From contig JAPLNL010000112.1 in NCBI GenBank assembly GCA_026692905.1, forward strand, positions 1-64,000: a stretch of DNA of 64,000 bases. The letters run 5' to 3'. Position numbers and translations under genes: made by a program. The notes below the pieces were generated by a model. That model ran no database searches. It was not told the DNA's origin and saw only the letters and a program-made list of their open reading frames with translations. Below, one piece after another: positions 1 through 64,000 of this stretch. How positions within the stretch are numbered: position 1 is the stretch's first letter; each line of letters begins with the position of its first letter. This stretch comes from Planctomycetota bacterium. GTDB taxonomy: Bacteria; Planctomycetota; Planctomycetia; Pirellulales; Pirellulaceae.

Positions 1-8
1 ATAGTTAA

Positions 9-32
9 TTCACTAGCTTGCGCGTCGTGCTA
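9..32 (+). repeat. Dispersed repeat A, copy 1
   Basis: A 24-bp unit that begins TTCACTAGCTTG and ends CGTCGTGCTA. Its ends CTAGC and GCTAG are inverted, so it can fold as a short hairpin. The same unit recurs at nine other places in this window in both orientations. Downstream, at 59-92, a 34-bp block matches 3278-3311 at 28 positions by eye, and both blocks lie 3' of an A unit, so the mobile unit is probably longer than 24 bp. The rest of 1-171 shows no gene. Confidence 0.9.
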
Positions 33-171
33 GGTATATTTGAACCCGCCGCTCGCTCTTAGCACGCCAAGCCTGTTGCGAACGCAGGGCACAAGGCCCT
101 CGTTCGCTTTGTGCTCGTCTCGTTTTTAGGATCGGTGGTCATATTCCCGCACCCGATTCCAAAGCTGCAGA

Positions 172-1455
172 TCAATTTACTTCGCGTATGTCGATGAGAT
201 ATAGCTGGCGCCCTTGTTCGGTGTGTGGCGAGTCGATGCAGACCAGACCTTCATCTCGACTCAGGCGCGGATGCGTGTCCACTCGCCATTCACCTTTGTA
301 TGCGGGTGGCGATGAAAACTCGCCCAAGTCAATACGACGATTCGAGTTGATGTGAAAGAGATGCGGTGTCTGGAATCGTTGCGCACTTTTCGGGTACGTA
401 TCGTTAAGAATCCATTCCTTGTTTCGGAGGTAAGTGAAGTGTCCGCCGCTATCGAGCACACCCTTGCCAACTTCCTCAACGATACCGCCGTCCCTGTCCT
501 GAAAAAGGAAATTGCCCCATTCGCTGTTACCCAACCAGCCTTTGGCTTGGGAGAGAATGTGGGTCGAATCACGCCAAATAAAGTGCGAGGCATAGCCGTT
601 CGGAATGATGATGCGTAAGTCGCTACCGTCCATGGCGGTAGTGATGAGTCGCGTGAGGTGACCACCGCCTGGTTGCGTCCAGCGATGCAGCAGGATCATG
701 CGTTTCCCATCAGGACTGCAGAGCAAGTGATACGCATGGTGCTTGGAGCCCGGAAGATTGGAGGCGACTTCTCCGGTCCTGGCTAGCTGTTGGTGAGTCA
801 CCACAAGTTTTTCCTGCCCTGTTTCCAGGTTCACGTGTGTGATACCGCTTTCGGCGGGAGCCATGTCGTCGAAATAGCGATCACGAATCCCTGCGTATCC
901 ATAGCCGGGACGACAGTCTGCCACACGAGCGAAATCGCATGAGACAGCTTCTTTTCCGTTGGGACTCAACGCGTAAATTGGGGCTGGGACCGTTTGCTTG
1001 TCGCCTGTCTTGACATCCAAAATGTGGCTGACGAAGCGGTCTTGATCTCGGTCATTCCAGATGACTCTCGATTCGGTGCCTGGTAGCCATTGCAGCATGC
1101 AGCCTTGTTGCCAGTTCCAAGCCCGAGTGGTCCCCAGTGGAATCCAACGGTCCTGTTCTTGGAGATCGACCATCCCAACCTCGATGACATCTTCCGCTGT
1201 AGGCGATCGATGCTCGAAGCTAACTTTATTGCTCAGAACAAATCGATTGTCAGGTGAGAACTGAAGTTTGTCGTAGTAGCCGAACCAATGAAATCCAGGG
1301 CCTCGCGTAATTTGTCGAATCGGCGGAAATGCGACTGTGCCCCGAGCAAACAAACTCGTACTAATCGAAGCAACGGCCAACGTTCCAAAAAATGTTCGCC
1401 GGGTAGTTTTCTTTGTCATTTTCGTTGTCAATGATGCATTCATCTTGATTATCAT
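172..1455 (-). CDS. Tat-exported beta-propeller protein
   Basis: The N-terminus carries a twin-arginine signal (TRRTFFG followed by a hydrophobic stretch ending near SLFARG). The mature part has repeated TolB/WD40-like segments such as FSPDNRF, LSPNGKE and CSPDGKR, with His-rich turns. This fits a secreted six- or seven-bladed propeller; the ligand is unknown, and a hydrolase-associated or polysaccharide-lyase-like role is only a guess. The most upstream ATG overlaps the stop of the upstream MFS gene as ATGA, which argues for translational coupling. Methionines at residues 5 and 13 are alternative starts that keep the Tat motif. Confidence 0.7.
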   Translation of the reverse strand: MIIKMNASLTTKMTKKTTRRTFFGTLAVASISTSLFARGTVAFPPIRQITRGPGFHWFGYYDKLQFSPDNRFVLSNKVSFEHRSPTAEDVIEVGMVDLQEQDRWIPLGTTRAWNWQQGCMLQWLPGTESRVIWNDRDQDRFVSHILDVKTGDKQTVPAPIYALSPNGKEAVSCDFARVADCRPGYGYAGIRDRYFDDMAPAESGITHVNLETGQEKLVVTHQQLARTGEVASNLPGSKHHAYHLLCSPDGKRMILLHRWTQPGGGHLTRLITTAMDGSDLRIIIPNGYASHFIWRDSTHILSQAKGWLGNSEWGNFLFQDRDGGIVEEVGKGVLDSGGHFTYLRNKEWILNDTYPKSAQRFQTPHLFHINSNRRIDLGEFSSPPAYKGEWRVDTHPRLSRDEGLVCIDSPHTEQGRQLYLIDIREVN

Positions 1456-2678
1456 TCTTGGCTTTGCCGAACCTCGAGGATTGAGTGACTGCCATGATAT
1501 CGCGTAGTAAAGTAGATTAAAACTCCCACGACGAGCAAGCTAAGTCCACCCCAGTAGAGACTCCAATGCACACTGCCGTCCGATGTACACATCCCCAACC
1601 AAGCTCCACACCAAAGATAACCGGTAAGGCTTCCCAGTCCGCCCGTCATCAAGCTCAGCAGTGCCTGCGCGCGAGTTCGCCAGCCAGGTTCGATACGTTC
1701 CGCTAGGTAGATTTGACTGCCGATATAAGTAAACGTGAATGCGATTCCATGCAGACTCAAACCGAGCAAGACAAAAAAGGTTGAGTTGGTTGCGTAGAGG
1801 GCGTATCGAAACACGCCGACCCCAATCCCCGTGGCGACAACCCATTTGAATCTCCACCGACGGAGCATCGCCCCCATACTTACCAAAGCGATCACTTCGG
1901 TGACTTGACCAAGCGACATCCAAGCGCTCGTTCGCTCGAGTCCGAGCTCCGCCAAGTGGGGTGGCGTAAACGGATAAAAGGCCGCAAACGGAATCGCGAT
2001 CAGTGCTGCTGTGATGAAAACAACGCAATGGTCATTGTTTCTCAGCAAACTCAATGCATCCCAGCCAAATCGTTCTCGAAGCGTTAGCGGTTGAGCACTC
2101 AGTCGGTTTAGCATTTCAGAAGGCAATCGCCATGTGAATGCTCCGAGCATCATCCACAATATGCTACTTACGTAAAACGCCCGAGGGCTAGCATCCAGCG
2201 CTAGCAGACTGATCAACCAACAGCCGACCATCCACCCTACCGTGCCGAGCGCACGGATCGACCCGAATTGGCGTTTAGATCGAATCAGCTGCGAGAAGAC
2301 GATAGAGCCAGCTAGGCTCGATGTCGGGCTGCAAAACAACGCTTGCACCTGGATCAACAATAGAATCGCCCAACTGTCGGCTTTGCCTTGAATGGCCCAC
2401 GCAATCAAACCCACGAGCGCCGCGGTCGCAAAACTGATCCAACGCAAAACCTTGGGTGGTGCAACCGACCGATCTGCCATCGCACCGAAGAATAAAGGGG
2501 ACAGGATGGCCGCAATGGCCGACGCAGCGAAAGCCATCGGCTTAATCGATCCCACGCCCGCCGCATCGAGAACTCTGCCAAGAGGGACAAACCAAGAGGC
2601 CAATGCCATTCCATGGAGGAACAGCAAAGCCATCAATTCCACTTCCTCGACAACTGTTAGATTGCGATCCGAATCCAC
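1452..2678 (-). CDS. MFS transporter, nucleoside-permease-like
   Basis: A 408-residue polytopic membrane protein with about twelve hydrophobic segments. The loop after helix 4 reads FGSIRALGTVGWMVGCW, the pattern typical of the NupG/XapB nucleoside:H+ symporter branch of the major facilitator superfamily. The stop codon overlaps the start of the exported propeller gene, so the two are probably translated together and may take up and bind the same substrate. Nucleoside as substrate is inferred from the family only. Confidence 0.75.
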   Translation of the reverse strand: MDSDRNLTVVEEVELMALLFLHGMALASWFVPLGRVLDAAGVGSIKPMAFAASAIAAILSPLFFGAMADRSVAPPKVLRWISFATAALVGLIAWAIQGKADSWAILLLIQVQALFCSPTSSLAGSIVFSQLIRSKRQFGSIRALGTVGWMVGCWLISLLALDASPRAFYVSSILWMMLGAFTWRLPSEMLNRLSAQPLTLRERFGWDALSLLRNNDHCVVFITAALIAIPFAAFYPFTPPHLAELGLERTSAWMSLGQVTEVIALVSMGAMLRRWRFKWVVATGIGVGVFRYALYATNSTFFVLLGLSLHGIAFTFTYIGSQIYLAERIEPGWRTRAQALLSLMTGGLGSLTGYLWCGAWLGMCTSDGSVHWSLYWGGLSLLVVGVLIYFTTRYHGSHSILEVRQSQE

Positions 2679-2781
2679 GCACCATCATCCATAAAGCCAC
2701 AACCAATCGATTGCATCGAAGTATCAACTCAACGTAAGTTCGCGGAAAGTCTAACAGCATCGTCGGTTCAATGCGAGATCG

Positions 2782-2946
2782 TCAGCGATTTCGAACGAAA
2801 TCGTAGGAAAAGGCGCCAAGCAGCTGCTTTTCAGGAACCGTGTGGCATAGGGAACATTCAACTGTCGCTCGAATCGAACCCAACATTCGGATCCGATTGG
2901 CATGGGACTCGATCACGACTTGTTCGCCTTTCGAAAGCCTCGCCAT
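2782..2946 (-). CDS. Small protein with CxxCH motif
   Basis: A 54-residue reading frame starting ATGGCGAGG and preceded by a purine-rich AAAGAAAGG. It contains CSLCHTVPEKQLLGAFSYDF; CSLCH is a CxxCH haem-attachment pattern, though no signal peptide precedes it. The LLGAFSY tail resembles, from memory, a motif at the ends of secreted planctomycete proteins. It begins 9 bp after the stop of another tiny frame (2956-3090) with a membrane segment, so the two may form a membrane-plus-haem pair, or be remnants of one longer gene split by frameshifts. Confidence 0.5.
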   Translation of the reverse strand: MARLSKGEQVVIESHANRIRMLGSIRATVECSLCHTVPEKQLLGAFSYDFVRNR

Positions 2947-2955
2947 CGCCTTTCT

Positions 2956-3090
2956 TTAGTCGCTGATGGCTTGGTACTCTTGCTTGAGTTGCTCCAGTCG
3001 TCCTAAAAGATGGAAGTAACCCAAGAGGCTTGCAACAAGTGCGGTCAGAAGTATCAACGTGAGCGAGTTGAATTGAAGATTTCGTCTCAA
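2956..3090 (-). CDS. Putative tiny single-span membrane protein
   Basis: A 44-residue frame from a TTG codon, with GAGAGAG about 11 bases upstream. It holds one clear hydrophobic helix (TLILLTALVASLLGYFHLLG) followed by a charged tail (RLEQLKQEYQAISD), a pattern much like the N-terminal anchors of many planctomycete membrane proteins. It lies directly upstream of the CxxCH frame on the same strand. The start codon is weak, and it could be the 5' fossil of a larger gene that once included both frames. Confidence 0.35.
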   Translation of the reverse strand: MRRNLQFNSLTLILLTALVASLLGYFHLLGRLEQLKQEYQAISD

Positions 3091-3129
3091 AGGATTCGCG
3101 ACTCTCTCTGTATTTAGCCTAACCTACCT

Positions 3130-3153
3130 TAGCACGACGCGCAAGCTAGTGAA
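3130..3153 (-). repeat. Dispersed repeat A, copy 2
   Basis: Exact 24-bp unit, reverse orientation. It heads a cluster of three copies between 3130 and 3226, directly upstream of the tricorn fossil. Confidence 0.9.
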
Positions 3154-3165
3154 TCGGCAACCCAA

Positions 3166-3189
3166 TTCACTAGCTTGCGCGTCGTGCTA
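3166..3189 (+). repeat. Dispersed repeat A, copy 3
   Basis: Exact unit in the forward orientation, 12 bp after copy 2 and facing it as an inverted pair. Confidence 0.9.
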
Positions 3190-3194
3190 GATAT

Positions 3195-3226
3195 TTCACT
3201 AGCTTGCGCGATTGCGCGTCGTGCTA
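3195..3226 (+). repeat. Dispersed repeat A, copy 4, with 8-bp internal duplication
   Basis: Unit in the forward orientation with ATTGCGCG inserted in the middle, apparently a duplication of the internal TTGCGCG. A related block at 3278-3311 matches 59-92, so the element probably extends past the 24-bp core. Confidence 0.85.
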
Positions 3227-3281
3227 CGTATGTTTAAACCGCAAACGTTCAAATGGGGACATCCAATCTTCGACATCTTAG

Positions 3282-3788
3282 CACACCAAGCACATTGCGA
3301 ACGTTGGGCACGGTGAAGATCTCTGGACGGCTCCGCGAACAGGTGGCGTCGCCTCGCCTCTCGCATCCCCAACAGGCGAGGAAGCGTTGCCACGTTTCAG
3401 CCCCGATGGGAAAACCATCGCATTCGTGGGAAACTATGAGGGAAACGAGGACATCTACACCATCCCAACCGAGGGTGGTCCGGCCAAACGAATGACGTAC
3501 CACCCCAGTGCCGAATTGCTCTGCGACTGGACATTTGACGGCAAGCTCCTCTACTCCTCAAATGCCTATGCTGGCCTTGGACGTCAAGCTCAGTTGTTTG
3601 TTCGCGGTTTGGACGAACCTCTACCACAGAAGCTGGCCGTTCCCTACGGTACCAATGGAGCAATCAACGGCGACGGTACCTTCTTGGCCTATACCCCACA
3701 CAGCCATGACTATCGAACTTGGAAACGTTATCGAGGTGGAATGGCTTCATATTGTCCGAAGACGAGCATGATCACGTATCCATCCTAG
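3282..3788 (+). pseudogene. Fragment of a tricorn-protease-like beta-propeller gene
   Basis: From about 3312 the frame reads GHGEDLWTAPRTGG, then PRFSPDGKTIAFVGNYEG, IYTIPTEGGPAKRMTYHP and YTPHSHDYRTWKRYRGG. These are the hallmark PD40/tricorn propeller repeats of the N-terminal part of a protein normally over 1000 residues. The frame has no signal peptide; an in-frame TAG sits at 3279-3281 within repeat-like sequence. At about 3735 the homology stops abruptly and the frame ends in unrelated residues at 3788. The fragment is cut at both ends, between a repeat cluster and an opposite-strand gene, and is very unlikely to make a working protease. Confidence 0.75.
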
Positions 3789-4403
3789 TAGTCCATTTGT
3801 GTCTGGCCAGATTGGGCCGGAGTGTGCTAGCTTTGACGCTATCCAAAATGGAGTCCCTGCAACGATGCGTATCTCTTCCAGGCTGGATTGCGGCCAGCGT
3901 GGCGTCACTAACTCCTTATTTCCTCGATAAAAATCCGGGTACAGCGGTTGCGGATGTTCAAAGATAATGGTCGCTAAAAACCAGAGTTTGTCCGGTTCCA
4001 AATTTCTATTCGATTTGCAGGCTTTTAAGTATGATTCAAAGGTAGATAGCGTAAACGCAATGTCCTTGTTCCGAAAAAGCGAGGCTGCGTCCAAAAGCGT
4101 GCGAGAGTCGTGGATATTCGCAATCAGACGTAGCTCAACGCTCAAATTTTCGGAAGAATCAAGGCTGGCGTCTCCGACAAGTTGCTTCAATTGCTTCTTA
4201 TCGGATTCGCTTAGAGACTTCTTAGGAATGGATAGATAGTGATTTGGATTGGCCCCCGTCCGAATTACGATCTCTTTAGATCGAATGAGAATGATATCAC
4301 CACGAACAGATTCTCCGTGCCTATCTGGCCACAGGCGACTCAGCTTTGGTGGTTGATGGCAGAAAAGAAATAAGACTGTGCTGACAGCGAAGGCGATAGT
4401 CAT
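3747..4403 (-). CDS. Secreted or membrane-anchored hypothetical protein
   Basis: I do not recognise a family. Starting at the ATG at 4403 gives a 218-residue protein with a hydrophobic N-terminus (MTIAFAVSTVLFLFCHQ) suited to a signal peptide. A longer frame to 4505 exists, but its extra 34 residues are encoded by hairpin repeat B, so I reject that start. The middle is charged and helical. The last residues overlap the broken 3' end of the tricorn fragment on the other strand, so the C-terminus may have been altered by the same rearrangement. Confidence 0.5.
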   Translation of the reverse strand: MTIAFAVSTVLFLFCHQPPKLSRLWPDRHGESVRGDIILIRSKEIVIRTGANPNHYLSIPKKSLSESDKKQLKQLVGDASLDSSENLSVELRLIANIHDSRTLLDAASLFRNKDIAFTLSTFESYLKACKSNRNLEPDKLWFLATIIFEHPQPLYPDFYRGNKELVTPRWPQSSLEEIRIVAGTPFWIASKLAHSGPIWPDTNGLLGWIRDHARLRTI

Positions 4404-4446
4404 TTGTGCCTCACATGGAATGCTGTGGGGGCTTGTGCGCAATCGT

Positions 4447-4485
4447 CGCGGAGCGACGAGCGACAATGTCGCCCTTCGCTCCGCG
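4447..4485. repeat. Dispersed hairpin repeat B, copy 1
   Basis: A near-perfect nested palindrome: outer arms CGCGGAGCGA (4447-4456) and TCGCTCCGCG (4476-4485), inner arms GCGAC (4460-4464) and GTCGC (4468-4472) around AAT. A second copy in inverted orientation lies at 16241-16279, with matching flanks. It resembles REP/MITE-type elements. Confidence 0.85.
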
Positions 4486-4575
4486 AAGGTCGCGTGCTGC
4501 AGCACCGATTACAAATAAGCAATTCAATACTGCCTAAGTAATTCATAAATGTGCCCCAGTGAGTCTACTGTCCAA

Positions 4576-4599
4576 TTCACTAGCTTGCGCGTCGTGCTA
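4576..4599 (+). repeat. Dispersed repeat A, copy 5
   Basis: Exact unit, first of a direct pair just downstream of the pseudokinase gene. Confidence 0.9.
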
Positions 4600-4605
4600 T
4601 CGTAA

Positions 4606-4629
4606 TTCACTAGCTTGCGCGTCGTGCTA
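4606..4629 (+). repeat. Dispersed repeat A, copy 6
   Basis: Exact unit, 6 bp after copy 5 in the same orientation, ending 16 bp from the pseudokinase stop codon. Confidence 0.9.
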
Positions 4630-4645
4630 TGGTTGCCAAACTGTT

Positions 4646-7600
4646 CTATTCACTCACGAATTCTTTAGGCAGCGTGGCGTTGTTACCCACGGCCCAAGTG
4701 CGAGTGGTGAGTTCGATCTTTTTTTGCCCAGGTTTGTCGGGATCGTCGAGAATCAGCCATACAACTTTCTGGTTCTGTTCCGTTGGCGACTGGACTGTAG
4801 TTACCGGGTTTGCTCGACGGACCAAATCCATCAATATGTTTCGCAAGGTGTCCCCTTGGTGCTTGAACGAGCGAATCGATTGATTGCGAGTGATACCTTC
4901 TTTTTGAAACGCTGTGCCGTTGATATTCATCGTAAGCGAGGCGCCTGCCAACACAGAATCGGTCACTTCACCTGCGATCAATTGCAAGGCTGCTTCCAAT
5001 GATTCTTGTTCAAAGCCAATGGTAATTTTTGACTCCAGTATTTCTTCGATCGACTTCGTCGCCGGCTTGGTGGCTGGCTTTGTCGATGAAGCAATGGTTG
5101 ATCCTGCATTTGCAACGGGGGGCTGCAATGCCATCCAACTTGCGATTGCGATATTGTTCATCGCATCGGTAGGAAGATAAACGTTGGTGACAACTTGTCC
5201 GTCCTCAAGTCCAAACCGTCCGTAACGATTAAGCGCTCTCATCATTTGCGGGAAACGCAGTCCCAAGGCTCTCCAATACGGATGAACGACCGAACCGGAT
5301 GTGAGTCCCTTTTCAAAGCCCTCGGGAATTTCGGCTAGTGTCGACTTCAGGGCCGAGGAAAATTTTCCAGCATCTCGGGTTTCAGAGCCAAGCATCCGGA
5401 GTTCCATGTACCAACGTGGCTCGATGGTGGTGGTAAACGTAACGGCTTGCATTGTCTCATCAATGGATTCGCGGAGCGTTGATTGGAGTTTGGGAGAGGA
5501 AGCCAGCAATTCTCTGCCATCGCCGAAGAGAAAGCTCGGCGCAAAAAGGAGGGTAAGATCCGATCGGCTATCCGTTGTTTTCAGAAGTGTCTCTAACTGG
5601 CGACGAACGGGAGCGGGAGCACCATTCATTTCGGGCAACGTCGCAATCAATTCTTGCGGACCAACAACGACCCGTTTGATCATCGCGCTGGCGTCTGTCT
5701 GCATGCCGTCCATCAAAGCGGCAGTCGGGTTCAAGGTCGCTTCGTTGCTCCACAGGCCTTTGCGATTGTCTTTCTTCGGATCGAACAACTGCATGGAAAA
5801 ACCGCCCAGACGCTGTGTTATGGAATCGACAGAGACCGGTTGCGCGTAAGAGAAACGAAATACAGCCTGAGGCACGCCAGGATTCTTGCTTGGAAGAAGC
5901 GCGATTGCTATCGAGCTGATTCGGTCGTCGGAGCCGAGCGGGATAGTCGAGAGTAGTTTGGTTAGCTCGGGATGCATATCCAGCCACCATTTGGATATTC
6001 CGGCTGCGTTGCCGCGGCGATGCCACAGGTTGCCGGAGACGAACACCATGGCTTCGATTCCTGAAGGAAGCATTTCAAGGGAATAAGGGGAACCAGCCTG
6101 GGGTGGCGCCCAGAGCAATTGGCCGTCATCAGGTTCGACCGCGAAATACTCGCTTACCGAGTCCGTTGGCAAGCGTTGCGCATTAGTTTCCGTGTTTCCG
6201 GTGCCCGATGGTTGTGTGGATGACGAACTTAGTTCTGAAGATTTCGGATTGGTGACAATCCCTGTTGGAGGAGCCACTTTGATTTCGCTGGATCCATTTT
6301 GGACCAGAACGGCGATAATGGCCGCGAAAATCAGGCAACAACCGCCGATCATGGCAGGGAGAAACCAGACGGGCTTCTTATTCTTTTTGGCCTTCTTCTT
6401 TTTCGGTTTAGCCTTGGTGGTCGTCGCAGGCTTCTTAGGCTGGGGAGGAGTCGTTTGAACTTTTACGGGAGCCTTTTCTTGTTCAGCCAATGCTGGCTTA
6501 TCTAGCACTAGCAAAACAGGCGAAAGCTCTGCTGGAACAAAGTCATCTTGGTTGACCCTTTCGGTTTCAACTAGGTTCTTTGCGGCGACAGGTGCAGGCT
6601 CCGATTTTGCGACTGACGCGGGAATTGAGGCTAGCTTTGAGGCTGGTTTAACGAGTTCAACTGGCGTGGTAGTTGTAACCGTTTTGGCGGGAACTGGTTT
6701 TACCGAGTTGGGTGGGGGCGATGCTTTCTTGGGTTGCACATCGGCATCGATAAGAGGCGATGCAACCGCATCCGGTGCCGAAATCTTCCGTGAGGCCTGT
6801 TGTATTCGCTCCGGGGTAGCGAGTTGTTCTGATGTGGCGTCGACCGCAAATTCAATCGCTTGCACCAGTTTCGATGCGGATTGGAATCGCGACGTTGGGT
6901 TCTTTGCCAAGAGATGCGCGAGGCATTGCTGAAGTGGTTGAGGTAGATCGGATTGGCTTAGTGGCCGAAAGCGTTGCGAGAAATGGGCTTTTGACCAAGC
7001 CTGGAACGATGCCCCCTGCTCAACACTATAGGGAGAATGTCTTGCAATGGATTGGTACCAAACGCAGCCGAGGGCGTACAAGTCGGATTGGAAGGAGAGT
7101 GACGCGTTTGGCAATGTTAACTCAGGTGCGGCCGTTTCGAATAGGCCGATTGGCTGCTCCGAAAAAACAGAATTTCCAGTTGCCAGGTACGGGTTTAGGG
7201 GTGGGAACACAGGATCGCGTCGGAGAACAAACTCCCCGTCATCGACACACCATACCGCATCGACACCAATTCGTCCGTGCACCATTCCTGCATCGTGCAT
7301 CTTTTGAAGACCGGCAGCGATTTGCTCGACCATATTTGCCGACTCCGACCAAGTTAATGGTCTGGTGCCTAGCAATTCGTTTAAGGACTGTCCTTCGAGA
7401 GCTTCACAAATACCGACAAAATTCGTTTTCTCGACTCCAGCAACGAGCCATTTGTCCAGCGATGGATGCAAAACATCGATTTGCTTGTTAGCCAAACGCA
7501 CGCTTGGAGGCCAACCGCGAATTTCAGGACGCAGGAGGCTATCGGGATTTAGAAAATAGCACCAACAGGCTGGGCGTTTGGTCCGACTGGTGTCCACGGC

Positions 7601-7873
7601 TTTTAGCCAGTGTGTTCCAAGCTTAGACTCCAAAGGTTCGGTGATTCGAAAGGAGCCGATGACAAGCGGGACGGCCAAATTCCCGAATAAGACGTTGGCT
7701 TGAAAAGAGGTGACTTTGCCGATTCGAATCAGTTCAGCGGCCAGGCGGTTGGGATCTTGGAGGCTTTCTGGCGAAGCCTTGCTGATTTCGATGGCCCAAC
7801 TTCGGCATTCGTCGGGCGATGCGAGTCCAGCGGCATGGATGCGCTCCCAAAGTTGAACCGTCGTTGGCGTCAC
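4646..7873 (-). CDS. Membrane-anchored pseudokinase with large exported domain
   Basis: A 1075-residue protein. Residues about 70-350 have a serine/threonine-kinase-like fold with APE (249-251) and SDLYALGCVWYQ (263-274), but the catalytic loop reads HGRIGVDAVW (199-208) instead of HRDxKxxN, no DFG is visible and the glycine-rich loop is degenerate, so catalysis is unlikely. A Pro/Ala/Lys linker ends in a basic patch before one membrane helix (about 502-525). The roughly 550-residue exported part is unrecognised except for the last 130 residues, which resemble an STN-type domain (ITIGFEQESLEAALQLIAGE). It starts with GTG two bases after the stop of the deoxyhypusine-synthase-like gene, so the two are coupled. 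Confidence 0.75.
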   Translation of the reverse strand: MTPTTVQLWERIHAAGLASPDECRSWAIEISKASPESLQDPNRLAAELIRIGKVTSFQANVLFGNLAVPLVIGSFRITEPLESKLGTHWLKAVDTSRTKRPACWCYFLNPDSLLRPEIRGWPPSVRLANKQIDVLHPSLDKWLVAGVEKTNFVGICEALEGQSLNELLGTRPLTWSESANMVEQIAAGLQKMHDAGMVHGRIGVDAVWCVDDGEFVLRRDPVFPPLNPYLATGNSVFSEQPIGLFETAAPELTLPNASLSFQSDLYALGCVWYQSIARHSPYSVEQGASFQAWSKAHFSQRFRPLSQSDLPQPLQQCLAHLLAKNPTSRFQSASKLVQAIEFAVDATSEQLATPERIQQASRKISAPDAVASPLIDADVQPKKASPPPNSVKPVPAKTVTTTTPVELVKPASKLASIPASVAKSEPAPVAAKNLVETERVNQDDFVPAELSPVLLVLDKPALAEQEKAPVKVQTTPPQPKKPATTTKAKPKKKKAKKNKKPVWFLPAMIGGCCLIFAAIIAVLVQNGSSEIKVAPPTGIVTNPKSSELSSSSTQPSGTGNTETNAQRLPTDSVSEYFAVEPDDGQLLWAPPQAGSPYSLEMLPSGIEAMVFVSGNLWHRRGNAAGISKWWLDMHPELTKLLSTIPLGSDDRISSIAIALLPSKNPGVPQAVFRFSYAQPVSVDSITQRLGGFSMQLFDPKKDNRKGLWSNEATLNPTAALMDGMQTDASAMIKRVVVGPQELIATLPEMNGAPAPVRRQLETLLKTTDSRSDLTLLFAPSFLFGDGRELLASSPKLQSTLRESIDETMQAVTFTTTIEPRWYMELRMLGSETRDAGKFSSALKSTLAEIPEGFEKGLTSGSVVHPYWRALGLRFPQMMRALNRYGRFGLEDGQVVTNVYLPTDAMNNIAIASWMALQPPVANAGSTIASSTKPATKPATKSIEEILESKITIGFEQESLEAALQLIAGEVTDSVLAGASLTMNINGTAFQKEGITRNQSIRSFKHQGDTLRNILMDLVRRANPVTTVQSPTEQNQKVVWLILDDPDKPGQKKIELTTRTWAVGNNATLPKEFVSE

Positions 7874-7875
7874 TG

Positions 7876-8856
7876 TTATTGCCCTAGAACGTAGGCGAAA
7901 ATAAGGGGTGCTACGATACTTGCATCGCTATGGATCATGAACTTAGGCGAGTCTGGCGTCAACTTGTTCCAGGTGATTTTTTCGTTGGGAACGGCACCGC
8001 TGTAACCACCGTAGCTGGTCTCGGCGTCACTGATCTGTGCGAAATAGGCCCATCTTCGCGTGCCGGGTTCATCGCAATCCTGGATGAGCAAGGGTACGAC
8101 GCAAATGGCAAAGTCCCCAGCGATTCCTCCCCCGATTTGAAAGAATCCGACGCCTCGGTCCCGGCTAAATTCGCGGTACCAGTGGGCTAGCCGTTCAAGT
8201 TGATGCGTACCACTTTTTAGGGCGTGGTGGCTGGAAACGGTCCCATCCATGACTCGCGCGGTAAACATATTCCCTAGAGTACTATCCTCAATCCCTGGCG
8301 AAAAGACCGGGATACCGGCTTCTTTGGCAGCGATCATCCAGGAATGCTCGGCTGGTATCTGGTAGAGTGGCGTGAGTTCGGGGTCGTCCAGCAGCATAAA
8401 CATGTATTCATAAGGGAAATAGCTTTTGCCTTCCGCGGCTGCCTTGGCCCAATACTTGACGAGCCGGCTCTGCATGTGCTTCATCACGGTTTCGGGAATG
8501 CACGTGTCCGTAACTCGGTTGAAACCATCATTGCGCAAATCGACTTCATCCTGCACACTCAAAGAGCGCCAGTTGTCGATGACTTTGTATTCATCATGTG
8601 CGAACAAGTTGAAGAGGTCTTCTTCCAGATTTGCGGCTGTGCATGAGATTGCGTGAACTTTTCCGCGTCGAATCATTTCGGCCAACGATACACCAATTTC
8701 GGCCGTGCTCATGGCTCCAGCCAAAGAGACCATCATGGTGCCATGCTCGTTGTCCACGAAGTTTTTATACGATTTAGCTGCAGCAAGGGTTTCGCGCGCA
8801 TTGAAATGCCGAAAGTGCTTTTCCATGAACGCCGATAAGGTCATATTGAATCCCAT
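7876..8856 (-). CDS. Deoxyhypusine synthase-like protein
   Basis: The family is recognisable throughout: HFRHFNARE at the start, GTMMVSLAGAMSTAE for NAD binding, HAISCTAANLEED, GGGIAGDF, and near the C-terminus EKITWNKL followed by HSDASIVAPLIF. The lysine in ITWNKL corresponds to the catalytic lysine that carries the butylamine intermediate in the eukaryotic enzyme. Bacteria lack eIF5A, and bacterial members have been linked to polyamine chemistry such as homospermidine formation; the substrate here is unknown. An ATG at 8844 preceded by GGGA is an alternative start. It is coupled to the downstream pseudokinase gene. Confidence 0.8.
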   Translation of the reverse strand: MGFNMTLSAFMEKHFRHFNARETLAAAKSYKNFVDNEHGTMMVSLAGAMSTAEIGVSLAEMIRRGKVHAISCTAANLEEDLFNLFAHDEYKVIDNWRSLSVQDEVDLRNDGFNRVTDTCIPETVMKHMQSRLVKYWAKAAAEGKSYFPYEYMFMLLDDPELTPLYQIPAEHSWMIAAKEAGIPVFSPGIEDSTLGNMFTARVMDGTVSSHHALKSGTHQLERLAHWYREFSRDRGVGFFQIGGGIAGDFAICVVPLLIQDCDEPGTRRWAYFAQISDAETSYGGYSGAVPNEKITWNKLTPDSPKFMIHSDASIVAPLIFAYVLGQ

Positions 8857-8879
8857 TGCTTATTGGATTGTTGATTTAG

Positions 8880-8948
8880 TCGTTTAACAGTCAGCCGCAG
8901 GCGTACTGTCAATTCAACTCAGTAAGCCTGCGGCTGACTGTTAAACGA
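8880..8948. repeat. Long perfect inverted repeat (family E)
   Basis: Two 23-bp arms (8880-8902 and 8926-8948) are perfect reverse complements, with a second inner stem TACTG/CAGTA. It lies between dnaN and the deoxyhypusine-synthase-like gene, both on the minus strand. It could end dnaN transcription, but no T run follows on that strand, so a dispersed palindromic element is equally likely. Confidence 0.85.
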
Positions 8949-8971
8949 AAAGAATTTGGACAAGTATGGTA

Positions 8972-10084
8972 TTACGTGCGAGCCATTGGCATAACAACGT
9001 AGGTGTAGCCGTCGTCGGTCGAAAACATGGCAGGCTCTGCATTGCTTCGGACTTCGATAGCAAAATTCTTTTCCAAATCTAGAGCTTTAAAGAAATCCAA
9101 AACGAATCGATAGTCCATCGTTATTTTGACTTCTTCGCCTGTATACGCGATGGGCATTTCGATACGAGATTGGCCGATGTCGGCAGTTCTTGCTGCTACG
9201 ATGAGGGTGCCGTTGCCGAACACGAACTCAACTCCGCGGCTTTCTGGGTCGGCCACGATGGAAGCTTGTCGAATTGCGGTATGAAACGGACCAACCATTC
9301 CCTCGATGCGAGTTTTCCCCTCCCGACTGGGAATGACCTGTCGCCAATTCGGGTATCTGCCTTCGACGAGTCGGGAGTAGATTGTGCATCGGTTGGTTCG
9401 AATCAAGATGTCATTGCTGCGGGCGGCGAGATGGACCATTTCGTCTTTTTCGCTAATTGAGCGATCCATGAGAGTCAGCGTCTTGGTGGGGACGATTGTC
9501 GACATGCCGGAGTTCTTGAAGCCACCGATTGAAGTTCCCGTTCCGTGCATGCATGCGAGGCGACGACCATCGGTAGCAACCGTGGTAATCTGCTCTCCAT
9601 CCATTTCAAAGAGCACACCGCCGAGCTGGTATCGGGTGCTTTCGTTATCCGTCGCAAAGATAGTTCGTTTAACGAGCTCTTTGAATAGCCTGGCAGGGAG
9701 TTCGAAATAGCTCTCTTCGGCAAACTCCACGACGCTAGGGAACTCGTCTGGATTGGCGCGCGGCAGATGAAACTCGGAGTGGCTACCCGTGAAGTCGAGA
9801 GAATTTTCGGTCGATTCAATCGTCAGCATTTCATCGCTGGCCTCGCGAAGGATGTTTCCAACACGCTGGACATTGAGCAAAGCTCGTCCCGGAGCGAGAA
9901 CTTGGACATTTTCAACCTCCAGACGAATTCCCGCTTCGAGGTCGGTCGCCATGAGAACAACACGTCCTTCGGTCGCGTCGATCTTGATATTGTTGAGGAC
10001 TTCTTTTGGGCTGCGGGTGGGGGCGATTCCTGCGGCGATTTGAAAAGCGCCAAGCAATTTCTCACGGTTACAAATGATTTTCAT
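8972..10084 (-). CDS. dnaN: DNA polymerase III beta subunit (sliding clamp)
   Basis: A 370-residue ring-clamp protein that tethers the replicative polymerase to DNA. It begins MKIICNREKLLGAFQIA and shows the three-domain clamp pattern, including NESTRYQLGGVLFEM, TDGRRLA, EGRYPNWRQVIP and the C-terminal YTYVVMPM. An upstream TTG would add six residues but the family start is MKI, so I choose the ATG at 10084. dnaA is not visible nearby, so this need not mark the replication origin. Downstream is a long palindrome. Confidence 0.95.
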   Translation of the reverse strand: MKIICNREKLLGAFQIAAGIAPTRSPKEVLNNIKIDATEGRVVLMATDLEAGIRLEVENVQVLAPGRALLNVQRVGNILREASDEMLTIESTENSLDFTGSHSEFHLPRANPDEFPSVVEFAEESYFELPARLFKELVKRTIFATDNESTRYQLGGVLFEMDGEQITTVATDGRRLACMHGTGTSIGGFKNSGMSTIVPTKTLTLMDRSISEKDEMVHLAARSNDILIRTNRCTIYSRLVEGRYPNWRQVIPSREGKTRIEGMVGPFHTAIRQASIVADPESRGVEFVFGNGTLIVAARTADIGQSRIEMPIAYTGEEVKITMDYRFVLDFFKALDLEKNFAIEVRSNAEPAMFSTDDGYTYVVMPMART

Positions 10085-10328
10085 ATGGCAAGGCTCGCTC
10101 AATTGACAGTTGGTTCCTGATTTTGTTTTTTGAATCTACAGTTGTATCCTGAATAGCGGAAAAACTGTAGAGGGCAGGTTGAGTGTCGTGGGCGCTACAG
10201 CAACGGCTTTCTATGTTCCGCGTTTGTATTTTGTGGATGGCCAACCGTCTCGCTATTGGAGGATTCTTTCCAAGGGGGCATAATAGCACAGGGGATGTGA
10301 GGGTATTTTCGGCATTCAGGAGGAAAGC

Positions 10329-11531
10329 ATGGACGCAAGATGGCACGAGACCTTTGTGGACTTTGGCGACGATCCGTTGATGCCTTTCCCCATTTCTCCT
10401 TTGACCCGAATCCAATCGGACAAGACGGATGAGTTGCGTGGATTGGTTTCTCGCAATGCCCCGAAACTTCCAGGCGTATATGGGATGCTTGATGCGACAG
10501 GTCGGTTGATTTACGTTGGGAAATCCAAATCGCTGCGAAATCGTCTGCTCAGCTATTTCATGCCCAACAACACCGATGAGAAAGCAGGGCGAATCATCCA
10601 ATCGGCGGAAACGATTGTTTGGGAGAAGCAGCCGAGCGACTTCGGAGCTTTGTTGCGAGAACAAATGCTGATACGTCGCTGGCAGCCCCGGCTTAATGTG
10701 GTCGGAATGCCCAAACGCCAACAACAAGCGTTCATTTGCATTGGACATGCGCCCGCCGAGCACTTTTATTTATGTAAGCACTTTGATCCAGAAGCGAAGT
10801 GTTCTCATGGCCCCTTTTCCGGAATGGGAAATCTGCACCGGGCCGTAGAGACACTGAATCGGTTGTATTTGCTAAGAGATTGCAGCCAAAAGACGCCGAT
10901 GATGTATACCGATCAGATGCAGCTTTTCGATTTGGAGTTGCGAGCCGGGTGTGTGCGTCAGGAAATTGGTACCTGTTTGGCTCCGTGCTTGAGCACATGC
11001 AGTCGCCAACGATATGGCGAACAAGTTGAAAAAGCGATCCATTTTCTCAACGGGTTCTCGGTCGAGGTTCTTGGACTGGTCGAACAGCAGATGAACAAAG
11101 CTGCAGCCAGCCAGCACTTCGAGCATGCAGCCAGGATGCGAGACGATTTCAAAATTTTGAAATGGCTTTCGAATCGACTTGCCAGTTTCAAACGCGCTCG
11201 CGAACAGTACTCGTTTATTTACTCCGTCAAAGGCTGTGACGGTCGCGATATTTGGTATTTGATTCGCAAAGGGGGGATCGAGCACGCGATTGCGATGCCG
11301 AAAAATGCATCCCATTGGCGTTCCGCTCGAACAGCGTTGTCTCGCTGGCACCAGAGCAACGAATCGGTTGGTGCGGGATTTTTGCGATGCGAAGAAACCA
11401 TTGGTTTGGTCGCAACTTGGTTTCAAAAGAATCGCGATGAGCTTCGGGAAACCAAGTCCCTAGCAGAAATCCCTGCTCGTTGGAGCGAAATGCAAATCTC
11501 GATGAATCAACAGCAGCTAACCGTCGGGTAA
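10329..11531 (+). CDS. UvrC-like GIY-YIG protein without the C-terminal nuclease
   Basis: The N-terminus holds a GIY-YIG nuclease module: PGVYGMLDATGRLIYVGKSK then LRNRLLSYF. A cysteine cluster follows (C...GTCLAPCLSTC), then a UVR-type helix pair (KAAASQHFEHAARMRDDF). At 400 residues it stops before the RNase H-like and helix-hairpin-helix domains of full UvrC (about 600 residues). It should therefore make only the GIY-YIG cut, like Cho or other UvrC half-proteins, unless a separate partner supplies the rest. A strong AGGAGG lies 6 bases before the ATG. Confidence 0.8.
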   Translation: MDARWHETFVDFGDDPLMPFPISPLTRIQSDKTDELRGLVSRNAPKLPGVYGMLDATGRLIYVGKSKSLRNRLLSYFMPNNTDEKAGRIIQSAETIVWEKQPSDFGALLREQMLIRRWQPRLNVVGMPKRQQQAFICIGHAPAEHFYLCKHFDPEAKCSHGPFSGMGNLHRAVETLNRLYLLRDCSQKTPMMYTDQMQLFDLELRAGCVRQEIGTCLAPCLSTCSRQRYGEQVEKAIHFLNGFSVEVLGLVEQQMNKAAASQHFEHAARMRDDFKILKWLSNRLASFKRAREQYSFIYSVKGCDGRDIWYLIRKGGIEHAIAMPKNASHWRSARTALSRWHQSNESVGAGFLRCEETIGLVATWFQKNRDELRETKSLAEIPARWSEMQISMNQQQLTVG

Positions 11532-11534
11532 TCA

Positions 11535-12230
11535 CTAGAGATTCTCCAGGAGCGCTCCGAGCTCTTGAATCTCCGTATCGTCGCTAAAATCCCTGGTCAG
11601 TTGCTGGCCCCAATTTCGAAGCTGCAGAGCGTTCGCGGTGTTCTTGGCGTCGGTAAGTGTTTTTAATTTGACTTTCGCGGCGCGAAGGCAGATTTTCCTG
11701 AGATTTTTGTCAAACTCGGTTAAATCGGACGTTGCATCTGAGCTGCCCAACATGTCCGGAATGCAAAAGTACATCTCCTTTAACGCAACCTGCTGAACGA
11801 GAGGCCACAGAAGCTCGGCCTTGGTCGGATTGCGGAAGGACCAAGAGTCCCAGAAATTGACTCCGTCTGCGTTGTTGCACTGCAAAAAATCAATCAAAAT
11901 TTTTGGACCAAATTCTTTTGAAACGGAACCTTGATGTGCGTTTGAGAGATGCCAATCCGTTTGGGAACTGGTCGGTAGATACTGAAGAATGTCCTTGCCA
12001 CTGGGGCTAACTCCGGGTGTCAAAGTGGTTCGTGAGACTCGAACCTTGGTTCCAGGAATTCGCCAGTAGGAAAACTCTCGCTTTTGAAACAATTGTGGAC
12101 AAAATTCTTCGCCACGAATGGCCATACTCGCAACAAAGTAGGGGAGTGCCGTCAGCATCACAAGGCCGCCCACTCCAATGGCAATCAGCCATGCAAGTAC
12201 CGGATATCGAGTCTGTTTCAGTTCTGCCAT
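11535..12230 (-). CDS. Hypothetical single-span membrane protein
   Basis: I do not recognise a family. The protein has 231 residues with one N-terminal membrane helix (VLAWLIAIGVGGLVMLTALP) and a soluble remainder, probably outside the cytoplasm. The C-terminal third is helical and charged. It converges with the UvrC-like gene, with only 3 bases between the two stops. Confidence 0.55.
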   Translation of the reverse strand: MAELKQTRYPVLAWLIAIGVGGLVMLTALPYFVASMAIRGEEFCPQLFQKREFSYWRIPGTKVRVSRTTLTPGVSPSGKDILQYLPTSSQTDWHLSNAHQGSVSKEFGPKILIDFLQCNNADGVNFWDSWSFRNPTKAELLWPLVQQVALKEMYFCIPDMLGSSDATSDLTEFDKNLRKICLRAAKVKLKTLTDAKNTANALQLRNWGQQLTRDFSDDTEIQELGALLENL

Positions 12231-12347
12231 ACTAAGTCGAGTTTACGGATTAGGGAACGATTGTGCTGGTGATGCTTCAAAATTCATTTCCTTTTTCATC
12301 CTTTCAGTATACCCTTGTCAGCCGCGGAATGGGGATACAATGGACCA

Positions 12348-13205
12348 ATGCGAGACAACATTCAAGGATCGAATCGAGCTATGCAGCCCTTTAGACCAAT
12401 GCGATTACCAAGAGTCAAAGAGCGTTTCGGTTTTTCCATTTCGCGTGAACCCATTGCCGGGAGGGCCTGGCTCCAACAGCGTCGACTTTTGGCTCCCTTT
12501 TCAACGCAAGATGTCAGATTGAGCGACGAAAACGCCAAAACAACGGATGCTTTTTCTCTGTCAGAATCTCCTTCACCTGAGGTAAAGTGCCGCATCCTGG
12601 AGGCGATTTTGTTGATTGCGAAAGAGCCGCTTTCCGCTAGAAAGCTGGCTAGTTTGGCTGGATTGGCGGATCCAACAGAGGCCAGGACTTTAGCGCGACA
12701 ACTGAATGAACAGTACGATTCTTGCGGCCATGCTTTCCGAGTTGAAGAAATCGCTGGCGGGATGCAATTTTTGACCCGACCGCAATTCGCTCCTTGGTTG
12801 AGGAGATTGGAACATGTCAAAGGTGAGGAATTGCTCAGCCAAGGAATGCTGGAAGCCCTTTCCATTGTCGCCTACCGACAGCCGCTGCTGCGAGCTGAAA
12901 TTGAGGCAATTAGGGGTGTCAGCTGCGACGAAGTCCTTCGGCAGCTTATGCAAAGGGATCTTGTCAGAATTTGTGGACGGCTCGAGGATTTGGGGCGACC
13001 CTACCTTTACGGTACAACCAGGCGATTTTTACAGCTTTTTGGTCTGCAATCTTTGGATTCGTTGCCAAGAGCACAAAAGATCCGGCTAGCGGAAGCCGAA
13101 ATTGCATCCAGACTTGCGGCAGATCCTAACACAGCGCAAGATATCGTGGGAAAAGCGAACCCAAGAACAGGTTCGCCGGACTCAACTTCGACTGACCACC
13201 ATTGA
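12348..13205 (+). CDS. scpB: Segregation and condensation protein B
   Basis: ScpB binds the kleisin ScpA in the SMC condensin complex and helps chromosome segregation. The winged-helix tandem is clear: LEAILLIAKEPLSARKLASL, then ALSIVAYRQPLLRAEIEAIR, GVSCDEVLRQL, GRPYLYGTTRRFLQLFGL. The 285-residue product has an N-terminal extension of about 75 residues and a short C-terminal tail relative to the core. An upstream TTG at 12315 is possible but has no better signal. scpA is not next to it. Confidence 0.9.
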   Translation: MRDNIQGSNRAMQPFRPMRLPRVKERFGFSISREPIAGRAWLQQRRLLAPFSTQDVRLSDENAKTTDAFSLSESPSPEVKCRILEAILLIAKEPLSARKLASLAGLADPTEARTLARQLNEQYDSCGHAFRVEEIAGGMQFLTRPQFAPWLRRLEHVKGEELLSQGMLEALSIVAYRQPLLRAEIEAIRGVSCDEVLRQLMQRDLVRICGRLEDLGRPYLYGTTRRFLQLFGLQSLDSLPRAQKIRLAEAEIASRLAADPNTAQDIVGKANPRTGSPDSTSTDHH

Positions 13206-13376
13206 CCACTTTGGAACATTGAGTAATCATGCTCGGTTCGAGACCAAAACCTTTCAAATTCTTCCACTCTGCTACCTAGGTAGTGGTCACCGGAAATCCG
13301 ATTGGTACGATAGAACACAGTTTGTTGAATCCCTCCGTCCCTATTTTCGTCTGCTCAAAAAAGTAAGGAGTCCATT

Positions 13377-13829
13377 GTGAAGATGACGCTAGCGACCACC
13401 AAGTTGCGTGGAACACAGAAGTCCGAATTGTTGAATTGGAATTGGTCGTCGATCGAACAGACCGGAACTCCTATCGTTATGGTCGATGAAGACGAATTCG
13501 ATGAAGACGACGATGAGTTCGATGATGACGATGATGAAGACGACGACGACGATGAAGATATCGAAGACGACGAAATCCTCGACGATGATGACGATCTAGA
13601 AGAAGACGATTTGGAAGAGGAGGATGATGATCTGGACGGCGTCAAGGGCAAGAAATCCAAGAAAAAGGGATTGGCCGTTGATGACGAATGGGAAGAAGTC
13701 GGCGAGGATGACGACGAAGAGGATGAGGATGAGGATGAAGATGAGGACGACGACGACTGGGATGACGACGACGATTGGGACGATGACGATGACGATGAAG
13801 ATGACGACGAAGAAGACGAAGACGATTGA
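13377..13829 (+). CDS. Extremely acidic low-complexity protein
   Basis: A 150-residue protein: about 35 ordinary residues, then almost pure Asp/Glu, broken once by a basic patch (KGKKSKKKG) and by Trp-containing DDDDWDDDDDW. AAGGAG sits 6 bases before the GTG start, and a strong terminator follows the stop, so it looks like a real one-gene transcript. Low-complexity DNA (GAT/GAC/GAA/GAG) makes codon evidence weak. The charge suggests binding to basic proteins, DNA-binding proteins or divalent ions; this is inference only. Confidence 0.7.
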   Translation: MKMTLATTKLRGTQKSELLNWNWSSIEQTGTPIVMVDEDEFDEDDDEFDDDDDEDDDDDEDIEDDEILDDDDDLEEDDLEEEDDDLDGVKGKKSKKKGLAVDDEWEEVGEDDDEEDEDEDEDEDDDDWDDDDDWDDDDDDEDDDEEDEDD

Positions 13830-13869
13830 TCTTCTAGCCGTTTAGCCGAATCGTAGCTAAGATAGTCTA

Positions 13870-13898
13870 AAGCCCCGTTGGACCGACGGGGCTTTTTT
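13870..13898 (+). terminator. Rho-independent terminator
   Basis: Arms AGCCCCGT (13871-13878) and ACGGGGCT (13885-13892) around a 6-base loop, followed by TTTTTT. It ends the transcript of the acidic protein. Confidence 0.9.
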
Positions 13899-13936
13899 GT
13901 TTTAACGCAAGATCCATAGAGGCTTGATATCCGTCG

Positions 13937-14827
13937 ATGCCAAACGCAAAGTGTTTTCTAGCAGTCTACGCGTTGGTTTTTTGTCTTGAATTAGGCAGAT
14001 GGATAGGACTATCGCCACGCGGAAAATCTTGGTTGATGAAGTTGCTGATCTTCACAACTGCGACCGGCTTACTGACCCACAGTCTCTACTTGTTGGATCG
14101 GGTTTTTCTTTCGGCGGCGTCGGCACAGTCTTGGCGATTGGCTTTTTCATGGCATGACTGGGGGATTCTGACCGCTTGGGCGTTAGCAATCGCATACGGC
14201 ATCTTGCTTTTGCGACGCAGCGAAAGTTGGATTGGGCTATTTGTTTTGCCGTTGCTCTTGGCCATCATCGGAGCCTCCATTTCGGTCCCAAGTGTACCAT
14301 TAAACCAAGCTTCATCGGCAAGCCTTTGGCGGCTTGTCCATGGAGTCGCAATGACCCTCGGAACGATGCTAGTCACATTGGGTTTCGCCATGGCAATCAT
14401 GTATTTGATCCAAGAGTGGCGATTGAAAGCGAAACGGTTAGGAAAAAGTCTCTTGCGGCTGCCATCGCTTGAATATCTGCAGAGCTTTGGAAGCAAATGT
14501 CTGTTGTGCAGCGCTTCTGCTATCGGTTTTGGTGTCGTCTCCGGAGTTGTGATGAACTTGGTGAAGGATGGGCAAGTAAACTGGACCGATCGAGGAATCG
14601 TCTTTTCTGGTGGACTATTTTTGTGGCTGGTTATCGCATGCATTCTGCAATGGTACTATGCCAAAAGAGGTAGCGGTCACATCACCGCCTGGATGAATAT
14701 CCTCTCCTTTATCGTTGTCGCGATCGCATTGTATTTGGTCGTTAGCGCACCGCATGGCCGAAGCGAAGACAAATCGACTTCGTTTCAATTGCCCAGGTCC
14801 GAGCGAGCCAGCGGGGGTGCTGGGTGA
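13937..14827 (+). CDS. HemX/CcsA-type membrane protein
   Basis: A polytopic protein of 296 residues with about eight hydrophobic helices, of the CcsA/ResC/HemX cytochrome-assembly family. WHDWGILTAWALAIAYGILLL and LVHGVAMTLGTMLVTLGFAM match the family, and His residues at helix ends could bind haem. Its stop overlaps the GTG start of hemA as GTGA. HemX-like proteins next to hemA are known to tune glutamyl-tRNA reductase level in some bacteria; a c-type cytochrome role is the other option. Confidence 0.8.
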   Translation: MPNAKCFLAVYALVFCLELGRWIGLSPRGKSWLMKLLIFTTATGLLTHSLYLLDRVFLSAASAQSWRLAFSWHDWGILTAWALAIAYGILLLRRSESWIGLFVLPLLLAIIGASISVPSVPLNQASSASLWRLVHGVAMTLGTMLVTLGFAMAIMYLIQEWRLKAKRLGKSLLRLPSLEYLQSFGSKCLLCSASAIGFGVVSGVVMNLVKDGQVNWTDRGIVFSGGLFLWLVIACILQWYYAKRGSGHITAWMNILSFIVVAIALYLVVSAPHGRSEDKSTSFQLPRSERASGGAG

Positions 14828-16101
14828 AATTTCGAATGATTGGGTGCAGTCATCACTCGATGCCATTAGCAATTCGGGAGCGACTCTCTTTCACGGATGA
14901 GCAATGCGCTATGGCCCTTGCGGCGTTTCGGGAGAAATTTCCAGATTGCGAATGCGTATTGCTCAATACCTGCAACCGAGTTGAATTGTATGTCGGCAGC
15001 CAGACGGACATTGAGCTCCCGACTACGACCGAGCTGATCGAGTTCGTAACGGGGTTCCACAATGAATCGATCGAAGAGTTTGAATCGCACTTTTTAAAGT
15101 TGGAGGCAAAGCCAGCTATCGATCATTTGTTTTCCGTGGCAAGCAGCATTGACTCAATCGTCTTAGGCGAAACCCAAATTTCTGCACAAGTGCATGAAGC
15201 GTACGAACGCGCCACCAGCGGCGGGTACGCTGGACCGACAATGCATGCTGCGTTTCAGCACGCCAATCAAGTCGCCAAAAGAGTTATCAACGAAACCGAG
15301 ATCCATCGAAGACGCATCAGTGTTCCCAGCGTCGCCGTCAGCGAGATTGCATCTGACTTTTTTGAGCGATTTGACGACAAGCAGATCGTCGTTATCGGCA
15401 GCGGGGAAATGGGAGTCGAAACACTCCAGTACCTTAAAGGTGCTGGAGCTACCAAAATTACCATCGTTAACCGCTCCGAAGACAAGGCCAATGCGGTTGC
15501 TGAAAAGTTTTCTGTGCGAGCAATGCCATGGGAAAAACTGGACTCGTTGCTTGCGGATGCGGATCTCGTCGTCAGTACGACCGGTGCATCGCAACCGATC
15601 ATGACCGAAAGCCGTTATCGAGCCATCGCAACCAATCGCAGCAAGCGGACACTGCTGATCTTAGACCTAGCGGTTCCGCGGGACTTCGAGGCCGCCATCG
15701 GAAAAATGCCTGGAGTATATCTGTATTCCGTAGATGACCTCCAAGCCGTCTGTGATCGCAATCGAACTTTTCGAGAACAGCAGCTGCCCAAAGCGCAGCG
15801 GATCATCGGCGAGGAGTCAGAGCGACTTCTCGGAGATTGGAACCACCGCTCATCGGGAGCCACGATACGCGCATTGCGAGATCAAGCTGATCAGATGAAG
15901 CAGACCGAATTGATTCGACTTTTTAGCAAGCAAGTCATGATCGATTCCACCCCCGAGATGCAAGCCGAAATAGGTGCCGCTTTCGAGCGATTGATCAACA
16001 AGATGTTGCATTCGCCATTGCAATCGATCCGTGAAGTTGCCCAGAGTGAAAATCGCGATACGTTTTTGTCTGTCCTAAGAAAGCTGTTTCAGATTCGCTA
16101 A
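14824..16101 (+). CDS. hemA: Glutamyl-tRNA reductase
   Basis: First committed enzyme of the C5 tetrapyrrole pathway: reduces glutamyl-tRNA to glutamate-1-semialdehyde with NADPH. Seen are HHSMPLAIRERLSF, the catalytic-cysteine motif LLNTCNRVELY, GETQISAQVHEAY, the dinucleotide-binding VIGSGEMGVETL and the C-terminal dimerisation helices. The length of 425 residues is normal. Its GTG start lies inside the stop of the HemX-like gene. Confidence 0.96.
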   Translation: MKFRMIGCSHHSMPLAIRERLSFTDEQCAMALAAFREKFPDCECVLLNTCNRVELYVGSQTDIELPTTTELIEFVTGFHNESIEEFESHFLKLEAKPAIDHLFSVASSIDSIVLGETQISAQVHEAYERATSGGYAGPTMHAAFQHANQVAKRVINETEIHRRRISVPSVAVSEIASDFFERFDDKQIVVIGSGEMGVETLQYLKGAGATKITIVNRSEDKANAVAEKFSVRAMPWEKLDSLLADADLVVSTTGASQPIMTESRYRAIATNRSKRTLLILDLAVPRDFEAAIGKMPGVYLYSVDDLQAVCDRNRTFREQQLPKAQRIIGEESERLLGDWNHRSSGATIRALRDQADQMKQTELIRLFSKQVMIDSTPEMQAEIGAAFERLINKMLHSPLQSIREVAQSENRDTFLSVLRKLFQIR

Positions 16102-16127
16102 GGCGAGCGGCAGGTTGAAAACGACCT

Positions 16128-16151
16128 TAGCACGACGCGCAAGCTAGTGAA
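16128..16151 (-). repeat. Dispersed repeat A, copy 7
   Basis: Exact unit. It is preceded by GCGAGCGGCAGG (16103 onwards), which also pairs with A copy 1 (CCGCCGCTCGC at 48-58), so the GAGCGGC box belongs to the element. A half copy, TTCACTAG, follows at 16163-16170. Confidence 0.9.
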
Positions 16152-16240
16152 ATGAAGGGAAATTCACTAGAGCATTTTTGTTAATCGCGTAGGCAGTTTT
16201 GTGTTGCTGATAGATAATCGCAGTAGCCGCACGCTACCTT

Positions 16241-16279
16241 CGCAGAGCGAAGGGCGACATTGTCGCTCGTCGCTCCGCG
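16241..16279. repeat. Dispersed hairpin repeat B, copy 2
   Basis: Same nested palindrome as 4447-4485 in inverted orientation, with one mismatch in the outer stem. The 302-base gap 16102-16403 holds this and repeat A and nothing else that I can see. Confidence 0.85.
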
Positions 16280-16403
16280 ACGATTGCGTGTACCCAACCG
16301 AGATTTGAGAGCGACAAAGAGACCGGATAAACCAAATGCTGGTTCCAAGCCTATGTCAATTTCCAATATGCTCTAATGTGTTTCGAAAGCCCGTACAACA
16401 AGG

Positions 16404-17030
16404 TCATGACGCATTATTTAATCCGGCTTTTCGCTCCCGCAGACGAGTTGACAAGAAATAGAGAATAGGAACACCGAAAAGAAGTCTTCCGAGTATTGAG
16501 CCCACTTGTCTGGGAAGGACGGCGAGAATTAACGGATTTGAAAAATCGAGGAATAGTAGCTGTGTCAACGCAATCATTCCAGTCACGACATTGTAGAACC
16601 AACATAGAATCGATAGCTGAAAGCCTATCTTCATGCCTCGCCAAAGTGAGACAGCTCCGATCAATCCGCATAGTCCTCTAGCAACAACTGCGAGAGTGGT
16701 AAGAGAAAGGATTGCTAAATCAACAGGGACCTGCATAAGCACAACCCCTCCGAACAGGAGGAGTCCACCCAATAAACCTGCCAGACCATGCAAGAATGTA
16801 AAAACAGCAACGATCCTTCGAATCATCAGATCGCTTTTGCGCGTCGTCGCTGGTGCAGTGCGAGGACCGATTGAACTACTTTCAACGCCATCGTTTTGAC
16901 TCTCACTCGTCGCTAACGATGGGAGTTTGAAGGTTCTTTCTTGCTCGGGAAACGGAGCCTTGCAAAGCACACATCGTTTTGACATGTCGGTTTGCGCGGT
17001 GTATCCGCAACTAGAACACGTTCTCGCCAT
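16404..17030 (-). CDS. Zinc-ribbon multi-span membrane protein
   Basis: No named family. The N-terminus is a four-cysteine zinc ribbon (CSSCGYTAQ...CVLC), followed by a Ser/Thr-rich linker and about four membrane helices. The ribbon is probably cytoplasmic. No neighbour suggests a role; flanked by repeats on one side and a D-threonine-aldolase-like gene on the other. Confidence 0.6.
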   Translation of the reverse strand: MARTCSSCGYTAQTDMSKRCVLCKAPFPEQERTFKLPSLATSESQNDGVESSSIGPRTAPATTRKSDLMIRRIVAVFTFLHGLAGLLGGLLLFGGVVLMQVPVDLAILSLTTLAVVARGLCGLIGAVSLWRGMKIGFQLSILCWFYNVVTGMIALTQLLFLDFSNPLILAVLPRQVGSILGRLLFGVPILYFLSTRLRERKAGLNNAS

Positions 17031-17062
17031 ACAACCGTCTCAACTAGGCAATATTGAAATCG

Positions 17063-18169
17063 CTAAATCGTCAAGCTTCGCGCTCGCGCGATTACAGGCC
17101 ACTTTTCGCCCGCGATCCGATTGGTCACTGTCCAAACTTCATTGTGCAACGCTACCGTTGGACAAATGTGCTTCGGGAGGCCATAAACCACCGTCCCAAC
17201 TGGAAATAAGTTGCTCTTGTCTGTTTCCAACACCAAATGCTCTTCGCTGTGAATAACAGCGATCGCGTCTTCAAGTCCAAACCAACGGACCCTCGGATGC
17301 GTCATTTCGGAAGCGACCGCTTTGTGCCCCAAGTCGATGCAGATTCGGTTCGCGGTTGGATGGCTTATGACGCGAGCCAATAGCACCGCCGCGTTCTGGA
17401 AATCCAAGTAGGGAGAGGTAATGGATTGCCCGAAATCCCAAAGGACGGCGGTGCCAAGTCCTACCTCAACGTCACCGCGTTTGGCTAACAAGCCTGACGT
17501 GGGAGTTCCCCCCGCAATGATGTTCGGTACCTCGAAGCCCTCTTTTCGAAGGCCTTCGATCCAACTCCAGACGGGTTCGAAAACTAGTGTGTTTTGTTCC
17601 GTTATTTCCGCGAGATCGGACTGATGCAGATGGCCGTCGTAGGCGTGCACGCCACCAGCGGAAACACCATCCGTGCTGCAAAGCGCTTGGTAGAGTTGAG
17701 CCGCATCAGGACCGGGGATGATTCCCGTTCGATTCATGCCAACATTCAAGTCGACATACAAGCACGCGACGACCCCATGCGATTGAGCGCATTTGGCGAT
17801 ATCCGAAAGGGATTCGAGGTTGTCCACTAACGCGGAGAAGTGAGTTTCGGGGAACCGCCGAATCAGCTCGATAAATCTCCGAATGTTGGGACCGACTGGC
17901 TGATAGGCCATCAAGATGTCCTTGCCGCCAGCGCTTGCCGTCATTTCGGACTCGGCGATGGTCGACGTCTTGAACTTGTCGATACCAAGTTCCCGTTTCA
18001 TCGCAATGATTTGAGGCATCTTGTGCGTTTTCACATGCGGCCTAAGCCGCGAAACGTCCCCAGCCAAATGAATCATGCGACGCAAATTTTCTTCGATGCG
18101 ATCGGGATAGACCAAGAGAGTCGGCGACGGCACGTCGTCCGGATTATCGATTGAGTACCAAGAGTTCAT
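17063..18169 (-). CDS. D-threonine aldolase-like PLP enzyme (alanine-racemase fold)
   Basis: PLP-dependent fold-type III enzyme. The PLP lysine motif is RPHVKTHKMPQI, followed by the barrel strands DLNVGMNRTG, VHAYDGHLHQ and IIAGGTPTSG, and a metal-site-like DLGHKA near the C-terminus. The family cleaves D-threonine or dehydrates D-serine-type substrates. I choose the ATG at 18169 (MNSWYSIDNPDDVPSPTLLV), because a longer frame to 18373 reads through a 19-bp tandem repeat and is Pro/Tyr/Asn-rich nonsense. Product of 368 residues is normal for the family. Confidence 0.82.
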   Translation of the reverse strand: MNSWYSIDNPDDVPSPTLLVYPDRIEENLRRMIHLAGDVSRLRPHVKTHKMPQIIAMKRELGIDKFKTSTIAESEMTASAGGKDILMAYQPVGPNIRRFIELIRRFPETHFSALVDNLESLSDIAKCAQSHGVVACLYVDLNVGMNRTGIIPGPDAAQLYQALCSTDGVSAGGVHAYDGHLHQSDLAEITEQNTLVFEPVWSWIEGLRKEGFEVPNIIAGGTPTSGLLAKRGDVEVGLGTAVLWDFGQSITSPYLDFQNAAVLLARVISHPTANRICIDLGHKAVASEMTHPRVRWFGLEDAIAVIHSEEHLVLETDKSNLFPVGTVVYGLPKHICPTVALHNEVWTVTNRIAGEKWPVIARARSLTI

Positions 18170-18176
18170 ATGGTTT

Positions 18177-18280
18177 GATTGGGGATATATGGTTTGATTG
18201 GGGGTATATGGGTTGATTGGGGGTATATGGGTTGATTGCGGGTATATGGGTTGATTGCGGGTATATGGGTTGATTTGGTG
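18177..18280. repeat. 19-bp tandem repeat, five copies
   Basis: Five consecutive 19-bp units of the form GATTGSGGGTATATGGGTT at 18177, 18196, 18215, 18234 and 18253, then a partial unit. It lies directly upstream of the D-threonine-aldolase-like gene and includes its leader, so copy number could affect expression. No spacers are present. Confidence 0.9.
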
Positions 18281-18309
18281 TACTGAAGCGAGGGTCTCGC
18301 GCGGTTTTG

Positions 18310-18424
18310 TCACCCTCCCGCTGGGAGGGTCGAGCGTAGCGAGGGGAGGGTGAAGTGCCAGCGGCAATTGCACAAGTCAGTTCACCCTCCCCGGCCTCTG
18401 GCCGACCCTCCCAGAGGGAGGGTT
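18310..18424 (-). repeat. Dispersed double-hairpin repeat D, copy 1
   Basis: About 115 bp with two GC-rich hairpins built from CCCTCCC/GGGAGGG arms, joined by an AT-richer spacer. It aligns along nearly its full length with 60178-60293 in the opposite orientation, including CTCGCTACGCTCGACCCTCC. A BIME-like dispersed element. Confidence 0.85.
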
Positions 18425-18464
18425 ACTTGGTGGACGGCACATGGAGTGTGCCTGCTGGTTTAGG

Positions 18465-19766
18465 CTACCTCTTTGTTGTCGAGACCACTTTGCCGTTGAT
18501 GATAACACCGACGCAGTGAGTGGTGTACTCAAGCGGGTCGCCATCGTAAAGTGCAAGGTCAGCGTCTTTACCAACTTCAAGAGAACCGACGCGATTTTGG
18601 ATTCCCAAAATGCGAGCGGGAGAGATTGTGATGGATTCGATGGCTGCGTCGTGGCTGAGCCCATGGGAAGCCGCGATGGCCGCTTCAAAAAGCACAACCC
18701 GGACCTTGGGGACGTATGCCTCAAATCCACCTTGGATGGCGAACGGAATCTGCGCTGCTTGTAATTTCGATGCAGTTAAGAACGATTGGTTTTCCTTTTC
18801 CCCGCTCGCACGAGCCATGGATGGATGCAATAAAACACAGATCCCAGCCGCCTTGATCTGAGGAATCATCAAGTGCGCATCGGCCGCGCTATCGAGCCAG
18901 ATTTTGATCTTGAATTCTTCGGCCAAGCGAATCGCCGAGGCGATATCTTGAGCGCGGTCGGCAGTGATCAATAGAGCCTTCTTGCCCGCCAAGACCTGCA
19001 TGACCGCTTCCAATCGCAAATTGCGAGCGACAGGTTCCGGTTTCTTTTCCTTATCGATATCCTTGTCACTTTGTTTGCTGCCGTCAGCATCTGATTTTTC
19101 AGCGGGCTTTGGGTTCGCTTTGGCGTCGATTTTCGCTTGAAGCTCTTGCGCTTCGATGAACAGCGTCCGCAGCATGGCCATCTGCTTGCCTCTGGTTCCC
19201 GGACTGGATTTGCCGGATTTCGAGGACGCTTCAGCAAGTGTTGCTGCAATCGCTCGACCTTCGACGATGAGCGCTTCCTCAATGGAGTTGCCGATCGTCT
19301 TTGCAATGAGTGTTTGGCCTGACATTAACTCGCCCGGTGCGTGACCGGTATGGATGGTGGTTACTCCAAAACTGCGAATGTATTCAACCAACTCTTCTCT
19401 TGGGTTGTACGCGTCGATAGCTCGAAGCTCAGGTTGAAGTGGAGAGGAGCTTTCAAGGTGGTCGCTGTCGTGATCAACATTGAGGATGCCAGAGAGTCCA
19501 GCGCAGGAACGCACATCGATCATACCCGGCATCGCAACTTCGCTTTGCATGATTGCGGCCTTCTCAGGAATCGAAACTTCACCTGTCTTGCCGATCGCTT
19601 TGATTTTGCCGTCTACGCAGACAACCGTTCCGTTTTCAATCGTTTGGCCAGTTGCCGTAATGACTTTTTTGGCTTGGACGACCAGCGGCTGTTGGGCGGT
19701 GGAGTAGCTACTGGAAAGAGCGAGTGATACGAAAGCGACTAATAATTGGTTTTTGCAGAAAATCAC
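18465..19766 (-). CDS. Secreted amidohydrolase-like protein lacking metal ligands
   Basis: An amidohydrolase-fold protein (VVQAKKVITATGQTIENGTV at the start, LGIQNRVGSLEVGKDADLAL at the end). Where active relatives have HxH after PGL, this one reads MPGMIDVRSCAGLSG, and the HHHTHRHDD stretch of its neighbour is replaced by LLITADRAQDI, so metal catalysis is doubtful. The GTG at 19766 has AAGGAGG six bases upstream and overlaps the neighbour's stop as GTGA; it gives a clean signal peptide (FVSLALSSSYSTAQQ). Longer frames up to 19802 lack this. Probably a pseudoenzyme partner of the upstream paralogue. Confidence 0.8.
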   Translation of the reverse strand: MIFCKNQLLVAFVSLALSSSYSTAQQPLVVQAKKVITATGQTIENGTVVCVDGKIKAIGKTGEVSIPEKAAIMQSEVAMPGMIDVRSCAGLSGILNVDHDSDHLESSSPLQPELRAIDAYNPREELVEYIRSFGVTTIHTGHAPGELMSGQTLIAKTIGNSIEEALIVEGRAIAATLAEASSKSGKSSPGTRGKQMAMLRTLFIEAQELQAKIDAKANPKPAEKSDADGSKQSDKDIDKEKKPEPVARNLRLEAVMQVLAGKKALLITADRAQDIASAIRLAEEFKIKIWLDSAADAHLMIPQIKAAGICVLLHPSMARASGEKENQSFLTASKLQAAQIPFAIQGGFEAYVPKVRVVLFEAAIAASHGLSHDAAIESITISPARILGIQNRVGSLEVGKDADLALYDGDPLEYTTHCVGVIINGKVVSTTKR

Positions 19767-21175
19767 TTTGCACCTCCTTGCCATGCTGGAGCAAAGCAAC
19801 ATAAAAATGGATCGATATCGCTGCCTGCATTTACGCCCCCTTCGGCGTAGAGCTGGTCATCGGGTTTGCTCAGATCAAAGGCCTTTTGGCCCTCGACCCA
19901 TGTTTCTAAAACGTGGGTGTAAACACTGAGTGGATCGCCCGTGAGAATTGCGAAGTCAGCATCTTTACCGACGGTCAAGGAACCGATGCGATCGCTCAGC
20001 CCTAGCATCTCGGCGCCCGCGAGCGTGAGACCAGCGATCGCTTTGTCGCGATTCATGCCGGCGCGAACAGCCAAGGCGGCCGAGCGCATAAATAGTCTTG
20101 AGTCGGTAATCCAATCGTCGGTATGAAACGCCACTTTCACTCCGGCTTCGTCGAGCACACGACCATTGCTAAAGGTCATGTCCTTGGCTTCGACTTTCCC
20201 ACCTGGTGAGTCGAGAACGATGATGGAACATGGCATTTTGGCGTCCGCAATTTCTTTTGCGACTTTCCATCCCTCGCTGACGTGATGCAGAACGGTTTGG
20301 AAGCCAAACTCTTGCGAGAGTCGAATGACGGTCATGATATCGTCGTGGCGATGCGTATGGTGATGAACGATCCGTTTGCCTTGCATGGCTTCCACGAGCG
20401 ATTCCAAGTGCAAATCGCGTGGTGGCAGTTTGGAGACGTCGCCATTGGCTGCGACGACTTTGGCTTGGTACTCGCGCGCTTTGATATACTGCTCGCGAAC
20501 CAGATAAGCTGATTTGCCTCGCGTACCAGGAAAGGGGGAATCGCCTTGAGAATTGGTGCCGTTCGCCATCTTGAGGCCGCCAACAGGAGCCCCGTTTTTG
20601 TCCCGTATCAGGATTTCATCTACGATGCGGGGGGACGCTTCGTAGTACCGTAACTTGCAATACACGGTTTGGCCACTGATCAAATGACCTGAGCCCGGCA
20701 TGATATTCAGCGTGGTTAGGCCTCCGGCTAGAGCCCTTCGGAAGCCGGAATCTCGAACGTTAATAGAGTCCATCACGCGGACGCCAGGCTGAATGGGGCC
20801 GCTACCATCCGCCGCCCCCGCACCACCGATATGACTATGTGTGCAAATGAGGCCTGGCATGATCCACTTGCCCTTTGCATCCACGATGGTTGCACCAGCA
20901 GGAATAGCGACATTTGCAGACGCCCCAATCGCTTGGATTTTACCATCCTGGACCACAATCGCGCCGCCCGAAATCGGCGGCTTGTCGACCGGCAGGAGGG
21001 TCGCGTTAACCCACGCAGTCACCGTGGTTTTTTTTGGGGATTCGTCGCCATTCGACGACGCTTGACGCGCGAAAAGCGATGAGCCAAAAGCAGAGCCAGA
21101 AACGGCTGCAGTGGCAGATGCCAGAAATTTTCTTCGTGTATTCAAGGGGGCTGTTCTCGAGCTTAAGTAAGGCAT
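19763..21175 (-). CDS. Tat-exported amidohydrolase (imidazolonepropionase-like)
   Basis: A metal-dependent hydrolase of the amidohydrolase superfamily. It has a Tat signal (NTRRKFLASATAAVSGSAFG), the HxH metal motif PGLICTHSHIGG, a His cluster HHHTHRHDD, HHVSEGW and a late FHTDDW aspartate site, then GKDADFAILTGDP. The substrate is unknown; cyclic amides or dipeptides are typical. Its last codons overlap the start of a paralogue without metal ligands, so both are translated together and exported, possibly as a heteromer, although the paralogue uses a Sec-type rather than a Tat-type signal. Confidence 0.85.
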   Translation of the reverse strand: MPYLSSRTAPLNTRRKFLASATAAVSGSAFGSSLFARQASSNGDESPKKTTVTAWVNATLLPVDKPPISGGAIVVQDGKIQAIGASANVAIPAGATIVDAKGKWIMPGLICTHSHIGGAGAADGSGPIQPGVRVMDSINVRDSGFRRALAGGLTTLNIMPGSGHLISGQTVYCKLRYYEASPRIVDEILIRDKNGAPVGGLKMANGTNSQGDSPFPGTRGKSAYLVREQYIKAREYQAKVVAANGDVSKLPPRDLHLESLVEAMQGKRIVHHHTHRHDDIMTVIRLSQEFGFQTVLHHVSEGWKVAKEIADAKMPCSIIVLDSPGGKVEAKDMTFSNGRVLDEAGVKVAFHTDDWITDSRLFMRSAALAVRAGMNRDKAIAGLTLAGAEMLGLSDRIGSLTVGKDADFAILTGDPLSVYTHVLETWVEGQKAFDLSKPDDQLYAEGGVNAGSDIDPFLCCFAPAWQGGAK

Positions 21176-21366
21176 TTTGAGGGGAGCGGCACCGAAACCA
21201 CAGTGGTCAAGATCCGATTATACTGCGACCAGGCAGCGAAGCTCTAGTTCGGCTACCAAAGTTGGGCAAAGCATGTTAAGTTCTGCGGTAATTTGGTTTA
21301 CATTTTTGTCGATTTGCAAATTGTAGCCACGGTTTCCCTCAACCCGCAAACTGTTAGGTTTCTGCT

Positions 21367-24300
21367 GTGCCTAAACGCACCGACATCAAAAAGATTCTTT
21401 TGATTGGTTCCGGCCCTATTATCATCGGCCAAGCTTGTGAATTCGACTATTCCGGCACCCAAGCCTGCAAAGCTCTACGGGAAGAAGGCTACGAAGTCGT
21501 TTTGGTCAACAGTAACCCTGCCACGATCATGACGGATCCCGCGACGGCTGAGCGGACCTATATTGAGCCATTGACCTGGGAAATGGTTGCCAAAGTTATC
21601 GAACGTGAGCGACCAGATGCTTTGCTGCCGACGCTGGGTGGTCAGACAGCACTCAACATCGCAATGGATTTGGCCAAACACGGCGTTCTGGAAAAATTCA
21701 AGTGCGAAATGATCGGCGCCAATCCTGAGGTCATCCACAAGGCGGAAGCCCGCGATGCGTTCAAGCTCGCGATGGAGAAGATTGGAATGAATGTTTGCGT
21801 GGGCGACGTTGTTCATACCATCGAGGAAGCTCGGAAAACACTTGCCAAAGTTGGTTTGCCGTGTGTTGTCCGACCCAGCTTTACGATGGGCGGAAGCGGC
21901 TCCGCGATCGCTTACAATCGCGATGATTTTGATGATTTGGTTCAAAATGGATTGACCCTTTCGCCGATAACCGAAGTCCTCGTCGAGGAATCGATTATTG
22001 GATGGAAAGAATATGAGATGGAAGTCATGCGCGATGTTGACGACAACGTTGTCATCATCTGCGCAATCGAAAACTTCGATCCGATGGGAGTGCATACGGG
22101 CGATTCCATCACGGTCGCTCCCGCCCAAACGCTGACCGACAAAGAGTATCAGCGAATGCGTGACGCTAGCTTGGCGATCATTCGCGAAATCGGCGTTGAG
22201 ACCGGTGGATCGAACATTCAGTTCGCGATCCATCCCGACAACGGCAGAATGATCGTGATCGAAATGAATCCCCGCGTCAGTCGTTCGAGTGCGCTAGCCA
22301 GCAAAGCCACTGGCTTTCCCATTGCCAAGATCGCAGCCAAACTCGCCGTCGGATTCCGATTGTGGGAATTGCAAAACGACATCACGAAGAAAACACAAGC
22401 TTGCTTTGAGCCGACGATCGATTACGTCGTAACCAAGATTCCGCGTTTCGCTTTCGAGAAGTTTCCAGAGGCTGACTCGACATTGACGACGCAAATGAAG
22501 AGCGTTGGCGAAACCATGGCCATCGGACGCACTTTCAAAGAGTCCTTCCAAAAAGCCTTGCGTGGACTTGAGGTAGGTGCATTTGGTTTTGGAGCGGACA
22601 GCAAGGACCTTTGGTTCACTGATCGTCGGCCCGACGACGAAGAAATCCGCAGCAAGATGTCTCGCCCCAACGCCGAGCGTGTCTGGTTTATCCGCTACGC
22701 CATGTTAGGTGGCATGAGCATCGACGAGATCTATTCCATCACCAACATTGACAGATGGTTTCTGGATCAGCTGAAAGAATTGGTCGAAATCGAAAACCGA
22801 TTGCGTGCCTTGGGTTCTCTTTCGGCCATCGACCCAAAGACGATGCGCCAGGTGAAGCAGTTTGGTTACTCCGACCGGCAATTGGCAACGCTTCTCAATA
22901 GCGATGACGGGGAAATTCGGGAGTGGCGAAAAGCACATGGGATCGTCGCAACCTACAAATCGGTGGACACGTGTGCGGCTGAGTTCGAAGCGTATACGCC
23001 GTATTACTATAGTACCTACGAAACCGAGAACGAAACGCCTCCTAAAGGGGACAAGAAGAGGGTCATTATTCTCGGTGGAGGCCCAAATCGTATCGGTCAA
23101 GGTATCGAGTTTGATTACTGTTGTTGCCACGCCAGTTATGCTCTTCGCGAACTTGGCATTGAATCGATCATGGTCAACAGCAATCCCGAAACCGTAAGCA
23201 CCGACTACGACACTAGCGATATTCTTTTCTTCGAGCCTCTTACCACAGAAGATGTCCTTAACATTGTCGATACCGTGCAGCCTGATGGTGTCATTGTTCA
23301 GTTTGGAGGGCAAACGCCGCTCAATTTAGCGCGGGCATTGGCCAACGAAGGTGTCCCCATCATAGGAACGAGCGTAGACACGATTGAGGATGCCGAGGAC
23401 CGAGAGAAATTCCAAATCTTGCTCAATGAACTCAAGATCAAGCAACCAGCCAACGGGATTGCTCGTACGATGGCTCAAGCGCGTTCGGAAGTACAGAAGA
23501 TCGGTTTCCCATGTTTGGTGCGTCCTAGTTTCGTCTTGGGCGGCCGAGCGATGGAAATTTGTTATGACCACTCACAATTCGAACGGTTCGTCGCCGAAGC
23601 ATTTGTGGTCGCGCAGGGGCAACCCGTCTTGATCGATCGCTTCCTTGAGGACGCAACCGAGGTTGATGTCGATGCTGTTTCGGACGGCGAGGATGTCGTC
23701 ATTATGGGAATCATGGAGCACATTGAAGAGGCAGGCGTGCATTCCGGCGACTCAGCCTGCGTGATTCCATCTTTCTCACTCAGCCAAGAAGTGCTGACCG
23801 AGATCCGTCAAGCCACCGATGCGATGGCTCGTCGGTTAAAGGTCATTGGATTGATGAACGTGCAATTTGCCATCAAGGAAGAGAATGGCAAATCGGTCGT
23901 TTACGTATTAGAAGTCAATCCTCGAGCTAGTCGCACTGTTCCTTTTGTGGCCAAAGCAACAGGCACTCCAGTCGCCAACATTGCAACCAAAGTCATGGTT
24001 GGAATGAAGCTCAAAGAGCTAGGGATCACCAGCGAACCGATACCCCGCAGCGTTTCGGTCAAGGAATCGGTGTTTCCATTCCGCAAATTTGCTGGCGTTG
24101 ATATCGTGTTGGGCCCTGAGATGCGAAGCACAGGCGAAGTGATGGGTATCAGCGATGAGTTCCCCATTGCTTTCAACAAAAGTCAAATTGCGGCGGGTGT
24201 CTTTTTACCATCGTCCGGCAATGTCTTCTTGAGCATCGCCCCTCGGCATCGCGATGGCATCACCGAGATGGCTCAGCAATTGCACGAGATGGGATACAAA

Positions 24301-24621
24301 CTGCTTGCAACCTCGGGAACGGCGCTCGTGCTCGAACGAGCGGGCATTCCTGTGTCCAAGGTGAAGAAGCTTGCGGAGGGCAATCCTAACTTGATCGATT
24401 ACCTCAAAAATGACGAGGTGTCGTTGATCATCAACACGCCGAGCGGCAAGGGTGCGAGAACCGACGAGGGAAGAATTCGAGCAGCTGCGGTGCAATCCGG
24501 AGTGCCCTGTATTACAACCGTGGCCGCCGCCAGAATGGCTGTGGAAGCCATGCTAGTGATGCGAACAAAGCCCATGACCGTGATGTCTCTACAAGAACGC
24601 TTTGCAAACGAAAGCGACTGA
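21367..24621 (+). CDS. carB: Carbamoyl-phosphate synthase, large subunit
   Basis: Makes carbamoyl phosphate from bicarbonate, ammonia and two ATP for arginine and pyrimidine synthesis. Both ATP-grasp halves are present: [20 protein letters not shown] with [16 protein letters not shown], and [20 protein letters not shown] with [16 protein letters not shown]. The C-terminal allosteric MGS-like domain is also present. At 1084 residues it is full length. It starts with GTG. carA is not adjacent. Confidence 0.97.
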
Positions 24622-24715
24622 AGCTGGTGTGCGGGTATAGCCCTAACCTTGTTGGGTAGCTTTTGAGCTGGTTTCGCCAAGCGTCCCAAGGCCCCACTTT
24701 CGCTCTCGGCAGAGA

Positions 24716-26359
24716 TCATTCGTTGATTGGAAGTAGAATCGCGGCTGCTTCGCAATCGTTTCGAACCACCATGATGTTGCCCGACAGTGCAATTTCATTC
24801 CATGTCTTGCTAGTCAGGGCTTCAAATCTTGCCAGTTCTAGATGAGCGGTAGGATTTGCGGCAACGAGGACTACTTCGCCAGACTCTGCTTGAATGAGTA
24901 ACTTGTTGCGCACCAAAAGCATTTTGCCGTGGCCGTATCGCCCTGCTTTCCAGGACCGCTTTCCGTTCGTCAAGTCGATGCATGCCAGAATTCCATTGTC
25001 AAATCCATAGACAAAGTTTTCGTGTACGACAACACTCGAGAGTTTCGACTTTAAAGATTTTGACTCCCATACCACTTGAGACGACCAGCGATCCTTATCC
25101 AGAGAAACGTTGAGCAACGCTGTCCCCTTGTCGTACCCGGAAGAGATGAGCACCCGAGCGCCATCCTCTAATCGAGTACTTTCGCTTACAACAACCGGTT
25201 GAGCGACGTTGACGCGTGATTCTCCCTGGGTGACCCATGGCTGAAACCAAAGGGCTTGCCCATCAAGGGCAAAAGAACGAAGGCCAGCACCATTGAAGCT
25301 CAAAATTTGCTTCTTCCCAAACAGAGTCGCAACGATCGGCGACGCGTAGGAAGCAGGATCATCGCCCGAACTCCAAACCATTGCACCTGTTTGCATGTCG
25401 AAAGCAATCGTTGCTCCCCCTACTCCTGCGCCAGGCGTAACTACGACTAGCCCATCGACAAATAGTGGCGATCCCGACATGCCAAAAATGAGGTTTTGAG
25501 TTGTAGGGTCGGAGAACACCGACTGACTCCAGTGCTTTTCTCCCGTTTTGAACTCGAGGCATGTGACAATACCTGTCGCTCCCATCGAGTAGACACGACC
25601 ATCGTGAATCGTGGGCGTTGACCGCGGACCATCGCCATGTTCATGGTTGAAACGCGCTTTTTCACGGTGGCACCATAATTCAATTCCATTATGTAATTCG
25701 TAGCAAACTACGCATTCATACTCATCGCGTTGCTCAAGCGTCACCGCAGCATTGCCAACTACGGCAAACCCTGACCAACCGATTCCAACAGGATGCCGCC
25801 AAAGTAGCTTGGGTGGATTTGTATTCCAGTCGGACTGGATATCCACCCGATCCATCCTCGTGGCTGGGTTGCCACCATGAATCTCAGGGAAATCATTCAG
25901 CGTCGGACGAAAGAGATTCTCTATGGACAACGCTATCTCGGGGACCTTTCTTGATGTCAAATACTCCTTGATGTGCTGCTCGGCTTTGGGCTTCCAACGC
26001 CAAACAATTCGTGGAGTTCGATCTCCGTTATAGCCATCAATTCGCAAGAGTTTGGAGGCGCCATAAAAAACGGAACTGATTGCAAGTACCGAGACAAAAA
26101 GATAAATGAGGCGAGGTCGAAATCGAAGAAGGGCAATACCCATAATCACTAAAAATAATAGTCCGGCCGCCAGGTAGAAACACATGCCGTCAAGACCAAT
26201 AAAGAAGAGCTTTGTTTTCTCTTCCTGAAGCAATTGCACACAAAGGATCGCGACGCTGAGCGGCACTCCAATTCCTATCGGAATGATAAACGCGCTGAAA
26301 AGTCTTCGGACGATGGTCGTCGTTTTGGGACAAGCCTCCACGGAGTTCAAATCTTCCAT
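24716..26359 (-). CDS. Membrane-anchored PQQ-type beta-propeller
   Basis: 547 residues: three hydrophobic helices in the first 110, then an exported propeller with repeats such as PKLLWRHPVGIGWSG, GRVYSMGATGIVTCLEFKTG and ILACIDLTNGKRSWKAGRYG. Trp-docking motifs fit a PQQ-like propeller, but there is no dehydrogenase active-site pattern, so it is probably a binding or scaffold protein. It starts 12 bases after the GT-C gene, and is likely the last gene of the glycosylation operon. Confidence 0.75.
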   Translation of the reverse strand: MEDLNSVEACPKTTTIVRRLFSAFIIPIGIGVPLSVAILCVQLLQEEKTKLFFIGLDGMCFYLAAGLLFLVIMGIALLRFRPRLIYLFVSVLAISSVFYGASKLLRIDGYNGDRTPRIVWRWKPKAEQHIKEYLTSRKVPEIALSIENLFRPTLNDFPEIHGGNPATRMDRVDIQSDWNTNPPKLLWRHPVGIGWSGFAVVGNAAVTLEQRDEYECVVCYELHNGIELWCHREKARFNHEHGDGPRSTPTIHDGRVYSMGATGIVTCLEFKTGEKHWSQSVFSDPTTQNLIFGMSGSPLFVDGLVVVTPGAGVGGATIAFDMQTGAMVWSSGDDPASYASPIVATLFGKKQILSFNGAGLRSFALDGQALWFQPWVTQGESRVNVAQPVVVSESTRLEDGARVLISSGYDKGTALLNVSLDKDRWSSQVVWESKSLKSKLSSVVVHENFVYGFDNGILACIDLTNGKRSWKAGRYGHGKMLLVRNKLLIQAESGEVVLVAANPTAHLELARFEALTSKTWNEIALSGNIMVVRNDCEAAAILLPINE

Positions 26360-26371
26360 TAATTGGTAGTC

Positions 26372-28309
26372 CTATTCTTTTCTATCCCGAAATCCAATTG
26401 ACCAACCCTCTGGATATTTTGAATCGAAGAGGGTTTTGTCGTATAGGATTCGTCGAGTATCGGCGATCTCGCCTTTTTCTTCAGGTAGCAACGCGGGCAC
26501 GTCGGATGGGACCACGACGCAAAGCGATTTGCTTTCTTCGATAGACTTCCGCAACTTAGATAGCTCAGTGGATGAAAACATGAATGGCCACAATGTTGCA
26601 TTCGCATTGGTTAATGGCTTTAATCCGGTCCAAAAATAGAACCGGTTAATGGTATGCCCATCAAATACGAGATGGCTCGCTCCCGATTCGATGATCCCTT
26701 GAACAAGTTGTTGCTCCATGGCTGCCTCTTCAGGTCGGACATGAATCCATTCGCTGCCACGCAGCCCAAGGGAAGTTCCAGAAATCCATTTTCGCGTCGA
26801 AACAATAGACGATAACATTCCCGTAACGATTGCTCCGATCAAAAGAAACCGAGCATAATATGTCCACTGAATCACTTCTCTGGAAGCACTCTCGGATTTG
26901 CGTGACATCGTCACCGTCATAGCCTGTATCGAATCACTTACCACAACGCCAATGGTCAACCAGCCAGCAAGTGAACCAAGCATCAGTTGGGTGCCTGCAA
27001 TCGGATATGCGATCCATGGCCCGAGTACTGTCAATCCAGCCAACATGACACGCCCCCGCATCATTCTGCGTCGAAAGATCAAGAGCCCAGGTGAAAAACA
27101 CGGACCGATGATTGCCAACCACTCCCCACCTTCCTGGCAGTTGTCGTTTAAGGGAAACATCGCGTTTCCAGCCGTTTTTGCAATGGCGAACGCGAAACAG
27201 ACCAAGCCAGCGGTGCCCAGCCAGCGTTGACTACGGTAACATGCAGCTACGACCAGAGCACTGAGTAGAGTCACTGCACTCAATGGGATTGGTTGAAAAA
27301 AGTACTTCGCATGTGCATGATGTTGCCCGATGATCCCCCACACCAACATCGACCATGAAGTTCCGTGAAGTCGCGCCCAAAGCGCGATCAAAAATGTGAA
27401 TAGCAAGCCGGATGTGATGGTGCAAGTCAACGGATGGAATCCTTGGAACGCCGGAGTCATCCCGTTGTTTACATGGTTGATTTCAAGGGCTTTCGTTTTT
27501 AAGCCCAGACGTTGTGACACTCGCTTTCTGGAAACGAGCAGAGCAAGGACGATCCAAGAAACAAGCATTCCAATGGGGTACACAATCCCAACCCCGCCGA
27601 GGTTGGCTTTCAGCATGGTTGCCCCTACGGCTAACGTGGCTAAGGCCCAAACCGCGAACACGATCGGTCTGCGAAATAGATTTCTGTCTGGTATTGCGAT
27701 GCAAGCGGCCAATAAGAGTGATTCGGTCATGACAAATCCAACGTTCAATTTGCACATTCCGCAAATGGCCGCGCAACAGCCTGCCATCCACCATCGCCTA
27801 GGTGAACTCGAGCATAGCAACGCAAGCCCCAGCATAGTCATCAACAGGGCAATTTCCTGAGGGTGACCAGGCTCGAGAGCGAATCGACCCAAATGGATCG
27901 CAACCATGCAACTCGTCGTCAAAGACAGCCATCGATGCCCGCTCAACTTCATCATGATGCCCATGGTCAATAGCACCGGCACAATCCAAAGCAAGGCGGT
28001 TTTCAATCGTACCGCATGATGTGTCAACGGTAACCCGAGTACACTATGCAAAGGTGAGGTGAGCAGATAGTACGCGGGCCCGTATTGGGTATAGGTTTCT
28101 TCGTAAAGTGGATGATTCTCCGAAAACGATTTGAGGGTCATCATGACGTACCCCTCGTCGTCATAGGGAGCCAGCGTAGTCAGCAATAGCGGTATGGCGA
28201 TCATCAGACTAAAACCAACCAGGAAAATATTCTGCAATCCCTGTTGCTGCCTCCAAGCAAGCAGCAACAGGCGAGGGATCGACTTGCTCGCTCGTAAATC
28301 GGACCTCAT
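26372..28309 (-). CDS. GT-C-type membrane glycosyltransferase
   Basis: 645 residues with roughly a dozen membrane helices. The first external loop has APYDDEGYVM, matching the acidic pair of GT-C transferases that use polyprenyl-phosphate sugars, followed by YTQYGPAYYLL. A soluble C-terminal part of about 120 residues follows. The GT2 gene upstream makes the kind of lipid-linked sugar that such enzymes use, and both genes overlap by ATGA. Acceptor unknown. Confidence 0.75.
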   Translation of the reverse strand: MRSDLRASKSIPRLLLLAWRQQQGLQNIFLVGFSLMIAIPLLLTTLAPYDDEGYVMMTLKSFSENHPLYEETYTQYGPAYYLLTSPLHSVLGLPLTHHAVRLKTALLWIVPVLLTMGIMMKLSGHRWLSLTTSCMVAIHLGRFALEPGHPQEIALLMTMLGLALLCSSSPRRWWMAGCCAAICGMCKLNVGFVMTESLLLAACIAIPDRNLFRRPIVFAVWALATLAVGATMLKANLGGVGIVYPIGMLVSWIVLALLVSRKRVSQRLGLKTKALEINHVNNGMTPAFQGFHPLTCTITSGLLFTFLIALWARLHGTSWSMLVWGIIGQHHAHAKYFFQPIPLSAVTLLSALVVAACYRSQRWLGTAGLVCFAFAIAKTAGNAMFPLNDNCQEGGEWLAIIGPCFSPGLLIFRRRMMRGRVMLAGLTVLGPWIAYPIAGTQLMLGSLAGWLTIGVVVSDSIQAMTVTMSRKSESASREVIQWTYYARFLLIGAIVTGMLSSIVSTRKWISGTSLGLRGSEWIHVRPEEAAMEQQLVQGIIESGASHLVFDGHTINRFYFWTGLKPLTNANATLWPFMFSSTELSKLRKSIEESKSLCVVVPSDVPALLPEEKGEIADTRRILYDKTLFDSKYPEGWSIGFRDRKE

Positions 28310-29409
28310 AGTCCTACCCAGCGGCTGGTTTCACGATCGGATGAGTCAGTTCGGACAGGAGTGTGCTCGCCGATATTCGCCGCACTAAGCTCTCTTTTCA
28401 AATCCTCGATCTGTTTGAGCAATAGCGATTCGGTATCGTGTTGGAGCAGCTCGTTTTGCTGTCGTTGCGCGTTCACACTTCTGGCGACAATGTAAATCGG
28501 TCTGTTTCGTACTTGATCATAGATGCGAGCGATGTACTCGCCCAGGATAGCGATTCCGAGTGACTGAATGGCGCCGAAGAACGCGATAGCGCTTGTCGTG
28601 CTTGCCCAGCCTGGTATGGCGAGACCGGTAACAATCTTGTGGAATATGGCAAAGGCGATGCAGCCCGCGGACACGCATGCGGAGATGGCAGCCAGTACAT
28701 AGAACACGTGGAGCGGCACTCGCGAAAAACTAAACAACGCCGTCTTGGCTAACGAAATCAATCCCTTAAGTCGCACTCTAGGTTGGTCGTCATGGCGTGC
28801 GAATCGCTCGACCAGGAGGGCTTTCTGGCGGTAGCCTACCCAACTACGAAGCCCGGGGAAGTAGCGATCGTTTTCGCTGAGTAAGCGAATTTGGTCAACG
28901 ACAGCTCGATCAATTAATCCGAAATTGCCCGCATCCTTTGGAATGCGAATCGATGCGACAGAGGATAAAACACGATAGAATGCGTTGAAAAGAGAGCGCT
29001 TGATTAGGCTCTCCTTGCGACCAAATCGGACAGCATAGACCACATCATCTCCATCGAGCCAATGATCAATCATTTTCGGAATTGCGTCCGGCGCATCTTG
29101 GCCATCGCTATCCATGACGATAACCGCATCTCCCCTCGCAAAGCAGACACCGGCGTGAACAGCCGCTTGGTGACCAAAGTTGCGAGCCAAATGCAAGACA
29201 TGGATCCGAGTATCCTTGTGTGCCAGATCGTCCATGATCTGCCCGCTTGCATCCGTCGAGCCATCGTTGACCAGAACAATGCTCCAACACACGCGAGACA
29301 TGTCGAGTGCGTTGGAGATTTGTTTAATCAGTTGGTGCAATATTTTTTCTTCATTGAGCACCGGCAACACAACGCTCACTGTGGAACAGCTTCGGCCACG
29401 GTTCGTCAT
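28306..29409 (-). CDS. GT2 glycosyltransferase, DPM/GtrB type
   Basis: Transfers a sugar from a nucleotide donor to a polyprenyl phosphate. The GT-A core shows VVLPVLNEEKILHQLI, VLVNDGSTDASG and MDSDGQDAPDAIPKM, followed by two C-terminal membrane helices and a coiled tail. The ATG at 29409 overlaps the methyltransferase stop as ATGA; a longer frame would run inside that gene. 367 residues fits the family plus a tail. It supplies the GT-C enzyme downstream. Confidence 0.88.
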   Translation of the reverse strand: MTNRGRSCSTVSVVLPVLNEEKILHQLIKQISNALDMSRVCWSIVLVNDGSTDASGQIMDDLAHKDTRIHVLHLARNFGHQAAVHAGVCFARGDAVIVMDSDGQDAPDAIPKMIDHWLDGDDVVYAVRFGRKESLIKRSLFNAFYRVLSSVASIRIPKDAGNFGLIDRAVVDQIRLLSENDRYFPGLRSWVGYRQKALLVERFARHDDQPRVRLKGLISLAKTALFSFSRVPLHVFYVLAAISACVSAGCIAFAIFHKIVTGLAIPGWASTTSAIAFFGAIQSLGIAILGEYIARIYDQVRNRPIYIVARSVNAQRQQNELLQHDTESLLLKQIEDLKRELSAANIGEHTPVRTDSSDRETSRWVGL

Positions 29410-30197
29410 TTGGTGATTACTCCTACCAATGAGAGTCCACACGGCATTCCGATTACCGGCCCAACTTTTCGTTCGATTGCCGCTGCGCTTAATAGTGCGC
29501 TGTTCATCAATCGGCTCACACGAGGGAATTCGGTGCCGCGATGGGACGGACGAAGCCGGCGAATGATTCGCAACACGATAGCTGCCGGCAGGGTAAACGC
29601 ATTCCAATGCCGGAGCATCTCCAATTTGAGGCCCGCTTGTTTCACTTGGTCCTGCATCATGGCTCGCGTGTAGCGTCGAAAATGCCCGAGCCGTTTATCC
29701 CAGTCCGAGAAAAGCCAAGGGTAAGCTGGTACGGTAAAGAAGATTTTGCCATTCGGCGTGAGGCTTCGTGCTGCATGTTCCAGAGCGACCACCGGGTCCG
29801 CCAAATGCTCTAAGACATCCAGCAAAACGACAGCGCCAGCGGAGTTCGCCCGGACTGGCCAGGGGTGATGAAGATCATGAACAGAAACGTTTTCAATCCC
29901 CTGTTCCTTTGCGAAAGCAATAGATTCATCAAGGCAATCCAATCCTTGAACTGTGTATCCGATCGACTTCCATCGGCATAGGTTTCCTGCCGCTCCGATT
30001 CCACCCTCTACCAACAAGCTGGGAGGAGGAACCTGCGATTGGAGCATACCGGTGATCATTTGACGTTTTGCAACATGCCACCAATAGCTACTCTCAAGTG
30101 TACCAAGCTCGTATAGATGAGAAATTTCCATGGTTCGCAACCTAGCTTGAATGAATACCAGCCGTTCTTGTCTGCGAATCATTACCGAAGATTGCAT
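29406..30197 (-). CDS. Class I SAM-dependent methyltransferase
   Basis: The fold shows LLVEGGIGAAGN (SAM loop), YTVQGLDCLDESIAFA, then VVLLDVLEHLADPVVAL and GKIFFTVPAYPWLFSDWD, the pattern of methyltransferases next to polyprenyl-linked sugar genes. The opening LYELGTLESSYWWHVAKRQM is the family start, so the methionine at 30131 is an alternative to the ATG at 30197. First gene of a four-gene operon to 24716. Confidence 0.82.
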   Translation of the reverse strand: MQSSVMIRRQERLVFIQARLRTMEISHLYELGTLESSYWWHVAKRQMITGMLQSQVPPPSLLVEGGIGAAGNLCRWKSIGYTVQGLDCLDESIAFAKEQGIENVSVHDLHHPWPVRANSAGAVVLLDVLEHLADPVVALEHAARSLTPNGKIFFTVPAYPWLFSDWDKRLGHFRRYTRAMMQDQVKQAGLKLEMLRHWNAFTLPAAIVLRIIRRLRPSHRGTEFPRVSRLMNSALLSAAAIERKVGPVIGMPCGLSLVGVITK

Positions 30198-30292
30198 GTA
30201 CCGCTTGAGAGAAGGCCGGAGAAGCTTGCCTAAATGTTAAATAGTACGTAGAGCTAAACAGGTTTGACGATTTTTAGGAATACATGAGTTGA

Positions 30293-30319
30293 TAAGCCCC
30301 CATGAGAAGCCGGGGCTAA
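30293..30319. repeat. Short variant of palindromic repeat C
   Basis: AGCCCC (30295-30300) and GGGGCT (30312-30317) flank 11 bases; the flanking letters match the larger repeat at 45023-45084. It lies after the activator gene stop. No T run follows, so terminator function is doubtful. Confidence 0.5.
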
Positions 30320-30354
30320 CGACCAATGTCATTATTCATGTGGCGTCTTACTTA

Positions 30355-31728
30355 CTAAAAGGAATGATGGCCGTCCATCTTTTCGAGCATACGATAGAGG
30401 CTTCTGCGGGCGATGCCGAGTTCTCTTGCGGCTTTTGCTTTGTTGCCGTGATTGCGCTTCAAAACCTCGGTGATATGCAAATGCGATAGTGATTCCAATG
30501 GAATCGAATCGCCAATAGAAATCGTAGAGGTGGAGGCAACGAAGTTTCCGGTGCACGCAGTATGATTCAACTCCTGAGGAAGGTTCTCCAACGTTATCAT
30601 GCAATCGTCAGCCAAGATCTTGGCGCGCTCCAATGCATTGATCAGTTGTCGCACGTTTCCCGGCCATGGGCTGTTTTGAAACAATTCATTCACGCCGGGC
30701 CCAAGCTTCCATCGATCGCCAAGGAAATGGTGAATCAGAAGAGGAATGTCCCCTGGCCGCTCACGAAGCGGCGGGATTTTGATCGACAAAACATTAACGC
30801 GATAGTAGAGATCTTCGCGAAACCGGCCCGCGGCAACTTCTTTACCAAGGTCTCTGTTCGTCGCTGCAATCAATCGCACCTTAACCCGTCTCTCTTTGAC
30901 CGAGCCGATACGACGCATTGAACCATCTTCTAGCACTCGGAGTAATTTGGCTTGAAGCCCGCCTGCCAATTCACCAAATTCGTCGATAAAAAGTGTTCCA
31001 CCGTCGGCAATTTCGAATAGGCCCGGCTTAGCATCTGAGGCTCCGGTGAATGCACCTTTTTCATGCCCGAACAGCTCGCTTTCTAGGAGCGATTCGGGTA
31101 ACGCTGCACAATTGATAACGACAAGTGGCCGGCTAGCTAATGTGCTCTGCTCGTGAATCGCTCGCGCGACTAGCTCTTTCCCGGTTCCGCTTTCGCCCAA
31201 AATGAGTACGGGCTTGTCGCTTGGCGCAATGCGCTCGATCAATCGCTTGACCTCCGTGATGCCGGGCGAAGTTCCAATAAGTGGTTTCGTAGAGTTGGTT
31301 TGTGCTAACTGCCGCTTCAGATGTTTATTTTCCCTTTCTATTTTTCCGGTCCTGGCGGCATTGCGAATGAGCGTATCCAAATCATCCAATCCAAATGGCT
31401 TTGAAAGATAATCCACAGCCCCGTGCTTCATCGCTTCAACGGCCGACGCAATACTTCCCCCGCCTGTCAGCATGATGATGCGAAGCTCGTCGTCTTCAGC
31501 ATGCAGTCGCTTGAGCAACTCAAGGCCGTTCATCCCTGGCATGTTTTGGTCGATTACTGCCACGTGAAAATGCTGAGACGATTGTACCGCGATCGCTTGC
31601 TCGGCATTGGCAGCAGCCGAAACACGGTAGCCTTGACGCTGGAAGAAACGGCAGGCAGGCTCGAGAAAATCCGGCTCATCGTCTACCAGAAGTAGGTCGA
31701 TCGGTTCGGTCAATGCAGCGATTGCCAT
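30355..31728 (-). CDS. NtrC-type sigma54-dependent response regulator
   Basis: Phosphorylation-controlled activator of RNA polymerase with sigma54. Order: receiver (LLLVDDEPD, phospho-acceptor D60 in AVIDQNMPG, lysine in YLSKPFG), AAA+ core (LGESGTGKE, the sigma54 contact GAFTGA in [33 protein letters not shown]), and a Fis-type helix-turn-helix ([20 protein letters not shown]). The ATG at 31728 gives a normal 457 residues; longer frames upstream are not family-like. It is divergent from the cbb3 operon, whose promoter is of sigma54 type, and is the best candidate partner of the FixL-like kinase at the operon end. Confidence 0.93.
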
Positions 31729-31901
31729 AGTGTTTGGTGGGTGGAGATGGTTTAGTGTACGGAAGGGTGGTAAGAGCAAGCATCGACAAAACGCAAACCG
31801 AATGCCGTTTCGTAAACATAGTTGTTTTGCAGCGAAATTCCCTTCTACGGTTATTTTACCACGCCGCAGCGCGTCATAGCGACACACTTCACACGAAACG
31901 T

Positions 31902-31911
31902 GCACATGTGC
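31902..31911. promoter_or_regulatory. Candidate enhancer palindrome upstream of ccoNO
   Basis: GCACATGTGC is a perfect 10-bp palindrome about 165 bases upstream of the -24 element, a usual distance for activators of the NtrC type. CACATGTG occurs again inside the promoter (32072-32079). The link to the activator is inference. The rest of 31729-32060 shows no supported gene. Confidence 0.35.
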
Positions 31912-32068
31912 CCCTACTTCAGTTGGATTGTACGAAATAGATTTGGACAGCGACAATTTGCCATTTTCGCAGAATCGATCCGCTTGGGTTGAAAAAGCCC
32001 GACGGAAAGTCCCCAACTGGCTTTCGCCCTCCGAGAATCTGGATCGCAAAATCTACGTATTTATGGAT

Positions 32069-32084
32069 TGGCACATGTGTTGCG
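32069..32084 (+). promoter_or_regulatory. Sigma54 (-24/-12) promoter of the cbb3 operon
   Basis: TGGCAC at 32069-32074 and TTGCG at 32080-32084, with exactly ten bases between the GG (32070-32071) and the GC (32082-32083), as the sigma54 consensus requires. Transcription would start near 32095, leaving about 83 bases to the ATG at 32178. This also rules out translation of the apparent coding sequence upstream of 32095. Confidence 0.8.
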
Positions 32085-32177
32085 TTAGTGGGCTCCGCCA
32101 TAGGACGATGGCGATTGGATCCGTTTCAGGAACTGGCCAGTCAACGTTTAGGAAAAACAGCAACAGACGGCGAAAAA

Positions 32178-34523
32178 ATGAAAGAAGTATCAGTCGCTTC
32201 CGCGAACGCGAGTCGACAAGCTACCAACGGATTGCAATCCGCGGTCATGGAATCGTTCAGTTATAACGACGGTATCGTTAGGATGTTTGTGACCGCGACC
32301 ATTCTTTGGGGGCTGGTTGGAACACTCGCTGGCGTGCTTGTTGCAACCCTGCTCGTTTTGCCGAACCTTTTCAGCGGCTTCAACCCAAATATAACAGCTC
32401 TGCTTTCGTTTGGTAGACTTCGTCCTGTCCATACCAACGCGGCCATCTTTGCCTTTGCCGGCAACGCCATCTTTGCTGCTATCTACTACAGCACTCAACG
32501 ATTGTGCAAGTGTAGGATGTGGAGCAGTACGTTGGGCTTGCTCCATTTCTGGGGTTGGCAAGCGATCATCGTTGCAGCAGCGATAACGTTACCACTGGGG
32601 ATCACTCAAGGTAAAGAGTACGCGGAGCTGGAATGGCCCATCGATTTGGCTATCGCGGTAGTATGGCTCGGGTTCTTCGGCGGAAATTTCTTTATGACCC
32701 TTTGGAAGCGACGTGAGCGGCACATGTACGTCGCGCTTTGGTTCTACATTGCCACCATCGTCACGGTCACTGTCCTGCATGTGTTCAATAACTTGGTGGT
32801 TCCTGTGGGGCTCGGCAAAAGCTACTCGGTCTATGCAGGAGTTCAAGACGCATTGATGCAATGGTGGTATGGCCACAATGCGGTTGCATTCTTCTTGACG
32901 ACCCCTTTTCTTGGTTTGATGTACTACTTCCTGCCTAAAGCAGCTGAGCGGCCTGTATTCAGTTACAAACTTAGTATCATTCACTTTTGGTCATTGGTTT
33001 TTCTTTATATTTGGGCGGGTCCACACCACCTTCACTACACTGCTCTACCCGAGTGGGCTTGTACGTTTGGGATGCTTTTTAGCGTGATGCTTTGGATGCC
33101 GTCATGGGGTGGGATGATCAATGGATTGCTGACATTGCGAGGTGCATGGAACAAGGTAACGTCGGACCCGGTTCTTAAATTTTTCGTGGTCGGTATTACC
33201 TTCTATGGAATGTCCACCTTTGAGGGGCCGTTGCTTTCGGTAAAAAGCGTCAACGCTCTTTCGCACTATACCGATTGGACGATCGCACATGTCCACTCCG
33301 GTGCGCTCGGCTGGAATGGGTTTATGACATTTGGAATGATCTACTGGTTGCTACCAAGATTGTACCAAACCAGGCTTTGGAGCAAGAAAATGGCGGAGTG
33401 GCACTTTTGGCTTGGTACCATCGGCATCCTGCTATACATCGTTCCCATTTATGCAGCAGGTATAACCCAGGGACTCATGTGGCGTGCAATGGACGATCTA
33501 GGACGAATGCAATATCCTAATTTCGTGGAAACGGTGCAGTCGATTATTCCGTTCTGGTGGGCGCGAGTGCTGGGAGGGGGGGTGTATGTCGTGGGAGTGG
33601 TGCTGCTCGCGATAAACGCTATCGCAACTTGGATGAGCCGACCGAGCAAGTATGAGGTGCCTGTCTATACAGCGGCACGACTCGAGCGACGATATCAAGA
33701 TGCCCCCGTTCCACCCAGCAAGTTGGCTGGAGCCCCCGTTTTGGAAGCGGCGGTTGCTATCGATCGAGTGACAAAAATGGATTGGCACCGACGCTGGGAA
33801 AGATTGCCGCTGCTGTTCACCGTGCTAACGACAGCAGCCGTCATCGTCGCAAGCTTGTTTGAGATCATTCCTACGTTTTTGATCCGAAGCAACGTTCCAA
33901 CGATTGCGAGCGTCAAACCGTACACTCCACTTGAACTTGCAGGACGGGACATCTATGTCAGCGAAGGCTGTTACAACTGCCATTCGCAAATGATTCGGCC
34001 GATGATTGCCGAAACGCAACGATATGGTGAGTATAGCAAAGCAGGTGAGTTCGTCTACGATCGACCGTTCCAATGGGGCTCTCGTCGAATCGGACCGGAT
34101 TTGGCTCGAGAAGGCGGACGTCAAAGCAGTTTCTGGCATTGGGAGCATTTCAACAATCCAGCTCAGCGCTCCCCTGGTTCGGTAATGCCAAGCTACGGCC
34201 ACTTGCTCGTCCAACGATTGAATTTTGGTGAGATCCAAAAGCGAATACATGCAGCGCACTTCTTAGGTGCTCCGTATGACCAAGAGCTCACTGACGCCGA
34301 AGCGATGGCGCGGACACAAGCTGAGGTCGTCGCGGCTGAAATCATCGCACAAGGAGGCACGGTATCTTTCGAAGGCAAATTGATCAAGGAATCGACGGCG
34401 ATTGCACTGATCGCATATATGCAACGCATGGGCAAGGACTTGTACCGAGTCGACACGCCAGTGCCGCCACTCGCGGAACCTGTACCGGACAAGGCACCCG
34501 AAACCGCACCCATGCCTCGATAA
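32178..34523 (+). CDS. ccoNO: Fused cbb3 oxidase subunits I and II (CcoN-CcoO)
   Basis: Catalytic core of a high-affinity cytochrome c oxidase that reduces O2 at low oxygen. The CcoN part has the haem and copper ligands in RPVHTNAAIFAF, GHNAVAFFLTTPFLG, GPHHLHYTALPEW and HVHSGALGWNG, with twelve-helix spacing. After a linker with one membrane helix comes the CcoO part with CYNCHSQMIRP (C598, C601, H602). The 781-residue fusion replaces two separate genes. A TTG-initiated frame from 31989 would start before the sigma54 promoter, so I use the ATG at 32178. Confidence 0.93.
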   Translation: MKEVSVASANASRQATNGLQSAVMESFSYNDGIVRMFVTATILWGLVGTLAGVLVATLLVLPNLFSGFNPNITALLSFGRLRPVHTNAAIFAFAGNAIFAAIYYSTQRLCKCRMWSSTLGLLHFWGWQAIIVAAAITLPLGITQGKEYAELEWPIDLAIAVVWLGFFGGNFFMTLWKRRERHMYVALWFYIATIVTVTVLHVFNNLVVPVGLGKSYSVYAGVQDALMQWWYGHNAVAFFLTTPFLGLMYYFLPKAAERPVFSYKLSIIHFWSLVFLYIWAGPHHLHYTALPEWACTFGMLFSVMLWMPSWGGMINGLLTLRGAWNKVTSDPVLKFFVVGITFYGMSTFEGPLLSVKSVNALSHYTDWTIAHVHSGALGWNGFMTFGMIYWLLPRLYQTRLWSKKMAEWHFWLGTIGILLYIVPIYAAGITQGLMWRAMDDLGRMQYPNFVETVQSIIPFWWARVLGGGVYVVGVVLLAINAIATWMSRPSKYEVPVYTAARLERRYQDAPVPPSKLAGAPVLEAAVAIDRVTKMDWHRRWERLPLLFTVLTTAAVIVASLFEIIPTFLIRSNVPTIASVKPYTPLELAGRDIYVSEGCYNCHSQMIRPMIAETQRYGEYSKAGEFVYDRPFQWGSRRIGPDLAREGGRQSSFWHWEHFNNPAQRSPGSVMPSYGHLLVQRLNFGEIQKRIHAAHFLGAPYDQELTDAEAMARTQAEVVAAEIIAQGGTVSFEGKLIKESTAIALIAYMQRMGKDLYRVDTPVPPLAEPVPDKAPETAPMPR

Positions 34524-34580
34524 CGTGGATCTTGCCAAAGCACGCCAAACAAAACAATACTTTAAGCTTGAAAGAGTGAA

Positions 34581-34769
34581 ATGCTAAAAGACGTGATTTG
34601 TAAGTTAGATTACTCGAATTTCGAGGAGATCGCGTTGGTGATTTTCGGATGTTGTTTCGTCGCGATCGTGTGGGGAGCAACTCGATTGAAACGAGAATCG
34701 ACCGATCGTTTCAGCAGTATTCCAATCGAAGACTCCGTTGTCGATCCATGGAAGGGGAGCGAATCATGA
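34581..34769 (+). CDS. ccoQ: CcoQ-like small subunit
   Basis: 62 residues with one membrane helix (IALVIFGCCFVAIVWGATRL) and a hydrophilic tail ending in DPWKGSES. Size, topology and place between ccoNO and ccoP fit CcoQ/FixQ, which stabilises the oxidase. The stop overlaps the ccoP start as ATGA. Confidence 0.75.
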   Translation: MLKDVICKLDYSNFEEIALVIFGCCFVAIVWGATRLKRESTDRFSSIPIEDSVVDPWKGSES

Positions 34770-35356
34770 GCACGCAAGTACCAAGCCACGATGAAGTTGC
34801 GTTAGGGCACAGCTACGACGGTATTCAAGAATACGATAACCCGCTGCCCGGTTGGTGGAAGTGGACGTTCTGGGGGACTATTGTTTTTACTCCGTTGTAC
34901 ATCATGTATTTTCACAGCGGTGCAACAGGTCGTTCCGTTGAAGAGCAATATCAGGCGAGTGCGACTGAGAATACGAGAAAGCAATATGCGGAGATCGGCG
35001 ATTTGGCGAGCGATCAGCCGACCATGGTCAAGTACATGCAGGAACCCAAATGGGTTGGCGTGGGGCAATCGATTTTCAAAGCAAATTGTGTTTCATGCCA
35101 TGGGGCCGACGGCGGCGGCAATGTCGGGCCCAACTTGTGCGACGAGAACTTCAAGCACATCAAGACACTTCCTGACATATTGAAGGTCATCCATGATGGC
35201 GTTGCTGGTGGCGCGATGCCCGCTTGGGGCAAGCGTTTTTCGCACAAGAATGATGTGGTCTTGGTTTCGGTTTATGTTGCCAGTTTGCGTGGCGCGAAAC
35301 CGGCGGTGGCGAAAGCTCCCGATGGCGGCCCGATTCCCCCATGGCCAAGCGAATAA
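34766..35356 (+). CDS. ccoP: cbb3 oxidase subunit III (CcoP), single-haem form
   Basis: Membrane-anchored cytochrome c that feeds electrons into the oxidase. The N-terminus has YDNPLPGWWKWTFWGTIVF, the typical CcoP helix. Only one CxxCH is seen (CVSCHG, C108-C111-H112), with a later methionine in GGAMPAWGKRF as probable axial ligand. Classical CcoP has two haems, so this 196-residue form is shortened. A longer upstream frame runs through ccoQ and is rejected. The stop overlaps the next ATG (TAATG). Confidence 0.9.
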   Translation: MSTQVPSHDEVALGHSYDGIQEYDNPLPGWWKWTFWGTIVFTPLYIMYFHSGATGRSVEEQYQASATENTRKQYAEIGDLASDQPTMVKYMQEPKWVGVGQSIFKANCVSCHGADGGGNVGPNLCDENFKHIKTLPDILKVIHDGVAGGAMPAWGKRFSHKNDVVLVSVYVASLRGAKPAVAKAPDGGPIPPWPSE

Positions 35357-36912
35357 TGATGAACACGCAAAATCCACTCCCTATTTATCCAGGTGATGCC
35401 TCTCAACAATCATCGTGCGTCACCAAGTGCGGTAAGTGCTCGGGAGCAGGCAAGTGCGCCAGTCACGACGATCGCTCGGACTCGCTGTTAACTGCTGACG
35501 AAAAGGTATTACCAACGCTAAATAGCGATGGGAGTCGCATTTGGATCATTCCATCGCTAGCCCGTGGATTTCTATGGAAACGTAGACGGTGGTTAGCGTA
35601 TGGGCTCATCGCCTTTTTTGTTACTTTGCCTCACTTGCGAATCGCAGGCAAGCCGTATGTGCTATTCGATATCGCTAGCCGCCAATTCACGTTTCTTGGT
35701 CATACGTTTTACCCAACGGACACGCCCCTTGTGGCATGTCTCATGCTGATCGCATTTTTTTCCGTGATGTTGGTAACTGCATTAGCGGGACGTGTCTGGT
35801 GTGGTTGGGGGTGTCCCCAGACAGTCTACTTGGAATTTTTATTTCGTCCCATCGATCGCTTTTTCGCCAACACGGTTGGACGAGGAGGCAAGTCTCGCAA
35901 ATCGCTGCAACCGCTTGCGATGGTAGGCAGATTTGTAGTCTACTTGATTTGCTGCCTGTTTTTGGCACACACGTTTTTAAGCTACTTTGTGAGCACCGAT
36001 ACGTTGGCAAAATGGATGCAAACCTCACCGGTCAAACACCCAACTGCGTTTCTGGTTATGGGAGGCGCAACGGTTGGACTTATGTTTAACTTTCTCTACT
36101 TTCGAGAGCAGCTCTGCATGATCGCTTGCCCGTATGGTCGATTGCAATCGGTCATGCTGGATCGCACCTCGTTTATCGTCGCGTACGATTCGACGCGAGG
36201 TGAGCCGAGGAAGAAAGGGAAGCGGATTGAAAAAGAGGAAGCGTTTCAGAATGCCAATGGGGAAGTGCTAACGCTTGATTCGTTGGCCATTCAAAGCGCG
36301 GGCGATTGTGTCGACTGCGGGCGATGCACTGCCGTTTGTCCAACCGGAATCGATATACGCAATGGCCTGCAAATGGAATGCATCCATTGTGCGCAGTGCA
36401 TTGACGCCTGCAATCAAGTGATGAAAACCATTGGCAGACCCACCGGACTTATTCGCTATTCGACGCAGGATCAGCTGGCTGGAAAACCGGTAAACATGAT
36501 TCGGCCGAGGACGATCATTTATCCCACGATCATCTTGATCGCTGCGGGTTTGTTTTTCGCAGTGCTCTCTACCAAGTTCTCGTTTGACAGTCGTATCATG
36601 GGAGCGCCAGGTGTACCGTTCACGATTGGCTCCGATCAAGCGGTGCAGAATAATTTTCAAGTGAGATTGGTCAATCGAAGCCAGAAAAATCAGGTGTATT
36701 CGGTAGTTGTCGATGACGGAGAGATCGTTGCGAAGTGGAGCAGTGGTGACTCTGTTCGTTTAATGCCTGGTCAATCGGTAATGATACCACTCGACATCCA
36801 CTTTCCGAGGCCCAAAACGACTGGTACAGGTTATCACGATGCAAAACTCATCATCGTAGACAGCAACGACTCAAAACGATCTATTCCAATCCGACTGACA
36901 GGGCCTAGGTAA
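35356..36912 (+). CDS. ccoG: Cytochrome c oxidase accessory protein CcoG (FixG)
   Basis: Membrane ferredoxin-like protein needed for copper handling during cbb3 assembly. It has AGRVWCGWGCPQTVYLE, five or so helices, REQLCMIACPYGR, and two 4Fe-4S sites, CVDCGRCTAVCP and CIHCAQCIDACN, followed by a C-terminal Ig-like domain. The N-terminus has an unusual cysteine cluster (CVTKCGKCSGAGKC) that could bind metal. The ATG overlapping the ccoP stop is chosen; the ATG at 35341 would lie inside ccoP. Confidence 0.93.
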   Translation: MMNTQNPLPIYPGDASQQSSCVTKCGKCSGAGKCASHDDRSDSLLTADEKVLPTLNSDGSRIWIIPSLARGFLWKRRRWLAYGLIAFFVTLPHLRIAGKPYVLFDIASRQFTFLGHTFYPTDTPLVACLMLIAFFSVMLVTALAGRVWCGWGCPQTVYLEFLFRPIDRFFANTVGRGGKSRKSLQPLAMVGRFVVYLICCLFLAHTFLSYFVSTDTLAKWMQTSPVKHPTAFLVMGGATVGLMFNFLYFREQLCMIACPYGRLQSVMLDRTSFIVAYDSTRGEPRKKGKRIEKEEAFQNANGEVLTLDSLAIQSAGDCVDCGRCTAVCPTGIDIRNGLQMECIHCAQCIDACNQVMKTIGRPTGLIRYSTQDQLAGKPVNMIRPRTIIYPTIILIAAGLFFAVLSTKFSFDSRIMGAPGVPFTIGSDQAVQNNFQVRLVNRSQKNQVYSVVVDDGEIVAKWSSGDSVRLMPGQSVMIPLDIHFPRPKTTGTGYHDAKLIIVDSNDSKRSIPIRLTGPR

Positions 36913-36919
36913 GCGTATC

Positions 36920-37474
36920 ATGATCAACCAATCTTCTCCGCAACTTTCGACGGTTCAGCTCGCAAAGCGTGAGCGCAGATCGATGCGATTTTGGGTATTC
37001 TTTATTTGTTGCTTTTTTGCAATCGACTTTACCGTAGCTGCTATTGCGATTTCTATGGCCGCGGGTGATCCCTCGTTTCGCTCCATTCCAGGTTACGGGG
37101 AACGAGCCGTTGCCTGGGACGTTCGACAAGCAAGAAAGCAAGCCTCGAAAGAATTGGGCTGGAATGTTCAGATTGAGCGATCTGGTCCAAGCCTCAATGA
37201 AATGATCATTACGGTTTCCGATGCCGAGAGTAAGCCCGTGGTCGACTGCAATGGGTCGGTACGAATGTTTCATTTCACGCGAGTGGCGGAGCAATTCGAA
37301 GGCAAGCTGATTGAATCCGCTCCAGGTGTCTACCGCGTCCCAATCGACGTCACGAAACCAGGACGTTGGCAATTAGAATTAGAAATCCGAGCGAGTGGCG
37401 ATCGTCCATTTTGGGACGAGCGGACGCTCAACTGGTTTGAACTAGCTGGTCAGGAGAGCGCAGTCAGCCAATGA
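36920..37474 (+). CDS. ccoH: FixH/CcoH-like assembly protein
   Basis: 184 residues: one N-terminal membrane helix (FWVFFICCFFAIDFTVAAIA) and an exported beta-sandwich typical of FixH, ending in PGRWQLELEIRASGDRPFWDER. It helps cbb3 assembly together with CcoG and CcoI. It follows ccoG by 7 bases and overlaps the next gene as ATGA. Confidence 0.85.
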   Translation: MINQSSPQLSTVQLAKRERRSMRFWVFFICCFFAIDFTVAAIAISMAAGDPSFRSIPGYGERAVAWDVRQARKQASKELGWNVQIERSGPSLNEMIITVSDAESKPVVDCNGSVRMFHFTRVAEQFEGKLIESAPGVYRVPIDVTKPGRWQLELEIRASGDRPFWDERTLNWFELAGQESAVSQ

Positions 37475-38277
37475 ACGCTGTAGAGTTAGTGATAGCTACT
37501 TTGTTTTCGTCCCTTGTTGGTTCGATGCATTGCGTGGGAATGTGTACGCCGTTTGCGATACTCGCCATGGGACCAGCCACGGACATCAAGGCCAATCGTG
37601 GCTTCCGGATGGGTTCCTACCATTTCGGAAGACTGGTAACCTACTGGACCATGGGGCTTGGCGTTGCTTTTTTGAGTTCGTCGCTACGGTGGTTTGGAGG
37701 CGGCAATCATGGGCTGCAGATTGTTGGTTGGGGAGTTGGGTTTACGATGATTGCGGTCGGCCTCGTGCGATTGATATCGACCTTCTCATGGCAAATGCCA
37801 GTTCGACATTCACGATGGTCGTTGGTTTGGTCGTCGGTGATTGTTAAGCTTCGACGAAGCTATCGGGGTGGGCCGGTCTGGATCAGTTCGTTCTTATGGG
37901 GGCTAACTAGCACATTGTTACCCTGTGGTTGGCTCTATTTGTTTGTGCTAGCAGCGGCTGCGGCACCGAACGCATTGATGTCGATTGCGATGATGACGGC
38001 CTTTTGGATCGGGACGTTGCCTTTGCTTTCGGTGGCAGCATGGGGTTGGTCATCGGTGAGTCCTCGGTGGCAGGTTTTTGCTCAGCCATTTGCTGCGGGG
38101 TGCATTATCAGTTTCGGTGTTTTCATCTTGTTTCAGCGAAGTCTCGTCGATTTGAGTTCGCTAACTACTAGAGAACGAACCGAGAGAACATCGATCGGCA
38201 GTTCCCTGGAATTGGTGCGAAATGCTACGGAAGTAACGCTTCCCTGTTGTGGAGTTGAAAATGCTAAAAGCCCCTGA
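37471..38277 (+). CDS. TauE/SafE-like membrane protein of cbb3 loci
   Basis: A 268-residue protein with six or so helices. GSMHCVGMCTPFA near the start and TLLPCGWLYLFVLAAA in the middle are the paired half-repeats of the COG2836-type membrane family often found next to ccoI. Cysteines in these motifs may bind copper. Its role in copper delivery to the oxidase is inferred from context. The end overlaps the start of ccoI. Confidence 0.8.
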   Translation: MNAVELVIATLFSSLVGSMHCVGMCTPFAILAMGPATDIKANRGFRMGSYHFGRLVTYWTMGLGVAFLSSSLRWFGGGNHGLQIVGWGVGFTMIAVGLVRLISTFSWQMPVRHSRWSLVWSSVIVKLRRSYRGGPVWISSFLWGLTSTLLPCGWLYLFVLAAAAAPNALMSIAMMTAFWIGTLPLLSVAAWGWSSVSPRWQVFAQPFAAGCIISFGVFILFQRSLVDLSSLTTRERTERTSIGSSLELVRNATEVTLPCCGVENAKSP

Positions 38278-40750
38278 AAGAGTACAGCGTGAAACTCGAC
38301 TGACTCGCGCCTGTTCGCATTGTGGTCTACCGGCATCGGCGATGCCGAGCGATGAGACTGCATTTTGTTGCAATGGCTGCATGGGGGCTTATGCGCTGAT
38401 TCATGATCTTGGACTAGAGAGTTATTATGATTTGAAGTCGGCCGTGTCCTCCACGAACATGGAGAGCGTACGAGAGCAAACCACGCGCTCGCACGTGCTC
38501 GAAGACCTTGAAGCGGCTGGCGTTCCCGTTCGTACCATGGCGGATGGAAGCTGTGCGGTACGATTGGCGGTCGACGGCATGCATTGTGCTGCGTGCACTT
38601 GGCTGATCGAACGAGTTCAGCCCACGATTCCAGGGTTGATCAGTGCTCAAGTTCGGATGAGTGACCAGACCGTTGAATTGGTATACGATCCAACCCAAAC
38701 GCAACCGATCGATGTTTCCAGGAAGCTGGCGAAGCTAGGCTATTCGCTAGCACCGTGGGCCGTGGACAGCGAGGACGATCAGGGATTTCAACAGCAACAG
38801 CGCGAACACTGGAGCGGGATCGCGTTGGCGGGGTTTTTTGCTGCGAACGCGATGTGGATCGGCATTGCGCTTTACGCTGGCGAAGCGACAGGCATGACCG
38901 CTGGCCATGAGACTTTTTTGCGATGGGTCGGAACTTTGCTCGCGGTTTTGGCCGTTGCGTTGCCTGGCCGAATGTTTTTTTATACAGCTTGGCAAGCGAT
39001 TCAAACGCGTACTCCACACATTGACATTCCGATTGCGTTGTCGTTGCTGATCGGAACGCTTGGTTCTTTGGTTGGAGTCGTACGCGGAGTTGGTCATATT
39101 TATTTTGACTCGTTAGCTTCCTTGATTTTGTTGCTTCGAATTGGGCGGTTTATCCAGTTTCGCGTTCAGTATCGCACGAGCCTATCTCTCTCTCGCCTGT
39201 TGCGATGGAACACTGTCACCGCAACGCGAATCGAGTCCGATGGTACGCGCAAGACCATTCCGACCAATCGTCTTGTGCCAGGCCAAAGGTTGGAAGTTGG
39301 TCCGGGAGAGACGATACCTGCTGATGGAATTGTCGTCGCAGGGCGAAGCAAGATCGATACATCGCTAATCAACGGCGAATCGCATCCGATCGCTGTTAGG
39401 GCTGGCGAGGCCGTTGAGGCTGGCACTACGAATATTTCGTCAAGCATTGAGTTGGAAATTACGGCGGCGGGGGAAAATAGTCGGGTAGGGCGATTGATGG
39501 AGTTGGTTCGAAGTGCTTCGGCACAGAGAACACCTGCGACCTTGTCTGCTGATAAACTAAGCAAATGGTTTGTATTGGCTGTTTTGCTTTTGGCCGTTGG
39601 AACGTGGTTTGCTTGGGCGAATCTGGCGAACGCTACGGTTGCGACACAGCATACGATGGCGCTGTTAACGATTGCATGTCCCTGTGCGTTGGCTTTGGCT
39701 GCTCCGCTGGTAATCACAGTCGCGCTTGGCCGGGCGGCTAGGCGACAGATCTGGATTCGCGATGGCAACTGCTTGGAACGGTTAGCGACTCCAGGAATTC
39801 TTTGGCTGGACAAAACCGGCACATTGACGACCGGACGAATGCGAGTTCTCGCATGGCACGGCCGCTCCGATCCGCTTCAGTATGCTGCGGCTTTAGAGCG
39901 AACCATTCGCCATCCAATCGCGGATGCTATCTCTGCGTTTGCTGCCGAAAGAGGAATCGAAACATCGCTTGCAGACGTTGAGCAGTTGGAGCATAGTCCA
40001 GGAAGAGGGGCCAAGGGCATGGTAAACGGCTACATAGTCGCGATTGGTACAGAAGCCTGGCTCCACGAGCAAGGTACCGAGGTATCAAGCAGTTGGTTGA
40101 AGCTACAAGCAAACGCATTTCAACATGGCCGGTCCGTGGTTTGGCTGTCCATTGCGGGAGAACTTTGTGGAATGTTTGAGACAGGCGATCCATTGCGAAC
40201 CGACGCAATTATAACATTGCGTGCTATATCCGAGAGAGGTTGGCGATTGGGTCTCCTCTCGGGTGACCGACAGGAAGTGGTTGATGGTTTAGCATTTTTG
40301 CTGGAGGAAAGCGGCGTGCCAGTCGAAAGGGCGTTGGGCCAACAAAGTCCGGAAGACAAGTTGGAAGTCATACGTGAAGCAAAGGGGGACCGGGCTCATC
40401 CCGTTGCGATGGTTGGTGATGGGGTGAACGATGCTGCGGCGCTCGCGATGTCCGATGTGGGTATTGCGATACGAGGCGGAAGCGGTCAATCGCTGGTCGC
40501 TGCCCCGATTTTTTTGGCAAACGATCGGCTTTCTTCCGTTTTGGAATTGCTGGATGCTTCGACAAGCGTCAAGCGAGGCATTCGACGGTGCTTTGCGGCT
40601 TCGTTGATTTACAATACAGTGACGATTACTCTGGCTATGTTCGGCTGGATTCATCCTCTCATCGCGGCCGTACTCATGCCGATTAGCGGACTGACCGTGC
40701 TGACCATGGCGATGACGACGAACGCGTTCCCAAGAGAGACTTTAAAATGA
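38261..40750 (+). CDS. ccoI: CcoI/FixI-type copper P1B ATPase
   Basis: Exports copper for assembly of the oxidase CuB site. Order: a four-cysteine N-terminal site (CSHCGLP, CCNGCMGAY), a heavy-metal domain (GMHCAACTWLIERV), membrane helices with TIACPCALALAAP, the phosphorylation motif DKTGTLTTG, HP (RTIRHPIADA) and GDGVNDAAAL. The ATG at 38261 has GGAG seven bases upstream, so I prefer it over the GTG at 38249. It overlaps the upstream gene by 17 bases and ccoS by four. Confidence 0.93.
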   Translation: MLKAPERVQRETRLTRACSHCGLPASAMPSDETAFCCNGCMGAYALIHDLGLESYYDLKSAVSSTNMESVREQTTRSHVLEDLEAAGVPVRTMADGSCAVRLAVDGMHCAACTWLIERVQPTIPGLISAQVRMSDQTVELVYDPTQTQPIDVSRKLAKLGYSLAPWAVDSEDDQGFQQQQREHWSGIALAGFFAANAMWIGIALYAGEATGMTAGHETFLRWVGTLLAVLAVALPGRMFFYTAWQAIQTRTPHIDIPIALSLLIGTLGSLVGVVRGVGHIYFDSLASLILLLRIGRFIQFRVQYRTSLSLSRLLRWNTVTATRIESDGTRKTIPTNRLVPGQRLEVGPGETIPADGIVVAGRSKIDTSLINGESHPIAVRAGEAVEAGTTNISSSIELEITAAGENSRVGRLMELVRSASAQRTPATLSADKLSKWFVLAVLLLAVGTWFAWANLANATVATQHTMALLTIACPCALALAAPLVITVALGRAARRQIWIRDGNCLERLATPGILWLDKTGTLTTGRMRVLAWHGRSDPLQYAAALERTIRHPIADAISAFAAERGIETSLADVEQLEHSPGRGAKGMVNGYIVAIGTEAWLHEQGTEVSSSWLKLQANAFQHGRSVVWLSIAGELCGMFETGDPLRTDAIITLRAISERGWRLGLLSGDRQEVVDGLAFLLEESGVPVERALGQQSPEDKLEVIREAKGDRAHPVAMVGDGVNDAAALAMSDVGIAIRGGSGQSLVAAPIFLANDRLSSVLELLDASTSVKRGIRRCFAASLIYNTVTITLAMFGWIHPLIAAVLMPISGLTVLTMAMTTNAFPRETLK

Positions 40751-40893
40751 GCGTACTCTATGTTGCCATGCCCATCGCATTGCTGTTGGGGGGAGCCGCC
40801 CTATTGGCTTGTTTGGCGTGCATCCGGACAGGCCAGTATGATGACTTGGAAACTCCGTCGATCAAGCTTCTCAATGACGAGATGAAATCGTGA
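40747..40893 (+). CDS. ccoS: cbb3 assembly protein CcoS
   Basis: A 48-residue protein easily missed because of its size. It has one membrane helix (MPIALLLGGAALLACLACI) followed by TGQYDDLETPSIKLL, the CcoS signature. CcoS is needed for cofactor insertion into cbb3. Its ATG overlaps the ccoI stop and its stop overlaps a GTG, both by four bases. Confidence 0.92.
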   Translation: MSVLYVAMPIALLLGGAALLACLACIRTGQYDDLETPSIKLLNDEMKS

Positions 40894-42172
40894 CCAACCA
40901 TTTCTTTACGCGAATTGCATTTTGTTTCCTTATCGCTGCAGGAGCGCCGACGGGAGTTTTGGGAGGGGGCGACGATGACTTTGAACGAGCGCCGATCGAT
41001 TATCATACAAGTTTGTAGCATGATCAGGTTGCGAAGCTATTGGAGCGAGCGGGAGCTATTTGCGATCTTTGCTTAAGGCGCTGAATGTACCTGAGTCCTC
41101 GCAATGTCTGGTTTTCTCGAAAACAAGCTTGCAAATTCCGCATATCAGTCCAAGAACTCCGCGAGCGATTTACTTCAACGACTCGGTTTACATCGGGTCC
41201 GTGATTGGCAGCTCGATCATGGAATTGATCGCTGTGGATCCGCAGCTTGGTTGCGTCTTCTACACGCTAGAAAAAGAAGCGAGTGACTATAGGATCATTC
41301 GCGATCGAGGGCAATGTCTGTCTTGCCACGCAACATCCCGAACTGAGCGAGTTCCCGGTGTGGTCGTTCGATCGATATACTCAGACAAATCAGGACGGCC
41401 AAGGTCAGGTTCGTCGACTTACATCACGGACCATCGCAGCCCGTTTGAGCAGCGCTGGGGGGGGTGGTATGTTACGGGAGAACACGGGGCAATGAGACAT
41501 CTCGGCAATGCTTTTGCAATCGACCGAGAGGATCCACAGCGAGTGGACATGGAGTCGGGGGCAAATCAATCGCGACTTCCCGCATCGGTTGAGGGTGACA
41601 ATTATTTGGCACCAACCAGCGACATTGTCGCGTTAATGGTCTTGGAGCATCAGACACGAATGCATAACTTGATTACACGCGCGAACTACGAAGCTAGGCA
41701 AGCGGCGCACTTAGACCAGTCGATGAATGAAGCCCTCGGCCGGGCAAAAGACCATGTTAGCGAATCGACGGGACGAAGGATCGCAAGTGTTGGAGATGCA
41801 CTTATCGCTGGTCTTTTGTGGTCCGAGGAAGTCGCTCTCGAGTCAACGATCAAGGGGTCGAGTGGGTATGCGGAGGAGTTTTCGGCTCGCGGGCCATTTG
41901 ATTCCAAAGGCAGGTCGTTCTACCAATTGAACTTGAAGAAACACATGTTTCGAATCCCGTGCAGTTACATGATCCTTTCGGAGCATTTCGATGGATTGCC
42001 TGCGTCCGTGATGACGTACGTGAAAGACGAGTTGAACAAGATTTTAACAATGCAATGCTTTCCGCCGAAAGGCAGTCGTTTGAGCAGTGAAGACTGCTTG
42101 GCGATATACGAAATGTTACAAGAGCTGAAACCGGGTTGGTTGGAGCAACGGGCAAGCAAGGAGTCAAAATAG
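40890..42172 (+). pseudogene. Damaged gene for an exported monohaem cytochrome
   Basis: The GTG at 40890, coupled to ccoS, opens a signal peptide (IAFCFLIAAGAPTGVLGG) and mature start ERAPIDYHTS, then meets TAG at 41016-41018. The same frame continues with HDQVAKLLERAGA, and the protein resumes in another frame at about 41060 (RSLLKALNVPESSQ) for 370 residues with a CLSCHA haem site. The continuous remainder lacks a signal peptide, so it could not get haem outside the cell. One nonsense codon and one frameshift are needed to explain this. A sequencing error is the other option. The long intact remainder suggests recent damage. Confidence 0.7.
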
Positions 42173-42173
42173 G

Positions 42174-43292
42174 ATGACTGACAACATCCAGGATACCGCG
42201 TTGTTGGCTGCAATCTTGAATACCGCAGTGGATGCCATTGTCACGATTGATCAGAAAGGGACAGTGTTGCACGTCAACAGGGCCTTTGGGAAACTTTTTG
42301 GTTTCACCGCGGAGGAGGTTGTTGGAAAAAACATATCGATGTTGATGCCAGAACCGGATAGGTCATCGCATGACGGATATTTGGAGCGTTACAGCCAAAC
42401 GGGTAAAGCCGCTATTATTGGTGTTGGTAGACAGGTGCTCGGGCAACGTAAAAATGGCTCGCTCATTCCGGTTGATCTGGCGGTAAGCGAGGTGAAAATC
42501 GGCGATCGGACTCTCTACGCAGGGATTATGCGGGACATGACGGAGCGGCATCAGACTGAGGCCGATTTGCATATGACTCAGCAGAAACTCATTCAAAGCG
42601 AGCGATTGGCTGCGATTGGTCAAATGGTTACGGGACTTGCACACGAAAGTCGAAATGCACTGCAGCGATCTAGGGCTTGCTTGGACATGCTAAGTCTCGA
42701 TCTTGAGTCCGCACCTGAACAACAGGATCTTGTGCGTCGATCGCGTTCTGCGTTGGTCGAGTTGCAAACCCTTTACGAAGAGGTTCGAAACTATGCGGCT
42801 CCGATTCAGCTTGAACGATCCAGGCAGAGTCTTCACCGCATGTGCTCCGATGTTTGGGGGAATCTTAGCGATCAATGGCGTGCGCCGAATATTCAACTTG
42901 TGCTGCGTTTTGAACCTTGCCCCGATGTGAAGTGCGATAAGCAGCGAATAGGTCAGGTTCTACGCAATCTTTTTGAAAATTCGCTAGCAGTAGTGCCTCC
43001 TCACAGTCAAATCTTGGTCGCTTGCAGGACGATTGAACCGAAGGGAAATTTTGGGCCGCGAGTTGAATTGAGCGTGACCGACCAAGGACCGGGGTTGAAC
43101 CCGAGCCAAATGGCAAGGATTTTCGAACCGTTCTTCACAACGAAGACAAAAGGAACTGGCTTAGGGATGGCGATTTGTCAACGCATCATTGAGGCACATG
43201 AAGGCCGAATTTATGTTGGGGAGTCACCGAACTATGTTGAGCAGTTGCAGCCCGTTGGTGCAACGATCGTGGTCGAATTGCCCATTGACTAG
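42174..43292 (+). CDS. FixL-type haem-PAS oxygen-sensing histidine kinase
   Basis: A soluble 372-residue kinase. The PAS domain reads MLMPEPDRSSHDGYLERY, with H66, R72 and R86 (in IIGVGRQV) at the exact spacing (+6, +20) of the haem-ligand His200, Arg206 and Arg220 of Bradyrhizobium FixL. The kinase has H157 (GLAHESRN), an N box (RNLFENSLAVV), DQGPGL and GTGLGMAI. No receiver or membrane helix is present. It starts one base after the damaged cytochrome gene and is probably co-transcribed with the cbb3 operon. No FixJ-like gene is nearby; the NtrC-type regulator at 30355-31728 is the likely target. Confidence 0.88.
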   Translation: MTDNIQDTALLAAILNTAVDAIVTIDQKGTVLHVNRAFGKLFGFTAEEVVGKNISMLMPEPDRSSHDGYLERYSQTGKAAIIGVGRQVLGQRKNGSLIPVDLAVSEVKIGDRTLYAGIMRDMTERHQTEADLHMTQQKLIQSERLAAIGQMVTGLAHESRNALQRSRACLDMLSLDLESAPEQQDLVRRSRSALVELQTLYEEVRNYAAPIQLERSRQSLHRMCSDVWGNLSDQWRAPNIQLVLRFEPCPDVKCDKQRIGQVLRNLFENSLAVVPPHSQILVACRTIEPKGNFGPRVELSVTDQGPGLNPSQMARIFEPFFTTKTKGTGLGMAICQRIIEAHEGRIYVGESPNYVEQLQPVGATIVVELPID

Positions 43293-43307
43293 CAGAGGGC
43301 AAACAAT

Positions 43308-43323
43308 TGGCACGATAAGTGCA
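43308..43323 (+). promoter_or_regulatory. Sigma54 promoter of the stress-protein gene
   Basis: TGGCAC (43308-43313) and GTGCA (43319-43323) with ten bases between GG and GC. The -12 element has one mismatch from TTGCA. The predicted start near 43334 leaves 33 bases to the ATG at 43367. Confidence 0.65.
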
Positions 43324-43366
43324 ATTCTGAGTGAGATTCCAAAACCCACACAGAGGAAAAGCAAAG

Positions 43367-44269
43367 ATGAGTTCTAAATTAGCACAATTGCAACGAATTT
43401 TGGTTGCGACGGATTTTTCATCCCATTCGAAAGTCGCGCTTAGCTGCGCTGTCGAACTTGCAAGGTTGTTTCAGAGCCAGCTCAAAGTAGTACATTGTTT
43501 GCCTGACTTTGCATTTGTTCCTTCCGCTTCGGAATTCGGACTGCCGTTCGATGATTACATGTTGATGCAGCAGGATTTTCGAAGGGAGGCAGTCAATTCG
43601 ATGGAGGAATTCTTAAGCGAGAGTCTGCCAAAGGATGTTCCTGTAAGCACATCGATGCTGATGGGAAACCCTCCGTTTGAAATATCGGAATTCGCAGAAC
43701 AGGAGAAAGCCAACTTGGTTGTCGTCGGTAGAACGGGGCAATCTGGGTGGGGCCAATTCTTGTTGGGTAGCACAAGTCGTGGTTTGGTGAACCGATGCCC
43801 GTGTTCGGTACTCTCGGTAAACGACGACTGGACTGGCAAGCCAAAAACGATTTTGGTGGGCACTGATTTTTCGGATGGTTCGCGCACCGCTGTTGAAGAA
43901 GGAGTGACTTTGGCAGAAAAGTACGGCGCCGAGTTGCACCTGCTGCATGTCATTGATACGTCTGACACACCATCGCACAATGTTAAGCGACTGTCAGGCC
44001 ATGAGTCGATGCGGAAATCGATCAATGATTATGCGCAATCGCGATTGGAAACGTTTGTTCAGTCGCTTAAGTGTACCGCCTATCCGATTAAGCTTCATCT
44101 CAATTGGGGAACACCATGGCGCGACATGTGTCAGCTTGCAACAACAATTGCTGCCGATCTCATCATCGTTGGCAATGTTGGACGGCGCGGCATGCAAGGC
44201 ATCTGGTTAGGTAACACTTCGGACAAGATTCTGACCCACAGCAAGTTAAGCGTTCTCGCGGTGAAATGA
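43367..44269 (+). CDS. Tandem universal stress protein
   Basis: 300 residues with two UspA domains. Each opens with the ILVATDFSSHS or ILVGTDFSDGS strand and ends with the ATP-loop pattern: VVGRTGQSGWGQFLLGSTSR and IVGNVGRRGMQGIWLGNTSD. GAGGA lies upstream of the ATG at 43367; a GTG at 43331 would start at or before the predicted transcript start. In other bacteria such proteins accompany low-oxygen regulons, which suits its place after the FixL-type gene. Confidence 0.88.
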   Translation: MSSKLAQLQRILVATDFSSHSKVALSCAVELARLFQSQLKVVHCLPDFAFVPSASEFGLPFDDYMLMQQDFRREAVNSMEEFLSESLPKDVPVSTSMLMGNPPFEISEFAEQEKANLVVVGRTGQSGWGQFLLGSTSRGLVNRCPCSVLSVNDDWTGKPKTILVGTDFSDGSRTAVEEGVTLAEKYGAELHLLHVIDTSDTPSHNVKRLSGHESMRKSINDYAQSRLETFVQSLKCTAYPIKLHLNWGTPWRDMCQLATTIAADLIIVGNVGRRGMQGIWLGNTSDKILTHSKLSVLAVK

Positions 44270-44395
44270 CGGCTCAACGTGCGAAGGACAATGAACGTGT
44301 CGCATCCGCACATTCGTGATGCGGGTGTGCAAGTGTGACGCGCTGTGAGCCAACAAACATTCCGGCAAATCAAGGCAATTGTCAAATTCTTCGAT

Positions 44396-44411
44396 TGGCA
44401 TGACTTTCGCT
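44396..44411 (+). promoter_or_regulatory. Weak candidate sigma54 promoter
   Basis: TGGCAT at 44396-44401 and TCGCT at 44407-44411 with the correct ten-base spacing between GG and GC, but with three departures from consensus overall. Supported mainly by the two better sites nearby. Confidence 0.3.
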
Positions 44412-44475
44412 TTCAAGACCATTGACTTGTGATTTTGCAAGATTTCGATTTCTCAACAAGGCGAATGGGGATACC

Positions 44476-44979
44476 ATGATTCAAGAAGTTTCCGGAGACA
44501 TATTGCTTTCGAATGCTCAAGCGATTGCCCACGGGGTCGCACCCAACGAACATTTTGATTCGGGGCTCGCTCTTGCTCTACGCGAGAAATGGCCTGCAAT
44601 GGCCAAGGACTTCAGGCATTATGCTCATCTTGCACATCCCAAGGCTGGTGAAATTTGGATGTGGGGTGGCGTTGGGTGCGCGCGAATCTTTAATCTCATG
44701 ACGCAAGAAGGCGAACATACCCATGGCTCTCGACCTGGAAAAGCATCGCTTGCGAATGTAAATCATTGCCTCCGTCGTTTAAGGCATGATGTTGAAGCGG
44801 AACGGATTACCAGCTTGGCTATTCCTGCCTTGGCGACAGGTGTTGGCGGGCTACGCTGGGCTGATGTTAAGCCATTGATTGAGCAGCACCTAGGTGATTT
44901 GGCAATACCGATCTACGTGTACAGCACATATCATGCTGGCGTACACGCCAAAGAAGCGGTCATGGCTAGTGCGAAATAG
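44476..44979 (+). CDS. Macro-domain protein (ADP-ribose binding)
   Basis: A single macro domain of 167 residues. VSGDILLSNAQAIAHGVAPN and the phosphate loop IPALATGVGGLRWADVKPLI are characteristic. Such proteins remove or bind ADP-ribose or its phosphate. GGGG lies seven bases before the ATG at 44476. A longer frame from 44422 would start at the predicted transcript start and has no binding site. Confidence 0.85.
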   Translation: MIQEVSGDILLSNAQAIAHGVAPNEHFDSGLALALREKWPAMAKDFRHYAHLAHPKAGEIWMWGGVGCARIFNLMTQEGEHTHGSRPGKASLANVNHCLRRLRHDVEAERITSLAIPALATGVGGLRWADVKPLIEQHLGDLAIPIYVYSTYHAGVHAKEAVMASAK

Positions 44980-45022
44980 GATGCCAAATACATCTCGATT
45001 TTTTGCCGATTCATTAGCCGTT

Positions 45023-45084
45023 GGGCGCGATAGCCCCGGTTTTCTCGAATGCTCGACGTCCGTCGAGAACCGGGGCTAGCGCCC
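45023..45084. repeat. Dispersed palindromic repeat C, copy 1
   Basis: A long stem-loop with arms 45023-45047 and 45063-45084, built around TAGCCCCGGTT and AACCGGGGCTA. The same arms occur, split by another element, at 60140-60345. Confidence 0.85.
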
Positions 45085-45136
45085 TCATCTTTACCCACAT
45101 TTCTGGACAGATTTCGTACTCGTGCTCAATGAAATG

Positions 45137-45182
45137 GTACTCGTACTCGTCCTCGATTGTCCATCCGATCGAGTACGAGTAC
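45137..45182. repeat. GTACTC inverted repeat
   Basis: Arms GTACTCGTACTCG (45137-45149) and its exact complement (45170-45182), with a related GTACTCGTGCTC just before. It codes Tyr-Glu repeats in one frame but I see no gene. It lies at the 3' end of the GTPase gene. Confidence 0.7.
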
Positions 45183-45201
45183 TGCCGATCGTCCGCATCT
45201 T

Positions 45202-47019
45202 TTAGTGCGTGCACTGGATTAGAAATTCAGCATGCTCAAGTAATGGGTCGTCGTAGTGCAACTCGATAACGCCGCTACGCTTCAGCTCGTCTACCAGCTT
45301 GATCTCTTCGCCGTAGGTACTGTCCGCGATACGATGGATTTTGGACCTTCGCTGGGTCCAGCTCAGCACCACCATGGCATAGATCAGTAATGGGATCAGC
45401 GACAACAACACGCTTGTGAACAACAACGCTGGGCTTGGGTGAGGAAAACTATCGACACTGGAATGCGAACCGGAAAGAGTGTTGTAGCTCGCTCCCAAGA
45501 ATTCTCGATAGATCGCGACGATCGGACCGGCCATCAACAACCAAAAGATTCCTGTGCCTACTAAGGCAAACAATTGCAAAGGCAGCCAGGATATTTGGTA
45601 ACGATCCACGGACCATTCGAACACGCTTCTTGCACGCGTTTGTAGCTCTTCCACACCCGCCAGACGGATTTTCGGCGAAGCCGAAATGGCTTTTGTCTCT
45701 TGATCTGAACCTCGCATCCGAGTCACTGCTCGATGAAATTGAGACTGAATCGGTTCGAGTCTATCTTGAATTTGGCGATTGAGTCGATCGCGAATTCCCT
45801 CGTGCATCTCCCAGTTGATCTTTCGAGACTGCTGGACATTGCGAGCCCAAGCGGCGAAGGTTCCGAAAATGGACGGAACACTGCCTGAAAGCGAAAGCAG
45901 CAATCGATCCCATGCGCCATGTGTTAGGCCTAAAATGGTGAGTACCGTTCGATAAGGAAACCAGATCATGCCTGTGTCTGCAATCATCTGAGCACGCAAT
46001 CGACCTCGAACTGCCGACTGCAACACAACGCGCGATCCAAGGACGGCTTCGATGGTTTGCGACGGGAGTGCGTCCGCTTCGGCGTGTAACTTGCGAACCG
46101 CAGTGGAAAGCTGCGGTAGCTGTGTATCCAATAACTGCCCTACGCGATGACGCAATCGGTCTGTGGCTGAAGAAAGTCGATTCGCTCGTGTGGCTGCAAT
46201 ATCGTCCAATGACTCGTTCTGCAATTTGTTTCGCAACTCGCTGGCAAATGCAAGTCCAATCTTGGCTTCGTCTCCGTCTGCTTCGAAATCAGGCACGAGC
46301 ACGCAGTCTAAAAATTTCGTCTTTGGTGCGCTGGCTCGCATGGCTTCGGAGAATGTTTCTAAATCTCGACGCAACGATTCGCTCCAACGATCTTGGGATA
46401 AGCTATTTTCCGAGAGGCCCGAATGAGCGTCAGCATGATGCAAATCCTTGAGCGGAACGCAAGTCACAACTGGAACACAAATCGCACCTTCTGTAAAATG
46501 GGCAAGTTGCGAAAGAATGGCTCCACGCAATTGATCGCGGCGCACGACGAGCAGTTTCAGCGGCGAGAGCGCCATCGCATCTTTGGCAATTTTCGCAGCT
46601 TGCAAATCATCATCGGTGACGCCGGGCGTATCGAGCAACATATACGGCCGGCCCAAATCCAACATCGATTCAGAACGGCACGGATGGTAGAGTTCGCAAT
46701 TTGGGTCGAGGGCCTCTGGTACTACTGGACCGATCCAGTGAACGTGCGTTGTCGCTTCGCTCGATAGAACACCACTCGGCAAGGATTCCGAGATTCTCTT
46801 GTCAAAAATCAATTGCCGAGCAACCCAGGTTTTCCCCTGCCCTTTGGCCCCAACCACCGCAATACTCGTGAGCGATACACCTCGGGAGGAGAGGATGGAA
46901 TCGCATTGCAACTGATACTGCTCGCACCATTCGTTGATTTGGTGCGTTAAGTGTTGCTGTCCGAGCAATGCTTGTGTGGCATGTCGGATTCTCTGCACGA
47001 GAATTTCGTGTGGGATCAT
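45202..47019 (-). CDS. Membrane-associated GTPase
   Basis: 605 residues. The G domain has a P-loop (VVGAKGQGKTW), a switch with LLDTPGVTDDD, and a weak G4 region. A long helical middle part follows and two membrane helices lie near the C-terminus (WLPLQLFALVGTGIFWLLMA and LLFTSVLLSLIPLLIYAMVV). This layout recalls dynamin-like or other stress-linked membrane GTPases. The GQGKT loop lacks the usual serine but is compatible with nucleotide binding. No operon partner is evident except the DUF1080 gene 14 bases upstream. Confidence 0.75.
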   Translation of the reverse strand: MIPHEILVQRIRHATQALLGQQHLTHQINEWCEQYQLQCDSILSSRGVSLTSIAVVGAKGQGKTWVARQLIFDKRISESLPSGVLSSEATTHVHWIGPVVPEALDPNCELYHPCRSESMLDLGRPYMLLDTPGVTDDDLQAAKIAKDAMALSPLKLLVVRRDQLRGAILSQLAHFTEGAICVPVVTCVPLKDLHHADAHSGLSENSLSQDRWSESLRRDLETFSEAMRASAPKTKFLDCVLVPDFEADGDEAKIGLAFASELRNKLQNESLDDIAATRANRLSSATDRLRHRVGQLLDTQLPQLSTAVRKLHAEADALPSQTIEAVLGSRVVLQSAVRGRLRAQMIADTGMIWFPYRTVLTILGLTHGAWDRLLLSLSGSVPSIFGTFAAWARNVQQSRKINWEMHEGIRDRLNRQIQDRLEPIQSQFHRAVTRMRGSDQETKAISASPKIRLAGVEELQTRARSVFEWSVDRYQISWLPLQLFALVGTGIFWLLMAGPIVAIYREFLGASYNTLSGSHSSVDSFPHPSPALLFTSVLLSLIPLLIYAMVVLSWTQRRSKIHRIADSTYGEEIKLVDELKRSGVIELHYDDPLLEHAEFLIQCTH

Positions 47020-47033
47020 GGGAGTGATGGGAA

Positions 47034-47741
47034 CTATTCCGAGACGTAAATGTTCTTAAACTGAACTTTCATCGGAGGTCCGGCATGCAGTTGGAGAGCA
47101 ACGATCCCCTCGGATGCACGTTTGTCAATTTGGTTATCCTGCAACTCGGACATCAATACACCATTGATGTAGTGTTGGCACACATTACCTTTGGCAACGA
47201 TTCGATAGGTGTTCCAGTCATCCACCTTGAACTTGCTGCGAAGTGCATCCGAATCCCCGGTTGAGCCGACGACATTGAGCTTTCCGTCCGCGCCTACGGA
47301 AACGATTTGGCCGCGCTGGACCAAGATTCCTCGCCCTCTCTCTTCGTAATTGATTCCAACGAAACTATTCTGCTTGACGTCTTTTTGCGAGTCGATGTCA
47401 GCTTGGTATCCGCCGACGATAAACTTGTCCGCATCGACTAGCTTGGATCGATATTGGATTCCTGAGTTTCCACCTGTGATTTTGAATTCGCAATTGAGCT
47501 CAAAGTCTGCAACCTTCTTTTCGTAGACCAAAAACGTGTTGTTCTTCAGTGGAGCATCCTTGAGGCTTTCGCCCGTGATGGCTCCGTCCTCAACTCGCCA
47601 ATTGGCAGGCAATCCGGCCCAGCCTGTGAGGGTAGTGCCATCAAATATTTTCTTGCCTTTGGGAGCTTCTTGAGCCACAACCGTGGTGGCAAACGAAAAA
47701 GCGGAAAGACAAACGACTGTAGCGAAATGGAACCATTTCAT
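47034..47741 (-). CDS. Secreted DUF1080 (3-keto-disaccharide hydrolase-like) protein
   Basis: 235 residues with a signal peptide (VVCLSAFSFATTVVAQ) and one DUF1080 concanavalin-like domain: KKIFDGTTLTGWAGLP, FELNCEFKITGGNSGIQYRS, and GIVALQLHAGPPMKVQFKNI. The family is greatly expanded in planctomycetes and includes 3-keto-glycoside hydrolases. The glycan substrate is not known. Confidence 0.85.
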   Translation of the reverse strand: MKWFHFATVVCLSAFSFATTVVAQEAPKGKKIFDGTTLTGWAGLPANWRVEDGAITGESLKDAPLKNNTFLVYEKKVADFELNCEFKITGGNSGIQYRSKLVDADKFIVGGYQADIDSQKDVKQNSFVGINYEERGRGILVQRGQIVSVGADGKLNVVGSTGDSDALRSKFKVDDWNTYRIVAKGNVCQHYINGVLMSELQDNQIDKRASEGIVALQLHAGPPMKVQFKNIYVSE

Positions 47742-47768
47742 GGTTGATACTCCGAGGGGCTAGTTTTC

Positions 47769-49070
47769 TTACGAAATGAGAGTTAGTCGAACTTTCGTTG
47801 CACGATCGTCCGATACGGAAAGAACTTTTGCAATAGCGTTAGGGAACTCAATAACATCGCCGGCGACTAACAGCCGCTCCGCTTTGTCAAGGAGAAGACC
47901 CGACATTGTATCAACATCTGCATACTCAAAACGGATGCCAAGTCGATTTTCGACGTCTTGAACGGCAGTCGAACCCAAGATAATAAAGCTATCCGATCCA
48001 TCTGGGACAATTTCCGGATCTTCGATGTCAAATTCGTCAGCAACTTCGCCGATGATTTCTTCCAGCACATTCTCCAAGGTCACGATACCGATCATCATGC
48101 CGTATTCGTCAACGACGAAGGCCATGTGTTGGTGGGTGCCTTGAAAATGCCGAAGCAGTTTACTGATCGGCATATTCTCCGGGACTTTTTTGGGCGGTCG
48201 CATCAACGATTTCCAATCGAAGCCATCGTTGATGGTTTCGCCTGAGATATCTTTGACGTGAAGTACCCCAAGAACGTCATCCAATGAGCCGTCGCAAATG
48301 GGATAGCGAGTGTGCTTGGTACGGTGAATCATGGCTAACGTCACATCGGTTTTCTCATTGATATCGACAAAATCGACATCGGTCCGAGAAACCATAATGC
48401 GCCTGCAGACCAAGTCTGCGAACTCGAAAACGGCGTTGATCAGGCTGTGTTCGCTACCGGTCAAGTTGCCATGCACATGGGCTTCTCGCAACAAGGCCCG
48501 AATCTCTTCTTCGGTGTAGGGAATCGAACTTTTGCTGGATTCACTGGAGCCAAACATCTTCAACAGCCAAGTTGTTGAGACATTCAGGCTTTGCATTAAA
48601 GGATAAGTTGCGATAAAGAAAATCTGCAACGGGACCGCACAGGCTAGCAAAATGGTTTCCGGCTTCCTAATTGCGAAAATCTTGGGAGCCTGCTCACCGA
48701 TCACCAAGTGAAGGGCCGTCACAAAAGTAAACGAGATCGCAAAAGCAACCGCATGAATGATGGCTTCCGATTGGATTTGAAGAGCGTGCAGTAGCGGCTC
48801 GACCAGTTTTGCAAACGCGGGTTCCCCAATCGTTCCAAGAGCCAACGACGCCATCGTGATGCCTAGTTGGCATGCTGACAGCGACTGCTCTAGTCGTTGC
48901 GCGAGCCAACGGGCCGTGCGAGAAAAGAGTTTTCTATTGGCAACGAGTTGTTCGATTCGTCCCAAACGAACCTTAACCAGCGAAAATTCCGCGGCGACAA
49001 AGAAACCGTTCACAAGCACCAAAAGCAAAGCGACCAGGATCTTAACTAGATCCGGAAACCAATCAGGCAT
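47769..49070 (-). CDS. CNNM/CorC-type membrane protein with CBS pair
   Basis: 433 residues: four-helix DUF21 domain (VALLLVLVNGFFVAAEFSLV), a CBS pair (RIMVSRTDVDFVDI to HMAFVVDEYGMMIGIVTLEN, then ENVLEEIIGEVADEFD), and the C-terminal CorC/HlyC domain. The family is often called haemolysin but is linked to magnesium or other cation transport. Monocistronic by spacing. Confidence 0.9.
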   Translation of the reverse strand: MPDWFPDLVKILVALLLVLVNGFFVAAEFSLVKVRLGRIEQLVANRKLFSRTARWLAQRLEQSLSACQLGITMASLALGTIGEPAFAKLVEPLLHALQIQSEAIIHAVAFAISFTFVTALHLVIGEQAPKIFAIRKPETILLACAVPLQIFFIATYPLMQSLNVSTTWLLKMFGSSESSKSSIPYTEEEIRALLREAHVHGNLTGSEHSLINAVFEFADLVCRRIMVSRTDVDFVDINEKTDVTLAMIHRTKHTRYPICDGSLDDVLGVLHVKDISGETINDGFDWKSLMRPPKKVPENMPISKLLRHFQGTHQHMAFVVDEYGMMIGIVTLENVLEEIIGEVADEFDIEDPEIVPDGSDSFIILGSTAVQDVENRLGIRFEYADVDTMSGLLLDKAERLLVAGDVIEFPNAIAKVLSVSDDRATKVRLTLIS

Positions 49071-49495
49071 TGGAAAGAAGTACTAACCTCAACATTGGGA
49101 AAACATAGGACGCAAACCGTTCGTCCACTTGTCTACTAGTGTAGCTCATTGGCTACGTGCGGTGTGGTCAACCCGACTCTTACTCGCTTTTTTTGCTTAA
49201 CTTGTGGCCTGAGGTAACGACCTACCTCGATGCGAGCGGCGGGCAAAATCCCTCTAGCACGGTTGCAAACGAGTGATTCTACGATCCCATTCACTGGGCT
49301 GTCCGTCGTGCCAATTTATAAATTTTACTAGCTTGCCCGCTTGCGCGTCGTGATGCAGACGTTTTCATGTTGCCCGTCTTCTTGGAACAAACGGAGAATT
49401 TTACGTAATCCCACTTGAACGAAAATCCGATACTCCGATTGGAATTGCCAGGAAATTAGGTGCACTTTCCCCTTCGCCAGGTACGGAGAATGCGA
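49071..49495. other. Intergenic region with decayed repeat A copies
   Basis: 425 bases without a gene. A GCGAGCGGCGGG box at 49216-49227 is followed by CTAGCACGG, matching the extended A element. Degenerate A units lie at 49290-49313 and 49324-49352, the latter with an internal insertion like copy 4. They look like old insertions. Confidence 0.65.
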
Positions 49496-49789
49496 ATGAT
49501 CGGCAAGAGTTCAGAACTTGGTTCCGGCCTCTCCACGAGTTTATCCAATAGAAAGCACCGCAGCATGCAAGCAGGACCACTATTGCACCGAATCGACACC
49601 GCAATTCGAAAGAATCCGTATCTCTTAAACCGCCGAGTCTTCCTGGAAAGTGCCCATGGAAAAATAACCCTACGCGGAAAGGTTGATTCCTACTACCAAA
49701 AGCAAATGGTTCAAGAAATTCTAAGGGGAATGGATGGAATCGCCGAAATCAGCAACCAGCTCGAGGTCGATGAGTACGCGTCGACCTAG
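49496..49789 (+). CDS. BON-domain protein
   Basis: 97 residues ending in one BON domain: IDTAIRKNPYLLNRRVFLES, then GKITLRGKVDSYYQKQMVQE and GIAEISNQLEVDE. BON domains bind lipid surfaces or oligomerise. GGAG seven bases upstream supports the ATG at 49496. No signal peptide. It converges with an msrP remnant; the stops overlap by four bases. Confidence 0.75.
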   Translation: MIGKSSELGSGLSTSLSNRKHRSMQAGPLLHRIDTAIRKNPYLLNRRVFLESAHGKITLRGKVDSYYQKQMVQEILRGMDGIAEISNQLEVDEYAST

Positions 49790-50043
49790 TAGGAGACGGT
49801 TGACGTCTCATTCACACGCCAACCTTGGACCAAAAGCTCCTCGGCGGAGCGTTGCTCTTTGGCCACTTGAAGTTCCGTTGCCTGACTGGTTTCAAACTTG
49901 GCAACCGGATTAAACCAACGGTATGTAGCGGCAGTTCCCATGGCTGTCCCTGCGGCCAAACCTGCCCGCATGAGGCGACGACGATTGAAATACAAAGAAA
50001 GGGGCGTGACCTCATCCACAGAAACCTTCGGAACATCTTGCAT
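49786..50043 (-). pseudogene. Truncated msrP (yedY) remnant: Tat leader only
   Basis: 85 residues: DEVTPLSLYFNRRRLMRAGL matches the N-terminus of periplasmic methionine sulfoxide reductase MsrP with its Tat signal, followed by 50 residues and a stop. The molybdopterin-binding catalytic domain (over 200 residues) is absent; sequence downstream on this strand does not encode it. The start has a good GGAG at seven bases, so a short exported peptide could still be made. A repurposed small Tat substrate is the alternative. Confidence 0.6.
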
Positions 50044-50217
50044 ATCGTTTCTCCAAAACTAGACCGTCAACACCTAATGGTGACTACTTGGCGCCATCCT
50101 TCATCATCTTATCGTCTTTCATCATCTACAGCAGCTCGAATCGCCTCGATCAACGCCTCGAGTTCGTAGCGACCGCAGGAATGGGATTCTTTGGGCAAGG
50201 CAATTTTGCTCGAGCGT

Positions 50218-51414
50218 CTAGCGAGTCGTGAACGAAGGCTTAGGCACCAAACTACACTGATTGAGATACCTCGCCAATGCAATGGTGCGTGCAAGTCTCC
50301 TATGAGCCCTTCCTGGGCCTGATGAATTGTCGAAGCTTACGTTAAGAGCAGTCAACAGTTCCTCGATTGTTCCGTTTTTCTGGCCCCGATGAAGTTGAAT
50401 GCTTTTCAGATAAATTCTTCGGTGCGGTGGACCGCCAACGACATCTAGGAGATTGAAGCAGTTCGCGAAGTAATAGGCCAAGGTGTCGTTCGGCCTTAGA
50501 AACAACTCCCATTCCAGCCGCAGCTTCTCCATTGGAATCGCATTGGAAAACGTGTCCTCAGGGAGCTCCAAGTGCTTGAAAAACGATGGGGAAGGTTTGC
50601 GGCATGGAGCAATGGTTCGCTCGAATCGTTCGCCACTGACGAGCCTTTCGGCAACCCATAGGACAGGTGTTCGAGTACGGTCCGCTCCTTCGTTGGCGAC
50701 CTCGTCCACGCCTGGGCCGGTTTCACCATAAACAACCACCACGTTTGCTAGATCGTCCCTTAGAATCTTCGGAATATTGAGCGGTGCCCGCGGTCGTCGT
50801 TTTCGTCTAACGCTATCCGCTGATTTTGGATGGGCCATTTGATTCGCGACCATGAACTCAAATGCCGCAAGCAGTTTTTCGAATCCCACCGTTTCCGGTT
50901 CTAAAAATCGCAAGGCAGCCACCGTCGCCTCTAGCGTCGAAAGAAACAAAACGTCAGGCTCTCGGCGGATTCCGTAGCGACTTGGCTCCGTCGGTGCTAA
51001 TCGAACTTTGCGGAGTGCTTGAAGTTGCGGAATGTCGCGAAACAACGTTTTGGTGTGGTGCCATGTCCCATCCAAAATGACCAATTGCTTCGGCCTCTCA
51101 TGATCAGGAAGTTCTTCCAGTATTTGCGACCCATGGCCGGGATACAAAAGCCCCGTTTCCTTCGTGAATGGCGTCCTTGAGAGGATTTTGCTCAGGCCCT
51201 CGATATGGTCGACGATCATGTTCGAGTTGCGTAGCGATTTTTGGAGAATGCGAGCTGTGTTAAAGGGATGAAAGCGCTCGCGCATGTGTTGAAAGATCAA
51301 AACATCCGTTCGGTTGTCGATGGTTGGAATCTGATTGCAAAAGCAAAGGTCTATTGGGCGATAGCATTCATAGCACCGCTCGCGCCAAGCTTGGACATGT
51401 TGCTCGTCGGGCAT
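50218..51414 (-). CDS. DTW-domain protein (tRNA aminocarboxypropyltransferase family)
   Basis: The N-terminal 220 residues hold a cysteine pair set (CYECYRPIDLCFC), FQHMRERFHPFNTARIL and the DTW signature in VILDGTWHHTKTL; the family (TapT) modifies uridine in tRNA with SAM. About 170 further residues are a C-terminal extension I do not recognise. Start at 51414 follows the mlaD stop by one base, so it sits in the mla operon. Between 50044 and 50217 a short minus-strand stretch reads GRYELEALIEAIRAAVDDE and could be a further small or lost coding end, with no good start. Confidence 0.78.
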   Translation of the reverse strand: MPDEQHVQAWRERCYECYRPIDLCFCNQIPTIDNRTDVLIFQHMRERFHPFNTARILQKSLRNSNMIVDHIEGLSKILSRTPFTKETGLLYPGHGSQILEELPDHERPKQLVILDGTWHHTKTLFRDIPQLQALRKVRLAPTEPSRYGIRREPDVLFLSTLEATVAALRFLEPETVGFEKLLAAFEFMVANQMAHPKSADSVRRKRRPRAPLNIPKILRDDLANVVVVYGETGPGVDEVANEGADRTRTPVLWVAERLVSGERFERTIAPCRKPSPSFFKHLELPEDTFSNAIPMEKLRLEWELFLRPNDTLAYYFANCFNLLDVVGGPPHRRIYLKSIQLHRGQKNGTIEELLTALNVSFDNSSGPGRAHRRLARTIALARYLNQCSLVPKPSFTTR

Positions 51415-51415
51415 T

Positions 51416-52693
51416 CTACTTGAGTCCAACTCCGCGAGGTCGACCGCTGATGGTACCCTTAAGATCGATCAACGCTCCGGGGTTGCGTGCTATCTTGTCG
51501 GAGAATACCCGAACGTCGCCGATGATTGGCTGTAGTCTTTGAGTCAGTATTTCCACGTTCGCTGAAGCCGTTTGGATGTTTTGAAGAGTCTGATTGACTT
51601 TGTACGCAATCTGCGGGTTGTCGACCAACTCGGCAACCGTGCCTCGGCTGTTGTTCAAGCGAGTCGTGAACCTTTTTAGATCCACAGATAGGGCATTCAG
51701 ATTCTCGAGAGCGTTGACGGCGTTTGCAACCAGGACTTCGCTGTTTTGGCTGACTGGCTCAGTGATCTCGGCGATGTTTTCGATGGCGGTGTTGGCGTTG
51801 TCGACCGCTTTGCGAATGGTCTCGCCGATCCCTTCAAACTCCTTGCCGAGCCCTTCGAGGCTGGCGCTGAATTGCTCAAAACCTTTGAGGGTGCGTTGGG
51901 TTTGAGCGAGTGTTGATTGCGCTTCTTTGAAAATACCTGGAACTTCAGCAAGGGCGTTGGCGATTGCATCGGGAATCTGTGCTCTCTCAACTTGCTTTGC
52001 CACTTTTCCAATGTCATTGACCGTCGTCTTGACAACTTCTGAGGTTTCTTTGATGCTCGTGACCATATCACGAATCGGGCCATCACCATCGCCGATCACT
52101 TCCTGCATTGAAGCGCCGATTTTGTCAAACCGTTGCAAGGTAATATTGACTGTTGACATCAGCGGAAGCAACGATTGTTCGACTCTCACTAAAGATTCGA
52201 ATGGGTCCGGTGCGACTTCGCCGCCTGTTGAATAGAAAGCATCCGTGATGATCTCGTTGATGGGAGCCGCTTCACTTGCATCGAGAATCCCGTCTGGAGG
52301 CGTTCCCTGGGTTCCATCGAATCGGCGTAGATTGGATTCTGGCGTGCCGGCAATAAACTCGATGACAGCGTCGCCTGTGATAATCGAACCGCTCAAAATC
52401 TTGGGTACTTCGCCCTTGCGCAATTCAACTTTTCGGTCAAGCTCCATGCGAACGATGACCCCTTTGTCTCCAGGCTGAAGTGCAATGCTGGAAACGCGGC
52501 CAATCAGCACTCCGTTTTTTCGGACGGGAGTATCCACAGCAACGCGGGGGGCCGTTGGGAAATTGAAGCTAACTCGATTGCGATCGACCCAAAGTGTTGG
52601 GACAGCGCCAAAGAATGCAATCAACAGCACTCCGATGATCGCGGAGGCCATGACCAAAACTCCAACGCCAAAACGATAGCCGCTTTCTTCCAT
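51416..52693 (-). CDS. mlaD: MlaD-type MCE protein
   Basis: A lipid-binding protein of retrograde phospholipid transport. One N-terminal membrane helix is followed by an MCE domain (VDTPVRKNGVLIGRVSSIAL, ILSGSIITGDAVIEF) and a long coiled region with repeated helices, ending near residue 425. Longer than proteobacterial MlaD (about 180), as is common in other phyla. Third gene of mlaE-mlaF-mlaD. Confidence 0.85.
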   Translation of the reverse strand: MEESGYRFGVGVLVMASAIIGVLLIAFFGAVPTLWVDRNRVSFNFPTAPRVAVDTPVRKNGVLIGRVSSIALQPGDKGVIVRMELDRKVELRKGEVPKILSGSIITGDAVIEFIAGTPESNLRRFDGTQGTPPDGILDASEAAPINEIITDAFYSTGGEVAPDPFESLVRVEQSLLPLMSTVNITLQRFDKIGASMQEVIGDGDGPIRDMVTSIKETSEVVKTTVNDIGKVAKQVERAQIPDAIANALAEVPGIFKEAQSTLAQTQRTLKGFEQFSASLEGLGKEFEGIGETIRKAVDNANTAIENIAEITEPVSQNSEVLVANAVNALENLNALSVDLKRFTTRLNNSRGTVAELVDNPQIAYKVNQTLQNIQTASANVEILTQRLQPIIGDVRVFSDKIARNPGALIDLKGTISGRPRGVGLK

Positions 52694-52695
52694 GA

Positions 52696-53607
52696 TTATT
52701 CCTCGTCCATTCCATCGTCGTGATTGGGATCGACTCTACCAAACGTGTCGGCGGGGCCTTTGCTGCGGGAGGCTAACATTTCCATGAGTCGTTCGCCAGC
52801 TTCTCCTTTTACAAATTGGCTGACCCTGCGATCTTTTGTGCTCTCCAAAGCCGATGGCGGGCCATCGAAGAGTATCTGAGATTCCCCATGCTCTAGCCTT
52901 GTGTAGGGATACAACATGATGATCCTATCCGCCACCTTGCGCGCTGAGTGCATATCGTGCGTCACGATAATACTTGTGACAGGATAGCGTTTTCTGGTCC
53001 TCATCATCAGTTCATTGATCACGTCGCTCATGATCGGATCCAGTCCTGTGGTCGGCTCGTCGTAGAGCAATAGATCTGGTTCCAAAATCAAGGCCCTAGC
53101 GAGACCAACACGCTTTCTCATGCCGCCTGACAATTGGGAGGGGCGTTTCGGAAGAACGTTGCTTGGCAAGCCAACTTCGGCCAGTCGTTCCGAGATCAAG
53201 TTCTGTGCGGTTTTGCCCTTCGGGACGCCGTGTTGACGCAAAGGGAACGCGATGTTTTGGCTAATAGTCATGCTGTCGAAGAGGGCTGCATTCTGGAAAA
53301 CGAATCCAAATCGTTTCCTCAGGTTTGTCATTTCTTGGTCATCAAGTTTCTGAATGTCGTGGCCGTCGAAAACGACGCTACCCGAGGTAGGGCTTAGCAG
53401 TCCGACGAGGGCTTTAAGAAACATCGTTTTTCCGCAACCGCTCTCGCCGATGATTGCGATCGTTTCCCCTTTATTGACTTTGACCGAGATGTCCTTGAGG
53501 ATGACTTGGCGACCAAATTGCAGCGACATACTTCGCGTCTCCAAAATGGGACGCTTGCCGTGAGGCAGAGCCGTGGATGTGATTTGGTCCAAGATCGATT
53601 CTTGCAT
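52696..53607 (-). CDS. mlaF: MlaF-type ABC transporter ATPase
   Basis: Powers the MlaE/MlaD lipid transporter. Walker A IIGESGCGKTMFLKAL, signature LSGGMRKRVGLARAL, Walker B LLLYDEPTTGLDP and the H loop IVTHDMHSA are all present. The start overlaps the mlaE stop by one base (TGATG), which decides against a longer frame to 53775. 303 residues. Confidence 0.93.
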   Translation of the reverse strand: MQESILDQITSTALPHGKRPILETRSMSLQFGRQVILKDISVKVNKGETIAIIGESGCGKTMFLKALVGLLSPTSGSVVFDGHDIQKLDDQEMTNLRKRFGFVFQNAALFDSMTISQNIAFPLRQHGVPKGKTAQNLISERLAEVGLPSNVLPKRPSQLSGGMRKRVGLARALILEPDLLLYDEPTTGLDPIMSDVINELMMRTRKRYPVTSIIVTHDMHSARKVADRIIMLYPYTRLEHGESQILFDGPPSALESTKDRRVSQFVKGEAGERLMEMLASRSKGPADTFGRVDPNHDDGMDEE

Positions 53608-54476
53608 CAGAATAGCTTTGCCCCAGTCGGCCAAATGGCAAAGTAAACAGCGTCCAAGAATATATTGAGCACAATGTCCAGCAGCAGAATCATAACAAAG
53701 CTCTGCACGAATGCGGCGGTTGCAGCTCGACCAACCCCTTCTGCACCCGCTTGACAGTGAAAGCCACGGTAGCAACTAACCACTGCAATCGTTGCCCCAA
53801 AGAAGATGCTCTTGAAGACACCTGTGAACAAGTCAAAGCTACCCACAAATTCGCGGCTGTTTCGCAAGTACTGAGCATGATCGATTCCAAAGACGATGAC
53901 GCTATAAAAGTAGCCGCCTACGATTCCCATGAAGTCAGCCATGATTGTCAAAGCAGGAATCAGCAAGACACATGCCAAAAAGCGAGGCACGACCAAGTAG
54001 TGGATCGGGTTTGCCCCCATGCTGATCAGTGCATCGATTTGCTCGGTAACTCGCATTGTACCCAAGACCGCTGCCATTGCGCTACCTACTCGACCAGCGA
54101 GCATGGTCGCCGCCAAAACCGGCCCGAGCTCACGGACGAGCGACATGTTAATGACTGCCCCAAGAAACGTTTCCATTCCAATGTTTTTGAACTGATGATA
54201 ACTTTGAATGGCTAGAACCATCCCGATAAACGTGCCAGTGAGAGCAACAACGGGGAGACTAAGAACGCCGACTGCATAGAAATTCGGCATGAGTGTTTCT
54301 CGCTTTGGTTTGGCGCGAAACATCCACAAAACCATCTGCCAACCAAAAATCGAAATATCCCCAACCGTCGAAACTCCATCAATAACGACCGTGCCCCAAA
54401 CCGACGCGAAACGATGAAGGCTGCTCAAGAGCCGACTTTGCGGTGAGTCCATGTTTGGGAACGGATCGGTAGCCAT
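53607..54476 (-). CDS. mlaE: MlaE-type ABC permease
   Basis: Membrane subunit of the lipid transporter. 289 residues with the MlaE hallmark VLAIQSYHQFKNIGMETFLG and LVRELGPVLAATMLAGRVGS, then MRVTEQIDALISMGANPIHY. First gene of the mla operon; the gene upstream is divergent. Confidence 0.92.
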   Translation of the reverse strand: MATDPFPNMDSPQSRLLSSLHRFASVWGTVVIDGVSTVGDISIFGWQMVLWMFRAKPKRETLMPNFYAVGVLSLPVVALTGTFIGMVLAIQSYHQFKNIGMETFLGAVINMSLVRELGPVLAATMLAGRVGSAMAAVLGTMRVTEQIDALISMGANPIHYLVVPRFLACVLLIPALTIMADFMGIVGGYFYSVIVFGIDHAQYLRNSREFVGSFDLFTGVFKSIFFGATIAVVSCYRGFHCQAGAEGVGRAATAAFVQSFVMILLLDIVLNIFLDAVYFAIWPTGAKLF

Positions 54477-54578
54477 ATCCCTCAGTGTCGGCTGTTAAGA
54501 CGCGTAACTTGAGCCGACTTTGACGAAAAAAGGGATTATGACGTTGGTGTCCCGGCTTCACACCGCTTTAACCGCAAA

Positions 54579-54642
54579 GGCGAGCGGCAGGACCAAATGT
54601 GTCGCGAATCCAGCTACGGTACTTTTCATTCCGCCGCTCGCC
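54579..54642. repeat. GAGCGGC inverted pair
   Basis: GGCGAGCGGC (54579-54588) and its complement GCCGCTCGCC (54633-54642). The GAGCGGC box is the one linked to repeat A elsewhere, but no A core is present here. It is in the 282-base divergent gap before 54759 and could hold promoters for both sides; I cannot assign them. Confidence 0.55.
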
Positions 54643-54758
54643 CAAAAGTGCGGTCGGTCGCCGAAAGGCCATACACCAGCGCTTGCCCAGAACGCTATAA
54701 TCGCACACCCTCCCATTGAAAGAACAGAGAATCACCCACGAAAACTGTAGCTGGAAAC

Positions 54759-55844
54759 ATGAATCAACGATTTTTGCTGTCATTTAGCCTATTCGCCTCG
54801 CTTTTCTTTTGCCAGGGGTGTGAAGAACCCAAGCCTATAGCCAACACCGGTGGGAAAAAGGTGGTTCAACAGTCGTTGAGCGAAGTTCAAGCCGAGAGCG
54901 CAGCTGGAATTGTCGAGGAAGCCAAGCCAGGAAAAGCCAAACCGAAGGCAAAGGACAAGGTTTCGCTGCTTTTGAACTGGTATCCCGAAGCAGAACACGG
55001 CGGTTTTTATGCCGCACAAGTTCACGGGATTTTTGAAAAGTATGGCTTGGATGTTGAAATTCGTCCCGGTGGAAAAACCACCGTTGTGGCCCAGGAACTC
55101 ACGTTGGGACGAGTTCAATTTGGAGTTGGCAATGCAGATGACGTGCTTATCGCTCGGAATCAGGATGTTCCAATGGTGGCCTTGATGGCACCCATCCAGA
55201 ACGGACCTCGCTGCATTATGGTTCGAAAAGATTCAGGCATCACGGGTTTCGACGGTCTCAAGAACCTGAAGCTTCAAATCGATTCTTCGCGTCCCTACGT
55301 GTCGTTTCTCAAGAGTAAGGGATTTCTAACCGAGGGGGTTGAAGTCGTGCCATACTTCGGTTCGGTCGCCATGCTGGTTGCCGAAAAGGGAGTTGCGACT
55401 CAGGGATACAGTTTCAGCGAGCCTTTTATGGCCCGGCAACAAGGAGTCGAAGTCACTGAGCTCATGATGTCTGAGATTGGCTACAACCCATACGCAAGCC
55501 TGCTCGTCACCACGGAAAGTCTAATTTCCAAGGAGGAGGATATCTGCAAGCGGATGGTTCAAGCCAGTGTCGAAGGTTGGAAAAAGTATTTGGAATCGCC
55601 AGCCGAATCGAACAAAGTAATTTTGTCGAAAAACAAGCAGGGGTTGGAGAAGAACGCTTTGGACTTTGGAGTTGAGGCTCTCAAGCCGCTTTGCATTCCT
55701 AGCGGTGCGACAGAAAATGTGGTTGGCTCGATGTCGGCGGAACGATGGACCGCCCTAGCGGAAACTTTGTCATCGCTCAAGATCATTGACGCCGGGAAAG
55801 CCTCCGTGGAAAAGGCCTTTACTTTGCGTTTTTTAAGTCGGTAG
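54759..55844 (+). CDS. NMT1/ThiY-type substrate-binding lipoprotein
   Basis: 361 residues with a lipoprotein-like signal (LFASLFFCQGCEE) and linker rich in Lys/Ala/Pro. The binding domain starts VSLLLNWYPEAEHGGFYAAQ, the pattern of NMT1/THI5-like proteins that bind thiamine precursors, nitrate- or sulfonate-type ligands. No permease or ATPase is adjacent, so it is an orphan binding protein or works with distant subunits. Confidence 0.8.
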   Translation: MNQRFLLSFSLFASLFFCQGCEEPKPIANTGGKKVVQQSLSEVQAESAAGIVEEAKPGKAKPKAKDKVSLLLNWYPEAEHGGFYAAQVHGIFEKYGLDVEIRPGGKTTVVAQELTLGRVQFGVGNADDVLIARNQDVPMVALMAPIQNGPRCIMVRKDSGITGFDGLKNLKLQIDSSRPYVSFLKSKGFLTEGVEVVPYFGSVAMLVAEKGVATQGYSFSEPFMARQQGVEVTELMMSEIGYNPYASLLVTTESLISKEEDICKRMVQASVEGWKKYLESPAESNKVILSKNKQGLEKNALDFGVEALKPLCIPSGATENVVGSMSAERWTALAETLSSLKIIDAGKASVEKAFTLRFLSR

Positions 55845-55899
55845 GGATGGCTCGACATTCTGGGTTTTGGCCTTTACATTGTTCGTGCGCCAAAAAACC

Positions 55900-55923
55900 T
55901 AGCACGACGCGCAAGCTAGTGAA
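55900..55923 (-). repeat. Dispersed repeat A, copy 9 (left flank of minisatellite)
   Basis: Exact unit in reverse orientation. Its last bases GAA begin the first unit of the adjoining 12-bp array. Confidence 0.9.
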
Positions 55924-56022
55924 TTCCACCATGAATTCTACTGAGAATTCCACTATGAATTCCACTATGAATTCCACCATGAATTCCACTATGAATTCCA
56001 CCATGAATTCCACCATGAATTC
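55921..56022. repeat. 12-bp minisatellite between inverted repeat A copies
   Basis: Eight consecutive 12-bp units GAATTCCACYAT (second unit varies) from 55921 to 56016, then a partial unit that merges into repeat A. Both strands stay open as repeated Met-Asn-Ser-Thr or Met-Val-Glu-Phe, but no start signal supports a gene. Confidence 0.9.
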
Positions 56023-56043
56023 ACTAGCTTGCGCGTCGTGCTA
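56020..56043 (+). repeat. Dispersed repeat A, copy 10 (right flank of minisatellite)
   Basis: Exact unit, facing copy 9 across the 12-bp array. The 246-base gap 55845-56090 holds only this structure and the hpt leader. Confidence 0.9.
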
Positions 56044-56090
56044 TGCAGCTTGGCTTGCACCGACTTTGACTTTAGCGAACGGCGAAAACC

Positions 56091-56624
56091 TTGAAAATCC
56101 TCTTGAATGAACAGCAGATCGGGCAAGGCATCGATCGTTTGGCTTCTCAACTAAAAGAGCATTACAAAGACCATCCCATAACCATCGTGGGGATCATGAC
56201 GGGCAGTCTCGTCATGTTGGCGGATTTGATTCGCCGATTGGAAATGCCGGTTCGCATCAGCTTGATCCAAGCAAGCTCGTATCGCGGTGGCACACAGTCG
56301 GGAGACTTGGTGATCCAAGACCAAATGATGCTGGATATCAAGGATCGAGACGTATTGTTGATCGATGACATTTTTGATACCGGCAAAACGCTGGTTCAGG
56401 TAACGCAACGGCTTACTGCCTTGGAACCCAAATCGATTCGGACTGCGGTTTTCTTGAACAAACTCGGACAGAGCGTTGTGTCTGCTGTGCCGGATTTTGT
56501 AGTTTTCGAAATTCCAAACGAGTTCGTCGTTGGGTATGGATTGGACTACGAAGACTTGTACCGAAACCTGCCCTACGTGGGCGTCCTCGAAGCTTCCGAT
56601 TTGCAGAATCACGTGTCGGCTTAA
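56091..56624 (+). CDS. hpt: Hypoxanthine phosphoribosyltransferase
   Basis: Purine salvage: joins hypoxanthine or guanine to PRPP. 177 residues with ITIVGIMTGSLVMLADLIRR, the flexible-loop SYRGG and the PRPP motif DVLLIDDIFDTGKT. No ATG is in frame, so a TTG starts it. It is followed after 3 bases by a glycosyltransferase gene. Confidence 0.92.
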   Translation: MKILLNEQQIGQGIDRLASQLKEHYKDHPITIVGIMTGSLVMLADLIRRLEMPVRISLIQASSYRGGTQSGDLVIQDQMMLDIKDRDVLLIDDIFDTGKTLVQVTQRLTALEPKSIRTAVFLNKLGQSVVSAVPDFVVFEIPNEFVVGYGLDYEDLYRNLPYVGVLEASDLQNHVSA

Positions 56625-56627
56625 GTT

Positions 56628-57806
56628 GTGTCCACATCCATTCATGGGCCTAGGGTGCTTGTTGTCACCCGTCGATTCTGGCCGTTTACGGACGACAATT
56701 GTCAGCGGCTATTGCAGTTCTGTGCAGCGTTGACTCGAGCGGGCGCGACAGTGACTGTGCTGACCGCCCGATGGCATTCAAGTTGGCCTGCATACTCCGT
56801 ATGCCGCGAAGTGCCTGTGCATCGATTGCTTCCTTCTCCGAATACCAACTGGAACGAAAGTCATTTTCAAAAAAATGCGGTGCAGTGGATCAGCAAAACA
56901 GCAAAAAATTACGACTGCATTTATGTCGATCGCGCGGATAGCCTTGTTGCTTCGTTGCAATGCAAGAGCTCGAAATGGAACCTGCCCATAGTCGTTCGTT
57001 TTTCGCCTGAGGAGAGCGGGTTTGGACTCGCAACTGGTCTGAGGATTACTCAAGTTGCGATGGCGGACCAATGTCGACGAGTCGCACGTATCGTTTGTCC
57101 AACGCCCAACGCCCATAGGATTCTGGTGTCTCAGGGGATTACCGAGTCTCAAATCGTAAGGATCGCCGATACGGCTTGGGAGCATGTAAGTCGATCGGAA
57201 GAACTTCGGACGAATGCATCCAACGCGCTTTTCGACACCAGTAGCGATTTCCTGATTCCTGGTCGAACCGATTTGCTGCTGCACCTGGGCGTTTCAGAGT
57301 CGATTCCACTTCGAAAAGCAATTCAAGTTGTTTGCGATCTTTTGGACTCGGGAGCGGCCATGCGCATGTGGATTATTGGTTCTGGTCTCGACCCGAGTTT
57401 ATTTTACGATTTGATCAAATCGCGAGGTTGGCATCGTGAAATCCTTCTTTTCGATGGGTTTGATGACTTGCAGGAATTGATTCGGGTGACGGATCTTTGT
57501 ATCGCCTCAAATCCTAAGGAGGCGATACAATACACTTTGCCAACTTTGGCTAGTGCGGGCGTTCCCATGATGATTGCCGACAATCAGGAATGTCGGGCTT
57601 GGTTGCCTGAAAACCAGCATTTCCAACTTTATTCAACGGAGCAGGCTCTGGCCCTAAAACTACAAGACTTCCTCGCAAATCGAGAACGCTGGACTTCCGC
57701 GGCCGGTGCGCTGCGTCAGACGATGCGACGAGGTAAAACGTTGGACGAATGTATTCAGCAATGGCTATCCCTCTTCCGTGACTCCATCCTTGAATGCAAA
57801 GCATGA
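56628..57806 (+). CDS. GT4-like glycosyltransferase
   Basis: 392 residues, GT-B fold. The N-terminal half opens with VLVVTRRFWPFTDDNCQRLL, the C-terminal half has LLLHLGVSESIPLRKAIQVV, MWIIGSGLDPSLFYDLI and LCIASNPKEAIQYTLPTLAS. The E-x7-E pattern of GT4 is changed, so activity is less certain than for its neighbour. It starts with GTG and overlaps the next gene as ATGA. Confidence 0.75.
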   Translation: MSTSIHGPRVLVVTRRFWPFTDDNCQRLLQFCAALTRAGATVTVLTARWHSSWPAYSVCREVPVHRLLPSPNTNWNESHFQKNAVQWISKTAKNYDCIYVDRADSLVASLQCKSSKWNLPIVVRFSPEESGFGLATGLRITQVAMADQCRRVARIVCPTPNAHRILVSQGITESQIVRIADTAWEHVSRSEELRTNASNALFDTSSDFLIPGRTDLLLHLGVSESIPLRKAIQVVCDLLDSGAAMRMWIIGSGLDPSLFYDLIKSRGWHREILLFDGFDDLQELIRVTDLCIASNPKEAIQYTLPTLASAGVPMMIADNQECRAWLPENQHFQLYSTEQALALKLQDFLANRERWTSAAGALRQTMRRGKTLDECIQQWLSLFRDSILECKA

Positions 57807-58909
57807 AACTGCGAGTTTGCTTGATTATCCCTACGCTCGACCAGGGAGGGGCGGAGAAACAGATTTCGCTTTTGGCTCGCGGGTTGGATCGCAATGAGTT
57901 TGAGGCGATCGTGATCGTTCTGACTCGAACTGGTCCCCGCGAACAGGAGCTGCTCGACAATGGCATCAAGGTTCACCATATCAACAAGCGATCGAAACTC
58001 GATCCATTTGCGTGGCTTCGATTGAGAAAGCTCCTGAAGCAATTGAAACCCGATATTGTTCATACATGGCTTTTTGCAGCAAATGCGTATGGACGATCTG
58101 CTGCCTTATCCGCTGGCGTTCCCGTCATTTTGGGATCTGAGCGATCGGTTGACCCGTGGAAAAATGGACTGCAGTTTTGGATCGATCGATTCCTTTTGAA
58201 GCGAACCCAGGGTCTTACGGCCAACAGCCAAGGGACTATCGATTTTTATCAACAACACGGACTTGATTCAAATCGCTTTCAATTGATTCCGAACGGGATC
58301 GAACCGGCAATGCCTAGCCGTTTGAGTCGGGCGGAAGCTTGCGAAAAAATGGGGGTCTCCACTGAAAGAAAAATCATTATTTCAGTAGGTAGGTTGTGGG
58401 CTCAGAAAGGTTACAAGGACATGCTCTGGGCAGTAGAATTGCTTCGCGTGATGCGTGAGGACATCTGCTACGTGATTGTTGGCGATGGGCCAGATCGAGA
58501 GCGACTGGAACTGTACCGCGATAACATTCGCGGCGCCTCGCAAATTTATTTTCTTGGGCATCGTACCGATGTTTCGGATTTGTTGCCTCACTGCGAAATC
58601 CTTTGGAACGGGAGCCTTTATGAAGGTCAGTCGAATGTCATCATGGAAGCGATGCAGAGCGGCGTGGCCGTGATCGCCTCCGACATTCCGGGAAACCAGG
58701 AATTGGTGCAGCACGAACGGACGGGTCTGCTTTATCCACTTGGAAATGTGAACGATTTAACTCGATTGACCAATATGCTTCTAAACGATGATTCACGGAG
58801 GAAGGCAATGGCCGATAACGCAAAACAGCATATCCAAACGGAGCATTCGGTCGAGCAGATGATTGCTCGCCATGCAGCCTACTATCGAGCAAAGGTTTCG
58901 GACCGATGA
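57803..58909 (+). CDS. GT4 family glycosyltransferase
   Basis: Retaining GT-B transferase of 368 residues: IIPTLDQGGAEKQISLLARG at the start, ANSQGTIDFYQQHG, SVGRLWAQKGYKDML and the donor-site NGSLYEGQSNVIMEAMQSGV. Probably acts on a cytoplasmic lipid-linked glycan. Translationally coupled to the genes on both sides. Confidence 0.88.
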   Translation: MKLRVCLIIPTLDQGGAEKQISLLARGLDRNEFEAIVIVLTRTGPREQELLDNGIKVHHINKRSKLDPFAWLRLRKLLKQLKPDIVHTWLFAANAYGRSAALSAGVPVILGSERSVDPWKNGLQFWIDRFLLKRTQGLTANSQGTIDFYQQHGLDSNRFQLIPNGIEPAMPSRLSRAEACEKMGVSTERKIIISVGRLWAQKGYKDMLWAVELLRVMREDICYVIVGDGPDRERLELYRDNIRGASQIYFLGHRTDVSDLLPHCEILWNGSLYEGQSNVIMEAMQSGVAVIASDIPGNQELVQHERTGLLYPLGNVNDLTRLTNMLLNDDSRRKAMADNAKQHIQTEHSVEQMIARHAAYYRAKVSDR

Positions 58910-60099
58910 AGAACTTAGCTGCCTACGAACCACGTATTGGGACTAGAAATCTAGTCCTGCAGTTGCCAGAGAATGTTTCCGAACTCCGCGTCTCTGGCAT
59001 AGCGGCCGAACAGCCAATCGACGAGCTGATCACAAAGGCGTTTGACGAACCGATCGATTTCCCGCCATTGCCCTTAGCTCTCATCGATGACGATCATATT
59101 GCGATCGCGATCGAGGATGGAGTGCCCGACGCGAATGCGATTGCATGCGCTGTGGTTCGGTATTTAGTCGAGCACGGAACTCGACAGGAAATGATTATCG
59201 TCGTGCTAGGTTCTGACAATCAAGACTGGCGAGATCGACTTGTTGACGATCTCAAGCATCAGGAATTGGATGGGGTTAAGGTTATAAAGCACGAACCGAC
59301 TCATCACGATTCGCACGGCTACATTGCAGCCAGTGCCTCGGCCGACCCAATCTACATTCAACGCGATTTGGTCGAGGCGGAAGTCGTTCTGCCAATCTAT
59401 TGCATTCGCACACCGGATTCTCCCAGTGCGAGTGACAAGTATGGAATGTCACCTAGTTTTGCTGACGCAACAACGCAGCACCGCTGGAACTTGGCTTGGT
59501 TGGATGACAATGTCCACCACCTCCACCTCCAGGAAAAACTGAGTCATGAAGTGGGATGGTTGATGGGGATTCCATTTGCCATCGCGGTTGTTCCCGCCAG
59601 CGATGGTTCTGTTTCAGCAATCTTAGGAGGCAATCCGGATAAAGTTTTCCAACAAGCTTCCGAATTGTTACGCCCTGTCGGCGGTGGTTCCGTGCAAGAG
59701 CATTCGCTGGCTATTGCCTTTGTTGAAGGGGACTGGACACAGCAATCCTGGATGAACGTAGCTAGAGCTGCAGCTCACGCAGATATGCAGCTGAACTCCA
59801 ACGGTAGTATTGTCGTCTGCACCGACATCAAGAACTTGTCGGCAGGGATATCGCAGTTAGGTTCGGACGAATCGGAGGAAAAACTGCAACGGCAGCTATT
59901 AAACAGCGACTTGGAGGATGCATTTGCAGCAGCCGTTTTGAGCTCTATCAAAAGCAAGCGAAGTATTTATTTGATGTCCCAGTTGAGAGTGAACCAAGTC
60001 GAGGGACTCGGTTTAGCCTATTTGGACAGCCCTCTCGACATCGAGCGACTATGTCGAGAAGCGGAATCGGTTTGCGTGATGCGATCTTCGCAGTTCTGA
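58906..60099 (+). CDS. LarA-like (DUF2088) protein
   Basis: 397 residues related to nickel-pincer lactate racemase: LPLALIDDDHIAIAIEDGVP, VVRYLVEHGTRQEMIIVVLG, KHEPTHHDSHGYIAA, then DLVEAEVVLPIYCIRT. The DHTRP motif typical of LarA is replaced by EDGVP, so substrate or cofactor use may differ. Last gene of the hpt-GT4-GT4-LarA run; the start overlaps the GT4 stop. Confidence 0.75.
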   Translation: MKNLAAYEPRIGTRNLVLQLPENVSELRVSGIAAEQPIDELITKAFDEPIDFPPLPLALIDDDHIAIAIEDGVPDANAIACAVVRYLVEHGTRQEMIIVVLGSDNQDWRDRLVDDLKHQELDGVKVIKHEPTHHDSHGYIAASASADPIYIQRDLVEAEVVLPIYCIRTPDSPSASDKYGMSPSFADATTQHRWNLAWLDDNVHHLHLQEKLSHEVGWLMGIPFAIAVVPASDGSVSAILGGNPDKVFQQASELLRPVGGGSVQEHSLAIAFVEGDWTQQSWMNVARAAAHADMQLNSNGSIVVCTDIKNLSAGISQLGSDESEEKLQRQLLNSDLEDAFAAAVLSSIKSKRSIYLMSQLRVNQVEGLGLAYLDSPLDIERLCREAESVCVMRSSQF

Positions 60100-60121
60100 G
60101 AACATCGCATTGCACTTTACC

Positions 60122-60139
60122 GTTAACGTTAACGTTAAC
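60122..60139. repeat. Triple GTTAAC
   Basis: Three consecutive palindromic hexamers GTTAAC just after the LarA-like gene and directly before repeat C. Confidence 0.85.
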
Positions 60140-60345
60140 GGGCGATAGCCCCCGGTTGTTTTGCAGGGATTTAAAGTCACCCTCCCTCGGGGGAGGGTCG
60201 GGCCTTCGGCCCGGGTAGGGTGAACTGATTTATGCAATAGCTGTCGGCACTGGCCCTCCCCTCGCTACGCTCGACCCTCCCAGCGGGAGTGTGTCTAGAC
60301 CGGTCTCTAAGATCGCTCGACATTCGTCGAGAACCGCGGCTAGCG
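60140..60345. repeat. Repeat C interrupted by repeat D
   Basis: The left arm GGGCGATAGCCC-CCGGTT starts at 60140 and the right arm TCGAGAACC-GCGGCTAGCG ends at 60345, as in the intact copy at 45023-45084. Between them 60178-60293 is a full D element, aligning with 18310-18424. So D probably inserted into C. The 325-base gap 60100-60424 has no gene. Confidence 0.8.
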
Positions 60346-60424
60346 TTGTTCGGCTAATTTGTTCACATGCCCCATCTCCGCAAGAGAAGGAAATAGGGAG
60401 GAAAAATCATAAGATCTTGCTCGA

Positions 60425-62221
60425 CTACTTAACCAAATCGATCGGCTTGATCAGCTGTTCCGTGAAGAACTTCGCTGGTTTGAACCCGAAGTTGTTGGGT
60501 TGGTATTTATCCGAGACCTTCACGCTTGCCTTTTCTGGAATCTTTGCTTCTAGGCCTGTCATCCAGTAGGTTGCATTGACGACCAACCGCCGCAGATCTT
60601 CGCAGAGCAGATCGTTCGCGGCTCCCATCGTCGTGCAAAACAGTTTGCCAGTTTTTCCGCCAGGCATCTGATAGTCCTTGGTCCAAACCAAAGGCATCAT
60701 AGGGCTATTCTTTGCTCCCTCGAGTGGTGGATCTGTTGGATTCATGCCCTTTAGAATTTGCCCTTGGAGCAAGACGTTGGCAGTGCTTGGCAAATGAACT
60801 ACGCCATACACATCGGATGGACCAAAGACGTCGCTAACTCCCTTGAGAATCGGGGACGCTTTCGCAGCCTCAACAATCACGCCGCGGGTCGCCTGCGAGC
60901 CGTGGGCGCCATGGTGCGAATGCCAAGTTTCGCCAATGATTTGCTGTCCAAAACCACCTTCCCATTCTTTGCTATTGAACGCCCACTTTTTGAATGGGGA
61001 CTTTGAGGTGTCAGGGAAATTGAATGGGTGTGTTGACGTCCGAAGTGCGATGAACGGTTTCCCCTCATTCATGAATTTCTCAAAATGGGCCATTTGCCAA
61101 TCCGGCAACGATCGAAATCGCAAGCACATGACCATTCCATCTGCGTCATCGAGATGATGCAAACCAGGGATGTTATTTTGGTAGTTAGGATCGACGGTGT
61201 GTGTTTCTGGATTGATCGAGAAGAGCACTACGCAATCATATCCGTGCTGCTCGGACAAAATCTTGGCGAGCATGGGCATCGACTCTTCGGATCGATACTC
61301 TTCGTCGCCGGAGATGAGAACGATCTTCTTGCCTTTGCCAGGTAGATTGGCATCGGTGGCTCCCGGCATGACGAGCCATGGATCGACTTCTTCTCGCAAT
61401 CGGCGAGCCCATACATTTCGGAATCGCGTCGAGTTACCGTGGTCTTGCAACAGCAGATGGTCTTTGGATGGGTGCGCTTTGTACTTGGCGATCTCTTGGT
61501 GTGCCATTGGTCCGATCAGCTCTTTGGCGTTTTGGACGAGAACTCCGTTGTGAAAGACGGTTGCTCGAGCGGGCTTGAGCAACGTCTCGCCGTCGAATCG
61601 CGGAGCTTCAAATAGGATATCGTAAGAGTTCCACTGGCCAGGAGCTTTGGTCACGTTGACTTGTGGTGGGAATTGACCGTAGATCGAGCCGGCTTGGCCG
61701 TCGGCGTAGGTGTCGTTGTCGTAGCTATCGAGAATTTGGATCTCGTAGCGGCCCATAATGATGACGCCGCTGTTTCCTCGCTCTTGCGATTTGCCTTTGA
61801 CGACTTCCGGAGCGGACCATTCGATGTGCAATTGCATGTCGCCAAACTCTTTGCGAGTTTCAATCGAGCCGCTGCCACCGACCGCCTCAAAGTAACCATC
61901 CCCGACTTTCCATGGAGCGGCATTGTCTTTGCTCCCGGCCTTCTTCCACTCTGACAGGTCTTTGCCGTCGAACAGAATCGTTGCATCCGAGGGAGCTTGG
62001 CCAAGGACATCGCCAGCCTTAACAAGAGTCGGTCGCGGTCGGTATTTGTCGTGGACTCGCCATTGGCTGTTCGGAAGAACGGGCGTATTGGTGTAGCCGA
62101 CGCCAGGACCAAGCGGCGCCTGAGCCATGACTTGTCCCATCCCGATCACAGCGAGAGCGGCCAAGGCGCACAACGACAGGCGAATCAAAGGGTTGGTGGA
62201 AGAGAGGAAGTGCAATTTCAT
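60425..62221 (-). CDS. Secreted DUF1080-ThuA fusion protein
   Basis: 598 residues with a signal peptide (LCALAALAVIGMGQVMAQ). First comes a DUF1080 domain (ATILFDGKDLSEWKKAGSK, ERGNSGVIIMGRYEIQI, LLLQDHGNSTRFRNVWARRL), then a ThuA-like class I glutamine-amidotransferase fold (KKIVLISGDEEYRSEESMPM, GHDHGAHGSQ-type His site seen as WHSHHGAHGSQ). Likely a glycan or keto-sugar enzyme. I start at the ATG at 62221; the longer frame has no signal. Confidence 0.88.
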   Translation of the reverse strand: MKLHFLSSTNPLIRLSLCALAALAVIGMGQVMAQAPLGPGVGYTNTPVLPNSQWRVHDKYRPRPTLVKAGDVLGQAPSDATILFDGKDLSEWKKAGSKDNAAPWKVGDGYFEAVGGSGSIETRKEFGDMQLHIEWSAPEVVKGKSQERGNSGVIIMGRYEIQILDSYDNDTYADGQAGSIYGQFPPQVNVTKAPGQWNSYDILFEAPRFDGETLLKPARATVFHNGVLVQNAKELIGPMAHQEIAKYKAHPSKDHLLLQDHGNSTRFRNVWARRLREEVDPWLVMPGATDANLPGKGKKIVLISGDEEYRSEESMPMLAKILSEQHGYDCVVLFSINPETHTVDPNYQNNIPGLHHLDDADGMVMCLRFRSLPDWQMAHFEKFMNEGKPFIALRTSTHPFNFPDTSKSPFKKWAFNSKEWEGGFGQQIIGETWHSHHGAHGSQATRGVIVEAAKASPILKGVSDVFGPSDVYGVVHLPSTANVLLQGQILKGMNPTDPPLEGAKNSPMMPLVWTKDYQMPGGKTGKLFCTTMGAANDLLCEDLRRLVVNATYWMTGLEAKIPEKASVKVSDKYQPNNFGFKPAKFFTEQLIKPIDLVK

Positions 62222-62252
62222 AGTGAGGCTCTCGAGGGAAATAGGCAGGAAG

Positions 62253-62462
62253 TTAGAGGCTAATTGCGAAAAGTTTATTTCGAATACAGATAAAGATTGT
62301 ATCGTTTGCCGCGATGGGCGTGGTATAGCATGCCGAACCCAGGTTAATCTCAGCACTGAAGGTCGCGGGGAGTGCCCTAGACTTGGGAGCATTATTGCAT
62401 TGGGGCGAACCACCCCATTGCGGCCAGTCTTTTTGATTTCGTCGTAGCGACTTAAATGTCAT
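62253..62462 (-). pseudogene. Internally deleted fossil of a PQQ-propeller gene
   Basis: 69 residues joining a propeller start (QKDWPQWGGSPQCNNAPK) to a propeller end (FSAEINLGSACYTTPIAAND, then RNKLFAIS). The end closely matches the end of the intact gene next to it (EINLGSALYTTPVAANESIY, RNRIFAIE), and the start has the usual WPQWGG opening. So this is a tandem duplicate whose middle (over 400 codons) was lost with the frame kept. No signal peptide. Confidence 0.75.
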
Positions 62463-62474
62463 TAACGAAAGAAA

Positions 62475-62511
62475 AACGCCAGGGATCGAATCAGTTCAAG
62501 TCCTTGGCGTT
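62475..62511 (-). terminator. Rho-independent terminator
   Basis: On the minus strand AACGCCAAGGA pairs with TCCCTGGCGTT with one mismatch and is followed by TTTTTCTTTC. It lies downstream of the PQQ-propeller gene. Confidence 0.75.
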
Positions 62512-62600
62512 CTAAGTTCATTTGCGTTTGTTCCGAACGTAATGAAGCGAAACCTGATGTCCAATTCAACTCAAACCAGGAGCACCTCCTCATCCCCCAA

Positions 62601-62629
62601 CCCCTTCTCCTCCCGCGGAGGAGAAGGGG
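62601..62629. repeat. Perfect GC-rich hairpin
   Basis: Arms CCCCTTCTCCTCC (62601-62613) and GGAGGAGAAGGGG (62617-62629) around CGC. Lacks a T run; looks like another dispersed palindrome seen between planctomycete genes rather than a terminator. Confidence 0.75.
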
Positions 62630-62654
62630 AGTTAGAAAATAAAGATCATCTCCT

Positions 62655-64000
62655 CTACTTTACTGGTTCGCTTTGCTTGCCGGCTTCGATTGCAAAAATC
62701 CGGTTTCGATTGGCGATGTAGATCGATTCGTTGGCAGCGACGGGCGTGGTGTACAGGGCCGAGCCAAGGTTGATTTCAGCGATGATGTTGATCTTGTCGC
62801 TGACTTCGTGCTTGAAAATCGTGATGTCACCATCTTCGTCGCCAATGTAAACTTTGCCGTCGGCGATGAGCGGCGAAGCCCATGAAGCTGCGAGCATATC
62901 GTGGGTCCAATGCGCGACGCCGGTTTTTGCGTCTAAGCAGTGGAGCACACCGGAGAAGTCGGCGATGTAGAGGATGTTATTCTTGATCGCTACGGTACCG
63001 CAGGTTCGGTGCATCTGTGTTTCAAACTCTTTGGGATCGTTGCCAACGTAGTGCCAAATGGCTGCGGAGTTGGGATTGTCCCTTTCGACATCGCCTTCTG
63101 CTGCAACCATAGCTTGTTTGCGTTTCGGTGCGATCGGCTTGGTCATGTCGCTCGAGTTGAAAACGAGAGTCGGGCTGACATCGCCACGTTTGGTTGGGTC
63201 GATGCACCAAAGATGGCCTTGTCCCTCACCGTGCTCAGGGTCTTCACCAACAGCCACATAGATCAACCCGTCATAAACTACTGGGGTTGCGATAACGTGG
63301 TTCTTCGTTGCTCCGTTCAGGCTGTACTTGGAGTCCTTAGGGTTGCAATCGAACTTCCAAAGCATTTTCGAGGCCTTAGCCGTTCCTTCCTTGCCCTTTG
63401 GGTCATAGCTATAAAGCCAGCCGTCGCCACCACCGAAGATCACTTGCTCTTGTCCGCCGAGGACTGCATAGGAAGGTGAGGACCATTGACCGTGAAGTAC
63501 ATTGGCACCTGGTGAGTTATCGGTCCAAAGTACATCGCCGGAATTCTTGTTCAAGCAGATGAAGCTTGGCGCTTTTTCTGAGGGCACAGTGATGTGAGCG
63601 TCGTCGACACCGTTGGAAGTGTTAACAAAGAGATAGTCGCCGACAGCAGTAACGGAGCAACTGCACATGTTGTGCTGAGATACCCCAAGAGCAGCCATCA
63701 TGTCCAGCTTCCAGATCACATCCGCTTCGTCTTTATTTTCGTTTGGTTCTTTTTTGAATGGTCCATCGTTTTCATTATCCGAAAAACCTTCTAGGTCGAG
63801 GCAAGCGACTTCGCCACGGCTGGTCACGTACCAAAGTCGATCTCCCTCGATCATCGGAGCACAGCAAATACCTTGGTTTGGCCAATCATGAACGCGGCCG
63901 GTCGGTAGTTTTTCACTGCTATGTTGCCAGAGCATCTTGCCATCTTTTTCATCAAAGCAAAGCAGGACGCCGAGGTCGACCGTATTGGGATAACGTTTGA
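62655..64000 (-). CDS. PQQ-type beta-propeller protein, 5' end outside the window
   Basis: The frame is open to the window edge (KRYPNTVDLGVLLCFDEKDG before the first in-window Met), so the N-terminus is missing. Repeats include GKMLWQHSSEKLPTGRVHDW, GDYLFVNTSNGVDD, GQWSSPSYAVLGGQEQVIFG and IKNNILYIADFSGVLHCLDA. It is a secreted-type propeller with CSCSV cysteines; no dehydrogenase site is clear. Its decayed duplicate lies just downstream. Confidence 0.85.
   Translation of the reverse strand, partial: KRYPNTVDLGVLLCFDEKDGKMLWQHSSEKLPTGRVHDWPNQGICCAPMIEGDRLWYVTSRGEVACLDLEGFSDNENDGPFKKEPNENKDEADVIWKLDMMAALGVSQHNMCSCSVTAVGDYLFVNTSNGVDDAHITVPSEKAPSFICLNKNSGDVLWTDNSPGANVLHGQWSSPSYAVLGGQEQVIFGGGDGWLYSYDPKGKEGTAKASKMLWKFDCNPKDSKYSLNGATKNHVIATPVVYDGLIYVAVGEDPEHGEGQGHLWCIDPTKRGDVSPTLVFNSSDMTKPIAPKRKQAMVAAEGDVERDNPNSAAIWHYVGNDPKEFETQMHRTCGTVAIKNNILYIADFSGVLHCLDAKTGVAHWTHDMLAASWASPLIADGKVYIGDEDGDITIFKHEVSDKINIIAEINLGSALYTTPVAANESIYIANRNRIFAIEAGKQSEPVK

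Follow-up and report, generated by a model that had tools for sequence, protein, structure and literature searches.

Can a planctomycete histidine kinase sense oxygen through a FixL-type haem and, if so, which genes would it control? The question is raised by a kinase gene in a 64,000-nucleotide stretch of Pirellulaceae DNA, the whole of which is referred to here as the window. A first-pass annotation had singled out three residues of the encoded protein that match haem-ligand residues of Bradyrhizobium FixL and, from these residues and the matching sequence around them, had proposed oxygen sensing; the cbb3 oxidase locus in which the gene lies was omitted from that argument. A FixL-type haem PAS domain and oxygen sensing by this planctomycete protein are, as predictions, well supported by the sequence, by a modelled structure and, above all, by the cbb3 oxidase locus. 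The proposal thus gains support from its genomic context, while the three-residue argument on which it was first based proves weaker. With its sensor, regulator, promoter and target operon, the locus presents a specific and testable circuit.

Results

A PAS histidine kinase gene lies at the end of a cbb3 oxidase cluster

The open reading frame is real, and H66, R72 and R86 stand where they had been placed. Pfam recognizes a PAS domain that begins at about residue 11, a HisKA domain (24.4 bits, below the cut-off of 26.9) and a HATPase_c domain. The catalytic boxes of the kinase are intact (HESRN box at 157, N box at 265, G1 at 303 and G2 at 327).

42174–43292, + strand: FixL-type PAS sensor histidine kinase, 372 aa, ATG start; by Pfam, PAS at about 11–130, HisKA at about 149–208 (H157) and HATPase at 255–371
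42204–42536, + strand: PAS domain, in which H66, I81, I82, R86, L102 and V104 correspond to FixL H200, I215, I216, R220, L236 and I238

The kinase is the last gene of a complete cbb3 cluster (ccoN, O, P, G, H, I and S). The same-strand order is ccoNO, ccoP, ccoG, fixH, the DsbD_2 gene, ccoI, ccoS, a gene for a CXXCH protein, the kinase gene and a universal stress protein (USP) gene.

32178–34523, + strand: ccoNO fusion, cbb3 oxidase subunits I and II
34649–35356, + strand: ccoP-like gene, FixP_N and cytochrome c domains (ccoP model score 120.9, below the cut-off of 179.95)
35341–36912, + strand: ccoG/fixG
36920–37474, + strand: ccoH/fixH
37471–38277, + strand: DsbD_2-family membrane protein within the cco cluster
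38249–40750, + strand: ccoI/fixI-type copper P-type ATPase with an uncertain start codon; its matches are to general models of copper/heavy-metal ATPases
40747–40893, + strand: ccoS/fixS, 48 aa
41060–42172, + strand: orphan protein with one CXXCH (c-haem) motif, kept beside the kinase in the genus
43367–44269, + strand: double-domain USP, a possible co-regulated gene

A divergent regulator gene, followed by ccoNO through ccoI, the CXXCH protein and the kinase, is found in all four other loci of the genus with a long enough stretch (L040, L042, L045 and L047). Of the genus loci read, this one and L039 alone have the USP gene next to the kinase.

The CXXCH protein, which may be part of the system, had no match at E ≤ 0.001 in Pfam or NCBIfam. 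In the window (40894–42172) its gene is broken near the 5' end by a stop and a frame change; its orthologues in L039, L040, L042, L047 and L048 have an open frame and, by eye, a signal-peptide-like start. Because this neighbouring gene is broken, the kinase locus may be under relaxed selection in this genome. A second, divergent ccoN-like oxidase gene is present elsewhere in the genome (G000:C126:64368-65750) and in its nearest relative (G021:C79:14491-15873).

The putative haem-ligand histidine is invariant and R72 is not

The spacing claimed against Bradyrhizobium FixL holds: the alignment runs without gaps through HDGYLERY and IIGVGRQV. In the structural alignment described below, model residue 20 pairs with FixL residue 154, a constant offset of 134, and therefore H66, R72 and R86 correspond to H200, R206 and R220. 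Two of the three residues are conserved. H66 and R86 occur without exception in the 15 compared PAS domains (the window and 14 relatives), in all 80 named loci, which are the closest of 573 candidates, and in the 29 best-scoring further loci of the window's phylum. The R86 count in the 80 loci is biased by a search pattern that contained R86; H66 was in none of the patterns. Position 72, that of the propionate-contacting Arg206 of FixL, had been listed as equally conserved; it is Arg in 4 of the 15 (that is, in 3 of 14 close relatives), in 31 of the 80, where Asn is commonest (39/80), and in 15 of the 29. It is His in the nearest orthologue, L039, which is 94% identical.

Among members of the FixL/DosP and Aer2 clusters with a known structure, His is described as the only invariable haem contact, and within the FixL/DosP cluster the F-alpha His is named the primary determinant of haem binding, with the remaining contacts secondary (PMC10468136). 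The three-residue argument is thus weaker than it was stated to be, because R72 varies freely among orthologues and His is the sole contact reported as invariable; judged from these alignments, R72 appears incidental among the three. Its variability is no argument against haem, since variants of Sinorhizobium FixL at this position (R200A, R200Q, R200E and R200H in its own numbering) are reported to have FixL-like haem spectra, yet to autoxidise in air (PMC10765370). The Soret band of Sinorhizobium FixL is reported near 418 nm for the oxy and 434 nm for the deoxy form (PMC10765370).

As a sequence pattern, the match to FixL exceeds chance. Among the 29 PAS matches of the window's own genome, the motifs HDxYxxxY and IIGxGR occur together only in the kinase PAS (profile alignment), and His in column 66 with Arg in column 86 is found in three: the kinase PAS, C39:39358 and C52:4465, the last of which looks misaligned. 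The statement that most PAS kinases lack these residues holds within this genome. In the phylum, however, PAS domains of the FixL type are common, with 60 of 246 genomes (own genome included) having one at E ≤ 1e-25. The PAS at G000:C39:39358-39696 has its His and Arg in the FixL columns within a different surrounding motif (HHVQLREDF...MGKGRQLTAVRKDGS).

The predicted PAS structure resembles FixL haem domains

In a PDB sequence search with the PAS domain, the best seven matches were FixL haem-domain chains (E 6e-30 to 4.5e-27), followed by DosP. An AlphaFold2 model, built from an alignment that joined the kinase PAS to 66 of the 80 loci (the 14 omitted were mostly near-duplicates), had a pLDDT of 88.8. 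When this model was compared with known structures by Foldseek and VIA-align, the top 13 rows were all FixL haem-domain entries (Z 19.6–21.2), and the best superposition, on the haem domain of Bradyrhizobium FixL, gave 0.8 Å over 114 residues at Z 21. Next, each at Z 16.4, came DOS/DosP of E. coli and an uncharacterised PAS from Colwellia; the NifL FAD-PAS scored Z 14.3. The structure prediction that had been suggested as a check on the annotation thus returns a FixL-like fold, in a predicted model that contains no haem.

The predicted pocket matches that of O2-binding FixL at I81 (I215), L102 (L236) and R86 (R220), and V104 replaces I238. Residues 1–130 of the kinase contain no Trp and no Cys. 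As Trp is described as a mark of FAD-PAS domains and Cys as a mark of LOV domains (PMC10468136), the composition of this region disfavours FAD as the cofactor.

An NtrC-type regulator and a σ54 promoter lie upstream of ccoNO

Upstream of ccoNO, and divergent from it, lies a gene for a response regulator composed of a receiver, a σ54 AAA+ domain and an HTH_8 domain, in which D60, the Walker motifs and GAFTGA are intact. It adjoins a −24/−12 promoter, and a σ54 gene, rpoN, is present in the same genome (Sigma54_DBD match).

30355–31728, − strand: NtrC-type σ54 response regulator, divergent from ccoNO; receiver D60, GAFTGA at 225, Walker A/B, Fis-type HTH
31949–31965, + strand: imperfect palindrome AGCGACAATTTGCCATT, a candidate regulator-binding site; a related motif also precedes ccoNO in genomes without the kinase
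32069–32083, + strand: −24/−12 (σ54) promoter TGGCAC-N5-TTGC, 95–109 bp before the ccoNO start
43308–43322, + strand: second −24/−12-like site, one mismatch, located between the kinase and USP genes; also in the nearest orthologous locus, L039

A perfect TGGCAC-N5-TTGC occurs in the 64 kb only at 32069–32083. With up to one mismatch allowed, the window has 8 sites where 5.65 are expected, so that single matches mean little by themselves and it is conservation that matters. From shuffles, the chance of such a match is about 0.007 per 150 bp on one strand. In the whole genome there are 37 perfect strings against 12 in a reversed control; two strings account for 17 of the 37, which leaves single sites only slightly in excess. 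These two, TGGCACGATATTTGC (7 copies) and TGGCACTCACTTTGC (10 copies), are more likely parts of repeated elements than individual promoters, since they are multi-copy and several are at contig ends.

The promoter is retained and lost together with the regulator and kinase

Within the genus, ccoN is present in all 27 genomes. A kinase orthologue (at least 64% identity) is found in 12, and the regulator (at least 78%) in 13, namely the same 12 and G026; the regulators of G003, G012 and G017 were counted from partial matches. Promoters were counted in 25 of the 27 genomes; G003 is omitted because its ccoN locus was not returned and G008 because the upstream DNA was missing, and in G005 228 bp upstream of ccoNO were readable. 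All 12 readable genomes that keep the regulator (kinase in 11 of them) have, at −83 to −148, a −24/−12 site in which GG and GC are intact and no more than one position differs; nine of these sites are perfect. G026 was counted as having the pair on its regulator alone: in this genome, which is 82% complete, promoter and regulator are present and the kinase was not found. None of the 13 genomes without the pair has an intact promoter within 260 bp. Their best strings in this interval have three mismatches in nine genomes, four in two, two in G025 and one in G022; G020 has a two-mismatch string at −657 from ccoNO. On the ccoN tree, the pair label needs two changes, and the comparison thus amounts to two phylogenetically independent contrasts, not 25; both are concordant, and two are too few for significance in a test of independent gains and losses.

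G022 represents, as read from its sequence, a natural decay of regulator, kinase, CXXCH protein and promoter, and it acts as a control. Its site (TGGCACGAACGTTGT, at −127) has its single mismatch in the −12 GC, which has become GT. In the corresponding locus (L240, G022:C4:62000-80500), 58 aa of the regulator, the last 102 aa of the kinase and 116 aa of the CXXCH protein remain at their old places (E ≤ 1e-6). The ccoG gene of this genome matches in two separate pieces.

Other candidate control elements upstream of ccoNO

Palindrome discovery in eight representative pair genomes gave a best motif of 14.7 bits, compared with 10.5–11.3 for shuffled sequences and 12.9–16.4 for four control sets from genomes without the pair. 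The search found no site specific to pair genomes, and one control set was higher in information content; as 14.7 bits falls within the control range, the palindrome is not put forward as the regulator's own site. Run on all 12 pair genomes, the search gave a different candidate, TGTGNCA-N3-TGGCACA. No consistent FNR-type box was found before ccoNO in genus genomes with or without the pair. Of 12 scanned genus genomes that lack the pair, 9 share the identical string TGCTTCAATCTGTCGCG upstream of ccoNO, and pair genomes have a related palindrome, TGCGACAA-N-TTGTC. These sequences hint at a possible second regulator acting on ccoNO. A different FixL-type PAS protein is encoded in at least four of the genus genomes that lack the pair, and the His is kept in all four of these proteins that were fetched; judged from these matches, the pair is therefore not the sole FixL-type sensor in the genus.

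The kinase core resembles that of planctomycete kinases with other sensors

The two halves of the kinase have different affinities. The PAS domain is 48% identical to that of Sinorhizobium FixL. The kinase core is 42–50% identical to planctomycete kinases with other sensors (L052–L057) and 26% identical to the core of Sinorhizobium FixL, which ranked 19th, below these planctomycete kinases. A PAS domain close to FixL on a core nearest to planctomycete kinases suggests a domain exchange, in which a kinase of a kind already paired with an NtrC-type regulator received a new sensor. The protein thus looks like a planctomycete kinase in which the oxygen-sensing part of FixL has been joined to a different signalling engine. 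The NCBIfam FixL model NF041777, a rhizobial model, is the top-ranked hit at 227.9 bits against a cut-off of 850.

Nine more distant loci share this kinase core. Three (L049–L051) carry the His, six (L052–L057) have sensors without it, and a regulator 51–56% identical lies within about 2.5 kb in six of the nine. No cco genes were found in the stretches read from these loci, save a weak ccoI-like match in L056. L049–L051 come from other families (genomes G045, G042 and G059), in which the pair of His-bearing kinase and regulator lies away from cco. No −24/−12 site was found upstream of the ccoNO genes of G042 and G059, and no ccoN match was found in G045; these findings therefore indicate that the pair has different targets in other families. 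In Rhodopirellula europaea (L109), Stieleria (L124) and Roseiconus (L131), a kinase with the planctomycete core (42–45% identical) is encoded directly upstream of a separate FixL-type PAS kinase, and an NtrC-type regulator domain, 65% identical, is also nearby in L131. Such tandem kinases may share one regulator.

Discussion

A proposed circuit for oxygen control of the cbb3 oxidase

We consider it likely that this kinase is a haem-PAS oxygen sensor that, via the NtrC-type regulator and σ54, controls the cbb3 oxidase. At high oxygen, O2 on the PAS haem, with H66 as proximal ligand, would hold the kinase off. At low oxygen, the deoxy kinase would autophosphorylate at H157, and the phosphate would pass to D60 of the divergently encoded regulator. 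The phosphorylated regulator, together with σ54, would then fire the −24/−12 promoter before ccoNO and switch on the genes for the high-affinity cbb3 oxidase and for its assembly; the USP gene may be induced as well, via the second −24/−12-like site. The direction of switching, with the deoxy form active, is assigned by analogy with FixL. We infer the binding of haem and O2 by the PAS domain, the phosphotransfer to the 30355–31728 regulator and the action of that regulator at the ccoNO promoter.

We also lean, on balance, towards the broader view that the Pirellulaceae have a low-oxygen switch of their own, in which a FixL-type haem PAS, a planctomycete kinase core and a σ54 activator would link O2 directly, in one step, to the cbb3 promoter. 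In this view an exported c-haem protein may give the switch an accessory signal input, since the gene for the CXXCH protein adjoins that of the kinase across the genus and has decayed along with it in G022. If so, the wiring of the switch would be separate from both FixLJ-FixK and NmpRSTU, and the same type of sensor would control the cbb3 oxidase here as in FixLJ, but by way of another kinase core, another class of regulator and another sigma factor.

Other readings of the locus

The PAS haem could report NO, CO or the cellular redox or haem status instead of O2, with the same regulator still acting on cbb3. There are structures of FixL haem domains in complex with NO and with CO, and a c-type haem protein that is kept beside the kinase and decays alongside it could feed in a redox signal. 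We regard this as unlikely: the target is a cbb3-type O2 reductase, the pocket residues I81, L102 and R86 match O2-binding FixL, with V104 for I238, and no denitrification gene was recognised in the 17 reading frames of the window scanned with Pfam.

That the kinase and regulator lie beside cco yet control other genes, the −24/−12 site serving another σ54 activator, seems to us quite unlikely. Such an arrangement would fit the position of the pair away from cco in other families, and also the palindrome search, in which no pair-specific binding site was found; set against it is the finding that regulator, kinase and promoter are retained together and decay together.

Alternatively, the PAS domain may have kept its residues by descent while sensing FAD redox or a small molecule, so that oxygen control would be incidental. 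About 40% of FixL/DosP cluster members are described as lacking the His and may sense other things (PMC10468136), and this kinase family itself includes the His-lacking sensors of L052–L057. The invariance of H66 and R86 in 15 of 15 domains, the lack of Trp and Cys in residues 1–130 and a structural Z to FixL about 7 above that of the NifL FAD-PAS make this reading very improbable. Finally, the idea that a standard FixL orthologue came in by transfer and is served here by a FixJ-type partner is almost certainly wrong for this kinase, for although its PAS is 48% identical to that of Sinorhizobium FixL and the NCBIfam FixL model ranks top, its core is far closer to L052–L057 (42–50%) than to Sinorhizobium FixL (26%), its equivalog score is 228 against a cut-off of 850, and the regulator in the locus is NtrC-type rather than FixJ-type (receiver and LuxR-type HTH).

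Relation to known oxygen-responsive systems

The best reading of the oxygen-sensing circuit is that the kinase works like FixL without being a FixLJ orthologue, and that the system is a rewired variant of known parts. With FixL-FixJ of Bradyrhizobium and Sinorhizobium it shares the haem-PAS fold (here predicted), the ligand residue, the PAS-then-kinase layout and a link to cbb3 expression; FixLJ is named as a cbb3 regulator (PMC11841059), and in R. leguminosarum hFixL-FxkR-FixK is described as driving fixNOQP (PMC7888657). It differs in its kinase core, in having a σ54 activator as the regulator in the locus and in a σ54 promoter placed directly at ccoNO, where the rhizobial systems use a FixK cascade. 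The closest precedent for the wiring is NmpRSTU of Myxococcus xanthus, described as a haem-based sensor kinase that acts through an NtrC-like regulator on a σ54-dependent regulon including a cbb3 oxidase operon, and whose target mxan_4236 is reported to rise in hypoxia; there, however, the sensor is a globin-domain kinase (NmpU) acting with a hybrid kinase (NmpS), whereas the present locus has a single FixL-type PAS kinase (PMC11841059).

Among the matches listed in a search of the open-access literature, there was no paper on a haem-based O2-sensing kinase in planctomycetes and none on a system combining FixL with NtrC, σ54 and cbb3. NtrX belongs to the NtrC family, and Brucella NtrY binds haem. 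By its description, NtrYX of Neisseria may be set beside the present system as a PAS kinase and NtrX regulator tied to respiratory enzymes at low O2, although NtrY is described as a membrane HAMP-PAS kinase (PMC12697260). DosP of E. coli also has a haem PAS, which falls in the same structural cluster (Z 16.4), but its output is named a cyclic-di-GMP phosphodiesterase (NCBIfam).

A gene for ccoN lies within 10 kb in 15 of the 80 named FixL-type-PAS loci: 13 from Bacteroidota, one from Rhodothermales and one from Pirellula (orthologue L090), most of the 15 being from Pedobacter. The orthologous kinase loci L089 and L090 are both from uncultured Pirellula sp. The Bacteroidota kinases (L095, L102, L103, L107, L110, L112, L120, L138, L139, L140, L149, L150 and L154) resemble the present one in their type of PAS and in the nearby ccoN. 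They differ in their kinase core, none of the 13 matching that of the window kinase at E ≤ 1e-10, and weak FixJ-like regulators are found in three of these loci (L103, L139 and L150).
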